The notes under the pieces: model-generated
Seen by the model: only the letters and a program-made list of their open reading frames with translations
The model's database searches: none
Told to the model about the DNA's origin: nothing
Source of the DNA: Phycomyces nitens
Lineage: Eukaryota > Mucoromycota > Mucoromycetes > Mucorales > Phycomycetaceae
Length of the DNA: 64,000 nucleotides
NCBI GenBank assembly: GCA_022702545.1
Contig: JAHRBC010000002.1
Span: forward strand, 806,001-870,000
Direction: 5' to 3'
Translations under genes and position numbers: made by a program
In this document: positions 1-64,000 of the stretch, piece by piece
Layout of the letters: the number at the start of each line of letters is the position of its first letter
Numbering within the stretch: position 1 is the stretch's first letter

Positions 1-585
1 TGATCTTAGCTCCAAATGTTCGAGGTGCTTTAGCTGCGAGTGAATGGTTTCGATGTCGTTTAATGAGAATGATAGTGAATCCGTTGGTTTAGTGTGATTT
101 TCAATCCCCAGTCGTCTGAGAGCTGGTAATGACAGGAGCAATTTAACAAGCTTATCCCCCGTGCCAGGTATATTGATCCTCCAAAAAGAGATGTCGAATT
201 CCCTCAGTAATCTCCAGGGGTGCCAATCAGCAGCCAATCCAAGGCTATTCTGGTTTATATAAATATTGTATAAACAAATATGCGTTATGTTTGGAAACAT
301 CTTTTGGAGTGCGTAAATATCTTTGTCCGTTACATCCATATGATGTCTTATATGCATATATCGTACAAGGTGTCCATTTTCTTGATAGTTGGGTCGATTG
401 TCAAGGGATGAGGTCAGAACACCATCCAAGGTCTCCCTGGAACGTATAACTAGATCAGAGCATAAGGAATTCTGGAAAATTTTGTTCCATGACTTGCAAA
501 CTAGACGGCAAGAGAATTTTTCCTTGTAGGAGAGGAAATTGGTTAATATGTCTAGGATTTCTTGAGGAAAGTCTGATAAGAGCAT
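1..585 (-). CDS. F-box protein, 3' part outside window
   Basis: The minus strand is open without a stop from the ATG at 585 to the window edge, giving the first 195 residues. It starts MLLSDFPQEILD and carries an N-terminal F-box (about residues 3-45, with CRLVCKSWNKIFQNSL), followed by leucine-rich sequence with LRRL and HLEL motifs. F-box proteins are substrate adaptors of SCF (Skp1-cullin-F-box) ubiquitin ligases. The leucine-rich part probably binds the target, which cannot be named. It is a close paralogue of the complete gene at 1999-3810: for example NDIETIHSQLKHLEHLEL here against NDIETIHSHLKQINHLEL there. No intron is needed in the visible part. Family assignment is good; the substrate and the 3' end are unknown. 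Confidence 0.85.
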   Translation of the reverse strand, partial: MLLSDFPQEILDILTNFLSYKEKFSCRLVCKSWNKIFQNSLCSDLVIRSRETLDGVLTSSLDNRPNYQENGHLVRYMHIRHHMDVTDKDIYALQKMFPNITHICLYNIYINQNSLGLAADWHPWRLLREFDISFWRINIPGTGDKLVKLLLSLPALRRLGIENHTKPTDSLSFSLNDIETIHSQLKHLEHLELRS

Positions 586-1998
586 AATATAAAGAGTATT
601 TTGAATGAATACTGGAAAGAGAAGATCTAATGCTTTTAAAGGCTTTTAATGAATTTTATATTATTAAAATGTGAGAAGAAAGGTAAATAAAAAAGGCTCT
701 GTTTGTAGGACACAGGTACAATCCGCAGTAAGTAGAGTCAAGACAAATAAAAAGGTTCAAAGCCTTGCAAATATAATAATGAACAATTATTTTGTTCTCA
801 TCAAGAATTAATGATATGTTACCTGCTTAAATATGTCAATATCTAGTCTCTATCTCTTTGTTTATTTGATCTTATTTTGGATAATGCATTCGAGGCTTAC
901 GTCGAAAAGGTGAGTATTAGAATATGTATTTTTGTACAAAAAGTCCTTTCATACCTTATGTGGCATAAGGATGAGGATTGTTGTTTTTGTGTACAGGGGT
1001 TTGTTTGCGAGACAAGATTGATTGTCGTACAATTGCCAGATAAATAAACGAAAGAAAAAGTAGAGCTAGGATAGCCATAAATACAAGTACTATTAAGTAT
1101 AGATGTTTAAATAAAAGTACACTACAGATATTAAAAGTAAAAAACAGAAAATATAAATGGTTATTCAAGAATATAAGAGCAGGAATATAAAATGAAGACG
1201 AGAGACTTTATTGGAGACAGTGATATTGGCCGTAACAAAAGGTACATTGACAAAAACCGTTCTACAATATGCATCTTAAACAGTTTCAGAAAATATTTCT
1301 TCAGCTGGAAAGTCAGTATCCCTTTAAAATATTGACAATATACATTAGAAAAGTAATACCACCTCAACGGTGAAATAGTATGTAGTCGAGGGATGTATTG
1401 GAGATATTTAGTAGATATATGGTTCTTGACTTTGACGATTTGAAAACTTGATAATATAAACAAAGATAAATATGTCAGTATCTTGACAAATACACTTCAT
1501 CCACAATTTAAAGATAATTTGCAAATTAAGGATATGTATCTTCATTTTTATGAATATGGTGTAGAGTGCCATATTGATAGATAATTCCAAAGATAGAGAG
1601 AGACCCATTAGGTCAGAGATTTTGAGCAATATTGTGGAAAGCCTTTATATGATCTCAATTTATCACTTGTAGAATTATTTGGGGGTATTTTTTTTCGACA
1701 AAAGGAGAGCCTCTACTGACAGCTTGAATGTTATCAAGGTAGATTAACAAGAATAATTCCCAAAACTAACCATAGCATATAAAGGTCTTTGTGGGTAAGA
1801 TGAATGACAGATTACAAACTGTAATATATATCAATAATGGTAGAGAAAAGGTACTAGAATGGCTTTTACTTTTAACAACCAAATGTCTTGGTATCTTCAG
1901 TTATACAATTGCTTGTTTAATATATTATATATGGATTATTTATTTTGTTTAATGCTTACTATATTTATTTAAAAAAAGCTTTTGTTACCGTACGTGAA
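586..1998. other. Intergenic stretch with duplicated upstream DNA
   Basis: AT-rich DNA. The part from about 655 to 1070 is a diverged copy of about 3890-4310, the region upstream of the second F-box gene. It contains one small duplicated ORF (956-1168, listed separately). Other short ORFs at 1161-1629 have no recognisable features. Confidence 0.6.
956..1168 (-). CDS. Small ORF, possible membrane or secreted peptide (dubious)
   Basis: A 70-codon ORF with a strongly hydrophobic N-terminal half (about residues 5-47) and a polar tail ending near HKNNNPHPYAT. Its tail matches the tail of the ORF at 4151-4348 (both contain QSIL and VHKNNN), and both lie in the duplicated region upstream of an F-box gene. 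The likeness may only reflect the DNA duplication. No family was recognised and no intron was seen. It could be a small exported peptide or a chance ORF. Confidence 0.25.
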   Translation of the reverse strand: MNNHLYFLFFTFNICSVLLFKHLYLIVLVFMAILALLFLSFIYLAIVRQSILSRKQTPVHKNNNPHPYAT

Positions 1999-3810
1999 TT
2001 AAGAGGTACTACTTTTATAATTAGCGACGTAACCAAGTTTTATCTTTGTATATCCAAAGACACATCTGCGCTTCCAACGCTTAGAAGGCTTTCGTATTTT
2101 AATATGGGCCCTTTCTAGCGTAACTCTTTTGTTTTCCTCATAATTTGAAAAGAATTTCATATTACGTGAGCCTCTTGCTTTTGAAATGGCATTCATATAT
2201 GGGGGCTCGGATGCGTAAAACCAGTCATAATGAGCCTTGATAGGTGCTCCAACGACATTTGGCCGGACATTGGGATCATATTCTTGTTTTGGAGGAATAT
2301 ATTCAACTGGTCGTGTAATAAGAGCCATGTTGACATTGTCTGTGCACTCGTTGTTGTCTTTTATAATAAATTGTGTATAATATATATTTAACCATTTTAT
2401 GTAGCTATAGGTCATGTCGATAAGCTGGCATCCGGGTGTTGTAAAGTTGCCGTATACTGATGATCCATATAAAAAGAACGAGCTCAAATCTCTGCAGTGG
2501 AATGAAAGAAATCGGAGAACATCTGATGTGATCTTTGCCCGGCTTACTTTGGCTGAAACGAGTCCAAATCTCTTTGAGGTGTAAAGTTCATCTCTAATTT
2601 TGATATCAGCGTGTTCGAGCTGAAGTGACTTTAAGCGAGGTGCCGAAGAGAGAAAGGTATCCAGCTCAACAGACGTAGGGCTGCTGATCTGAATTCTAAC
2701 CAAATTACAAAGGGTGTTCTCCATATCCATCAACTGTATTGGAACTGTATGTATAGATTTACAGTTTAGGTAAAATGAGTTAATACTCTTTGAATATTTG
2801 GTCAGGCAAGCTTCCATGATACGTTTGGGAAAATCACAGAGGTTATCAGGAGAATAGGCATCTATTTGGTTGATAGAAATTGCTACACGATCAATCGTCG
2901 TGTTCCTGGAATTCCATACTTCCCGTACAAGTGTATCGTCTTTACCAGCGCTATTGGTATATTGAATATCCAAGTTTTTTAGGTGTCGAAATACCAAAGG
3001 ATCCTTGAGAAATATTGCTATTGTATTGTCTCTTTGCTGTTCAGGATCGGATAGTGTCTTTGATGTACAAAATTCGATTTTGCGTAGATTGGGATACTTG
3101 TGAGCGAAATAGTATAACCATCGATGATCTGTGTTTTTAGATATTATTTTCAAGCCTCTCATTGATGTGGCTGGTGATACGTCTGCTATCTTTGCAAAGG
3201 CAATGTCAGAAATTGGCAATAGTATTGAATCAAGCTCCAAATGGTTGATCTGCTTTAGATGCGAGTGAATGGTTTCGATGTCGTTTAATGAGAAGGATAG
3301 TGAATCGATTAACAAATCTGGGATAGTAATCTCGAGTCGTCTGAGAGCGGGTAATGACAGGAGCAATTTAACAAGTTTATTCCCAATGTCAGGTATATTG
3401 ATGCGTGCTAAAGAGATGTGGAGTTCTCTCAGTAGTCTCCAAGGGTGCCAACCAGCATTTAATCCAAGACTCCTCTGGTTTATATAAATATTGTCTAAAT
3501 CAATATACTTGATATTTGGAAACATCTTTTGGAGTGCGTAGGTATCTTCGTCCGTTACATCCATATAATGGTTTACAAGCATATATCGTACAAGGTGCCC
3601 ATTTTCTTTATAGTTGGGTTGGTTGTCCGGGGATGAAGTCAGAATATCATCTAATGCATCTCTGGACTTGATGGTTATATCAGAGCACAAAGAATTCTGG
3701 AAGATGTAGTTCCATGACTTGCAAACTAGACAACAAGATATTTTGTCTTTGGTTGGGAGAATATCAATGACTTTGTCTATAATTTCTTGAGGAAAGTCTG
3801 ATAAAAGCAT
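1999..3810 (-). CDS. F-box / leucine-rich protein (603 aa)
   Basis: Intronless ORF of 603 residues from the ATG at 3810, starting MLLSDFPQEIIDKVIDILP. The F-box lies at about residues 3-45 (CLVCKSWNYIFQNSL). The rest has irregular leucine-rich repeats such as LPALRRLEITIPDL, LKQINHLELDS and APRLKSLQLEHAD. The C-terminal tail is basic (KPSKRWKRRC). Length and layout fit the expanded F-box/LRR family of Mucoromycota, which are predicted substrate receptors of SCF ubiquitin ligases. It is the second copy of a tandem duplication with the gene at the left window edge, about 3.2 kb apart. The target is unknown. Confidence 0.88.
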   Translation of the reverse strand: MLLSDFPQEIIDKVIDILPTKDKISCCLVCKSWNYIFQNSLCSDITIKSRDALDDILTSSPDNQPNYKENGHLVRYMLVNHYMDVTDEDTYALQKMFPNIKYIDLDNIYINQRSLGLNAGWHPWRLLRELHISLARINIPDIGNKLVKLLLSLPALRRLEITIPDLLIDSLSFSLNDIETIHSHLKQINHLELDSILLPISDIAFAKIADVSPATSMRGLKIISKNTDHRWLYYFAHKYPNLRKIEFCTSKTLSDPEQQRDNTIAIFLKDPLVFRHLKNLDIQYTNSAGKDDTLVREVWNSRNTTIDRVAISINQIDAYSPDNLCDFPKRIMEACLTKYSKSINSFYLNCKSIHTVPIQLMDMENTLCNLVRIQISSPTSVELDTFLSSAPRLKSLQLEHADIKIRDELYTSKRFGLVSAKVSRAKITSDVLRFLSFHCRDLSSFFLYGSSVYGNFTTPGCQLIDMTYSYIKWLNIYYTQFIIKDNNECTDNVNMALITRPVEYIPPKQEYDPNVRPNVVGAPIKAHYDWFYASEPPYMNAISKARGSRNMKFFSNYEENKRVTLERAHIKIRKPSKRWKRRCVFGYTKIKLGYVANYKSSTS

Positions 3811-4310
3811 AATAAAAAATAATAATATTTTGAATAAAGAGATGCTGGAAAAAGAGTCTTTGAATATTTTTAGGCGGATTAATGGCTTTTACCTTTTTCC
3901 AATTGGAGAGAAAGTAATGTCAAACGAGGCTCTGTTTGTAGGACAAAGGTACAATCCGCAGTAAGTAGAATCTAGACAAATAAAAAGGTCTAAATCCTAC
4001 AGATATAATAATTAGTGAACAATTATTTTGTTCTCACCAAGACTTAATGATATGCTACCTGCTTAAATATGTTAACATTTAGTCTCTCTCGCTATTTGTT
4101 TAATCTTATTTTGGATAATGTATTTGAGGTTTACCTGGAATAAGCGCGTATTAGAATATGTACTTTTGTACAAGTAGTCCTTTTATATCTAATGTGTCAC
4201 AGAGATGACCATTATTGTTTTTGTGTACAAGGCCTTGTGTGTGAGACAGGATTGATTGAGATGCAATTGCTAGACAAGTAAATGAGAGAGAAAATAGAGC
4301 TGTCAAGTAC
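3240..4310. repeat. Second unit of a tandem gene duplication (F-box 5' end plus upstream DNA)
   Basis: This stretch matches about 1-1070 at an offset that drifts from about 3225 to 3240. It covers the 5' third of the F-box gene, its promoter and the small upstream ORF. Shared non-coding words such as GGCTCTGTTTGTAGGACA and GTACAATCCGCAGTAAGTAG show that DNA outside the coding region was copied too. Confidence 0.8.
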
Positions 4311-6175
4311 AAGCAAATACACAAAGTATAAAGGTGCACTTTATCCATTTTTGTCTGCTAGTCAGAAACCAAAGTAAGAAAGGAAAGATTGTCATAGCAG
4401 CAATCCAGTTTATTGATTTAATTCCTGGGCTCAAAGTTTAATGCCTTTTGTAAGGTCCTCATAATGTCTTTTTTCCGTCATTTTTGCATGTTGGTAATTA
4501 CGAGAAAGAAAGCAAAAGGAACTGTCGCTAGCCTGTTCAAGTTGTACCAAGCTCCTGTTGGCAAGATTTATACAATATGGATTGATTTAGCATTGTCTTT
4601 GATTCAAAGCATATTCTTAATCGACTTTGGTTTGACAAATTTACAAGCTTATTGACTTTATAGAGTCTACTAACAAGCTAGATATAAGGCTGCTCAACTA
4701 GTTTACAAGTGATTCTAATAATGTAGAATGTGATGCTTAAAGAGAATGAACAAGTGTTGACAACCAAAGCATATCACTGTTGGCTAATGCGTAATCTTGT
4801 GACTCGCTTTCCAAAGTCGCTTTATTGCTACCTGCTCCCAAGTATACGTTGATATTAAAAATCGTTCCGCTTGCGGAGTTTAATCAAACGAAATTGAAAC
4901 AGATTGGAAAAAATGGATAGTTAAATCTAAAACCATATGTGAAGAGTATTGTCTCTCCATGCTTAATATAATAGCTTTAGAAAGTATAAATCTGTACTTA
5001 TTTTATATCAAATAAATATCTTGTTTTTCTTATTCAAGCTACAAAACCTATACTTTATGATTATATATTCCTGGATCGATTTGTTGGATGCATTGAAAAA
5101 ATGAGCTCTTTGGCTCTATATTATACACAGATAGATACAAAATACTTTTATCAGATATATTTATAATAAAATATATATTATAAACTAGTATATTACAAGT
5201 TATTCAAGTATGAATCTGCTTTAATTACCTGGTCTAAAGATATCCAGTATTTTTAGCTATAATGATCCATAAATTTGATTTTTTCGAATTTTCTTTACCC
5301 CTTTATTTTCAATGTGGTGCATATAGACGACGCGTAACTTGAAATTTTCCAATTTTCGTCTTTGTACTCCTCTTGCTCTTCATCTATTGGTCCATTAGTG
5401 TTCAAATTTGAATACCATCAAGGCTCATACTACTTGAGCATGTCCTTTCAGTTTGATTATTTTTCAAGACATATTGCAAGAGCAACAAGTGTTTGAATTC
5501 TGAAACACTTTAGCGGATTTCCCTGCCTCCTTAAAATGCTGGATTTTTTGTTTACATTTCCAAATATATCCATTATTTTCGCGACTTTATACCCACGCAT
5601 AATAAATCACTTGCAAAAAACCCCAAAGACGATTAAATAACTATATATAACTTTATTCTATATGCTTTTTTCAACTATTGACCCAGAATTCATATATCTG
5701 TGAGAGTAAATAAATGTGTCAAAGTTTGTGTCTGGTATTGTCTTATTGTTTTGCTATTTGACTTGAAGAAACTTCTTTTTTTTTAAAATAATAATAATAA
5801 TAATCAATAATCGAAACTTGAAGTTATCGCCTTTATAAAATCGTTTAGTAGATATCGATAAAAACAAGATACTTTATAAAGTATTCTATTTTAATAATAT
5901 GAAGCATTTAGTACTAGTTATGCACACTATTTAAAACTCTTTTATTAACGGTACTCAAGATTATATTCAACAATCGTGGATGTTTAAATTATAATAAAGC
6001 TAATAAACCCATATGACTATATTGTATATATCTCAAATATTAATATAATATTATTGTCAAGACTTTAACTTATCAAGTATTGGACCAGCCTTTGAAAATA
6101 TAATAGTTTGTGATTTTATACAATTGCAACCAAAGTAAATTAAATTTCATTATTTACCAAAGTGCTCTAAAGTAT
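3811..6175. other. Long AT-rich intergenic region
   Basis: About 2.3 kb between the F-box gene and the ECD gene. The left part is the duplicated upstream region. A 63-codon ORF at 4464-4655 (plus) has no recognisable family. From 4700 to 6170 there are only short AT-rich tracts, including an (AAT)n run near 5795. Confidence 0.55.
4151..4348 (-). CDS. Small ORF, paralogue of the one at 956-1168 (dubious)
   Basis: A 65-codon ORF starting MDKVHLYTLCICLYL, with a hydrophobic first half and a polar tail containing QSILSHTQGLVHKNNN. It occupies the same place upstream of an F-box gene as its counterpart. The reading frame is kept in the shared segment, but the C-termini differ because the stop moved. 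Coding status is uncertain. Confidence 0.25.
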   Translation of the reverse strand: MDKVHLYTLCICLYLTALFSLSFTCLAIASQSILSHTQGLVHKNNNGHLCDTLDIKGLLVQKYIF

Positions 6176-8293
<2,118 letters not shown>

Positions 8294-9360
8294 AAAAGGA
8301 CCTTCCTTTCTTGTTCGTCAATTCCAAAGTCACAGTTGGAGGGGGGGCCTCAATGTCAATATATACAGAGATTACAATACCCTGCCCCAAGAGTTTAAAT
8401 ACACAGTTTTGATGTACATGTAAAGAGACTGTAATGTAAACTCGTATTAAGAAGTTTAAATGGTTATTATTATCAAAATGGCCTGTTTTTTCTATGCACC
8501 TCTTTAAATAATATACTTGTAGTTTGTTTAAGCTTGTTTTTTTTTCTTGGTTTAAACAGAGACTTTTCAGCAAATTTTCCTCATTGCCGATACTCCCCCG
8601 TATCAAGACAAGGAACTGATGGTTTATGAGATATATAGATTATGTGAGGGATTTAATGATATATTTTACGGAGAAGCCTTTTTTTCGCAATTTATAGTTT
8701 ATACATTTAATATATTTGGCAGAGAAAAACAATACGGACAAGAGAAAAAGGAACATTATTTACCAGTAGTTTGTGTGGCACTAAACCATATTCAATTCAC
8801 ATTCACATTGAGCTTTTTGCCAAGTATAGAATATTTTCAGAGTCTTTCTTTGACATGTCAAGGCAAGTTTGAACCTGGAAAATCAAGTTCAAATAATGTA
8901 AAAAAAAAGAGTATTCTTTCTGCCATGTTGCAATATGCAATGAAAGGTAGTTGGCCATTCCTTTTATTGTTTTGATGGACAGCCACAAGGTATTCTGTAT
9001 AGTAAAGAAGTATTAAACTTTCTGTTATTGAGTAGAGTATTTACAAAGTTTGAATTTTTTGTATTAAGATGCAATCGTGCTATTATTACTGCAATTAATA
9101 AACATTCTTTTTGGTTTTTGTTTAATTCAGCCAAGTGTATAACAGTTGTCAAGTAGTTGGCAATTTGATGCATGGGAGCCATGTTTCCAGCTCATTGACT
9201 ATAGTATATTACAGCTTATAAGAAAAACTAAAAACGTAGCACTAATGTTCTTTTTCAAAAAAAGGTGAATAAGGTGCCAGACATGTGTACAGCCTATAAA
9301 GAATGGATGGCATACTAAATGATTTGTCAAAATCAATGGTGGCGGATTTTCTTTTAAAGC
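8294..9360. other. Intergenic region
   Basis: It holds the presumed ECD promoter at its left end. A 118-codon plus ORF at 8619-8975 shows no domain and AT-driven composition, so I do not call it a gene. Confidence 0.5.
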
Positions 9361-10059
9361 TGGTTCTTCTTCTTCTTTAGAACACAGTCATGTCTCGACC
9401 TGCAGATTGGCCTCTCATCTACCTTTATGTTCTTGCCCACTATCCCATCGGATCTATCTACCTCTCTCACCCCTTTGTTCCGCAAGATTACCTTTCTTCT
9501 GGCCATGGCTTTATTTCTTCGCCCGTCAGACCTTCACCGGGTAATTCTTAGCAAATGTTGTATCAATGTTCAACGTCATCTTTATCTGGTCATAGAAACT
9601 CCCAAGGAGACACGAGAGGACCGCCATATAATAAAATTGCCTATGATTCAGCCACACAGTTGCAATTTTGCCCTTTGTCCTGTTCTTGCTTTCTCAGTGC
9701 TACGTGATCACCTTGACACAACATCAAGACCGATCGACACACTCTTTATTTGTTCCAAGACACCAACCCTTCCTGTTTCAGTTGCTATCATTTCTTCTTG
9801 GCTACAAACACTCACTCAGGTGTCTACCACGATCAAGCCTTGCCCTTCTGTGCGCTAAATTGCCTCTGACCTCGTTATTTAGAGTGGTGCCCCTTTTTAT
9901 GATGTGGTTACCATGGGAAATTGGTCCAACCGCTCTGTCTTTGATACACACTACCATCAATCACAGACTTTTACCGTTTGGGTGTGTTTGCAAAATTATA
10001 AATGGTGTCCAGCAACGTTACTGGCGTATTGTGCTTTCAAACCCTTGGAACATCCATGA
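9361..10059 (+). pseudogene. Tyrosine recombinase catalytic domain, broken
   Basis: The frame starting at 9361 reads a phage-integrase-like fold of the kind found in DIRS and Crypton elements of fungi. It has LAMALFLRPSDLHRV, a PKETRED...IKLP strand, CPVLAFSVLRDHLD, then, past an in-frame TAA (9856-9858) and a TAG shortly after, GAPFYDVVTMGNWS and FDTHYHQS. The final tyrosine of that block would be the nucleophile, and the Trp-containing GNWS block is typical. No upstream domain, reverse transcriptase or terminal repeat was seen, so DIRS or Crypton cannot be chosen. It is probably only the C-terminal part of an old element. Confidence 0.65.
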
Positions 10060-10559
10060 CGTTTTATACCATAGTTTAATACGGTTTCCAGCATTTATGT
10101 ATTTGTTGAACTTGCAACTGTCAAGATACCCAAAACGAAGAGTGATATTATGTCAGTGATCAGTATACTGGATGATCTCTATAAATTTGCCATATATCAT
10201 TGCACAATTACCAAGTCTGGAATGCCAAACACCAAGCATCCAACTCTTTCATTTGAATTTGTGCAAAGCAAAAGAAAAATATTAGCAGTAAAACAAAGGC
10301 CTTCTTTAGGGTCAATGTCATCCAAATGATTCCTGTTTTATTTTTACTTTGGTCATTTATCAGTTACCCATAGTTAGTTGCCTCTCATATTCATTTTGTT
10401 TCTTCTATTCCAATGAGAAATAAAGTATCCGTGTGTTATCGTTTGTCTGACCAAGCATTTTTTCCCCTTTAGTCGTTGACACGCTTAGCAAAACATCTTG
10501 CAGAATGAGTAACAAACCCTTTTGAAATCACTCAAATATAAACTATCGAATACCTCTCT
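10060..10559. other. Spacer between recombinase and Tc1 remnants
   Basis: About 500 bp with no gene. The sequence near 10139 (AGAGTGATATTATGT) resembles the terminal repeat of the Tc1-like family described below, but no flanking TA or right spacing supports it. Confidence 0.35.
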
Positions 10560-11600
10560 GATTCTGGTCATTAGCGATTCTTTTTTTTTCAGAAATTTAT
10601 TTCTCTTGACTTTACTTTTGACAACTACAACTGCTCAATTGGATTCAGCCCAGGAGAATACGGAAAAAAGATATACATATCGATATCCGCGATACTGAAC
10701 ATACTTTCCCATGTCATCAATAGATTATAAAAAGCCCAGATAATGTCCTGTCACTTGTTCCTATGCTATAAGCATTAGTCTCACATCCAAGTGTTCTCTT
10801 TTTTGATACGTTTTGGAACTCTTAGAACATTAATTGGGCCATTGGCAGATATGACGCCTAGAATAGATGTTGTCTTGGCCGTTGCCACAGGTACTGTAAC
10901 TATAGCAAGAGTTCCTTTCTTTGACCAACCCATATCATTTCAAATTAATATGACAGGCTGGTTCATCAAGAAAAACACAATTGGTTGCAAAATCCAAGTC
11001 ATTTTGCCATCTTGCACCCAATCTAGGTTATTGAATTGTGTTTGTTTAACGGATAAATTACACTGTTTTGTCATGAAGTTATAAGTACTATGAGAAACGC
11101 TGATATCTATAAAGCTTTGCAACAAAATTTTCTACCACTTTTGTTAAAACAGCAAAAAGATTCTTCGTCAATGTAATTTAAAATACGCTGCTTATTGTAT
11201 CCAAGAATACGACGTCGGCCTGGTTTTCTTTTTCCCGAAAATACTTTTAGGATCTTCATAATGACCTTTCCATCTTTGGGCCACACGAACATGGATACAT
11301 AATTGTTTTACAGCAGTCAAAGCAGTGAGGGATTTATGAAGAAAAAGAGAGAGAGAGAGAGAAAAACAAATAAACAAAAATCTAGTTTCTTAGTCATCCG
11401 AGTAAGACACATTTCGTCTCTTATTGTATAGTTCCATACAAACATCAATGTCGTCCCTTTTATCTCCATCTGAACGCAAAGTGGGCTTAAATGGTCTTTT
11501 TGGAGGTTTGCTATGTAGAAATAAAGCGAACCTATTGTTTCAATAGCAAAAAGCTCTTCAACAACAACATGTCCATCCTCGTCCTCGTTGAATATTTGAC
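10560..11600 (-). pseudogene. Decayed Tc1/mariner-like transposase (cargo-free copy)
   Basis: Fragments in shifting frames on the minus strand match, in order, the better-preserved transposase at 25905-27241. Near 11560-11580 IFNEDEDGHVVVEEL resembles its N-terminus (NIYNEEGILVAVLDMEL). Around 11170-11215 GRRRILGYNKQRILNYIDEE matches GRPPKLCEEHKDFVVGMVDE. At about 10990-11100 TYNFMTKQCNLSVKQTQF is a typical helix-turn-helix/linker segment. At 10850-10965 the plus-strand DNA matches the first-aspartate region, and at 10630-10675 PYSPGLNPIEQ is the catalytic glutamate block. Many stops and shifts make it non-functional. With the right-end repeat at 12235-12838 it forms a second copy of the element family. 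Confidence 0.6.
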
Positions 11601-12234
11601 TTTATTTTTAGATTAGCCAACATATATATATCATTGTTGAGCGCACAATTTTTTGGTGCGATCAAATTCAAATAAAAAAAAACCAGCAAAACTTTACTTT
11701 TTAAAGTGACTGTACGTTGTTCCATAATAGGGACTATATTCTATATCTAATTCTTAATTCCAAAATACACATTCACACCAGAGTTACACTGTACCAGGCC
11801 AAACTGGGAGTTCTTTATTGTGTTACCAATAAATGTTACTCACACAATCTCTGATATATCCATGTTTTTTTTAATAATACAGCACCCCTGGTGCCAATTG
11901 ACACTATAATTACAGCGTCTTTGAATATTCTCATAGAGAGAGAAAGAGCGATTTATATTTGCATTATAATATATTGCCAAACAAAAAAGAGACTTTTCTT
12001 TTTGTTGCAAGAACCGTCTTGAATTGTGATTACGACACAACACGATACAAATGAAGATATGACAAATATGACAAATGGCGAATTGCTTCTGTATATAATA
12101 TTGTCAGATATAAGTAAAAGAGTTTTCAAAAGAAAATAAAAATGGCAGATAATGATAATAAATGGAGCATTTAGTTTCAAGAAACTTGTATTTTTACAAG
12201 TGATTTATAAAAGGATAAAAATAAAAAGTTCCAA
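11601..12234. other. Internal AT-rich part of the decayed Tc1 copy
   Basis: About 630 bp between the transposase remnant and the right-end homology. In the other family member the same interval is about 2.9 kb and holds a reductase gene. Nothing resembling that gene is seen here. Confidence 0.45.
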
Positions 12235-12838
12235 ATTAAATATATCTTTAAGAATACTATAGACAGTTTTCTCTACTTTAGATTAGTTTTTGTTTGCACC
12301 AGAGAGAGCTACAACTATTAAGTCCAAAGAACTCTTACTGTAGCTCTTTGTATTGTGCAAAATATAAGTGGATCATTGGGAATCAACTCATTACTGATGA
12401 TTTGTGCCTATGCTTCTTTGTACTGGTCTCTTTTGCAGACAGATGAAAAAAAAAAACTATTGGATATTCTTTAAAGATTGCCAACTGTTTTTATCACTTT
12501 TATAAAGGACTTGGTTTCTCGACAGGCAAAGAAGGGTCGGATCCCTTGAAACGCATCATTTTGAGGCTGTTTTCAGCATTAGTGCTTGTTATTTATTTTT
12601 TAGACATTAGTGGAAAGTATACAGCAAGTAAATATGAGAGCAAGACATGCTAATATTGCAGAACTTTCATTGTACAGCACATTAACAATGCCATACGAAT
12701 GACTTGGTTATTCAGCAAATTTTGCATTTTATTGTCAAGGTGAGCACCCAAAAAAAAAAGGGCGGTTTCACTAGTTTTCTTTTTTTTTTTCAATTTTGCT
12801 GCGTTATTATTACTACGCGGCAAACTTAAATCACTCTC
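12235..12838. repeat. Right end of the Tc1-like element family, copy 1
   Basis: This segment aligns with 30110-30557. Both begin near TTTAAGAATACTATA, share GGGAATCAACTCATTACTGAT, CATCATTTTG and GAGAGCAAGACATG, and end with a short palindrome and the terminal repeat. The terminal 20 bases (12819-12838), read inward on the minus strand, are GAGAGTGATTTAAGTTTGCC, matching the repeats of the complete element, and are followed by TA (12839-12840). The palindrome arms are 12795-12804 and 12815-12824 with one mismatch. A (T)n/(A)n insertion separates homologous blocks near 12750-12790. Confidence 0.75.
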
Positions 12839-12840
12839 TA

Positions 12841-13452
12841 ATATGTATGTAAATTCCTTTACTGTCACATCAAAGATCTTTATTTTATTTTGAAAAAAAA
12901 AATCCTTTGATTATTTATAAATTAGCCAATCAAAAGGGTATAAAGAATGTGTGATTATATACCCATTGATCCTGCAAGTATTGAGTATATTCTCTGAGAT
13001 AACCGAGCCTCAATTCAAATAGTTTATGGCACAAACGCCTAATTCTTTGGTGTTTGTACACTATAAAAACCATGCTTGGATCATCAGAGTACAAATGGAT
13101 GCCCAGTTTGGGAAATCATCGTATCTTTAATTAATTTTCTCCTTGATACTCAAAACAGAGGCTCAACACGCGTCAACAGCTTCTTCATCAATGACCATTT
13201 TATATTTTCTGCCAGTTATTTATTACATATAAATAGCACCATTCTAATTGTGATTTCAGAAAAAAAAAGTCATGTATATATATATATTTATATATATATT
13301 TGAATAGTCTGATGATTATCTTGATCTGATTATACTACTAACATTATCTTGGCCCAAAATCAACAAGCGTCACAGTGACACGTAGTACAAAAATACCAAA
13401 TAAATACAATCCGCATCACCATGAGGGTTTTTTATACTCTTTACAATAGCTA
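12841..13452. other. Upstream region of the CDF transporter gene
   Basis: AT-rich DNA with a (TA)n run near 13275-13300. No gene is supported; the 75-codon ORF at 13076 ends in the TA repeat. Confidence 0.5.
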
Positions 13453-15041
13453 ATGTCTTTACCCCCTACTCCAAACATTATCGAGAGGCGCAGAAGTAGA
13501 AGATCCATCTACTCAGTAGCCTCGGATATCCGTCCACCAATCGTAGACTTTGAGATTCACAGAACATCGGACGAAAAACTTGAAAGCATAAAGAATAAGA
13601 AAGTCCAAAACTTTTACAAAGTAAAGAAAAAAGAAAAAAGCAAAAAGCAAAAAACAAAAACAAAGGTCCTCATTCCACCCATTTCAATTAATCTTAGCAT
13701 CAAAATGAAATGATCGATCGTTTCTTGGAGGTCGATCATGTAGTGGAATGTCTGCAAAGAGGTGAAGATCCTCACGAGACTAGTTATGGTGCTGTGGCTG
13801 CTCCTCCATCTCGAGATCGCGATGAGGAAGAAGGAGGATCTGGACCAAGTGAGCCATTACTAGGCACCCAGAAGAATATGGGAGATAAGCGTACCAAGAT
13901 GTGGATTGTGCACCTCGCTATCAACCTTTCATTCGTTGCCAACATTATGCTGTTCGCTGCCAAGCTATTTGTAGCCTTTTATTCAGGCTCAATGGCAATC
14001 CTTGCATCTGCTTTTGAGAGTTTCCTGGATATTGTCAGCAATGCAATCATCTTCTTCACTGTTCGAATCATCCGCCACAAAGACTTTTATACTTATCCAG
14101 TTGGCAAAGTAAGATTATGGAAACAATAGAGTGTGAGTGTATGGCTGGCTTACATGGCTCAAAATAGTCTCGCATGGAGCCTTTGGGTATTGTTGTGTTT
14201 GCCGTCATCATTACTACCTCCTTCTCTCAAGTTCTTTTATCATCAATCGAACGCTTAGCAGATCCCGAAAAGGTTGGAGAAGAGCTTGACCTGAGCTTAT
14301 CGGCTTTGCTTTTGCTTGGTGCCAACATTGGAGTCAAGGCTATTCTGTGGGGCTGGTGTGTTACTATTAAAGGAAGCTCTAGTGTTGAAGCGCTTGCATA
14401 CGATCATGAGAATGATGTTGTGTTCAGTATTGCCAGTACAATCTTCCCTTTGGTTGGTAAGTAAACAGAGGTTGGGTCAAGTAAAATACTAATGGTTGAT
14501 ATAAAGGCATCTGGGCCGATATGCCGTGGCTTGATCCTGTTGGTGCAATCATCCTTTCTCTTTATATAATTTACGAATGGATGTCTGTTCTTTTGGGTAA
14601 GGTGATCATGGTCAACATGGTCAACATGAGAAAATTGGTTTTTAATAAACGTGGTCGGTAGATAACATCAAGAAACTCACTGGACAAGCTGCTACTACGG
14701 ATGATATTAAACAGCTAACATATATGGCCTACCGATTTTCCCACAAAATTGTCGAAGTTGACACCGTAAGCACATGAAACATGCAACTTCACCAGATAAA
14801 GAACTAACAATGCTTGTTATTGCAGGTGCGTGCTTATTATATTGGAGACAGATTGTTGGTCGAGGTAGATATTGTCTTGCCACCAAACTGCCCTCTCCAA
14901 GAGGCCCATGATGTAGGAGAGGCCCTTCAGGATGCACTTGAGATGATGGACAATGTTGAAAGAGCCTATGTACATTTGGATTATTCCTCTCAGCATGCCA
15001 TTGAGCATAGACGTGCTCTTGAAACTGGATATGGAGAATAA
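13453..15041 (+). CDS. Cation diffusion facilitator (Mn/Fe/Zn-type transporter)
   Basis: Six exons: 13453-13620, 13698-14108, 14168-14456, 14507-14596, 14662-14765 and 14826-15041, giving 425 residues with all phases kept. The N-terminal FYK joins HQNEMIDRFLE across intron 1, the QNE-(M/L)-ID signature of the family. Membrane segments follow (about residues 115-215 and 265-330), with YPVGKSRMEPLG between TM3 and TM4, and YDHENDVVFSI in TM5 carrying the DHxxD metal site. The C-terminal cytosolic ferredoxin-like domain includes VRAYYIGDRLLVEVDIVLP. CDF proteins export divalent metals from the cytosol into vacuole or Golgi in exchange for protons. The TM2 metal motif reads ESFLD where most homologues have DxxxD. 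This group resembles the plant MTP8-11/Mn clade, so Mn is a reasonable guess. Confidence 0.93.
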
Positions 15042-15466
15042 ATCCAGCATTCATTTTATACATATGCATACACCTGTACACATTACTTGAAAATAAAAAA
15101 ATCTAGTTTGCTATTATATAATTCATATTAAAACCAAAGTATAAAAGACAAGGTTGTATTTTACAGCCTAAATATCCTACTATTAAGGTAGAACTTTTAA
15201 TATAAGCCAAAAGGATCCTGCGTAGTTGGGATTTTGGATACTAGAGTAATGTAAGGTGTCAAGCATCTCTTTTCGAACGGGTTTTCTCTACCATACAAAC
15301 AACTTCAACAGGCCAAAAAAGAATCATTTTTCTTTTGGAAAACTAATTTACACATTAAATTATTTTGATATCAGAATGCAGTTTTTATGTATTTAATATG
15401 CGTCTAGTACCAGATATTAATGTTAGAACATATATATATATTGTAGTGGAGGCAAATTGAAGATAT
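15042..15466. other. Short intergenic region, convergent gene ends
   Basis: About 425 bp between the CDF stop and the stop of the minus-strand gene at 15467. No gene or clear element; presumably holds both 3' ends. Confidence 0.5.
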
Positions 15467-16564
15467 TTATTTACAAGCATAATGACAAGTTGTATTTTTG
15501 CGCTTCCTATTTTTCTTTTTTTCCAACATGAGCATAACGTCAGTTGCAAGCAGAGAGTCACGACGCCAAGAAGAGAGATCAGCATTGGTGTCTTCATATT
15601 TGCAAAAAGATTGAAAAACATGCAATACGTTTTTCAAGTTGCTGAAGTTTGTAACATATGCAGGGACCTCCGAAACAGACATAGGACACTGCACATGCGT
15701 TAATTCAGTCATGCAGTACAGCCCATCAGCTTTTAGTTGGATCAAATAAAATGTGATGTATGGGCCTAAGAAATAGATCTCATTCAATATACAATCGTTT
15801 CTACTACTTCTTTTTTTAAACAAAGACTTACCAACTACGTGTATGCCCAAACTTCCTGACAGCTCATTTTCATTGATTGTATTCTTCCCAAGTGTTGCAA
15901 GCCGCACAAGATCCAAATTGACCAAATAGTGGTCTCCTGCCTTTGACTGCCTCTTCACCTCTCCATAGCCTAAGTTCACAGCATTATCCGTTTTGTGTGG
16001 GAAAACACTGATAATGCAATCCGGACAACCAGTAAAGCTAACTTCTCGATTATGGTTGTCAGCGGATTCAGTGAAAGTAAACTCCAATCTTATATCTTGC
16101 TCATCGTCATCAAACAAAGGTTGTATTGCATGCAAAATATATCTTGTAATAAGCTTTGTTTCACTTATGTCCGAATACGTTGGATCCATTGGCAGAAATT
16201 GGAGAAGTTGGGATGCAGATACAATGAGCTTTTTATCGAGAGGATTATCCACGGTATCTGCTAGGCTGAGTAGTGAAGCTGCTGCATTGATCCGGTTTTT
16301 GGTTTTCTTGTATACGTTTTGTGCAGTTTCAATGATTCCAAGCAAAGTTTCTCTGGGAAATTTGTACGCCATATTAAGGGAGTCAAGGATGCTTTCGCGA
16401 ACTTTTTGGTATATTTTATCGCCAAAAAAAAACGGGATCATGTCTTTGTGGAGTCGATTGTTGTTTTGTAATAAGAGAATTGAAGATAACGATAGAATGA
16501 GATGGACACCAGATTCCAAGGCCAAGTTATTGGCTTCAACAAAGTTAAAGACATATTGTTGCAT
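15467..16564 (-). CDS. Mucoromycota-type hypothetical protein with PD-(D/E)XK-like motif
   Basis: A 365-codon ORF from the ATG at 16564. I cannot name the family, but the block CPDCIISVFPHKTDN followed by GYGEVKRQSK has the spacing and residues of a PD-(D/E)XK nuclease core (PD, a beta-strand turn, then E-x-K). Downstream YLVNLDLVRLATLGKN, SGSLGIHVVG, ADGLYCMTELTHVQCP and LHVFQSFCK look conserved and structured. The C-terminus is basic (EKKKNRKRKN). Just upstream on the same strand lie pieces with related context (16755-17763), so this may be the 3' exon of a longer gene or one of two neighbours. A function in DNA cleavage is only a motif-based inference; the motif also occurs in inactive folds. 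Confidence 0.55.
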   Translation of the reverse strand: MQQYVFNFVEANNLALESGVHLILSLSSILLLQNNNRLHKDMIPFFFGDKIYQKVRESILDSLNMAYKFPRETLLGIIETAQNVYKKTKNRINAAASLLSLADTVDNPLDKKLIVSASQLLQFLPMDPTYSDISETKLITRYILHAIQPLFDDDEQDIRLEFTFTESADNHNREVSFTGCPDCIISVFPHKTDNAVNLGYGEVKRQSKAGDHYLVNLDLVRLATLGKNTINENELSGSLGIHVVGKSLFKKRSSRNDCILNEIYFLGPYITFYLIQLKADGLYCMTELTHVQCPMSVSEVPAYVTNFSNLKNVLHVFQSFCKYEDTNADLSSWRRDSLLATDVMLMLEKKKNRKRKNTTCHYACK

Positions 16565-16754
16565 GTTATAGAATCTCTCTGAGATATATCAATACGATCG
16601 ACCATGGAAAATTCTGACCCAAAACGAGCATGAGGAGCCTGTATAAAGAGTGTGCTTATAACAAAATGATAAATATCGTCTCAAAGATGTACAAGCCGGA
16701 CATCATAAAGATGGTCACAATACGTTGTCCGGCCCGCACCCTCTTGTCTTCTTG

Positions 16755-17763
16755 TCAGACTGGATTCGTGTCCCCAAAGATCTGTTTTTTTGGGCAATTC
16801 AATAAATCTTGTCTCATACAAAAAAAAGTGTCCCCAAAGATCGCCGACTTGCCACTTGTTGTCTTTGTCCAGCGTTGTCTTTGTCCAGCGTTGTCTTTAG
16901 CAATGCCAGTCTGTTTCGGGTGCACTGGATACCAAGGACTGCAAGATTTTAGGGCGGATGTCCATTTTACTTGCTGTTTGCTTAGTAAATGCATCCTTAG
17001 GGACGAGGTCATTTCTTCAATAATCTTGGACGTGTCTCTATGACTGTGATGGAAATTTTCTTTGATGAAGCCAGAAGATGATTCCATCATGATTACTTCT
17101 TTATTCTCAACACGTCCAATGCCATCAGCGTATACTCTTTTGGTGCCATTATGCCAAACTCGGGGAATACGCTGGCTGTTATTGTGGCCTTGAGCATGAT
17201 CTTCACACCTATTCGACATGAAAATATGAGATTCACCTTTTATAATCATATACACATAATATTACCAAGAGAAGACGACCTGCGACGTGGCTCCAAGATA
17301 CTTAAAGAAAGGGACGACACGCTCAATCCAAAAACTTCGTTCATGATCCATGCGAAACGAAACATGGAAACACATGGACCAGAAGTCTGTCAGGCACAAT
17401 GAAAGCAATCGCGAAACTTGGCAAGTGTGTTCATCTAAAGTGTTTTCTCTGACGGTTCTTTCAAATGCCCAAATCTTGCTAGCAAAATCTGCATCAATTC
17501 CACCTGTTTCCGCCATAAGAGTATCTTTCAAATGGTCTAGAATGAGAGGATATCGGGAGAGGCTAGCAAGAAGAAATTGGTCTTGGTGAGCTTGATCAAA
17601 AATGCTGCGGTTATTAGGTGTCATTTTTGATAGGGGGATGCATGACATCATCAGCGAACAGGAAGATTCAAGACTTTTCATTTGTTGAATAAGCAGTTTT
17701 GGTTTTTCTGGTATATACTGCAAGTTCGAAGTATTAAATACAAGTGGTTCTGGAGAACTAAAT
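16755..17763 (-). pseudogene. Fragmented hypothetical gene of the same lineage-specific family
   Basis: On the minus strand a segment from about 17763 reads LVFNTSNLQYIPEKPKLL, then FERTVRENTLDEHTC and LCLTDFWSMCFHVSF, ending VVFSW at 17265. An apparent intron (GTAATA...AATAG, about 17264-17205) joins it in phase to CEDHAQGHNN, RVWHNGTKRVYADGIG and ENKEVIMMESSSG. After LRMHLLSKQQ the frame decays. The DG...ESS block again resembles a nuclease-like core. Short direct duplications, such as GTGTCCCCAAAGATC at 16769 and 16829 and a repeated TTGTCTTTGTCCAGCG near 16858-16890, lie in the decayed 3' part. It could be the middle of one long gene with 15467-16564. Function unknown. Confidence 0.45.
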
Positions 17764-17843
17764 CTCTAGATCTACATATTAAGAATATTAACAATCGATT
17801 TCTCTTTTACGTTATTTCAATTGATCATGTTTACCTTTTGCTA

Positions 17844-18395
17844 CTAGTCATCCTCTTCTTCACTACCGTTATTTTCTCCACGATGCTCATTGTAGCCTTG
17901 CAACGGTGATCTTATTCTGATCTCTTCAAGTTCGCTGCTCAATCGATCCAAAGGTGATAGTTGATCATTTGATCTTTCTCGAGCTCCTGCATAAAGGAAA
18001 GAAAAGAAAAACAATCAAAACCTCAAATTTTAACTAAAGCAGAGCTTACTGTCAAAATTATGCAATACTGCATCATGTACTTCATCGAGTGATCGACCTG
18101 TGATTGAGATAGCATTCTTTATGCTTTGCTTGTTGAGATTATTGACCGACATGCGAACATCTAAATCATCAAGTTGAATGCGAGGAGCAGTCAATGTCGA
18201 TTCAAAATCTCTTGCAAACTTTGGGTAAGAAGCGTGTTTGTGGCAAGCATTAGGATATGTTTTCAATTGCTGAGATAATCTTGCGGTATTTGCGATGGTT
18301 TCCAGAGCAGCCAGTACATTATTATAAGCATTCTTTGGCGATACTGTACGAATGTGACCGCTGGGCTTTTCGTCATCAATCTCGCCTTCCCTTTA
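17844..18395 (-). CDS. 5' part of hypothetical gene, truncated upstream
   Basis: An exon from about 18395 to 18050 reads EIDDEKPSGHIRTVSPKNAY, LAALETIANTARLSQQL and LDDLDVRMSVNNLNK, ending HNFDS. A GT-AG intron (about 18049-17989) leads to RARERSNDQLSPLDRLSSEL and an acidic tail NNGSEEEDD with a stop at 17844-17846. No ATG is visible at the 5' side, because a LINE fragment on the other strand begins at about 18403. It could be the N-terminal portion of the gene continued at 17763, with the stop being a nonsense change or lying inside an unrecognised intron. Confidence 0.4.
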
Positions 18396-18402
18396 GATAA
18401 CC

Positions 18403-18540
18403 ATCGTGTTCATTACTGTCCATTCCATCTGGTGTGCACATTGGGCATCCATCTTTGATAACGTCCCTCTTTTAGTCGAGCCCATAGTGGTCAGAGCCAT
18501 CACTGCCATCCAGAACGCGCAGATTAGTGTCAGTGTCTAG
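18403..18540 (+). mobile_element. LINE reverse-transcriptase C-terminal fragment
   Basis: A 45-codon frame ending in TAG at 18538 reads IVFITVHSIWCAHWASIFDN then VVRAITAIQNAQIS. The IW-x-AHW-x-x-IFDNVP pattern followed by VV-AI-AIQ resembles, from memory of the family, the extreme C-terminus of Mucorales LINE polyproteins. A short 3' fragment is typical of 5'-truncated LINE insertion. The match is short, so this is tentative. Confidence 0.4.
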
Positions 18541-19210
18541 ATAGCCTGTTTTCCTTCTCTTTCCCCCCTTTCACAATGATTTTAAAGGCTGCGACGTTTT
18601 AGCACTGGCCATACCAATAAATACTGTTACTGGCAAGAAAATCAATAAGTGATATACTATCGGATATCAAGGGAGAATCTAGTGAAGATATTTTTTGAAG
18701 ACAACTTCTGGCAGACAATAGAGTAGATGTGAATCTTAGTAGGAAGAGAACGGTCTTTATTGAAGATCGCCACCTAAGCTTATTTATAAGGTCAATCTTT
18801 GGCTACAATTCACGTGTTGCTGACGACAATACAAAAAAGAAGAAGAATGTGATTGCTGCTTAAGGATCCGACAACCTTTGAGGAACTTGTCCAACCAGAG
18901 GCTTCAATGTCAAGAAATCCACTTGGAAAATTTGGTATTGCTTTTTCAAGCTTATACGCTGTGATGCGAATTCCTGCTTTTGGTTTTCTTATTGTTTTTC
19001 TTAGTGGCATACAGAATGAGATAATGGAGAAAAAAGAGCAAGAACTAATAAAGAAAAAAATATACCACAGTGAATTATTTATGTTTTTTAGAATTAGATG
19101 GGTATAACTCGTTTGACAATCCTCACTAGCGTTGATCGAACATCATTAACCCCAAAACAAATATCTCCTACAAGACTCCTCAGTTCTATATCGTTTATCG
19201 CTAAACTTAG
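18541..19210. other. Intergenic or decayed transposon DNA
   Basis: Overlapping short ORFs on both strands at 18810-19107 show no recognisable domain. It may continue the LINE fragment, but nothing can be supported. Confidence 0.4.
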
Positions 19211-19525
19211 GGGCACGACGTTTCTGGATGGGGCACGACTTTTTGATTCCACCAGACATTTTAATTGTGAGGTGCTGTCCGGTGTCTAATAAATCTATCA
19301 GGTCCCTAAGACTTGAACATTTCTACTATAAATGACATACTTTAAAAACAATTTTAACTTGTAATGGAGGTGATATATTAAATGTAGCTTATATACTCGG
19401 TGTATTTTGATGTAAAAAAAGCGTAAATTGTAACATGAAGCTCTACGGAAATGTCCAGACACCATGTCATCTAGAAATACTAGACCCCGTCAAGAAACGT
19501 CGTGCCCGCTTAAAATGTCGTGCCC
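19211..19525. mobile_element. Small inverted-repeat element (MITE-like) with doubled terminal 9-mers
   Basis: The left end has GGGCACGAC at 19211-19219 and again at 19231-19239. The right end has the reverse complement GTCGTGCCC at 19499-19507 and 19517-19525. The 315-bp unit is non-coding. Doubled terminal motifs in inverted orientation suggest transposase binding sites of a non-autonomous DNA transposon. No clear target-site duplication was seen. Confidence 0.5.
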
Positions 19526-19861
19526 ATGAGATCGCTATATTCCCAACCACTTTACATTGTGTCAAACTCCCTCCATTTTGAGGGGCCAGCAGTGCGTATC
19601 ACATTGTATATAAAGCATCCTTATCCTCGTACACTATTACAAATGAGACACATATTCAATGTCCTTTGACTCTATTTATTTCAGATGTATACATGTACGG
19701 CAGAAAGAAAAAACTATGTACAATAGTGGGTTCAATAATTATAAAAAAAAATCAAGTGGTATACATTCAGACCATAGAAATTACCGGCACTTTATTAAAA
19801 AAAATAAGACTTTCTATTAGCTTTACACTTTTTAAGATAAAAAAGAACCGGATGCCTAGTT
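19526..19861. other. Intergenic region
   Basis: About 335 bp, AT-rich, with a 66-codon ORF at 19666-19866 rich in K and I. No feature supported. Confidence 0.45.
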
Positions 19862-20283
19862 CTTAAACGTGAACTATCTGAGCTTGACCGTGGTGGTATT
19901 ATTTTGTTCTTTATTGCCGACCATAGTCAAACTGATATTGCGTGCGTAAACATTCCTCGATTGACAATTAGTACTACCATCAAACACTGGAAAGAAAGTG
20001 GTATAGCGAATATGAAGCCTAACCTAGGGATACCAAGCAAACTTAGTATCACAGATGTTAAGAGTCGTTGCTTGAGTGCGAGATGGGATCCTTTTGAAAG
20101 TTTTCTTAACATGTAAATCTGGGGATTTCAAGTGCAGTTGTCTGCAGTAAAATATTTATCAGATATTTGAGAAAGGGCTTCAGATTTTATAAGTCTGTAT
20201 CCAAGCCAAACCTAGCTATCAAACATAAAAATAATCAGCTGCGTTGGGCAAGGGCTAGACTGAACTTTAGCCTCAAATATTAG
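19862..20283 (+). pseudogene. Tc1-like transposase, N-terminal fragment
   Basis: Reading from 19862 gives LKRELSELDRGGII, then HSQTDIACVNIPRLTISTT, IKHWKESG, GIPSKLSITDVK and DPFESF. These form the paired helix-turn-helix DNA-binding region of Tc1 transposases (xIPRxTVSxTIxRWKxxG, GRPSKLS). After a stop at 20114-20116 the frames AVKYLSDI and LRWARARLN continue the linker. No DDE catalytic domain follows, so it is a truncated, dead copy. It belongs to a different subfamily from the element at 25787-30557. Confidence 0.65.
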
Positions 20284-20609
20284 AGTAATGTAGTGACACA
20301 TTGTGGGTTGGCTATGTATTATTAGCACATGTTGGGATTGTTATGTAGTGTAGTTGTCCAGGAAGTATGTATATATATTTTATATCAAATTATTTATGTC
20401 CAACGATATGTAGCAACTGCAGCAAATGATATCGCTCTTCAGGCAAGAATATTAGAGTAAAGTGTATATAACTTCTATTAGCAAAAGAAAAATAAGAGTA
20501 GAAATGTTCGTTTTTTATTTAATGCTAACTTCCTGACTATTTATATGAAAATTTAAGAGATAGATTGCTAATTATATCTGGGTACGTATAATGTTAGGTT
20601 GTTTTGAAA

Positions 20610-20740
20610 AGGCGTGCTGTGCGTTCAGAAGGTAGAAGAGATAACTTCGGGAAGGTAGAAATTGAAATGAAGGTAGCTTCGGGAAGATAGAAATTGAAAA
20701 GGTGACTTCGGGAAAGAAATTGAAAAGAAGGAAAGGTAAA
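20610..20740. repeat. Degenerate tandem repeat, about 38 bp unit
   Basis: Three to four imperfect units contain ACTTCGGGAAGGTAGAAATT or close variants, starting near 20643, 20676 and 20702. Confidence 0.6.
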
Positions 20741-20794
20741 CTTGTGGTGGACAAAGGACGACAAAATAATCATATGCCTCACATAATAAAAAAC

Positions 20795-21020
20795 AAATCG
20801 GATCAATAGCAACACATTCATATTAAGCTTGCAACCCTCCACCAACCCCGTCTTGAACCATCCAGATCGTCTGCCTGGCCTGGACATGCCGTGAAACTGG
20901 CACTGGAGCTAGAACTAGAAAACAAAACAGCTTAATAGCAACACATTCATACTTAGCTGCAACCCTCGACCAACCCCGTGTTGAACCATCCTGATCGTCT
21001 GCCTGGCCTGGACATGCGGA
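20795..21020. repeat. Direct duplication, about 130 bp unit
   Basis: The segments 20803-20888 and 20934-21017 both contain AATAGCAACACATTCATA, then GCAACCCTC-ACCAACCCCG, TTGAACCATCC and GATCGTCTGCCTGGCCTGGACATG. The copies are about 90% alike by eye. No coding role is seen. Confidence 0.7.
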
Positions 21021-21189
21021 TGAAAACTGACCACTAAACCTACAACTGTATACAAGAAAAATTATTAGTCATAACACATATGTATTTGCGTCGATTTCTA
21101 CCACTAACTTGAAAACTTACACCACATGGTCTCTACTGGTAGGCTAACATATTGATCCTCACAAATGAATCGGCTTCTTTATATTGGAC

Positions 21190-21810
21190 GCTTGTCCTCA
21201 AAGAGTCGCGACCATTTTATGATCAAGTCCAGCGGCTTGAATGGAAGGTATTGGTATTCAGGTGCTGTCACTAGATCACTAGTGGTTGGAAAATTGTTCA
21301 GCATCTTTAATATATATATATACCTCAAAGAGCCTGAAGTCATATTGATCAACTCTAGCGGTCTGGTATCAATAATTCTGGGTTTGCATGTTGGCACCAT
21401 AACACGTGCGCCTGAAAAACATTTCAGACTCTTCATAACGGGTGTTTGTCCCTGAAAGAGTCAGAAAAGGTTTTCATCAAGGATAGCCGCCGTTGTTGTT
21501 TTGGCACCGAAAGACTAGCAATTGAAAAATGGGGCTGCGCCCTTTAGTGGAATTTCACCAGCTAAAGAGTTGGAACCATCTTTCATCAAGCTAAGCTTTC
21601 CGAAGCCAAGACTGTGGTGGTTCCATGCTAGGTCCAGTGTAATGGTCGCCAAAAACGGTCTTCATCACGGATGGCAGCTGCTGTCAAAAGTTTACCAACG
21701 TCTTATTGATCCCAGAGAGCGAGCTATCGAAAGAAGGCTCTGGGGTCTTAATGTGGACATTTGCCCACATAAGAGTCAGAACTATCTTTCATCAAGCCCA
21801 GCTGTCTGAC
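21190..21810. repeat. Degenerate array of about 110-130 bp units
   Basis: Similar blocks recur near 21190, 21324, 21445, 21556, 21655 and 21760. A block has a core like CAAAGAGTC-GAACCATCTTTCATCAAG followed by CCAGC-GTCTGA. Divergence is high, so unit borders are approximate. Overlapping ORFs exist but none is convincing. Confidence 0.45.
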
Positions 21811-23279
21811 ATCAAGACTTTGACATACTCATGTTGGAGTCAGCGAGCCACCAGTAGAAAGAGCAGTTGGCTTCTTTGCAATGAAGACTTTTATTGAAAA
21901 GGAATGGAGTCACTTTTCATCTTGACTTGCAATCTAATGGCATTGACTTGCAATTCTCATCTTGACATGGCCTTGAAAAAATGTTTCAATTTTTTGAAAC
22001 GCTCCTTGTAGAATGACAATAGGTAGATGGCTGTTAAGCACAAAGCGGACCTTCGGAACATGATTATAAGACCATTTGGACTTGCTTAGGCAGTGGAAGA
22101 TGTAAAGTGGACCCATGTACTTGACTTTTTGATCAATAGACGCGTGTAGAGACAAGATACAAGTAAAAAAAATCTGAGTTTTTGTGGCAAAAATACAGTA
22201 ATCTAAACGTGAAAAACATCCATCCATCATCAATAACGCGTCTTTATTGTTATAAAGGGCGTGTAGTATGAGATGGAAGATGGATGAATAGGAGATAGAA
22301 AGATATTTGTACTTACCTGGATCCAAATATTGGTTTGCGGCGATGGAATGGAAAGAGAGAGGGAAAGGGAAAAATACAAAACCTCGCCCCCAGGGTGCTA
22401 AGATATAGAAAAATTTTCAGGTGATGAAGTCATCAAAGTGTGGGAATGTATTGGTTTACCATATATGGAAGCGCATATTTTTATGTAAATAATTTTGACT
22501 GAACTAATGTTAAGACTACTTCTTTTTCAATGGAAGCAAGTAAACAAGTAAAGAACTTTTAAATCGTAGTAACAGTTTGAAAGAAGGTGTAGTGTTCATC
22601 GGTGTGAGAATAACTTTAAAGACAGTGGTACTTCTTTGAACGGCGATTAGTTTCTGTACGTTACTCTGAAATGGCCCGTGCTCTTTTTATTCAGGAATGA
22701 AATGTCTTCAAAATTACATGAAGGCAAGACGTACAATATTTACGTCAGAGTTACTACTACAATATATACATATATTTATTCCAGTAAAATTTATATACAA
22801 TCTTTAGAGATTTCATGTCAAATGGTCTTGACATGTCAATTCAATACATCTTGTCATTGCCATCATGAGCTAATCAAAATGTCGAGATCATAGTCAAAAA
22901 ACTTTTGCCCTTTTCGTAGCGTCTTCATCATTATAATCTTTACAGACATAATACTTTTAGCATTTTCATTGAACAACACGTACAGTGGATGACTATAGAA
23001 TGGTCTAGATAAATATTTATAACTGATGTTCTTTGTTAATTGAAAGTACAGGTGATATATGATGCTTGATATAAATCCTGCTGCTTTTGTATTATTACAG
23101 TGAGATGTATGTGAGGTATATGGTTGGCTAGTATTTTGTACGGGAAATAAGAATACTGTGAGAGTGTTATTTATTGAAGAAAGAGTATTATGATTGCTTA
23201 TTGAGGTAGATTAGGGTTTGTAGGGAACTAGTAGATACTGTGAGAGTGTTGTTTATTAAAGAAAGAATATTATGGTGGT
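21811..23279. other. Intergenic region
   Basis: About 1.5 kb. The minus ORF at 21934-22326 has no recognisable domain. A pair of related blocks containing GAAGAAAGAGTATTATG or AAAGAAAGAATATTATG occurs near 23170-23275, leading into the tandem repeat below. Confidence 0.45.
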
Positions 23280-23680
23280 TTATATACTTATTATTCTAAT
23301 TCCCTTTTAATGTAACGTCTATTGTGTAATGGTCGGTTATAACTGTTGAAGTGTGAAGTGTACGTGTGCCTGGTGTGTAACTGCTCCTGAGATGTTAACC
23401 TGCCAGGGTCATTAGCAAAGAGGAACCGGAGATCGGTTGTGGAGTGTATTTCACTCAGCTGTGGTGTGTATACCACACTTATATACTATTATTCAAATTC
23501 CCTTGTAATTAGAGTCGCCGTCGTATAATGGTTGGTTATCACTGTAGCGGTGTGAAGTGTACGAGTGCCTGGTGTGTAACTGTTCTTGAGATGTTAACTT
23601 GCCAGGTTCATTAGCAAATAGTAACCAGAGATCGGTTGTGGAGTCTGTATTTCACTCAATTTTGATGTGTATACCACAGT
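23280..23680. repeat. Tandem pair of about 197-bp units with a tRNA-like head
   Basis: Unit 1 (about 23280-23476) and unit 2 (about 23477-23680) share GTGTGAAGTGTACG, GTGCCTGGTGTGTAACTG, GAGATGTTAAC, CATTAGCAAA, GAGATCGGTTGTGGAG and GTGTGTATACCACA. In unit 2 the stretch TATAATGGTTGGTTATCAC resembles a pol III A box of a tRNA-Asp/Glu head, and GGTTCATTAGC is a weak B-box candidate. It could be a tRNA-derived SINE in tandem or another local duplication. Confidence 0.5.
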
Positions 23681-23822
23681 AGCAAGCCACAACAGTCCTG
23701 ATTTTCTCCAAAAGTTCATGGACTTGTTGGCCACCTTCACACAAACGAAATAGGTTCTCCAGTTGAACTACTTCTTTTATCCACGGCTCTGCCTTTTCAA
23801 AACCCGGACTAGTCGCCTTGAT

Positions 23823-24797
23823 TCAATTAGAAGAGGCATCTAGCGTACCTGGATTGATAATCCATCTCTCTGGAATATCAAAGATTTGAAGATCTCTTCC
23901 AACAGGCAATGTATGGCGACAGGGTAGATCGTACTGGATCTTTGCCTTGCATTGGCAATCTCCGTCATTATTCTCGTGCAAGCGAATTTCTTGATCAATC
24001 ACAAGTAAGGCTCGCTTGTTTACTTTCATGAAGAGTTGGGCCAGCAATTGGTTTCTTCCAACAAGAGCATCAACCCTGTTGGCTTCTCTTATTTTGGTGG
24101 CCCAGAAATCCATTTCTAACCGCTCAACATATTTGGCTATGTTCTCAAAAGCCAGCTCAAGAGAAGAGATTGAGGATATGCCTTTCTTTAAAGCCTAATG
24201 GCCACTTTCCACTCGTTGGGTAGTGGTACATCCAAAGTGCATATACTGAGATGTCAGATAGCCCGCCCACTTCTCACGGCATCTAATCCACCTGTTGGTA
24301 AAGTATACCGACACTGCAACACTCTCTTTTCCATCTTCAATATCCACTCCAGCAAAAATGTTGTCAAACTTTCTGTGCACCAGGTCAAAATCCTCTTTTT
24401 TTGCACTATGCATCATGTTACTGACATGCTCCATTAGCATTTCCTTGGTCTTTACATACCCGAACCTCTCAGAGACTGCCTTCTCAACACTGTTCAGCAT
24501 ATGTCAGTAGCATAGCAGCTTTATGTTCTCCGGAAACATGATATCAAGATAGCTCATCAATACATCACATTTATCTGTTACAAACAGAGTGGCTGACTTG
24601 TTGCCTTCAAAAACAAGCGACTTGACCTGTTCAAGGATCCAGAGGTATGAAGCCTGTTTTTCATTCGAAACCCAGGGAAAAGCAATAGGAAAAGATTTAA
24701 GGGTCTCCCCTCCAAGACTATGGATTCCTTCCACACAAATAATCGGCATTCTGAGATTGTTGGTGGAGTAAGTTGCGTCTGTGGTGATCCAGCCTTA
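23823..24797 (-). pseudogene. MULE (Mutator-like) transposase, broken
   Basis: One minus-strand frame reads GWITTDATYSTNNLRMPIIC (first catalytic D block), then FPIAFPWVSNEKQASYLWIL and LFVTDKCDVLMSYLDIMFPE (second D block), VESGH (E block region) and, near the end, CQCKAKIQYDLPCRH, a SWIM zinc finger. A TGA at 24504-24506 stands where Trp is expected, and a TAG at 24195-24197 follows VESGH. The frame is otherwise open to the stop at 23823. The N-terminal zinc-finger part upstream of 24797 is missing. Confidence 0.75.
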
Positions 24798-25345
24798 TTA
24801 ATGTATATTTTACATATACATAAGCTAAGTACAGATTAGCTGAGAGCTAATAAGGTACGATAGACGAAGTATAGCAATGCATCAGAATAATAGTAACATG
24901 GATGTTGAGTTCAGAAGCTTACTCCATCTAATATCTTAATGTGGTGAAAGATCCCACGTATCAGGAAGTCCAAGATCGTGTGCAGCAGTACATTGAAAGA
25001 GTATATAAAGAGCGGAACATTTTGTATCTTAATAAAGACAAGCTTATATACAGTCTCAAAGTACTCACTTACTGTCTATATCTCCATTATCATTTTTTAT
25101 TGTTTTAATACCCTAAAACACAGCAAATACAATCAGATTTATCTCTATGTATTGCTCTCAAAGAACCAATCTCTTCTCACTTGTCTCAAACATAGCTAGA
25201 ACTAAAAAGTATATAAATAACCTTTGAGCTTGATCGATAAAAAAATCAAGCGAACAACATCTTTAATAAAGGAATCTATCTGTAACTCTCTATCTGTTCT
25301 CCTGTTCAGTTCCTTGTAAAGATCGGTTCCTGACAGTTTGTTCGC
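24798..25345. other. Possible 5' LTR region of the gypsy element
   Basis: Between the MULE remnant and the gypsy coding sequence. AGTATATAAAGAGCGGAACA near 25000 looks like a promoter, and TG...CA borders could be placed at about 24940 and 25345 (TGACA). No second LTR copy is present in the window to confirm it, and no primer-binding site was recognised. Confidence 0.3.
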
Positions 25346-25786
25346 TTCCTAAAATTTCTCCTGCTATATTCTCCTCAAAGTCGTTTACTGCCCCTTCGGA
25401 TTCCTCAGATTCTTCTACCGTTGAATCAACATCTGACGATAAAAGAGATAAACCTCTCCCAGACCCTCCAGACCCTTACCCACCACTAACCTCTTCCGAA
25501 AACCACCTTGTTCTTCATGTCTCTCTGTCCTTTGGTGATACAAAAACTTATACACAATCCCTCGTTGATTCTGGTGTTCACAGCAGCTTTATTAGCGGAG
25601 AAATAGTTAAAACGTATAGAATCCCTACAAAAAAAAGCTACTCCTTTGCCCGTTTATGCTGTTGATGGCCGAGAACTGTATGATGGTGCTGTTGCCAAGG
25701 AAACTGAAACGATTATACTATCAGTCGGTAAAATTCCAGAAAGTCCCAACTTTCATGTTTTACCAATAACAACATATCCCATAATA
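25346..25786 (+). pseudogene. Ty3/gypsy retrotransposon, left part (Gag end / protease)
   Basis: The sequence reads a Ser/Asp/Pro-rich linker and then SLVDSGVHSSFISGEIVK, the DSG active site of the retroviral-type aspartic protease. A one-base shift in an A8 run near 25630 changes frame. It then reads LPVYAVDGRELYDG and PESPNFHVLPITTYPI. The sequence stops exactly at a TA (25785-25786), where the DNA transposon starts, and resumes at 30560. Most of Gag is missing at the 5' side. No intact element remains. Confidence 0.8.
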
Positions 25787-25806
25787 GAGAGCGATTTATG
25801 TTTGCT
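25787..25806 (+). repeat. Left terminal inverted repeat
   Basis: GAGAGCGATTTATGTTTGCT, preceded by TA. It matches the right terminus at 18 of 20 positions. Subterminal TTGGTGCAAAAA occurs twice within the next 60 bp (near 25831 and 25854). Confidence 0.85.
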
Positions 25807-25904
25807 TTATAATACACTCTTCCCGGAAATTATTGGTGCAAAAACAAAAATAAATTTGGTGCAAAAATTGAATATACCAAGTGGACCAAAAATTAAAGAA
25901 TTTA

Positions 25905-27241
25905 TTATAAACATTTTCGTTCTAAACAATCGTCGAATATGGATTGTGAATATCTACAGAACCCCTGAAAGTCACTGAGCAGTACGTTATTGCAAGCATC
26001 TGAGACCCTTGAGGTTAATGTTTTCTCCTCCAAAAGAGCTTTCCTTTTGAGTTTACTCTTCACAACTGACCAGAACTGCTCAATAGGGTTAAGCTCAGGC
26101 GGATAGGGCGGAAGATAGATGTATCCATAGCGTCTAGCCTCAATGTAAAGCTGAATATATCTATGCTTGTGAATTGGGGCATTGTCCATGATCAAATAAT
26201 AGCCTTTGAACTCGTTATACATATCCATCACATCCAATGTACTGGAAACAAAGTTGAAGTAATGCCCAGTAACAGTCCTACCTTTGCTTTTTTGATTCTG
26301 GGTAGAACCGCCTACTATCTTCCTTTTCTTGTAAGCTGCTATAATCTTTGGGAGCTTGAATTTTACATTAATCACACCGCCAGTAGATATGACAGCAACA
26401 ATGGTTGTCGTTTTGGCTCTTGTTTTCGGTACAGTTACAATAGCTCGAGTTCCTTTTAAAGACTAGGAATAATTGCGTTTTATGTTGATATGAAAAGCTG
26501 CTTCGTCAATGAAGATACAGTTGCTCATAAAATTTATGTCGGTTTCCTGCCAACGAGTAACTCATTTGTATCTTTCTTCAATGTTCTCAAAACCGTTTCT
26601 TTATATTGAATGGAAGTAAGCTCTTTTAAGCGTGAACTGGCATTTCTTGGTGAGGAAGTCGTGTAAAGCAGTATTTTGATTTCAAGGCCCATAAATTGGG
26701 CATTCAACCTCTCCATCATTTCCTCCAAGACAATATCTGGTTTTTCATCTACCATACCAACCACAAAATCTTTGTGTTCTTCGCAAAGCTTAGGTGGTCT
26801 TCCAATGGAACTACTATTCAAACCGCTTCTACTTTTCCATTGAGGTAAGTCTTCGTCGTTATCCAAGATTTCCACGCCTTTTTTGAACCAGTTTTGACCA
26901 GTGCTGGAAGATATATTGACCATTCTTCAAGCAGCACGAACACTAAATTGCTTCACATACACCCAGTAAAAAAACTTCTACTTATCCTCTTTTTTATATG
27001 ACCGATAACTTGTTTTTGCAACCGGTTCCTTTTTTTTGCTTTTCTTATCTTCTGAGCTTTCGAGTGTTTTTTTTTCCTTGACTTGTTTTTCTGGAGGTTT
27101 CAGCTCCGTGTATTGTTTGAAGTTTGTAATGTTGTGCAGTGGGTATTGTTCATTGTTCAATTCCATGTCTAGAACAGCTACTAGAATTCCCTCTTCGTTA
27201 TAAATATTTTCACCTCCATCTTCGTAAACAAATTGATCCAT
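25905..27241 (-). pseudogene. Tc1/mariner (IS630 superfamily) DD34E transposase, broken
   Basis: One ORF from the ATG at 27241 can be followed with interruptions. The N-terminus reads MDQFVYEDGGENIYNEEG and is followed by a Lys-rich stretch. A homeodomain-like helix-turn-helix follows (VKQFSVRAA, RMVNISSSTGQNWFKKG, then GRPPKLCEEHKDFVVGMVDE). The catalytic core has CIFIDEAAFHINIKRNYS (first D), YYLIMDNAPIH (second D) and PELNPIEQFW (E), with 34 residues between the second D and E. In-frame stops lie at 26978-26980, near 26925, and in the linker; one frameshift lies near 26680 and a TAG at 26463-26465 replaces an expected Trp. It cannot make a full protein. It sits at the left end, transcribed towards the left terminus. 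Confidence 0.82.
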
Positions 27242-27390
27242 GTTTAATGTTGAATGATTATTTATTTATTTTTTTGAAAAAAAAATCAGGAAAAAGGAAA
27301 TTGAAAAGTGTGTCAACCCTCTAATATCTCAGTTCAAAAGTTTTATTCAAATATTTGTATTATTACATATTATTCCATTCGTTTGGCTAC

Positions 27391-28518
27391 CTATAGATCA
27401 GCAACCTTGACTATTTGCTTTCCAAAGTTCCTTCCTTGGAGAACATCCAAAAGGGCCAGAGGGGTATTTTCAATTCCCTCGACAATCGTCTCTTTATAGT
27501 TGATCTTTCCTTCCAATAGCCATTGGGTACAGGTTGTTATGAATTCCTCCTCGTACGCCATGTTCTCTTTGTCTATGATGAGAAACCCGTTCATTGACAA
27601 TCGTTTCGACACAACATGTACAAGATTGCGCACTCCATATGGATTCTGGGTATTGTACTGAGAGATCATACCGCACGCAACAATACGTCCAAAATTGTTG
27701 GCGTGATCAATGACAGTCTCGAGCATGCTGCCACCCACATTCTCAAAGTATATATCAATACCCTTGGGGCAGAGTTCAGTCAACTTTGCATCCACATCTT
27801 CAGTCTTGTAGTTAAAGGCTCCATCGAATCCGAGTTTCCAGAGGTAATCAACCTTTTCGTCTGATCCAGCAGATCCAACTACATGGAGCCCAAGTTCTTT
27901 TCCAATTTGGCCGACAAGTTGACCAACTGCACCAGAGGCGGCTGATACATAGAGCGTTTCGCCTTTTTGGGGTCTTCCATATTTCTTAAGACTATAGTCA
28001 ATGATAAACAGGTTGAGAGTCATGTATAATTTGTTCGTATGTGATAAATAACTCAAGACTTACCCTACATATGCTGTAAGACCAGGCATACCCAAGACTC
28101 CTACATAATAGGACAATGGGAGCCCATTGATCTTGGAGTCATTGCGTACCACGTAGCTGGTCTCTGCATAAGATCCTTTGACATGCGAATACTCTTCAAG
28201 ATAACCAAGACTTGTTCTGCCGCAAACCAAATCTCCAGGGATGAACTTTGGGTTATTGGATTTAATCACAACCGCCATAGTGTCGCCCGTCATGACACTG
28301 TCGTACTCAAAGGCTGGAGTATAAGACTCAATTGCAGGATCACGCATACGGCCACGCATATAAGGGTCAACGGAAAACACCAGGCTTTTCAGGATTATAT
28401 CACCTTTAGGAAGAGTGGCATCAAGGTCGATTGTAGATTTGGATATCTTGATGGTTTCGCCAACCACTGGAAATTCGGTGGGAGGCTTTGTATAGATAAC
28501 TTGAGCGTTTGATGTCAT
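27391..28518 (-). CDS. NADP-dependent alkenal/enone reductase-like MDR protein (transposon cargo)
   Basis: Two exons, 28518-28064 and 27991-27391, give 351 residues. The intron is GTAAGT...CTATAG and phase 2 is kept. The protein is a full-length zinc-free medium-chain dehydrogenase/reductase: VFSVDPYMRGRMRD and MTGDTMAVVIKSNNPKF in the N-terminal catalytic domain, LGMPGLTAYVG at the junction, then the nucleotide-binding fold with ETLYVSAASGAVGQLVGQIG, GFDGAFNYKTED and GIDIYFENVGGSMLETVI. The closest known groups are leukotriene B4 12-hydroxydehydrogenase/2-alkenal reductase and yeast YML131W, which reduce alpha,beta-unsaturated carbonyls and help detoxify lipid peroxidation products. It has no stop or shift, in contrast to the dead transposase beside it. 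The exact substrate is unknown. Confidence 0.92.
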
Positions 28519-28999
28519 ATTGAGAGAGGTGTACTAATGGTGAGAAAATAGGGCATTTCAGGCGTATATTTATATGATTTCTTAAATTCATAAAATCTGT
28601 TGATTATTAATTATTATTATTTTGTACAAAACTGTTGATTATTAATTCAATACTTGCTTGCTGCTAACTTTTTATACATGAATCTTTATATCATCACACC
28701 CAAAGACATTTTTGTCGGGATTTTAAATGTCCTAGGAATAAGGTTTAGCTAAATATTATTTCTTATTTGGGATGGCTCACTCACACCTGGTGAAAAGAAA
28801 ATCTCAATTTGACAATTTTGTTTGGATTCCGCCATTTTTTGTATACCATTTATGGAACGCGCATAAAGTCAGCTTTTGTACATTTGTGTCCTCCAGATTA
28901 AAAATCTACTGCCTTTTATGAAATACTCAAAAATAGTTTTTATTTTATTTTATTTTTTATTTTTTATTGGGTAAAGATATTTACTTTGAAAAAATGAAG
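28519..28999. other. Upstream region of the cargo reductase
   Basis: Presumed promoter region, with TATATTTATATG near 28563 and a repeated TGTTGATTATTAATT (28600 and 28632). No gene. Confidence 0.45.
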
Positions 29000-29090
29000 G
29001 GAGCCAAGTAGAAATACTTGGTTGCTAAGTAGGGGTTTTTACTTGCTATGTAGGAATACTTACTTGCTGGGTAGGAGCTCTTACATGCCA
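29000..29090. repeat. 21-bp minisatellite inside the transposon
   Basis: Three to four units of the type TTGCTATGTAGGAATACTTAC follow each other from about 29018 to 29081. They create a repetitive minus-strand ORF (29268-28981) that I do not regard as a gene. Confidence 0.65.
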
Positions 29091-30110
29091 GATAAAGTCT
29101 TCTTGACTTACTAAGGACAAACGTAGGCCACCTATGAGGAGAACTGTATGAGCGAAAGAAAATAGTAGTTAGAATATTATTGTATAAAACACTTTTAGGT
29201 TTTAGAAAGACCTTACCATTGTAGTATATTGACTGAAAGTGTAGATAGACATTAGCCTGAAGCATCATAAAAGACTAGATGAACATAAAAATACGTGTCA
29301 ATGAAATGTTTGATGATGTGATAAATCTTTAGAGATGTTCAACTTACATTAACTATTTGAGCTTCTGACCTTGAGGAAAGCAACATCTACAACATAATGG
29401 CATCGGATTCGCCAAATTCATCTATAAAATGAAAGGACCAAATGACATAAAGAATTGTTGACTGAAAGACAGAAGAAGAAAACATAATTATGGCCAGTAA
29501 TAAATAGGACAGCGAAAGCATGTTTGACGAACAAGAAATATCAAGTGTGCTGTAGATGGTAGTTCTTTGGTAAATAGGTATAGAAGGTATATAGAATATG
29601 AACTTTCTATAAGAAAGTTTTCTGAATTCTTTGGTTTGAATCCTTGATTATGTTCCTTTGGTGCTCATGAGTTCATCCTTTGTTCTTTGAGTTCTTTGAG
29701 TGTTTTAGACACTCATATTGAAGGAGATGATGTTTTCTAATATGTTAATTTGTATGAGTTTAGATGTATTATACTCTTGAGATCAATCTAATACATATGT
29801 ATAATCTCTTGGATTTATTTATTCATTCTATATCTATATTCTTATTCATTCTATGTGTAATATTTTTTAATGAATATCCCAAGTCCTTTTTATGAACACA
29901 GCATTTCCATATTTATACTCTTTGTATAATATTCAATTCATTTTAGGAATATCGTATCCCCTGCCTATTTAAATAACCGAAAAACTTTGAAAAATTGTCT
30001 GAATATGAAATATTATCCAATAATCTTCTCAGAAATCGTAAAATTACTATATTCTGCTTCATTTTTTACCGGGTGTGAAGTCAAACTTAAACGATTTTTT
30101 GATTATTTAC
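29091..30110. other. Non-coding interior of the cargo transposon
   Basis: About 1 kb of AT-rich DNA with no convincing ORF. A direct word pair, GAGTTCTTTGAGTG and related TTCTTTG motifs, lies near 29650-29710. Confidence 0.45.
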
Positions 30111-30557
30111 CAAACTCTCTAATATGCCTTTAAGAATACTATAAACAGCCTTCTCTACTTTAGATCTGATTTTGTTCGCACCAGAGAGATATGTAACCAT
30201 TGTGTACAAGAAGCTATTAATGTAGCTCTTTATATTGCGCAAAGTATCATAAGTGGATCATCGGGAATCAACTCATTACTGATAATCTGTGTCTACGCTT
30301 CTTTGTACTGGCCTCTTTTAAAGAAGGGCTGAATTTCTTGAAACACATCATTTTGGGGCTGTTTTCAGCATTAATACTTGCTATTTTTTTTAGACACAAG
30401 TAGAAAGTATACAGCAAGTTAAAATGAGAGCAAGACATGTTAATCTTGCAGAACTTTTATTGTACAACCCATCAACAATGCCGTATGAATGGCTTGGCTA
30501 TTCAGCAAATTTTGCTGCGTAATAATAATAATAACGCAGCAAACATAAATCACTCTT
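30110..30557. repeat. Right end of the Tc1-like element family, copy 2
   Basis: Homologous to 12235-12838 over its whole length, with two gaps relative to that copy. It ends in the right terminal inverted repeat (30538-30557). The plus-strand ORF that seems to begin at 30437 is an accidental fusion of this end with the gypsy frame. Confidence 0.8.
30511..30543. other. Subterminal perfect hairpin
   Basis: TTTGCTGCGT (30511-30520) and ACGCAGCAAA (30534-30543) are perfect reverse complements around a 13-base AAT-repeat loop. The second arm overlaps the terminal repeat by six bases. A near-perfect version is present in the other family copy. The left end lacks it. It may be a transposase-binding or structural site. 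Confidence 0.7.
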
Positions 30558-30559
30558 TA

Positions 30560-33500
30560 ATTCTTGGAACTAGTTGGTGCGCTCGCCATGACCCAATAAC
30601 GTTATCCTGGAAACACCAAACTGTTTCTTTCCCCAGAATCTCTCAATATTCTTTGCCTTTTTCTGTTTGTAAAACATCTGCTCATGTTTTTGACTCCTAC
30701 CACTTCTCATCCGTCTCTGTATCCCCAGTATATGCGCCCAGTAATACCAAAGTTCCTGCTCCTGCTCCTGTTTCTTTTGCCTCTAGTCCCGATTCTGTTG
30801 CTCTTGTCCCAGTCTTCGATTCTGTTTCCTCTGCCTCTGTTCCCGTTGTTCCCGTTCCCGATTCCATTGTGCCCGATCCTGCTCCAGCCCCCATTGTCCC
30901 ATTCACTGCCAAAGTGGAAGTTCCTGACAAATATGTCGACCTGTCTTCAGTATTCAGTAAAGCCAAAGCTGAAATATTACCAGAACATCGTAAGTACGAC
31001 ATGGAAATCCAACTTACTGAAGGTACTATACCCCCGTGGAGGCCAATTTACAACCTGAGTGAACCAGAACTCAAAGCCCTACGAGAATACTTGGATGAAA
31101 ACCTTGGCAAGGATTTATTCGAAATTCCAAGCCTCCTGCTGGTGCTCCCATCCTTTTTGTGAAAAAGAAAGACAATTCTATCAGCCTCTGTGCCAACTAC
31201 CGAGGTCTTAACAAGATTACCATCAAGAACCGATACCCTCTACCATTAATCAATGATTTATTGGATAGATTGAGTAATTTCAAGGTGTTTACCAAGATAG
31301 ACTTTTGGGGTGATTATAATCTTGTTAGAGTCAAACCTGGTGGCGAATGGAAAACTGCTTTCCGCACCAGATATGGTCATTTTGAATATGCTTTAATGCC
31401 ATTTGGATTAAGCCACGCCCCTGCAACCTTTCAGCATATGATCAATGATGTGTTCAGAGACATGCTCGATGACTATGTTGTCACTTATCTAGATGACATA
31501 CTGATATTCTCGCCTGACCAGTCCACCCACGACATTCATGTCCATAACGTCTTGCAACGTCTTCTGGACAATAGTCTCCATGCAAAACTTGAAAAATGCT
31601 CTTTTGACCAAGAACAGGTTGAATTCCTTGGATATAACATTTCTCCAGCAGGAGTCCATATGGATCCTGGAAAAGTCAAACCCCTTCAAGAATGGCAAGC
31701 CCCAGATTCAGTCCACAGCCTACAACTTTTTCTGGAATTTGTCAACTACTATGGACGCTTTATCCAAGGATTTTCCCAAGTTGTGCTCCTTATGACAAAG
31801 CTACTATCAAAAAAAGTCCCCTTCATTTGGTCTGACCAGGCTCAATCAGCCTTTAACAATCTCAAGTCTCAGTTTTGTTCCGCACCTATCCTCGTCCATG
31901 CCAACCCAAACAAACCCTTTGTGTTCGAAACCGATGCATCTGACTTCACCATAGGCGCAGTATTGTCCCAGATTGGCCAAGATAATCTTCTTCAGCCTGT
32001 TGCCTTCTTCTCTCAAAAATTCCTACCAACCGAAATAAATTACGAAATCTATGACAAGGAAATGCTTGCCATCGTCGACGCTTTCGAAACATGGCGACAC
32101 CATCTCGTTGGTGCTCAACATCAAGTAACCGTTTTTACTGACCACAAGAATTTGGAATGCTTTACCACCACCCGAAATTTCAACCGTCGCCAAGTTCGAT
32201 GGTCTCTGTTCCTTGCCGACTTCGACTTTGCTATCATATACCACCCAGGTCATATGTAAGGTAAGCCAGATTCATTGTCTCGCCGCCCGGAATACTCGCT
32301 AAAAGGAGAAGATGAAGTCTTGGAGACTCAAAATCGTGCTTTATTAAAACCTCAACAGTTTATTGTGGCAGCAACGACATTTTGTTCACAGACCCAACCA
32401 ATCATGACGATGATCAAGAATGCCACAGTCAATGATACCAAAGCCCAAGAAATCATTGTTAGTATCTCTCCAGACTCAGAATTATCCATACAACAAGGAA
32501 TCATCTACAAAGACAATCGCATTTATGTCCCCGAGGGTTCCTGTCGAATAGAAGTCATGAAGTCTAGACATGATGACTTGCTCGCTGGACCTTTTGGGAT
32601 GCAAGAACTCAAGATCGGGTATCCAGAACATACTGATGGCCTGGACTATGGAAATATCTCAAAGACTATGTGGCAACATGCGAAATATTCTGCAGAAGCA
32701 AAACATCTCGCCGTGTCAAATACGGTCAATTAATGCCATTATCTGTCCCAAAGCAACCTTGGTCTTCAGTCTCCCTGGATTTCATTACCGACTTGCCTCA
32801 ATCCGGATCCTTTGATAGTGTCATGGTGGTAGTAGACTGACTATCAAAAATGGCACACTTCATCCCTTGCAACAAATCAATTTCTGCCATAGAAACAGTG
32901 GGCTTGTTCTTAGCAAATGTGGTTCGTCTCCATGGAGTCCCTCTTGACATAGTCTCTGATCGTGGTCCTCAATTTGTATCCCGATTCTGGAGATCATTCC
33001 ACAAATGCCTTGGTACAACAACATCCTTGCCAATTGCCTTCCACCCAGAGTCTGATGGTCAAAGAGAACGAGTCAACCAGATACTTGAACAGAATCTCCG
33101 TTGTTATACAAACTATGCTCAAAACAACTGGACAAGGCTACTTCCATTGGCAGAATTTGCATATAATAATTCAGTACACACTGCAACCAAGCACAGCCAC
33201 TTTGTCGCCAACTACAGATTCAACTCCAGGCTTGACTTTAACGATCCTGATGACACTTTAGTACCAACAGTCCGCGACAAAATTACCACCATGAAAACCA
33301 TGTTTGAAGAAATACAAGCCAACATGAAGAAAGCCCAAGAACAATACTCGATGTATGCCAACCAGTACCGTAAACCTGCCCCTAAACTCTTAATTGGATA
33401 TCAAGTCTGGCTGTCTAGCTCTAACATCAAAACCACTCGTCCCAACAAAAAGCTAGACTACAAACGCCTTGGATCCTTCAGAATCTTGGAACAAATCAAC

Positions 33501-33620
33501 CCTGTTGTATCTCGGATCCAATTGCCCCCATCCATGAACGTACACAACGTCTTTCATGTTTCTCTCTTGGAGCCAATGACCCAGAATGACTTGTCTGCAC
33601 GCCAGCAAGCTCCCCCTCAT
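30560..33620 (+). pseudogene. Ty3/gypsy retrotransposon, right part (RT / RNase H / integrase)
   Basis: Resuming at 30560, the frame reads ILGTSWCARHDPITLSW (end of the protease/linker block) and a Pro/Val-rich linker. A one-base shift lies near 31108. Reverse transcriptase follows with NYRGLNKITIKNRYPLPLI, FALMPFGL-type palm sequence (EYALMPFGLSHAPATFQHM) and the YLDDILIFS active site. RNase H has FETDASDFTIGAVLSQ and FTDHKNLECF. A TAA at 32257-32259 stands after HPGHM. The integrase has the region ending VVVD, a TGA at 32838-32840, LSKMAHFIPC, then HGVPLDIVSDRGPQF and AFHPESDGQRERVNQ. No chromodomain or 3' LTR was found before MULE sequence begins at about 33640. The element is non-functional. 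Confidence 0.88.
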
Positions 33621-33639
33621 CCAGTCAAATCCGAATTGA

Positions 33640-35215
33640 CATGCTCAGAGCAATTGATAGATATGGCAGAAACTCTGAGAGAAAAGTCAACTATTATTAC
33701 ATTTGGAATTTGATGAACAAGGTAAGTCCCAAGAATAAATCCATGTTCATATTATTAATTATAATGTATATCTTGTAGATCAATAAGAAGTTGTATCATT
33801 TTGACAAAGACCAGATGGCTTCCTTCTTGATCTGGATTAATGTCAAACTTCTAGCTATGAATTTCTAAATTTTCAAAACAAATATGAAATATTCTCCTGA
33901 TCCATCTACATTTGCATGTGGATTCATGCCACCCATTCAGCAAGAGAAGATGGAAAGGGTAGCATTATTCTGCTTAGATGCAACACACGGGATTTCTGAG
34001 AAAGCAAATCAGATTCTATATACTCTTTTAGTTAGACATGAAGAGATTGGCAGAGGATGGCCAGTTGCCTACATGGTAACCAATGACAAAAGTGTAGGAC
34101 CAATTGTCTAATGGCTGCGGTTTTTAAAGGAGTCAAAGTTTCTTGTCAATCCCCAGCAAATAACCATTGATTGCTGCTCTGCTAAAGTACATACAATTCA
34201 AATGGCATTTCTAAGAACACAAATTAAGTTTTATATATTCCATGTAACCCAAGCATGGAATAGAAAGTTATCAAAGACTGTCAAGATCTTGGGTTTTTCT
34301 TCTGAGTCTCGGCTTCTTTGTGGAGAAATGATGCAGCTTCTTCAGGGCATTGTATATGAAGAGGATTTAAATGAGTTTTACCAGAAACTTGTTCAATTCA
34401 AAGAGGAGTTTAAGGACCAAGAACTTTTCTTGGATTACTTTGAAAGAAAATGGTGCAGTGAAGACAAGTTTAAGATCTGGAGTAGATCTTATCATGAACG
34501 TCAATTTTCTCACATGCTCACAAATAATTACATCGAATCATGGCATAACCAGCTGAAAACAGTATTCATGAAAAAATCGAGAAATAAGCGTCTATACAAA
34601 CTTGTTTTTATTCTGGTTCATGATGTCGAGTATTATCTTACTTAGGAATATGACAGGGTAATGTCAAACAATGGTGCAATGAGTACATTTACCAGGCAAC
34701 AGCGGATTCGGGAGATGGAAACTGAGGAGATCAACGATGATGACAGGAACTTATGATTGGTGCACCTGTAGCAGAGGATGGATACTGGCAAGTCCAATCT
34801 TTTGTATACCAAGATACTACGTATATAGTTGAGGTCTCGCACTCAAACACCATTATGTCATGCGCATGTTTTGATTTCAAAAGACGAACTCGACCATACA
34901 AACATATGTACCTTATGAAAATCCATACGCACTACCCTATATTATTTTCCCCCTCTTCCGCCATCGTTAATGATGAAATTCCTACAACACCTCCTCCAAC
35001 AACATCTATGCCTATCTAATCCACAATCCTTTTCCAATAGTGCATTAATATAAGTCAGACACTACACCATGCCAGCCAAGACCATGCCACATTATCCCAA
35101 TATGCAACAGAAGAAGAAGCAAGACATTTATATGATATGTACCAGCGCTCTCTTTATGCCTTCCAAAATCTAAAAGATAAATATGAAGTTAACTTTTGCA
35201 GATCTCACACTCAAC
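33640..35215 (+). pseudogene. Second MULE transposase, broken
   Basis: After a short exon and a GT-AG intron (about 33721-33779), the frame reads HFDKDQMASFLIWINVK, FCLDATHGISEKANQ (first D), VRHEEIGRGWPVAYMVTND, TIDCCSAKVHTIQ (second D), SRSYHERQFSHMLTNNYIES (E block) and VEVSHSNTIMSCACFDFKRR, the SWIM finger. In the finger the expected second Cys is Tyr (RPYKHMYL). In-frame TAA or TAG codons follow AMNF, GPIV and YYLT, and one frameshift lies near 34752. The N-terminal DNA-binding part is missing; the sequence abuts the gypsy integrase. Confidence 0.75.
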
Positions 35216-35629
35216 AATAAATATATATATATGTTCTTTTTTTTAAAAAAAAATTCTAAATTAAAGATTTCTTATTTTCTGGTAGATAAGCCACTTTTAT
35301 CAGATAACCCTTTATCATCTACCAGGAGATATAGACGTTCAAAAAAAAGAGAGACCATTTTATCACCTTGATCTCATTCAGCTACATTGTCATCAATGAA
35401 AACTGACCTCAACACATCATAAAGACGTGTTGGCCAATATATTCTATGCAATTTTTGTGAGTTTAGTACATTTTTGTTTTTTATAATTCCAAATATATGT
35501 GTAGGAGAATTAAAATTTAAAAATTTCCTTATTTGGAGAACAAGGAAGGAAACAGGAAATAGTTTTGCTGGAGTAGAGGCACTAAAAGAGCGTCGCCTTG
35601 ACAACCTTACTGTTATTGATTTAGTTGAA
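35216..35629. other. Upstream region of the ERV2-like gene
   Basis: About 410 bp. A frame open in phase with the gene runs back to 35474 but has no ATG, so it is treated as 5' untranslated or promoter DNA. Confidence 0.5.
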
Positions 35630-36338
35630 ATGCGCACAATTACTTTTGTATCCATAATTGGGTGCTTTATACTCCTCACAGGATCATTTTATGTCTTGTA
35701 TGAACGTCAGCAAACTGTGAATGTTGGTCTACCAATGGACATTTCAGCATCAGAAGACACTGCCAAGGGAGGGGTCATCATGAGTCATCTGGGCAATGCA
35801 ACTATAAAGTAAGTTTATTTGCCATCATTGCTCGTTAAATTTAACCTGATAATATATAATTGGTTTTTTCAAGGGCTGAACTGGGTCGATCAACGTGGAA
35901 GGTAAGAAAGGCAGCTTAATAAATGTGACAAGTCTGGGTTGACATGGCATTTTATATGTTATTCGATATATCATTAGCTGTTTCATACCATGGTCGCTCG
36001 CTTTCCAGAATCTCCAACTCCAGACGAGAGAGCTGCTCTAAAGCAGTTTATTCTACTTCTTTCTAGACTCTATCCCTGTGGAGAATGGTAATTGAACCAG
36101 GATAAACCATTTAAACCATGTCTAATCTGTGCTTTGAAATTACAGTGCGGAACATTTTCAAAAATTGCTTGCCAAATATCCCCCTCAGACTTCTTCTCGC
36201 GTGGCAGCATCTCAATGGGCATGTGCTATTCATAATCAAGTGAATCTGCGGCTGGGAAAAGAAATATTTAATTGTGCAGATATCGAGGCAAAGTACCAGT
36301 GTGGATGTGATGCCGAGAATCCAAAAGAAACTTTATAA
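35630..36338 (+). CDS. ERV2: ERV/ALR FAD-linked sulfhydryl oxidase, Erv2-like
   Basis: Four exons, 35630-35808, 35874-35901, 35978-36087 and 36146-36338, give 169 residues; exon 2 is only 28 nt. The start MRTITFVSIIGCFILL is a signal-anchor-like hydrophobic segment (about residues 3-24). The Erv/ALR core follows: LGRSTWKLFHTMVARFPE, LSRLYPCGECAEHFQKLL with the CxxC redox centre, WACAIHNQVNLRLGK, and the C-terminal disulfide pair in NCADIEAKYQCGCD. The N-terminal hydrophobic segment and the FNC...YQCGC end fit Erv2, the ER enzyme that passes electrons from protein disulfide isomerase thiols to oxygen, rather than mitochondrial Erv1. Length fits the family. This is the first gene after the transposon island. 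Confidence 0.93.
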
Positions 36339-38134
36339 AATAATAAAAAAATTGGTTTATGAAAGTCTGTAAATAATACAGCAAAGTAATGTGTGCTGTA
36401 AGAACCAACACTTGATGCCTTGCAGAACCTCATTTTAAATTGCTTCTTTGTTTTTTTTTAATTGGTTTCTTGCTAGGCAGAATATCTAGGCTCTCTATAA
36501 TGATAATATTTCTGAATTGTATAGCCCATTGACTTGTGAGTTTTGGTATATAATTCATATATTGCAGTAAAAACCTGTTTTCCACAAAGATAAAAAAAAT
36601 ACTTGTATTTTTGACCTCTTTATATTCATACTCTTTGGGGTATTAGCTATCAATATCGTTTATTCTCTACATATTGAGTGTGAAGGTTGGCCAATAAGCA
36701 TGTACATAAACAAATAAAGTGGTATTTTGACCTGAAATTGATACCAATTCATTTGGTTTCTAGACTCTTGAGCCCTTTTCCATTAACGACAGCTACCTCT
36801 ACAAGATCACCACTATAGCACTATTGTATAACAAAGTATTTCAAACAATAAAAGAGAAAACATATTGTATCCAAATATTGTTAGACAACATGAGTATTTT
36901 TTAGGGGTTGATATCTCGAGATGGGGAAAGTCTTGAACTTTGAGTCAAATCATCGCAAATGTTGGTCAATGACAAGAACTCTTTTCCATTGAAATAGATT
37001 GAAAATTGTTTTACAGACTATCTTCAAATACAACAAGTTCTTGCTTACAGCTACATTACCACCTTTGTGAGCATGTACCTATAATCAAACTTGGATATCT
37101 GATGTATATACCTATTTTGTCCTGCAAAGTACAGATAAACGATAGAGCCAGTTTCTTCAAATGTCAACTGGTGGATTTCACTCAGAATATCACTATTGAT
37201 TCCAAGATTCTTTGTTTTCTGGCATAGTAATATTGCATATGATCCATCTTTCTTTTTGAATTCTATCATCTTGCTCCCTAGCCACGATCAAGTCCAGCCA
37301 TCTGCATTTGCTTTGACGCTCCACAGACATTCTCCCCATCTTTGATATAAAAAAACGAGTGTTTTCGAACAAGGTGTCAACGATTTCAGTAAATTTGCGT
37401 AGACTTTTATTCTCAAAACAAATCTTCTTTCACAAATTGAGATTATCAATGCTATTTTTTGATGAATTAGATAAATATCTATAGAGGTTCATTTGTTTGT
37501 GAGTTGAATCATTCGGATAGACAGAATACACAGGGTCTGCTATCTGTAGAGCAAACACATTGAGTCCATACCTTGAATCTCTCCATGATACTTGTTAATA
37601 ACCAACATTGCTGTATTGAATCTTTTATTTATTTATTTTATTTTGCACAAGATTCCCTCATATTTCAACTTCTTTTGATAGCCTGGGTTACTGGCTCTCT
37701 CTCTCTAAAAGTCATTTTGTGGTGCTAAAGTACACACAAAACATCATGCTAACATTGGGCTTTGTTGCCATGGCTTCATGAGCCATAATTGGACACATCA
37801 CCTTGTAGATTTCTTTGCAAACCTATATGTATCAAATCAATGACCTCAGTCTTTTTATTTTTGTGTCATAAAGACATTGACAACATTTTGAAAATGTTCG
37901 GATTATGAAAGGTTGCGTGGCTCAGAGAGTACATGTCACATTAGAGGCTTTCATTTCAAAAATATTTTTAATAATCAACAATTTCATTCATGGCCCGCTA
38001 TATATTTGAAACAACACTCTGTAGCGTGCATATGTCTTTATTCGTCACACAAACACACAACAATTGATACTCCGAACTGGTCTTTTTTTTAAAAAAAGAG
38101 TGTGTAGGTGGAATGAATTATTGATTGTTTTGTC
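36339..38134. other. Intergenic region with possible decayed ORF
   Basis: About 1.8 kb. On the minus strand near 37450-37050 pieces such as VDTLFENTRFF and SDILSEIHQLTFEETGS hint at a decayed protein of unknown family. Otherwise only short AT-rich tracts. Confidence 0.4.
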
Positions 38135-38917
38135 ATGACATCCTATTCTTATTTTGAAGGATATAATCACAAGAGAGCTCATACTCCTAATAATGGCTGG
38201 GATTCCGCAGACAACGAGCGGAAAAGGTGTGTTACCGACAGTGTCATTAACGACATGGCAGCCATGTCACTCGATAACACCACTGCCGGCAAGTTTGGTC
38301 TTTCATACATAATGGTGCTTAATGCTGGTATTGATAAGGAGACCAAGTCAATAATTGTAAATAGATAGCTACAGACACTCCCCCAGACCATTGGGGTATC
38401 AGAACCAGATATCTATAGAGCCTACTGCTTGTGAGATGGATCAGCAGGCAAACTACGTTATATCCATACCAGACATGGATGAGTACTTGTCCCAGCAAGA
38501 TGTTTCGGATGATGAAAACGACATAACCATTGACCTGGATGACAAGGCACTTGTGGAGGCCAATGTTAATGGTTCTTTGCTTCTTATGGAAATGAGGCCA
38601 GGCGAAAAGAAATTAAGGATCCCTGAATTTGTTCTTAACCCCCCTACAGAGTACAGTATTAAAGACAGTGATCCAAGGGTGGCTGATTATTGATTGTTTA
38701 TCTATAGATTTGAAGAAGGACATGCTACAGTAGCATACAAGTATTATCTAGAAGGGCTAGAGGTAATGTTTGGCTTTAATAGTTCTCATTTTTCAATCTA
38801 AAACCTATTCATCCTGTTCAATCGAATCAGCCATTATCTAATGGTGTTCAGGAGCATCATTCTCCTAGCCAGGAGATCTTTGAAGAACCAGCAGATAGCC
38901 ATATGGATATTGACTAA
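38135..38917 (+). CDS. Hypothetical acidic protein (4 exons, 196 aa)
   Basis: I do not recognise this family. A model with exons 38135-38297, 38365-38650, 38708-38762 and 38831-38917 is open and in phase throughout. It starts MTSYSYFEGYNHKRAHTPNN and has an acidic middle (QQDVSDDENDITIDLDDKAL). It continues MEMRPGEKKLRIPEFVLNPP, then EEGHATVAYKYYLEGLE, and ends EEPADSHMDID. There is no signal peptide or membrane segment. The last intron (GTAATG...AATCAG) is convincing; the first two have weak donors (GTCTTT and GTACAG) and may differ. Codon-like structure and conserved phase favour a real gene. It converges on VID27, with 250 bp between the stops. Confidence 0.55.
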
Positions 38918-39166
38918 TATAAAATATAAAATACAGCAAGACTCATATACATCTAGTGCTCAGTCTACTTGATCTTTTGTGGGTAGATAAAGAGGAATAA
39001 AATGATGTTTATTCATAAAACAATCTTCTTTTTTGATTTCTGGGACTATGTATCATTTTCAGGATTGCTATAGTGTCGAGTTGAAATACCAGTAGATAGA
39101 AACAGACTGGTAGTGGCAGGCACTAGTTTATGTCTTGATAATAATCGAATATCATCTTTATACTAA

Positions 39167-42093
39167 TCAGAAAGCACAATACACACCAGTTAATACAATC
39201 TCGTCATCTTGAATAAGACATTTACTCACTGCCAAAACAATGTCCTGGCGTCGTCCTTGGTCGAAACATGTATCCACAACTGGCGAGTCGAATTTCTGGA
39301 GCTTGTAGGAATCTACCCGGCCAGCACACACTGCCTTTAAGCTCCACATTACGGAAAAAGAACCAGTAGACTAGAAAAATACATGATATCTTTCTAAATT
39401 CTCATCTTTTTGCTGTCCTGTTCTCAAGCTTACCGACACAATCCATTTCTCATCGCCAGGTCCTGTATCAAATTTCGCAAATGTGAAATTTATAGGGTCT
39501 TTCATACGCACTGTATGCTCTGGTCTAATCCGCAGTATCCATGGTATTGGCTTGTCTCTAGACCCAAAGGAAACTTCGAACCCAAGTCGTTGCTTGGGAT
39601 CGTTTTTGTGCAATGTATCAATCACTATAAGGTAGGTGCTACAGGTAGCGACTATGTAGCGACCTTGTGAAGTAACATCAATATAGAGAATCGGGTCTCG
39701 CATTGGTGGCAATATATTCTTTGCTGTTTTTCCCAATGCATCAAATAGCCGGATTTCTCCCTTTTTGCTGCCTACTGTTACTTTTCCTGTAGCCGTGGTA
39801 GCCACAGCAGAGAAATCAGTTTGTTTTAGATGCTTCTTGTATTCACTTTCTTTGATCTTGGATACACCTTGCTGGCGAGGATCAATTTTGAAAACAGTGT
39901 TGGGTGTGATTCCTACTATTGATTGTTCGGCTGACATTTGGGAATCTTTGAAACTGGGTGCAATACCCATCACTAAAGGCAAACAATGGTTCAATGCTTG
40001 CTTATTGTACCTATAAGATGTATTTACCGGTATCTTGAGGATTCAACTTCCATGACTCTACAATCTTGCCACGTTCAATATCCATTCTGAATACCCGGCT
40101 GTTATCATGAGGAGTGAGCATCAGAAGCGAGGTTTCGTTCTTGTGTAGTATGGTATAGCTCGGCGTGAACTCGCGGTTGTCTGATGCACTGATTGACTTT
40201 ATATAAGAATCAAACGAAATCTTCCCAGATTCTAATGTTTGGTAGATTCCAATCCGACTTCCACGAACGACATAGGACCGTTTGTGGATTCCACTGACCG
40301 CAAGAAGTGTGTTTTTACAAGATCCTTTGAGAAATTCTTTCAGATCAGGGTTCTCGTACTCATCCTGCTCATCGTTCGTTTCATCCTCTAGAATATCCGT
40401 GTCATCATCTATCGTGAATTTTTGCCAATAAACTATGGTTATTTGAAGTGTTTTTTTTTTTTACTTTTACTTTTTGCTTTTAGTATTGGCTTACCGTCTG
40501 ACTCTTGAAAATTATTCAAAGAATGTGTTCCGTTTTCGTAGGCATCACTTATATAGTCTTGGTCTCCTTTCTAAAATACGTTTAATACATTTCATGAAAT
40601 CAGAATCACTTACACATAACTTTGAGAAAAACATCTGTCTTGAGGCCTCGTACATGCTCTGTCCAAAGGCTGCAATAAACTCTTCGTACTCGTCCTCTTC
40701 AAAGATCTTGACAAGTAATGAATAAACATTTTCACCTTCATAATAATTCCAGTAGAAAGATTTTTCTTCCTGTATGCATTAATTTTCACTTGTTAAAATG
40801 CCATATAGACTTGCAAAGTCATCATGAATTGGCTGTATGTAGATCATAGAGTGTGGGTACCTTGTTGAAATGAGGGTTCATATTTGGCTCTATTGGTTGT
40901 GCTATCGGAAAGGTCTGTTTGCCGACGATGGAAATCCAGCCTAAAATAAGAATGTGATGAATCAATCGACTGGTTGTTTCAAATGGCACAAATGCAAGTT
41001 GATTACATGAAAAGATATCTTCGGTCTCCAAAGCAATCTCTAGTCCATGCCCAATGCATCTATACTTTTCATCATCTGGTCTAAAGATAAAAAGATCGGC
41101 TTGGACACTGACAAGAGTTTCTTGACTAGAAAATGGCAGGACACTCCCGGTCGGAATGATGAATTTTTCTATTGGTAAACGAGAGTCTTGGATGGATAGA
41201 GATGACATTGAAAGAGCCATAGGTTTTGGATCTATCTCAGGCTTGCTATCTTTTACAGAAGCGTGTTTTGATAGTCCATGAGAAGCCGTCTGGAGAATTG
41301 TTGGGCTAAAATAAGGATGTGATGGAAAATTCAAAGGTTATTGAGATTCCTAAAGCTTGGCTATCGTTATCCAAATAATTACAGAGGCAGGAATTGGAGG
41401 ATATCTTGTTCGGTAGCTTCTTCTCGTGAAGTGTTGTATTTTGTTTCGTACATGCACTCGTACGCTATGAGTATGAATATATCGATGGATTCAATTGGAA
41501 TGAATGGGCTGCAGATATACTCAAAAACCTCTTTTGTATCCTAAAAGAAGATATATTTTCAGTCTTTTGGCTGCTCAGGATAGGCAAGTTATTTATTTAC
41601 GGAATCAAGCCAAGCAATTGATATCATACGACCATTGTCAATGTGCATCACAGTTAGATTTTGCGCTTCGTTTACAAAAAATGTCTGTTCTTCTTTATCT
41701 ACAAACCTCTAGTCCTTAGTAAAGAGAAATAAAGATGGCTAATGTCTTGTAAAAGACTATTTTGTTAAAATTTACATACAGTGATTTTTGTTTGGTTCAG
41801 AGAGCTTGATACAAGTAACAACAAGGACGTATTGAAAAGGAATCAAGGTACGCTGTAATTCCAGCTTGGCATCATCGAATCTAGCAAGCAGTGATCATTT
41901 AATGGCGTGGGTTAGACAGCTATATCATTGACTTGGCACCATGTTTCTCTTACACATCTTCGTGGACTGTTCTTAATCCTTGACGATAGTAGGCAGAGAA
42001 TTTACCAGAGGGTAGGCCCAGTAAGGTAGTGCTGGTAGTATCCTCAAAAAAAGTATTTCCGATATTACGGTTAGAAATAAACGATCCTGTCAT
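39167..42093 (-). CDS. VID27: VID27-like protein
   Basis: Ten exons by eye: 42093-41954, 41880-41776, 41706-41601, 41540-41383, 41305-40861, 40769-40614, 40570-40495, 40408-40028, 39972-39434 and 39370-39167. They give 769 residues with every phase kept, close to the roughly 780 of the yeast protein. The N-terminal PH-like part starts MTGSFISNRNIGNTFFEDTT. The middle has ADLFIFRPDDEKYRCIG, QPIEPNMNPHFNK and EEKSFYWNYYEGENVYS. The C-terminal WD40-like VID27 domain has KRSYVVRGSRIGIYQ, QSIVGITPNTVFKIDPR, ATGKVTVGSKKGEIRLFD and SQGRYIVATCSTYLIVIDT. In yeast VID27 is tied to vacuolar import and degradation of gluconeogenic enzymes, though its direct role is unclear. It is cytosolic by prediction. 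Confidence 0.94.
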
Positions 42094-42603
42094 GTTTGTC
42101 AAAGGAAGAAGAATAAGAAAGTTTTATTATTATTGTTGTTGTTAATATTAAAAATAAAGCGTTTTTTAACAAGTTTATAATTTTATAATCGATTGCAAAC
42201 ACACCCACACATCGTAGCATAACATATCTGGCCTTGTTGGGTCTGTAGTCAAATATGAGTGTGTCTATAGAAAAAGAGCAGGGTTGTTGCCGTCTACATT
42301 TAATTCAATAGGATCTACAAGCCAAAAATATATTTAATGAAGCCTAAAGTCGACAAAATAAACTCATTTGATCTTCATTACAATGGCTCAAAGATATTTC
42401 CGTCTATATACACATGCAGATATTATGTGCAAATAGCCAATATAACACTCCGACGCATTCAAAAGACTGGCTATCTTATCACTTTGGTCAGATCATGTAA
42501 AAGTACAGGGGCTCCTGTGTATAAATATTCAACGGAATGAGAAAACAGAATCATTATTTATACACACGAATAACTAGAGTGGGATCGTATCTTGTCCTTG
42601 TTC
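42094..42603. other. Intergenic region between VID27 start and mannosyltransferase 1 end
   Basis: About 510 bp holding the VID27 promoter side and the 3' side of the mannosyltransferase gene. No gene is supported. Confidence 0.5.
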
Positions 42604-44147
42604 TTATAACAAGATCTCATTAACTGTCTTTCTATTCTTTGGAGATGAAAACCCCTGGGCATCCATATAGGTGTTTAGGCAGCTCATATTGTCAGTATAG
42701 TCTAGATGACAAGATATAATTAGAAATTTTGAACCTAGTCAAGGTAATGCTCTGTTCATTTACCCAAAGTCTTTGCTGGGTTGCAAGTGCATCGTTTTAG
42801 TAGACTCTCTTGTTCGGGACAATGTTCATATATGCTGTGCTTGTAACCAATATCATTAAAGAAATGAATTTCATCTTTCTTGAGAAACAGACTGGCAAAT
42901 ATAGAGTGAACAGGTGCGTCTCCCCATCTAAGCAAGTTGGGTGGTTAATACAATCCATAGCCATTTTTCTTGTATAAACACTTGCCTTTCATAAAAGAAT
43001 CCTCCAGATTTATCCAAAAACTCAAACATGTTTCGATAAGCTTCAGTCTGCCAAAGATCGAGTCTTGCAATCTCAAAGTTGGTCCAAAAGTGACAGCTAT
43101 TATAGCTCTCTCCATCCTCTTCGGTTACAAACCGATACAGACTTTCTGTAACAAGATTTGGAAAGTAGTTTTTTCCATTTGCCGTCGAAACCCTTACAAA
43201 CTCTCTAATCGTGGACCACAAGGTTGGAATTGTGCCCGCATGTTCTACAAATGCAATCGTAAAGGCTTTTATGGATAGTGAGTTACAATCTGTTTATCGT
43301 GTTTATTAAACATACCATATTGCTTTTTATTCTTCTTCATGTACAGGAATGGGTCATAGTCAAGATCACAGTAATAGCGAACGTCAGGTTCAATGCGCCA
43401 ATAAAACTCCCAGCCAAGTTGGAGGACAAGCGGGTGCCTCCAAAAGAATCCACTAGGGTATGTTTGGTTAGCTTACCGTATAAGCCCTGTAAGGCTCAAG
43501 CACTTGATTACCTCTGGAACCGACACATATGTCGATAGCTTTCACTTGGTCCATATGGAACAGACTGCATCGACTCTCTATTCTTGGCTGCCTTTTCTTG
43601 GTCAATCCATGGAGGATAAGACCACATGGACTCATCCACCAGGCCATAATACGTCTTTCCACTAGTCATCTTGGTTGTCAATTGGATAAACTCTTTTGTG
43701 AATGGTTCGTTGTTTAGGAATATCCAAGGATAACTGAATTTTGCATTGAATCTGGTCTCTATAATGACATTAGGCATCTGTGTTTATAGTTCCAATAAAA
43801 TCCTTACCAACATCATACATCGAGTCCAACATCCCATATAACTCTTCATTGCGCACCAAGACTATAAAGCCTGCTTTCACGCGCTGGGTTGCGTTTCCTG
43901 GTGCAGGTAGCTTGATAGTCATTTGATTTGGATTATAACGTGGTCCAAGTGTATATGAGTTTGGCTGAGGAGCGAAATCGGCTTTGGTATTTTGGTGGTG
44001 ATCAAACGACTCAACCATGTCAGAACGCCGGTCTTCCCAAAAGGTGCCTTGACCAAGATAGCCACGAAAGTAATAGACAGTTGCGCCCAGGACATACAAA
44101 ATGGCAAATATCTGGACCAGAAAGGTCGAATAACGACGAACAGACAT
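42604..44147 (-). CDS. KRE2/KTR-family alpha-1,2-mannosyltransferase 1 (GT15)
   Basis: Six exons, 44147-43808, 43758-43512, 43452-43316, 43265-42986, 42927-42764 and 42701-42604, give 421 residues. It is a type II membrane protein: [20 protein letters not shown] gives a short cytosolic tail and signal anchor (about residues 8-26). The GT15 domain has [77 protein letters not shown] (putative catalytic Glu) and [11 protein letters not shown]. In yeasts these Golgi enzymes add alpha-1,2-mannose to O- and N-glycans from GDP-mannose with Mn2+. The intron before WGDAPVH starts GC (42985-42984, GCAAGT). It is transcribed divergently from mannosyltransferase 2. Confidence 0.95.
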
Positions 44148-44563
44148 TTGAAGGTCTCGAGTAAACAAGTATAAAGCAAGGCAGAGTAAGATATTTGGTG
44201 GACTATGGATATATATCAATAACCAGAAAATAAATAGAAAGGGGCTAGGGGACCAGGGTTTTATAAACACACAATCGTGCCCTTGGATATTTATTTAATC
44301 TTTGGTGCCTATAGTGTGAAATACAAAATAAGGTTTTCATTTATATGCACAGCTCCAATATCCTGCAGAAGAGCCAGGTCAAAGTAAATATCCATTTTCT
44401 TATTAGGCTTCTTTGGCGTTGGAACGATATTTTTTCACTTGAGCTATATCTATATATCCAATTTTATTCTTTTTCTATATGCTTAAAACCTTGCATCTTC
44501 CCTTTTGTCATTTACTGTCTTGAAGAGGTTCCTGATTACAAACATATTTGACATCTTGACAAA
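44148..44563. promoter_or_regulatory. Shared divergent promoter region of two mannosyltransferase genes
   Basis: The 416 bp between the start codons at 44147 (minus) and 44564 (plus) must hold both promoters unless introns lie in the leaders. TATATCTATATATCC near 44442 is a possible core element for the plus gene. No specific factor site was recognised. Confidence 0.45.
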
Positions 44564-46178
44564 ATGTCAAGATTTTCCATCAATATATTGCAAGATAAAT
44601 TCAGCGCTAGACCATATCGGTACATAATAACGCGACATGGCATGAGAATCGCCATCTTGGCTCTTATTTCTCTGATATTTGGCATCTGGTGCTACAAATC
44701 ATTGTGGTCTTTGACCCTGCCATATTCAGCCGATAACCAATCCAAAGAATTCGCCAAATCGTTTTGTGATGACAAGGGATCCATGCCAAGTAATTCACTG
44801 CCACTCTCGAGCGACCGACCCATGGGAACAAAGGAGCCTTTGTCTTTACCACATATACAGCTCGAGCATGAACACATTGAATTTCTCCGTCCAGAAATTG
44901 AGCCCAATCAAACTATCCCTCTGTCTGTCCTGGATAAGCTGCCGGTTCGTGGTGTGTTTTATATTATTGCCAGCCATGAACAGATTCAAGATATCAGGTT
45001 GTCCATGCGTAGTGTTGAAAGCAGATTCAACCATCAATTCAATCATCCATGGGTCATATTGAGTACGCAGCACTTTCCTCTAGAACTGAGAGGATACATA
45101 ACCAAGGTCACTAGTGCACCCGTCTATTTTGGCAAGATAGACCTGGAGGCATGGAATCATCCACCCTGGATAAGTATACAAGGATCAGAAATAGTGATGG
45201 CCAAGATGGAAAGAGAAAATATCCACCGTGGAGGAAGTCTCTATTATCATCAGTACCTAAGGTTACTATATGCCTTGATTATAGCCCTGATCATAAAGAC
45301 CGTTTGACTGATCTATCCACTCAATCTAGGTACCAGGCTGGTCTGTGGTTCTACCATCCTCTCCTACGACAGGTTGAGTACGGATGGCGTGTAGAGCCAG
45401 GATCAGAGTACAACTGTGATATAGCCGAGAACCTCTTTCAAGTGATGAAGGATAAAGAAAAAAAGTTTGGTAAATAATATATTATTATTATTTTGGCAAA
45501 AGCAACTTTTACTAAATCTTGTAACCAAGGATTTGCCTTGACCATGAAGGAAGCACCCAATACAGTTCCAAACCTATGGAACGGTGTAAGCTACTTTGCG
45601 AACCTCTTCCCAGATCTCGTCCTACCACCTAGCCAAACAATCATGCCATGGCTAGTCTACCCTTTTACTCAAAATTACAACTATTGTCACATTTGGAATA
45701 CATTTGAGATTGTCGACCTTTCTTTTCTTCGGTCAAAGGAGTACAAGGAGTTTTTTGGGTATATGGATCGAACTGGCGGGTTCTTTTATGAGAGGCAAGT
45801 AGATCTATATCATATTGTATAAAGAACCAGTTGCCTATACTAAAATATTATAGATGGGGAGACGGAGTGTTTCGTACAATGGCAGCTGCCATGTTTCTCA
45901 AACGCGACCAACTTCATTTCTTTAGCAAGGTTGGATTTTCCAATATAGTAGCCGAGCAGTGTCCATTCAACCAAGACGGACTGAAATGTAGCTGCAATGT
46001 CGACAATAATTACGGCAAGTATCTCAAGAGCATGTTTTGTAGTGATTCTTATGGCTCAATAGATTTTAATGAGGACAGTTGTACGAGCGGACTTCTTCAT
46101 TTGATCGATAAACAGGCGATTAGTGAAATGGCCAACTTTGCAAGGGACAGGATGAGCGCTAAAGGGCTTATAGGATAA
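44564..46178 (+). CDS. KRE2/KTR-family mannosyltransferase 2, divergent active site
   Basis: Four exons, 44564-45261, 45330-45469, 45530-45794 and 45854-46178, give 475 residues. The signal anchor is about residues 27-46 (RIAILALISLIFGIWCY). The GT15 fold is clear: HQFNHPWVILS, GLWFYHPLLRQVEYGWRVEP, CDIAENLFQVMKDKEKKFG, YNYCHIWNTFEIVDLSFLRS and GGFFYERWGD. Compared with its two neighbours, several usual residues are changed: WGDAPVHSI is WGDGVFRTM, EHCP is EQCP and the FLNNEPFT loop is ILSTQHFP. The histidine lost from the PVHS block is, from structural work on yeast Kre2/Mnt1, thought to bind the metal. It may therefore have changed specificity or be inactive, although the ORF is intact. Its third intron starts with GC (45795-45796). 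Confidence 0.92.
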
Positions 46179-46442
46179 ATTGATATTACAAGTGTCATGA
46201 TGCATCCAACAAGACACACAGAAGGTGTACCTTACAGAAAGGAACGTAAATTAATTAATTTGTACATGTTTGGAGCCAAAGCAATAATGGATGGTGATCC
46301 TGTCGCACATCCAAAAAAAATATAAAGAGAAATGCACGACTCCTCCTTTTGTATGGAATGATGGATACAGTCCTAGACACAAATACATATATTCTCTCCA
46401 AACTACTTCTTTCCTCTACTATCATTTGGTTCAAGGCAGCCT

Positions 46443-48095
46443 ATGTCGCGTTGGACTTTCCGTTTAATATTATTAGCCATTGTCTTGTTTGGAGCAACAT
46501 GGGTCCTTTTGCCACGGTCCGAGCAGACAAGCTATTCCCTAGGGTGCACCAATTCAAAAGAGTGTTATGATCTCCTCTTGTCTACGGCGCGATACGTAGG
46601 AGACAGCAGCCTAGAGTACTTGCCAGCCAAACTTCACCAAAAAAACAAGGTTGTCGACAACCTTGATCTGGACCAGATTTCCAAAGATAAACCCGAGAAA
46701 ACAGAGGACCAAGTTGAACTGGATTCCCCAAAAGAAGTCAAAGAAGTCAAAGAAGTCAAAGAAGATCAGGAATCTGTTCTGCTGTCCCAAGAAGAGCAGG
46801 AGTATGCTCGCCTCACTGACATTGATCGGCCACGCGTAAAGGCAGCATATGTGGTCCTGGTTCGTAACTCTGAACTCCATGCATTGCGGTCGTCAATGCG
46901 GTACCTAGAAGACAGATTCAACCGCAAATACAACTACCCATGGATCTTTTTAAACGAGGAGCCGTTTACAGAAGAGTTTGTGAAGCTGACCCAGCAAATG
47001 ACCAATTCAGAGACACACTATGGACTGGTACCTGAGAAGCATTGGAGCTACCCAGACTGGATCAACCAGACTCTGGCAAGGGAGTGTAGAGAAACAATGG
47101 CACAGAATGGTATTGTGTATGGTGGTAGTGAGAGCTATAGACACATGTGTCGGTTCCAGTCTGGCTTCTTTTTCCTCCACCCCTTGTTGGATGGGTTAGA
47201 TTATTACTGGTAAGAGCTAGATTGACAAACATTTCAACTGTGTCTGATTGTCTTGAGAAACAGGCGAGTGGAGCCAGGTGTCAAGTTCTCTTGTGATATT
47301 GAGTATGACCCATTCCAACTGATGGTCGAACGTGATCTCAAGTATGGTAAGTTGGCTAATGGTGCTTGGGAAATATCTGAATGCTCTCTAGGCTTTACTA
47401 TTGCATTGGAGGAGTACCGTTCAACAGTCCCTACTTTATGGGAAACCACCTTGGAATTCATAAAGACCTATCCACAGTACATGTACCCTCGCAGCAAACC
47501 CGATAGTCTCTTTCGCCTAGTGACAGATGACAATGGTCAATCATACAATCTCTGCCATTTCTGGAGCAACTTTGAGGTATGTAAAGCACGTTTGGGCAAC
47601 AGTGGTATTAAATGGTCATTTGTGTACAGATTGCATCAGTCAAATTTCTGCGGTCAGAGGGGTATCAGGCCTACTTTAGACACCTTGATCGTGCAGGAGG
47701 ATTCTTTTATGAGAGGTATGAAGTTTTATTGAATAATTGGGTTTTATTGACAATGTTTTTATTAGATGGGGAGATGCTCCTGTGCATTCTATTGCTGTTG
47801 CCTTGATGTTGAGCCAAAAGGATGTCCACTGGTTCTATGACATTGGTTACAGACACGACACATTTGAGCACTGTCCAACAGAGCCTGCCTGGCTGGTGCA
47901 TGGCAAATGCTATTGTAATCCCCACACTTCATTTGGTAATACTCTCTTTTTTTCTTGTGTGTGTAGCGTCCCTGTCTAACCTTTTTGACTCTTGATCCAG
48001 TGCGTAATTCTGGCAGTTGTACTCCAAAGTACCTAGAGGTCACCAACTCCTCTACTGACAAACACATTGTTACTCGCCCAGATAAAAAAATCTAA
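46443..48095 (+). CDS. KRE2/KTR-family alpha-1,2-mannosyltransferase 3 (GT15)
   Basis: Six exons, 46443-47209, 47264-47346, 47392-47576, 47630-47715, 47766-47935 and 48001-48095, give 461 residues. Signal anchor at about residues 6-23 (FRLILLAIVLFGATWVLL). The stem is polar, with a short EVKEVKEVKE repeat near residue 100. The GT15 domain has all usual blocks: [81 protein letters not shown] and [16 protein letters not shown]. It should be a Golgi GDP-mannose-dependent enzyme. The intron before WGD begins with GT here, where both neighbours have GC. It lies head-to-tail with mannosyltransferase 2, 264 bp apart, and eIF2A starts 238 bp downstream. Confidence 0.95.
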
Positions 48096-48332
48096 TGCCT
48101 AGACATCTTTTTCTTTCATTTAATAAATAATGAATAATAAAATAAATTATTTCAAACTAGTCCTAAAATAGCAAACCTTGAAAAGCACAATCTGCAGCAC
48201 ATCTCCAGGAAAACCGCATCTGATTCGATAATCTAAACACTCCGCATGTAACCCATGTGGCTTGTTTCTCTTGTTCGAGGCGAAAAAGCGTTGGAGAAGA
48301 GAGATTAGGAAAAAGCGTCTTGTTTTTGCCCA

Positions 48333-51103
48333 ATGTCGACTGAAGCCCCCACTCAATTTTCGTGTAAGGATGACAAGGGCCTGTAGGCTAAAGAGGCCCA
48401 TCATCTCATGTGATTACTGTATAGATCGTGCTCAGAAGGAGCTGACCATCTGGAGTGGATACCCAGACTATCAGCCTCTCAAGACCTTTGAAAAGTAATA
48501 TATTTGCATTGCATAGTCTAATAGATGGCTTGGAATCTAACCGATCCTTCCCTTAAACCACCAATTGAACCAAACTCTCCAAACTAAACCAAAAAATAAA
48601 ATTAAAAAAATAGGCCAGAGACCGCTACTCGTGCTTTTCAGTACAGCAAGTACGGGCATGCCTATGCTTATGCTACCAACGAAAGGTAAAAAGAAGAAGA
48701 ACGATTAAAATTTAATTTAGAAGCCAAATCAGAGCCAGTCTGACACTATAGATATTATCTGTGTTTAGCGTAAAGGTCTATGATGCGGGAAGTCTGGAGC
48801 AGTGGTGTGAGATCAAGCGCCAAAATGTTATCGATCTCTGGCTCTCTCCTCAGGGCAGCTATGTTGCCACATGGGAACGGCCCAGTAAGTACCAGATGAG
48901 CACATATTCGTGTTTTGGGATTAAGGAGCCATACCAGGATCTCTATTTGAATTAGCAAGGCTAAACACTAACCAAACAACGGGGTGTATTTTTTTTTCAT
49001 TTCAATTGTGCACCACCGCCTTTATTTAAATAGCCAAGTTGGAGGATGGCTCTGGAAGTCGTAATCTCATCGTTTGGGACGCAAAGACAGGTGAAGAGAT
49101 TGCTTCATTCTCCCAAAAGGCTCAAAACAACTGGTAAGGTTATTTAGCCAAATATAAAGGAGTTGCCGGAATCTAATATTGGTCAATGGTCAGGAATTTC
49201 CAATGGACCGACGACGAAAAGTACTGCGCTCGCATGGTAACAGGCGAAGTGCAGTTCTGGGAGAGCAGAAATGCCGGCAAAGGTAACATGGTTTTGAGGC
49301 GAAACAACCGCAGCTTTTTTTTTGTATTGACTTGATTTAGCTGTCTGGGCAAGACTCAAGCTGGAAGGCATTGCTCAATTCTCACTTAGTCCTGGAAAAT
49401 CACCTGCTGTTGCTGTGTTTGTTCCTGAACGCAAGGTAACATGCCCTTTTGAGCTCAAGGGCAGATTTGGATAAGGAACCTGACGTGTGGATAACTTTGT
49501 AGGGAGCACCAGCAATTGTTCGTCTTTTCAGTGTCCCTAGCTTCAACCAGCCATTGTCCAACAAGACATTCTTCAAGGCTGATCGCATTCAAACTTTCTG
49601 GAACGACTTGGGCACCAGTCTCCTTGTCTTGACTCAGACTGATGTCGATAAGACCGGAAAGTCCTACTATGGAGGTAAACACTTTGGGTTTTTTGATTTT
49701 GGTAGCCAATTTTGACTAAAAAAACCCTTTGACCATAGAAACCAACCTCTATTATCTGGCCGTGGCTGGTACTTTTGACTGCCGTGTGCCTCTTGGTTAG
49801 TCATTCTTTGGAGACGTGGATATAAAGACAATTGCTAATATGAAAAACAGATAAGGAGGGACCTATTCACGATGTTACCTGGGGACCAGACTCAAAGGAA
49901 TTCGTGGTTGTCTATGGATGTAAATACGAATATCAATATTGGGCCTCATGGAAGCAATATTCACCGTGTGTTTTTGTGTGTCTTAGCCATGCCTGCAAAG
50001 TCAACCTTGTTTGACCATCGCGCTAACCCTGTACACAGCTTCGGTATTGACCCCCGCAACTTTGTCAAGTTCAATCCCCAGGGCCGTACCATCTGTATCG
50101 CTGGTTTTGGAAACTTGAACGGTACCATTGATCTGTGGGACCGCAAGTCTCTGACAAAGGTCAAGTCTTTCCAGGCACCCAATGCCTCTCACTGTGAGTG
50201 GTCTCCTTGTGGTCGCTACCTCTTGACAGCAACCCTGACCCCCCGCCTGAGAGTGGACAATGGGTTCAAGATGTGGCATCATACCGGTACTCTTATTTAC
50301 GAAGAGAGCGTCAATGAGCTCTACCAGGTCGGATTCCGCCCTGAGCCCGCAAGCAAGTATCCTATGCGCTCAATCTCACCTGCCCCCAAGCCTATCAAGG
50401 TTCTGTCGACCTTGAATGCGGATGTGAAGCCTATTGCTAAACCTCTGGGTGCATACCGTCCCCCTCATATGAGAAGTGGAGGTGCTCCTACCAGTCTTGC
50501 TCAGGTAATGATAATAATAATAATAATCATAATAGACCATAATTGGTATATGGAGAAATTGACCTGTTATACAGAGAGAGGCTGATATGGCAGCTGGTCG
50601 TTCTACTTCTGGACCTCGCAAGATTCCTGGTGCCCCTGTTGGTGCCAAGTTTGGTAAGTTTAGATATACAAACAAAAGCATATTTTTTGAGATGGGTTGT
50701 AACCGTGTTTTGATTAGCCTCAAAGAACAAGAAGGATGGAAAAAAGGAAGCAGGTAAGCAAGCCCAAGCGACCTCAGTATTTTTTTAGGAATCTAAACTT
50801 TTGTCTCTTATATAGGACCAACTGTTGGCCCAAAGACTGTTCCTGTGAATAGCGAAGAGATTCAAAAGAAGATTAGAAACTTGGAAAAGAAGCTTCGCCA
50901 GATCAGAGAACTCAAGGAGAGACAGATCAAGGGTGATACTATTGAACCCGCCCAGGTAAGGATAGTGATTATATTGTGGGCCTATTCAAAGAGCCTAAAA
51001 AACAAACATCACTTTACTGACGAATGTGTTTATATAGCTCCAAAAGATTGGCTCAGAGCCTATGGTTATGAAGGAATTGGCCGGTCTTAATGCTCTTCTT
51101 TAG
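48333..51103 (+). CDS. eIF2A: Eukaryotic translation initiation factor 2A
   Basis: Fifteen exons: 48333-48363, 48425-48494, 48614-48685, 48769-48884, 49034-49133, 49194-49282, 49341-49435, 49503-49674, 49739-49795, 49851-49919, 49987-50504, 50575-50653, 50718-50753, 50816-50955 and 51038-51103. They give 569 residues in phase. The WD40-type propeller has WLSPQGSYVATWERP, NLIVWDAKTGEEIASF, NKTFFKADRIQTFWND, TGKSYYGETNLYYLAV, GPIHDVTWGPDSKEFVVVYG and ICIAGFGNLNGTIDLWDR, then SPRLRVDNG-type sequence (TPRLRVDNGFKMWHHTG). The tail has GAYRPPHMR and the coiled coil EIQKKIRNLEKKLRQIRELK. eIF2A can deliver initiator tRNA in a GTP-independent way under special conditions; it is not a subunit of eIF2. 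Exon density is the highest in the window. Confidence 0.96.
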
Positions 51104-51159
51104 AATCAAGATATCTCGAGATAAAAAAAAAGGTGTTTATTTGTCAAGAGAATTTTGGC

Positions 51160-51240
51160 TTTATATTGTGTGCTTTGTATGCGTGTATGTGTATTTGTGT
51201 GTGTATATTTGTGTGTGTGTGTGTGTGTGTGTGTATGGGT
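51160..51240. repeat. (GT)n microsatellite between convergent genes
   Basis: Impure GT/GTAT tract with a core of about 24 bases of pure GT near 51211-51235, between the 3' ends of eIF2A and the NDT80-like gene. Confidence 0.85.
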
Positions 51241-51311
51241 ATCATACATACACATGTATGTATTCTTTAAGAAATCAGACTCAACTAACCAAAGACGACG
51301 GCCAGCCACCG

Positions 51312-52544
51312 TCAAGAAGAGTATGTAGTGGGCTTCATGTTCTTGTCTTCTTCAGCCGACTCTTTGAGATTTGGCTGTCCTTGGTAATAATAGGTTTGGG
51401 GAATATACTCTTGTCCCCGTTGGATGGGGTAGTAGGCGGTTGGGGGCTGGCGATAGTTGCCATCTTCCCTTTGGGGCGGTGTAGATGATGATGCTGATGC
51501 TGATGGTGGGGGTGGCAGTGGCATTCTGCTATTAAGAGATGGTCTTTGGGAATCATAGGCAGACATATAGGGATTAAATGGCTGGGGCTGGAATGGAGCT
51601 GAAAAGGTTGAGGATGACGAAGAGTCGATCCTAGAGTGCTGTGGGGGATGCTGTGAAGGAGGTATGAATGACACAAATGATGGGTAAGGGTCACTTGGAC
51701 TGTTGGGCAGACTCATATAGCGATGGTGATGACGATGGCGCTGGGGTGGTTGGGTAGATTTGTCCTGGAGCTCTGCATAGTGGCCAGGACTGCGACCACG
51801 GACAACAAGAGGAGCCGATGCAATTGACATTACACGAATCGAAGTCGTGGCTGTGTTTGCCAAGAGATCGACATTAAGACGGAAATACTGCTGTGCTGCG
51901 CGTCTTTTCCCGTTGTTTGCGGTTGCAGTCTTGAACTGGATACGTTCAAAGAGAGCAAGATCAGGCTGAATCGTATGGGGTGCTCCTAGAGTAGTTCCGC
52001 CTGTCTCAAGATTGCCGCCTGCTCTAAGCGTACAAGGTTCAGGAGTACGTTGGGGTCCTTTGTCACGCTTTGGTGTGTGTTGAACAAGCTCGACATTGCG
52101 GCCACCTTCTGTAACATGAGCCCGTAGATTGACAGCAAACGACTGCACTGGCTCACCAGTTGACTTGACAACACACCCGACATCCGGCAGCTCACCTTCA
52201 AAGTCAAAGCTGGCGCTGACCTGAAAATAGTTGCGTCGATAGCAGGTCCATTCAAGTTCCTGAAGGAAGAAACCACGGTCCATTCTTGCCCACAGCCTTG
52301 GACGTATTCCACGGCTGTTGTCTGTGCTCACCAGAGACTCATATTCGGTGGCAATTCCAAAGGGTGGGCCCATTCCATTTTCAGCATTTGGCATATCCAA
52401 GCTCTCGTCTATAGATGACAATCTATAGCCAGGTGGACCAGAGACCATTCTATGGCGCCGAGTATGGGTGCCTAGTGGCAGGGGGGTGCTTGGCTCAGAC
52501 AGAGACTGGAATCTAATGTTTGGATTTGATATAAGACCACACAA
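51312..52544 (-). CDS. NDT80/PhoG-family transcription factor
   Basis: The frame is open from 52544 to the stop at 51312. The NDT80/PhoG DNA-binding domain spans about residues 80-260: PRLWARMDRGFFLQELEWTC, YRRNYFQVSASF, VELVQHTPKRDKGPQRTPEP, FERIQFKTATANNGKRRAAQ and IASAPLVVRGRSPGHY. The rest is low complexity, rich in Pro, Ser, His and Gln, typical of activation regions. Members bind DNA through an Ig-like fold and control meiosis (Ndt80) or nutrient and incompatibility responses (for example VIB-1). The start is uncertain: the first in-frame ATG is at 52448. An acceptor-like TAG just upstream of codon GCT (about 52560) suggests a short first exon, perhaps starting at the ATG at about 52632 (MPSLTRPKQH). 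Confidence 0.9.
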   Translation of the reverse strand: MCGLISNPNIRFQSLSEPSTPLPLGTHTRRHRMVSGPPGYRLSSIDESLDMPNAENGMGPPFGIATEYESLVSTDNSRGIRPRLWARMDRGFFLQELEWTCYRRNYFQVSASFDFEGELPDVGCVVKSTGEPVQSFAVNLRAHVTEGGRNVELVQHTPKRDKGPQRTPEPCTLRAGGNLETGGTTLGAPHTIQPDLALFERIQFKTATANNGKRRAAQQYFRLNVDLLANTATTSIRVMSIASAPLVVRGRSPGHYAELQDKSTQPPQRHRHHHRYMSLPNSPSDPYPSFVSFIPPSQHPPQHSRIDSSSSSTFSAPFQPQPFNPYMSAYDSQRPSLNSRMPLPPPPSASASSSTPPQREDGNYRQPPTAYYPIQRGQEYIPQTYYYQGQPNLKESAEEDKNMKPTTYSS

Positions 52545-52689
52545 TCCTGGTCTATTTGAAGCCTATTTTTTATTATTTTTATTTCTCAACAAACCCTTGA
52601 CGTGTTGTTTCGGACGCGTGAGGCTGGGCATGGTGAGACCCAAGAGAGGGCTCTCTTTTCATGGCAATATCTTTCATATGGACTGCTAG

Positions 52690-55432
52690 GAACGGAGGGC
52701 AGAGTACAAGTAAACGATTTGAGATGAGTTTTACAGAATCCAAGCAAATATCCCAGCAAGATTAGCGATTCAGACAGGATGGCAAGATGGCCAGCAGTGA
52801 AAGAAGGGGTTGACCAAAAAAAAAAGGGGGAAGGTTAGGTGTTGTCCAAAAAAGCACATGACTTGCACTCAATGCCGCTTGATCCAAACCCAGAAACGCC
52901 CCGCTTTGTTATTCAAAGTCACACAGTATTGTAGTACCAACTTTTCGAATATACAGAACTTCTTTAAAGGGTTAAGATGTGGCTGACGTTCCTGAACAAA
53001 TCCCATAAACTCTCCCAAAAACACTAGGCTAAATACGCTCAAAGGATCATGATTGCCTTTATTTTTTTCACGGTTGAAATCGCAAATAGTTTGATTTACA
53101 TTCGATTTCATAGTAATTTGTGTGACACATCAAACCTCTATTTGTCTCTGCAGAGATTTAGCAAAGTGTCTTGTAACCAATGACAATGGACTTTATTGAT
53201 TTCTCGTATATACAATGTTATTCAAAAATCAACACGAAAAGATTTTGTGATATTTGTTGCCAGCACTCGATTGATAAAAGACGTTTAATTGTGATAAAAG
53301 GCATGTCAACAACTATTGTTGTGTATTTGATTTATTACAAAAGGTATCAATTAACAAGATGTGTATATCTCTAGTCTCCAATTAAAATTTAAGAATTCTT
53401 AAACTCTGCATTTATTATTATTATTATTATTACCATGACTACCAGTGTTTTTCTTGTTGTTGTGTTGTAAATTTTTAGGGATACGAATAATCCTCTTTAA
53501 AGATGACAACCATCTTAAAAAAATAAAATCATTTATTATTCATTCCTTTTCATAAAGTGAATTTAATTTTAAGGAGAAATTTATATTTATATCTTGGACA
53601 GATAAGTACCGTATCAATTAGTAGTTATACTAGTCTATCCAATGGAATTCGCTTTAAACTCTGGTATTATTAAACATTTATATATGTATATTTATATTCC
53701 AGGAAAAAAAGGCATGTATAGTGACGCTTATTAAATTATATTTACAATCACATTAATTGAAAAATATAATGTTTATTCAATGAGGCCATCACGTAAACTT
53801 TCATGCATCCAATAGATTGTTAAAAAACAAAGAGAGCACATTCATGCTTGATTCGAAACAAAATAAGACTTTTGATTTATTTTTGTTAAACATAAACACT
53901 TTCAGTAATAAAATGTTTTGATTCCAGCAAAAAATCGATTTTTTTTTCAAAGTAAAAGTATTATTTGCTTTGTTTTTTTATTGTATTACTCGAATGGATC
54001 ATAAAAACAATATTCTCATTGGAAAATTTAAGTGGATCTTGGGAGAAAACAGAGGATTAAAAGTATGAATGTATAATGGACATGCGTTTGGACAATTAGG
54101 AGGGTACTGCAATGGCAACTGTTTCTGACATGAGTTTTATTGGCAAAGTATACTTGAGAAAAAAGTAATAATGTTAATCAAGTTTAGAGAATGGATTACA
54201 ATGCCAAGAAAGATTGGCTAGATGGCCAAGATCTACCTTTGGGATATTAAAACGTTTATCTGTAGAGATGCAGTGATTAAGTGTCTTGAGCGTCTGATAT
54301 TTTGCTCATATACCACATTGATTATCCTAATTCTTGTATAAAGTCATTGCCATATAACTGTTCAAAGACCTAATAGAAATGTCAATTAGATCAAAAATTT
54401 AAAGTGTACAAGACAGCTTTGAGAGAGTTGCATTGATTAGGAATATCAATGGATTGCAAGGCACGGAAAATGTAATATCCTAAACAGAATCGGGGAACGA
54501 TGGTATGAAGATCTAGAGCTGTTTCTAAGCTGGTGACTTTGAGTCTTTGGCGCCTCTTGATAAGTGACAAGGGTAACGTCAAGTATGTCATACCTCTTTC
54601 TCAAAACTCCTTTTGATGACTCTGAAACTTTGCAGAGAAACAAGACAAAAACTTTACTTTTCAAAATGGTGACGTCTGCCACGCTGATTCTTATGCAGAG
54701 TGGGCAAAAGGCCGTAAACTTAGAAAGTTTGAGTGTTGATCAGTACAATATTCAGATTTCAACGCTACCAAGGATATGTGATACGTTTTCAGAATGAGAA
54801 TTTGAAAATAGAGCTCCAAAAGTGTAGATGGTGATTGCCTAAAGACTAAGATCCAAAAGGACTAGAAGAAAGTAGGTCTTGAGCTTGTCTAATGTCTTGC
54901 ATAAAGTAAAAAACTGCAACTAGATAATTTGCAATAGATTTAAATAATTTATCAAGAGCAATACAAAAAAGTTTGAAAAAACCTATGGCTACTTACAATG
55001 GTGTTAATTAATAGCCAAATGCCATAATATGTCTTGTATAAAGAGCTTTAAAGCTATTTACAACGATAGTATATGTATAAGTCTCTATACTTTAATAAAC
55101 TATTGTTATTTAATCACTACCAATCTCTGCTACAAATCAACTGGATTAAAAAGCCTGAAACTATACAAGCCCAGCAATCAATATGTCATATTCTGTCATC
55201 AACAGACTTTGTTTTAGAAACGTTTATATGTGTCTGTCTGTCTGTCTTTGTATCGAATAAGCATTTCATGATGATTTTAGATCAGAATCTTTAACAACTT
55301 TAATGCAGACATTTACATGGGCTTATTTGACAGTCATCCTTCAGACGAAAAAATGTCTATATAAACCAAGACTTTCCCTCGAGCAGTTGTCTCTATATCT
55401 TATCGTATATAATCCGCCTTCTTGTCTGCAAA
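52690..55432. other. Long gene-poor region
   Basis: About 2.7 kb, AT-rich. The minus ORF at 52869-53111 and the overlapping ORFs at 54391-54797 show no recognisable family. Short (TTA)n runs lie near 53415-53430. No gene is supported. Confidence 0.5.
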
Positions 55433-56048
55433 ATGCCAGCAAACGTTTCTCCTCTCCTCGCCCCCGCCTTGGTTCTCCCGAAGCCTCGTCCCTTCTGGGA
55501 GTCTTTCCCTGGTTTCTTGCCCCCCTTGGAGGCCACCACGGCCGAGGAACGTCCAGCTGGTCTGGATCAAGACCATCCGGTCATGGATGGATCTGTGGGT
55601 GCCTCCCGGCTTTTCGAGGCCACGTTCTCTGTCCCTCTGGACAAGGTCTTCCTGGAGTTCAGAAGACTGTCCTACCTCTGTCCTCCTGCTCCCCCCTCTG
55701 GACCGACGTACGCGTCTGTGGCCGCCAGGTCTTTAAACGGCGGCCCAAAAAAAGTCAAGGAGGTTGCTCCAAAGCAACCAGAGTTCTCTTACTGGTCTAA
55801 GAGATATTTTTGAAGGAGTGGTAAGTACTTTCTTTTAATCTTGATATAATATGTCGTCTTGACAAGTAAAAAAAAATTCCAAGCCTATAATTTCTAAAGT
55901 CAATTAATAGTAGAAGGCCTTGGCAAGGGATGCTAGGCGAAGAAAGGCCGAGAAGAAGGTCGTGAAGGGTAAAGGTGGAGTGCCCAGGATGCCGGTTGTC
56001 AAGGGTATCTTTACCAGAAAGCCTTTTTGTATAATAATAAAGCTATCA
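55433..56048 (+). mobile_element. GC-rich LINE ORF1-like fragment
   Basis: A GC-rich island in AT-rich surroundings. The first exon or frame reads MPANVSPLLAPALVLPKPRP, then LFEATFSVPLDKVFLEFRRL, GPTYASVAARSLNGGPKK and QPEFSYWSKRYF, ending at 55813. A second frame after an apparent GT-AG gap (55821 to about 55913) reads LARDARRRKAEKKVVKGKGG and VPRMPVVKGIFTRK. The YASVAAR block next to a short basic region resembles the N-terminal ORF1 protein of Mucorales LINE elements. No reverse transcriptase follows, so it would be a fragment. An orphan small gene with unusual composition is the alternative. Confidence 0.45.
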
Positions 56049-59000
56049 TGACCGGAATTGGCTGTCTACAAGTGATTTTATAAATATTGAAAATATTGTT
56101 TTTGCATTATTTGACTGCCTAATAAAGCGTCATAGAGTCTCATAATGGAATCTGTCAAAAAACTGTTATCCAATAAAATGCTCTTGTATGAAACAAAAGA
56201 AATCGGTTCAGTACATCATTGGATGTCGCTAGTAGCCATTTAATTATTGTTATTTTTGTTATCCTACCTAATATCCATGGCAACTAGATATATCTCTATA
56301 AAACTATGTATACTCATGGAAGAAATTGCTGTCAGGACTTTATATTGTTTATTCTCACAATAAACGTCTTCCCGGACACTTTACCTCTCTCTATCTACCC
56401 CCAAACATTCCATGGAATGGACATCAAAACATATAATTCACTATATATACTAGGGAATATTTATGCAAACTAGAATCGAAATTTGTATGGATTGATGAGC
56501 AACAATTTATCCAAGCTCAGGCAATGATTAGACATTATTTACCTCTATTCTTGTGCGTATAATGCCTGACAAAGACATATGGGACAATTATATTGACAAG
56601 TCATAAATGTTTTCGCCTACTGATTTCTTGTCCACGTGGATATTTTTAGCATGAAATTTTCAATGGGACCAAAGGGTAAAGTTTATATTCAACTGGAAAA
56701 ACTCTCGGTAAGATGGTGATGTTGGCAAAATATATGCTTACTGTTGTTTTAAAAAGTATGATGATGAATCACAGTCTTAAATAGACATGACTTGGGACAT
56801 GAGAAAGTATTATATACACGTTTTGGATCAACATTGAAATCAAAAGGCACGGTTTTTTGACAAGAACATTCATTCCGGAGCCTTGGATATATAAATTATT
56901 GCGAATGGGCATTTATCCATTATTATGCAACAAGTCTCCCTTTTGGTCTTTTTTAAATATGGCTATTTACGTACTCGAGAGGTAAATAGACTACAATATA
57001 TTGCTCTTCCCAACTAGTGAGTTGAGGGAGAAACATGTTCAAAGGATATCAATAAGGAGTTTTTGGTTATATATCAGGGAAAAAAGTCTGATTTTATTGA
57101 GATACGTTATTATATAAGCATATATGATAGTTCAAATATAAAAGTATCATATTAATCCCTCGGTGAGTCTCACCACAACTATTTTGTCTAAAGTAGCTTG
57201 CCTATCTTTCAGTTGTCCAATATACGGAAACTACATTCACCATTGAAATTTTGGGTTGAATGTCAATAAAATCCCGAGTTAGAGGATCATGGTTTTCAGT
57301 AGGTTATTTCTTATATATACGTTATTTCATACCTAAAAGTAATACATGCATACTAAAATGTATATCCTTGTTGCCTAAATACTAATTACAAGATGTTATT
57401 TATATCATTTTGCTTAAAACCACTTTGCTACCTTGATGATCTACCTTTTGATCACCAACTTGAATTCACTCTGGAATGGAAAAGTAAAATAAATGTACTA
57501 GGCAATATATGTACGATCTTTTGCCCCTCTTTTCCGTACAAAACAGAGCTTGTAAAAGCAATGTTTTTTTTTATAATTAACTTCTACCCTCCAAAAGTTC
57601 TAATTTCACTTGTCAAATAAATAAAAAATATTCTCAGGAGTTTGTTTGTTGCCTATTACAATTTATAAAGTATAAATTTTGTTTATCAGATTACTTGTAT
57701 TTTTTTTCATTCAATAGTGCTGTGGGGTGAGTTCTGGTTGAGAGACTTTATTAATCCATTGTGGTGGATCTTGTATAACTATGAGGGAATGAAGATTTAC
57801 AAAAACTCTTTGCATAATAATCCAATACAAAAAGAAAGAGTATATATATTGTAAATATTTACAAGGCCACCACTCTCTCTCTCTCTCTCGAAAGACTAGA
57901 ACCATTTTATTTAGAGTATCATATATCAGCACATTCTAGGTCCTCAACTCCAATTACTCTGACATGCGACTTTTGATTAATTTGTTATAAAATAAAGTGG
58001 ATGCAAACTGCCTTTTAGTGATCAATACAGTCAATTCCCTGTAAGTCCTGCTCTTTTTTTTAAAAAATAATAATAATAATATTCAATTGAATAAAAAAGA
58101 GCTCATATTTCTTTATACTTGTATAATTCTATTGTATTGTTTTTCAGCATATTTTCAATATTGCTAATCATATAAAAACCATAATATGTTTTTTAGACAC
58201 CAAAACCAAAACTTCTTTCTCAATGTTTATATTTACCTATCCCAAAAAAACAAGTCTTTAATTCACTATAGTTTTTAACAATTCAAAAATTCAGAAATTA
58301 GATATATCAATGTATTAATATGTTTCTAATTAGTATAGTAACAACATCTTCTTTACTCGGGAAACCAAGTGACATGATATTTAGACTGTTTATACCACTG
58401 ATTTTTATTCTTCCTTGACTTGGAAAGCTTGTTGCTCATGTAATTTTGAATATCATAAAAAAATTGTATGTTTTCTAATAGATTACTGGCCCATGCAGAC
58501 ATTTATAATTGTCAAAAGAGAATACTTGGCTGTAAAACGAACCCAAGGATTTGTGGATATGTTTCATTCTCATCATCCACATCCAAAAATTAGGCGCATC
58601 ATTTTCTTTAATTTGGAATCGGTAAAAGATAGATTGTCTTTCTTTTATTATCAATAATTCTTTGCTTCTCACAATATACTTTTGGATTTGTGTTTGCATG
58701 ATAAATAAATCAAACCTTTTTCAAGCTTTATCGCAATATGAGATTATTGGAAAGAGTATAAAAAGTCATGCAATACAAGTGTGGATTTATCTATAATAAA
58801 ACTTTGAGATATTGATAAACTATTCTTATTATGTTTATGTTTAAATACTACATTATTATGCTTAATAACACCATAAAGTACATATAAGTGACAAGTATTA
58901 ATCTGTAAAAGAATATATAACTTCATTCATAATGCCCAATGGACTAATATATATATATATATATATATATTCAAATATTATATACCCATTGTACCATAAA

Positions 59001-59280
59001 AGTTGCAAGTAGTTAGATTTACATATCATCATCATCATAATGACTATTGTAAAATGTTTTTTTTAATAGAATAACGAGTGTATGGATAAATGTTCTAGTT
59101 GACAATAAGATATCTGACGAGATACTTTTCTTGATTGATATTCCTCATTTTGTAATAGCAGGCAGATCTTGTATAATAGACATAAAACATGCTTTTAAGC
59201 AATCGTAATATTCAAGAGTAGAATTTTATAGAGCTTATAATGGAGAAGTACGACCTTGCCGTTTAAATACCCAAAAAAAA

Positions 59281-59312
<32 letters not shown>

Positions 59313-59795
59313 CTATCGTTATCATTACTGTATATATTAAAATAAAGGACTGATATGATACTATTACTTTGAGAGCTAAATAAATATTACAAATGCAAAG
59401 GTATAAAAAAAAGCAACATCTAAATTACGGACAGCCAAAGATATATTTTGAATACCAAACTCTTGAAAATGGATTGTATCAATAAGCATAATATGTTGAT
59501 CAGTAAGCTGTGTTTGATATGGTATTATATCCAAACCAAATGAAAACCAAAATATTGTAAAAAAAAAAAGAAGGGTTTGTTGGCCCTAATGAGCTTAGAT
59601 AAGCAAATTCTTTCAACTCTAGCAAATTATAACATTATAAATAATTTGCTCAATGTCTGTGTGTGTGCTTTTTTTTTAAAAATGCATGTAGCTTGTGAAT
59701 AAAAAATATATCGTATTTAATAATACAGATATTATGATTAGATTTAGGGTATCTGTTGGTTCCTTGATAAAGAAGTAAATATAAGTATGGCTAAG
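56049..59795. other. Long AT-rich gene-poor region
   Basis: About 3.7 kb without a convincing gene. It has simple repeats, including (TA)n near 58950-58970, (CT)n near 57871-57890 and a TTATCA/TTATTA run near 59281-59330. ORFs at 57393, 57711 and 58415-58926 look random. Confidence 0.55.
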
Positions 59796-62395
59796 CTATA
59801 CGGCAAGTTGTCCAAGCTCGTAGAGAATGGTGTGGTAAAGATTGGAATAGACACGCTGTCCATTGGTTTCATCTTCGGCTTCCTTGACCTTGACGCCCAG
59901 ACGACCACCTGCCCAACGTGCTTGGTATATCATGATTGTAAAGTGTAGGTTGTAATCTCGGGTCTCGGTGCTCAGTTGGGTAGTGCTCACTAATGTTGTT
60001 GGTGTTGTTGGTGGCGGTGGCGGTGGTAGTGATATTGGGTTGGTTGGTAGGGTTTGTGCCTCATTTGAGTTTTGTGTGTGAGCACTGTCAGAATGCCCAG
60101 AAAATCCTGAATTTGTCGCAGTTGGATCTACCACAGAATGTGTGAAACGTATCCAGTCAGGGTAGACCATCTCGCACGCAAGGGTAAACGGCTCATCCGT
60201 AGAACGGGTCTGGACAGCCAGTTTTATCAGGATCAACTGAAGATCCTGTAACATTTGCGCGGGCGAAACACGAAATAGGTGGCGACGACTAAAATTAAAC
60301 AGACTTTTGGGGTGTGCACTCATAGTAGGCATATTTTCTGATGGTTCTGGCGACCCTGCCACAGCAAAAAGTATGAGGTACAGGACCAAATAGAGCACAA
60401 TAATGGCAATTACCTGATTCCACAGAGTGCCCGATCAGCATTGTATCGGTCGAATGAGGCCTACTTGGGCCAGCCTTGTTTTTGTCATGGACAGAATGGG
60501 AACGCAAGATGCCAAGGGTCTTTTGAAGTGTGTTTGGGGATGTGGGTACAATGGCAGTAGAAGGAGAGCCATACTCGGGCTCAATAGGGGTCTCTTCGTT
60601 TTCATAAAGGGGTCCACTGAGAAGCATGGCACCCAGACGCTTGGCTGCGTTCTTGCTGCGTTCTTTGAGATTATTGGCTTTCTCAGAAGTAGAGCGGGTA
60701 GGAATCTGCATAGAAGTGGCACGACTGAGCCCCTTGTGTTCTTGTTCGAGAACAGCTTCATGCTTAGCAGTCTTGGGGATCCGCTCTGTTCGGCGACGGG
60801 TGAGGCTTGGGTCCGAGCGTGTCTGGTAATGCTGGCGAGCTTCCTGGACAAGATAATATATGGAGACCAATGGATCGTACATTGCGGGCAAGCTGTGTGG
60901 ATCATCCTGGGTAGGACATGGCTTCTTTGTACTCAGGATCCGCCAACGAGGTGCTGTGAGTGATTGGATATGCAGCTGGTGGAGTTGATAATTGTGATCA
61001 ATCTGGGCGGCTGCTTCCTGATAAGTCTTTGAGGCAAATATGGACGTGAGTTTGGATAGAATGGCATCAGGCGTACCAAGACCAAAGCCTTGCATGCCTT
61101 GGATTACTGCAGGATCTGGAGTAGTTAGGGGCAGTCGGTGCGGCAGATGGTTTTCGACAGGTGCGTCATAGCCTTTGTTAAGCCAGGGATGGTTGCGAAC
61201 AAAGCTTAGGTCTTGCCGCTGAAGGGGATCGACGACAAGAATGTTGGATAACAAATGGACACAGTCTATGGGATCAGCCCAAAGCTGTGCTATAGAATGA
61301 ACTTACCTTTTGAAAGATGATCTGGATAGACGACAACTCCAGCCTTTATTTTGGCATGCAAGGCTGGAAGGCTGGTGTCATCAAAGGGAACCCGGCCACA
61401 CACCAGGACATACAACACAACCCCCAGACTCCAGACGTCTACTTCTGGGCCAGTATATTTATGGGCCTGCAAGAGCTCGGGTGCAGCAAAATAGAGTGAG
61501 CCACAGAATGTGTTTAGCTGGCGCAAGGGCGAGTAGATATTGGACAGCCCAAAGTCAATGATCTTGATGTTTTCGTCCCGAGTGATCAAGATGTTCTCAA
61601 TCTTGAGATCTACAACTCATTCAATCACTTTTCCAAGCTTCACGATGCGTATCTCAATAGATCTTGCATTTGTTGCACATTTAAAGATGTATTTATTGTA
61701 TTCTCACCTCGATGCACAATAGAGTTTCGATGGCAATAGTCTTTTTTTTGGGGGAAATATTAGAGCACTGAATTGTTTTATAGTGGCCTACTCACCAAGA
61801 GCACTGACAATCTGCCTAGAGAACTTGCGAGCCTGTTTTTCACGCAGTTTTCCGTGGCTAATAATATAGTCCAGTAACTGGCCTCCGTCTACATACTCTA
61901 GGAACATGTAGTATCGATCACCTTCCGTCATCCACTCTCTGAGCTGGCAGATATTCGGATGACGCAACAGCTGCATGATCGCCATCTCTCTCTGCGTACG
62001 ATGTTCTCGTTCACTGGGTGTGTCCTTTGGGTCTTTGGGGGGAGCCTGCGAAGCAGGAGTTTGGAGCGAGAGATCGATCTTGGGCATGATCTTGACCGCA
62101 TACTTGGATCACACTTTCAGTCTCGATCCGCGGTGTGATGATAAAGACAGCTTACCTGTCGATGGTCTGTATCCGTCAGACATTCAGCAAGCTTGACTTT
62201 TCCCATGCTGCCTGCTCCAAGCGTCTTTTGATAGATAACGTAATTCTGAATCTTGTGAATCTTGCGTCTGTCTGATGCCATTCGATCGTCCTTGATCGCT
62301 TGTTGATGAGCTCTTGCGGACATTGAGCGCTGGACTAGCACTTCAGGGTCTCTTGAACATGGCGCAATAGCTAAGGGTGTTTGTGATGCTGTCAT
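59796..62395 (-). CDS. KIN1: KIN1/MARK (PAR-1) family Ser/Thr kinase
   Basis: Six exons, 62395-62156, 62102-61796, 61740-61708, 61609-61307, 61265-60414 and 60355-59796, give 764 residues. The kinase domain has [17 protein letters not shown] (glycine loop), YAVKIMPK (VAIK lysine), [42 protein letters not shown] formed across an intron, [10 protein letters not shown] (DFG), [14 protein letters not shown] and [20 protein letters not shown]. The end [18 protein letters not shown] is formed only if a 41-nt intron (61306-61266) is removed. The C-terminus from about residue 600 to [13 protein letters not shown] is a likely KA1 membrane-binding domain. Yeast Kin1/2 act at the plasma membrane in polarised secretion and ER stress signalling. 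Confidence 0.95.
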
Positions 62396-62494
62396 AAATG
62401 TAATGATGTAAAAGGGAAAAGGAATGAAATGAAGAAAGAGAGGCCAAAATGGAGGTATGTTTGTGTAACCAGACACTAATTATTATATATATAT

Positions 62495-63135
62495 TTATTT
62501 GAACCTGGCTGCTTTGATGCAGGCGGGAAGGGCCTTGTGGGTGCGGATGTACTTGTTCTCGAGATGCAGCCGGACAAACTCACAGGTGGGGGTCACCTGG
62601 TATCCATCATCGACTGCCCAGCAAAGGGCTGTTGCAACAAGAAGATCTCCGATTGCTTGGTGCCGATAGGCTACCGGGATTTCCTATTACATGGTTGCCA
62701 TTGGTTACCAAACAGATGGCACAAGAATATAAAATATAGAAAATGGACTTGCAACGTGATAAAACTCCACAATAGTCGGATACTGGGTTGGCAGGTAGCA
62801 CAGTGCAGCTTATTTAAAATCTAAATGAGCAAAAGTCATTTGTTTATCATCACTTGCCTACCTAGCAGACCAGCCTCGTTGAGCACAATTGTAAACATCC
62901 TGTGCTTCTTGTCATGAACAACATCATTGGGGCTGAATTTATTTGGACTGCCAGGTATCAGCCGAGTGGCTAGGGGCATATCACTGTTGTGGGCAAAGTG
63001 GCCAAGAAAGATGGTCTTGAAGGGAACAATGGACCAAAGACTACGGTAGAGTGTTTGGGGTTCATGTCTTGGAAACAAAAAGGCAAACGGAGAAGAGAGT
63101 TTGAATGGAGTGTCCTGATCATTAGAGCTTGTCAT
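62495..63135 (-). CDS. NATD1-like GNAT acetyltransferase
   Basis: Three exons, 63135-62862, 62808-62753 and 62683-62495, give 172 residues. The core aligns with animal NATD1 (GTLF3B): HDKKHRMFTIVLNEAGLL for its HD-RR-QFTV start, LCYLPTQYPTIVEFYHVEIP for the strands before the acetyl-CoA loop, then VAYRHQAIGDLLVATAL and GYQVTPTCEFVRLHLE. The second intron starts with GC (62752-62751, GCAAGT); only this choice gives the expected H-x-E-(I/V)-P join. The acetyl-CoA loop (YRHQAIG) is a weak version of the usual RGRG-type motif. The acetylated substrate is unknown. About 90 bp separate it from KIN1. Confidence 0.8.
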
Positions 63136-63452
63136 TTCCCAAGTTGATGATGATGATGATAAAGATGATTAGAATGGTAATCTAGATATATATATATAAA
63201 TATATATATATATGTATATTGTGTGTGGGTGTGGGTGGGTGGGTGTGTATGGGATGGAAGAGCAGTAATGACTATCTAGAATGTATACATGTATCTATAG
63301 TATCAGTATCCTATACATGTATCTATGTGTGTGTGTAAAAAAAAAGTATAAAGATTGAATGACAATGATAAAATAAAATAAAAATAAAAATAAAAATAAA
63401 ATAAAATAAAAAGTTGATATTTTTGAAAGTCCAAACACCGTCCAGTACATCT
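63136..63452. other. Short intergenic region with microsatellites
   Basis: Contains (GAT)n at 63147-63168, (TA)n at 63187-63217, a GTGG/GTGT tract at 63220-63250 and an (AAAAT)n run at 63370-63411. No gene. Confidence 0.75.
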
Positions 63453-64000
63453 TTAGCAGCGACAAGAGAACTTGCCCATATAATAGCACACTGCCATCAG
63501 TAGCACAATGATCGATAGCTGTGGTCCAGTAAAAGAGAGATCATCACCCAGGATGATCACATAGCTGTTCCTTCGCACAGGCTAGGCAGCAGACAATAAT
63601 ATAATCTGTTAATTTTTTGTGTGCACAATTATTGTACTAAACATACCTCTTCAACCCTCTTGCTTGTATCCAATGGCTCACTGCTTGGGCCATTCCATAT
63701 CGGCACCTTTAGAGGCTGCTGGACTAATGGCTTTTGTGGAAATAAAAGGGGTGGTATCTCCAGTGTCAGTGGTGGTCGAATGGTGTCGTTGGCTTTAGTG
63801 ATTGTCCTTATACATTCTCCATTGCAACTGTAACGGATCTCTCCCTTGGGCACTTGTTCACTGGGAATCAGAATAATCTCAATCGTCTGTCCATCTAGGC
63901 CATCTCCTTCTGTATAGACACATATACCCATAGCATCTGGTCTCAATTCTATCCGCACCTGGCTGGTCGGTCGACTAAAGACACTGAATCCCTGAGAGTA
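63453..64000 (-). CDS. Hypothetical protein with C-terminal membrane anchor, 5' part outside window
   Basis: The frame is open from the right edge to 63647, then a GT-AG intron (63646-63582) leads to the last exon, 63581-63453. The visible part has RIELRPDAMGICVYTEGDGL, EIILIPSEQVPKGEIRYSC, RPPLTLEIPPLLFPQKP and, near the end, the hydrophobic segment LSIIVLLMAVCYYMGKF before the stop. It looks like a single-pass protein with a short C-terminal tail after the membrane segment, either tail-anchored or type I. I do not recognise the family; the N-terminus is needed. Confidence 0.6.

Follow-up and report, generated by a model that had tools for sequence, protein, structure and literature searches.

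The 4,771-bp unit at positions 25787-30557 of the window (the whole stretch of 64,000 nucleotides from Phycomyces nitens analysed here, C4:806001-870000) is a single insertion with real Tc1/mariner-type ends, flanked by TA on both sides. The ends belong to a TA-targeting MITE family, named M here, and enclose a mosaic of several pieces, beyond what the preliminary description of this DNA could see, that includes a complete reductase gene. The best explanation, which we consider reasonably probable, is that M inserted into an old Ty3/gypsy copy, that its middle was replaced by filler including a complete copy of the reductase, and that the gene was then constrained. Read from left to right, the interior begins with 30 bp of M and the dead remnant of a DD34E transposon; the reductase follows, then a non-coding repeat of 1.4 kb, and 41 bp from a second MITE lead into the final 438 bp of M. 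The features, in window positions, are:

25100-33718, plus strand: decayed, interrupted Ty3/gypsy retrotransposon holding the insertion (outer limits approximate), with RT and RNase H on the right
25785-25786, no strand: TA target site, left copy
25787-30557: inserted unit with 20-bp inverted ends
25787-25816, plus strand: left end of M (20-bp TIR and 10 bp more)
25817-27321, minus strand: dead Tc1/mariner transposon remnant, left end missing
25908-27019, minus strand: transposase pseudogene
27336-28696, minus strand: duplicated gene segment (coding region with about 55 bp of 3' and 178 bp of 5' flank)
27391-27991, minus strand: reductase exon 2, stop codon included
28063-27992, minus strand: reductase intron, GT-AG
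28064-28518, minus strand: reductase exon 1
28694-28780, no strand: fragment S of another inverted-end repeat, starting TCACACCC
28781-30078, no strand: non-coding repeat R, with ends TCACACC...GGTGTGA
30079-30119, plus strand: final 41 bp of T2, another TA MITE family, with TA at 30120-30121
30120-30557, plus strand: right part of M, including the right 20-bp TIR (30538-30557)
30558-30559, no strand: TA target site, right copy

With the TA included, the inverted arms (25785-25806 and 30538-30559, 22 nt each) are 91% complementary; without it they are 20 bp long and match at 18 of 20 positions, and the limits of the unit are exactly those drawn in the preliminary description. Two other Ty3/gypsy copies, on C5 and C9, run uninterrupted across the insertion point (CCCATAATTCTCGGAAC). 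The C5 copy is represented by two overlapping stretches (L037 and L039) and the C9 copy by one (L038), so two gypsy copies in all show the empty site. Compared with the two flanks joined together, L037 gives an alignment of 1,839 bp at 91.3% identity and L038 one of 1,074 bp at 87.5%, each spanning the junction. This empty site reveals the TA target duplication of a Tc1/mariner-type element.

The ends are terminal inverted repeats common to a family. A 22-base pattern of the end motif with TA, allowing up to three mismatches, has 55 matches in the 49-Mb genome (11 contigs) and none when reversed as a control, which together with the empty site places the ends beyond chance matches. Ten convergent pairs of M ends lie at most 20 kb apart, nine spanning 694-1118 bp and the tenth being the window unit of 4771 bp; the other end matches have no partner at this stringency (up to three mismatches). 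The left end of the unit is 91-100% identical to the left ends of fetched M copies in the 12 of 15 where blastn found it. Among 15 examined copies, with ends called by a tolerant match, TA stands on both sides in five, on one side only in seven and on neither in three; L021 and L022 share a left flank and are therefore not independent copies. Among the loci inspected, none had a transposase flanked on both sides by M ends; at L064, L065 and L066, where an M-like end lies close to a transposase, the pieces are decayed and inconsistently oriented. A further, nearly full M copy lies elsewhere in the window (11945-12838).

Within the unit, M sequence is confined to the first 30 bp and to 30120-30557, most of the first ~250 bp of M being absent. 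The right half differs from its nearest relative at 40 of 436 aligned sites. The closest sister copy, L014 (694 bp; 88.5% identical to the right part), has the same short right half and carries ordinary M sequence where the window unit has filler, which implies that the filler arose in the lineage of the window unit.

The preliminary description had correctly recognized a DD34E transposase remnant near the left end; it lies on the minus strand. The pseudogene contains DDE_3 (PF13358, E 4e-17), five in-frame stops and at least one frame change, the DD34E spacing being our own count on its alignment. It is 59% identical to an open relative (L056) over 257 aa, with a further 36% over 121 aa, and 59% is also the best identity to any other transposase among the 150 matches listed from the genome. 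The reading of this dead transposase as the element's own is unsupported: the remnant has its own right terminus (...CAACCCTC) followed by TA at 27322-27323, no other near-full copy of it was found in the genome (six short matches of 50-226 bp at 67-82% identity), and the other paired M copies are 0.7-1.1 kb MITEs. The terminus CAACCCTC-TA at 27314-27323 occurs once in the genome (23-base pattern, up to three mismatches).

To the right of the gene, fragment S is 93% identical to L010, and its start shows an apparent 3-bp overlap (TCA) with the end of the gene segment. Among the matches listed, repeat R is 91% identical to C6:2540742-2542041, its nearest relative (9.3% divergence), and 79% to C5:7600942-7602138. 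The T2 tip is 91-96% identical to the T2 ends in L058-L063, and the T2 end pattern has 36 genomic matches, the window one included, with none for the reversed control. Repeat counts from DNA searches of the same genome, in which the best 40 candidates were scored, are lower bounds. The interior lacks the left end of the Tc1 remnant, and little is left of T2 or of the left part of M. M or T2 sequence hidden at the left junction was considered and rejected, since the 110-bp stretch there aligns no better than shuffled sequence (500 shuffles, p 0.25 to 0.99). Across the entire interior, the score for the left part of M exceeded all but two of 60 shuffles and that for T2 all but four of 60, scores that we take as composition. 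Likewise dropped, because of too many differences, was the idea that the 12 bp separating the Tc1 terminus from the gene segment are homologous to the flank of the parent gene.

The reductase itself is an intact two-exon gene of 351 codons with a GT-AG intron and no internal stop, as originally described. Its source is C4:759624-760949, 72 kb away, to which the segment is 94.5% identical over 1,276 bp and 90% over a further 49 bp; upstream, the copy has about 35 bp more than the parent. Retention of the intron indicates that the gene was copied at the DNA level. The copy contains ADH_N_2 and ADH_zinc_N domains and is predicted to be an NADP-dependent alkenal/double-bond reductase of the MDR superfamily, on the basis of both domains, full length and alignment to solved alkenal reductases. 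The alignment was made with the parent protein (94% identical to the copy), which matches PDB entries named zingerone synthase, 2-alkenal reductase and double bond reductase at E 1e-88 to 1e-78 and scores 320 against the NCBIfam CurA equivalog, below its cut-off of 440. CLU79DRAFT_697170 of Phycomyces nitens has the same sequence as the parent protein.

In this genome the parent gene stands without M ends, its copy inside them. Judged by eye from their translations, the ORFs on either side of the parent resemble an F-box/LRR protein and a RING-type protein. The region next to the parent has also been copied at window positions 1-869 and 1469-4101, and the neighbourhood is prone to duplication. 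A single block duplication bringing the reductase together with a neighbouring gene was rejected, as order and orientation do not fit.

Comparison with the parent supports purifying selection on the copy since the two split, with evolution no faster than that of the parent. There are 56 coding differences between them, 22 of 351 residues differ, and dN is 0.029 and dS 0.153 (dN/dS 0.188); in the intron and non-coding flanks, 24 of 274 aligned sites differ. Polarised by three P. blakesleeanus proteins, nine residue changes fall to the copy and seven to the parent, with six ambiguous. Polarised at the nucleotide level by two outgroup paralogues (72-74% identical), the copy has nine nonsynonymous and ten synonymous changes and the parent ten and nine, 18 of the 56 being unassigned. 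In a neutral simulation of half of the 56 changes, the mean was 20 nonsynonymous of 28, the first percentile 15, and a stop arose in 53% of runs. The copy carries no stop and between 9 and 15 residue changes; the upper value, which assigns it all ambiguous changes, touches the 1% limit of the simulation. The copy has thus been constrained about as much as the parent since the split. This bears out the earlier suggestion that the gene was kept useful, made together with a proposal to compare it with its nearest non-transposon homologue, and we infer that the copy functions at present. Use since the split equals use since capture only if the two genes diverged at the capture itself, the simplest though unproven reading; if the source was an intermediate copy since lost, the constraint may predate the capture only.

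In the sequence of events that we favour, a non-autonomous Tc1/mariner-type element of family M would have inserted at a TA in the old Ty3/gypsy copy, and its middle would later have been replaced, most probably through gap repair with template switching that followed a break or failed excision, together with nested insertions. The filler would comprise the reductase gene, copied at the DNA level from its parent at a distance of 72 kb, the dead Tc1 remnant, the non-coding repeat and the tip of the second MITE, and the gene copy would have kept its flanks and remained under purifying selection. As both M ends survived, the result would resemble a Pack-type element. The local parent and the apparent overlap at the gene/S junction fit such a repair, and captures of this kind in other elements with terminal inverted repeats are usually explained by abortive gap repair with template switching. 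The order of events rests on parsimony, and no intermediate stage of the mosaic was seen.

The main rival to capture in place is capture before insertion, followed by transport of the whole unit: M would have captured the reductase elsewhere, and an M-type transposase acting in trans would have brought the 4.8-kb unit into the gypsy copy, as a Pack-mariner bearing a complete gene. This is possible, though we regard it as somewhat unlikely. The outer structure is perfect and the empty site is precise around the whole unit, and engineered Stowaway MITEs are described as carrying cargo genes in yeast (PMC3660474). However, the unit is a single copy at a single site, no second unit with the reductase inside M ends was found in this genome, and the other nine paired M copies reach at most 1,118 bp. 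Moreover, blastn (E up to 1e-3) found no M, T2, S-R or Tc1 sequence in the 9.9 kb around the parent gene. Dating cannot separate capture before insertion from capture after it, as the right half of M, the non-coding parts of the gene and R all stand about 9% from their nearest relatives. Nor could the host gypsy copy be used for dating: the LTR pair sought for this purpose was not found, and its private branch is so long (101 of 1,068 sites) that it gives no lever on the question.

A carrier role for T2 is less probable still. T2 would have held the reductase between its ends and inserted at a TA in M, and one later deletion would have taken the left part of M and the left ends of T2 and of the Tc1 remnant. 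At 30119-30121 the right terminus of T2 is indeed followed by TA and then by M sequence, and everything missing would be contiguous. Against this, no left end of T2 was found in the interior, and among six fetched T2 copies the left-end match lies about 210-445 bp away in four and about 850 bp away in one, with none in the sixth. It is very improbable that the gene was duplicated into a transposon graveyard with outer ends unrelated to it, since, for all the duplication-prone neighbourhood and its copies of the parent-side region, one insertion with a precise TA empty site encloses the gene between its two halves, and one gypsy element continues on both sides.

As in Pack-TYPE elements, host-gene DNA lies between terminal inverted repeats with its parent elsewhere; further copies of the captured DNA moved with the element were not found in this genome. 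The preliminary description had presented the reductase as cargo of a Tc1/mariner-type transposon. The TA ends, the single insertion unit, the intact gene and the purifying selection uphold part of that claim; movement of the gene with the element is unsupported, because no other paired M copy is large enough to hold the reductase, and the proposed search for further copies holding it at the same place returned only the window unit among the ten pairs. With one copy at one site, carriage as cargo is unproven. We view as doubtful the fuller proposition that a mucoralean Tc1/mariner MITE acquired a complete host gene, its own promoter included, and carried it as a unit, the gene still being selected for in its new place. 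If true, this would be a working Pack-mariner and a route for small TA elements to spread whole detoxification genes in early-diverging fungi. A whole gene whose evolution has been no faster than that of the parent would demonstrate that useful duplicates can come from such captures.

Elsewhere in the genome, some Tc1/mariner transposases form inverted pairs of equal score. In one of these (L069), which has arms of 2,216 bp that are 99.7% alike, both arms carry an open transposase ORF of 300 aa (DDE_3 in the one scanned). The spacer holds a second gene that recurs, 97-99% alike, in related pairs on C1 and C4, again between the two transposases. This spacer gene has homologues in five other named Mucorales; Pfam gave no match for its two main pieces, and for its first piece only C2H2 zinc-finger matches below cut-off. 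L057 and L067 form a second group of similar build, with related ends next to TA. These long-armed elements may be a better case for gene carriage than the window unit.

Host genes inside fungal transposons, as in the window unit, are also known from cargo-bearing Starships and Helitrons, which differ in transposition enzymes, ends and sizes, and captured genes in small DNA transposons are mostly fragments. In a limited literature search, no title dealt with this locus or with Tc1/mariner elements of Phycomyces that bear cargo. Tc1/mariner elements are already known to capture genes, and the earlier premise that they normally carry only their transposase is too strong in view of the rice Pack-Mariner elements, a Pyrenophora tritici-repentis family and the Fanzor Mariners (PMC8903248, PMC3538342, PMC3627910). 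The rice elements, as described by Gisby and Catoni (2022, PMC8903248), are Pack-TYPE elements that contain host-gene DNA in Mariner-superfamily TIR elements; like the window unit they have Mariner TIRs and a TA duplication, are non-autonomous and are low in copy number, and their growth by the joining of neighbouring insertions has been described. Examples given there are gene pieces of 58-280 bp and single exons, whereas the window unit, from a mucoralean fungus and seen once, holds a whole gene with intron and flanks. In the Tc1/Mariner transduplication of Pyrenophora tritici-repentis (Manning et al. 2013, PMC3538342), also in a fungus, a captured ORF lies between Tc1/Mariner ends; that family has 46 members, 31 of them almost identical, and its spread is evident, in contrast to the one copy here. 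Fanzor Mariners (Bao and Jurka 2013, PMC3627910) likewise hold a non-transposase gene within Mariner TIRs with TA; Fanzor is reported there in transposons of several superfamilies, while the reductase of the window is a copy of a local host gene. Set beside these systems, a complete, constrained gene inside such an element is unusual.

The neighbourhood of the parent reductase gene is duplication-prone: copies of the region beside it, in which an F-box/LRR-like ORF can be read, are present about 50 kb further along, at window 1-869 (89%) and 1469-4101 (79%). Elsewhere in the window, a second, nearly full-length copy of the TA-targeting MITE M lies at 11945-12838 (82% to L017, a stretch of the same genome), and 33850-34980, 3' of the gypsy coding region, resembles by eye a decayed MULE/FAR1-like transposase.

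Tc1/mariner-type features found elsewhere in the P. nitens genome include the following.
L056 (G000:C1:9157700-9160000): open Tc1/mariner-like transposase, 384 aa as listed, open frame 427 aa
L057 418-4767, L067 489-4873 and L068 (arms extending beyond the stretch compared): a second group of inverted-pair Tc1/mariner elements, distinct from the L069 type
L069 (G000:C6:6505700-6515650) 1822-9097: Tc1/mariner element with inverted arms
C1:6806811/6814277 and C4:2175764/2193721 (transposase positions): related transposase pairs, known from these and the gene between them

The L056 transposase, which is possibly a lone copy, shares 75% identity with an unnamed protein (P0121), and TAGAGRG end words are absent from its 2.3-kb stretch.

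The arms of the L057, L067 and L068 elements are 1.1-1.5 kb long and 98.7-99.9% alike. Their spacers are dissimilar, with a distantly related protein segment. The ends of L057 and L067 are related and adjoined by TA, with AGTCATTTC at three of the four and AATCATTTC at the other, and the transposases of both lack about the N-terminal third.

In the L069 element, each 2.2-kb inverted arm contains an open transposase ORF and the spacer holds a second gene in addition to the transposases. This gene is also found between the transposases of both related pairs, on C1 and C4, and has homologues in five other named Mucorales.
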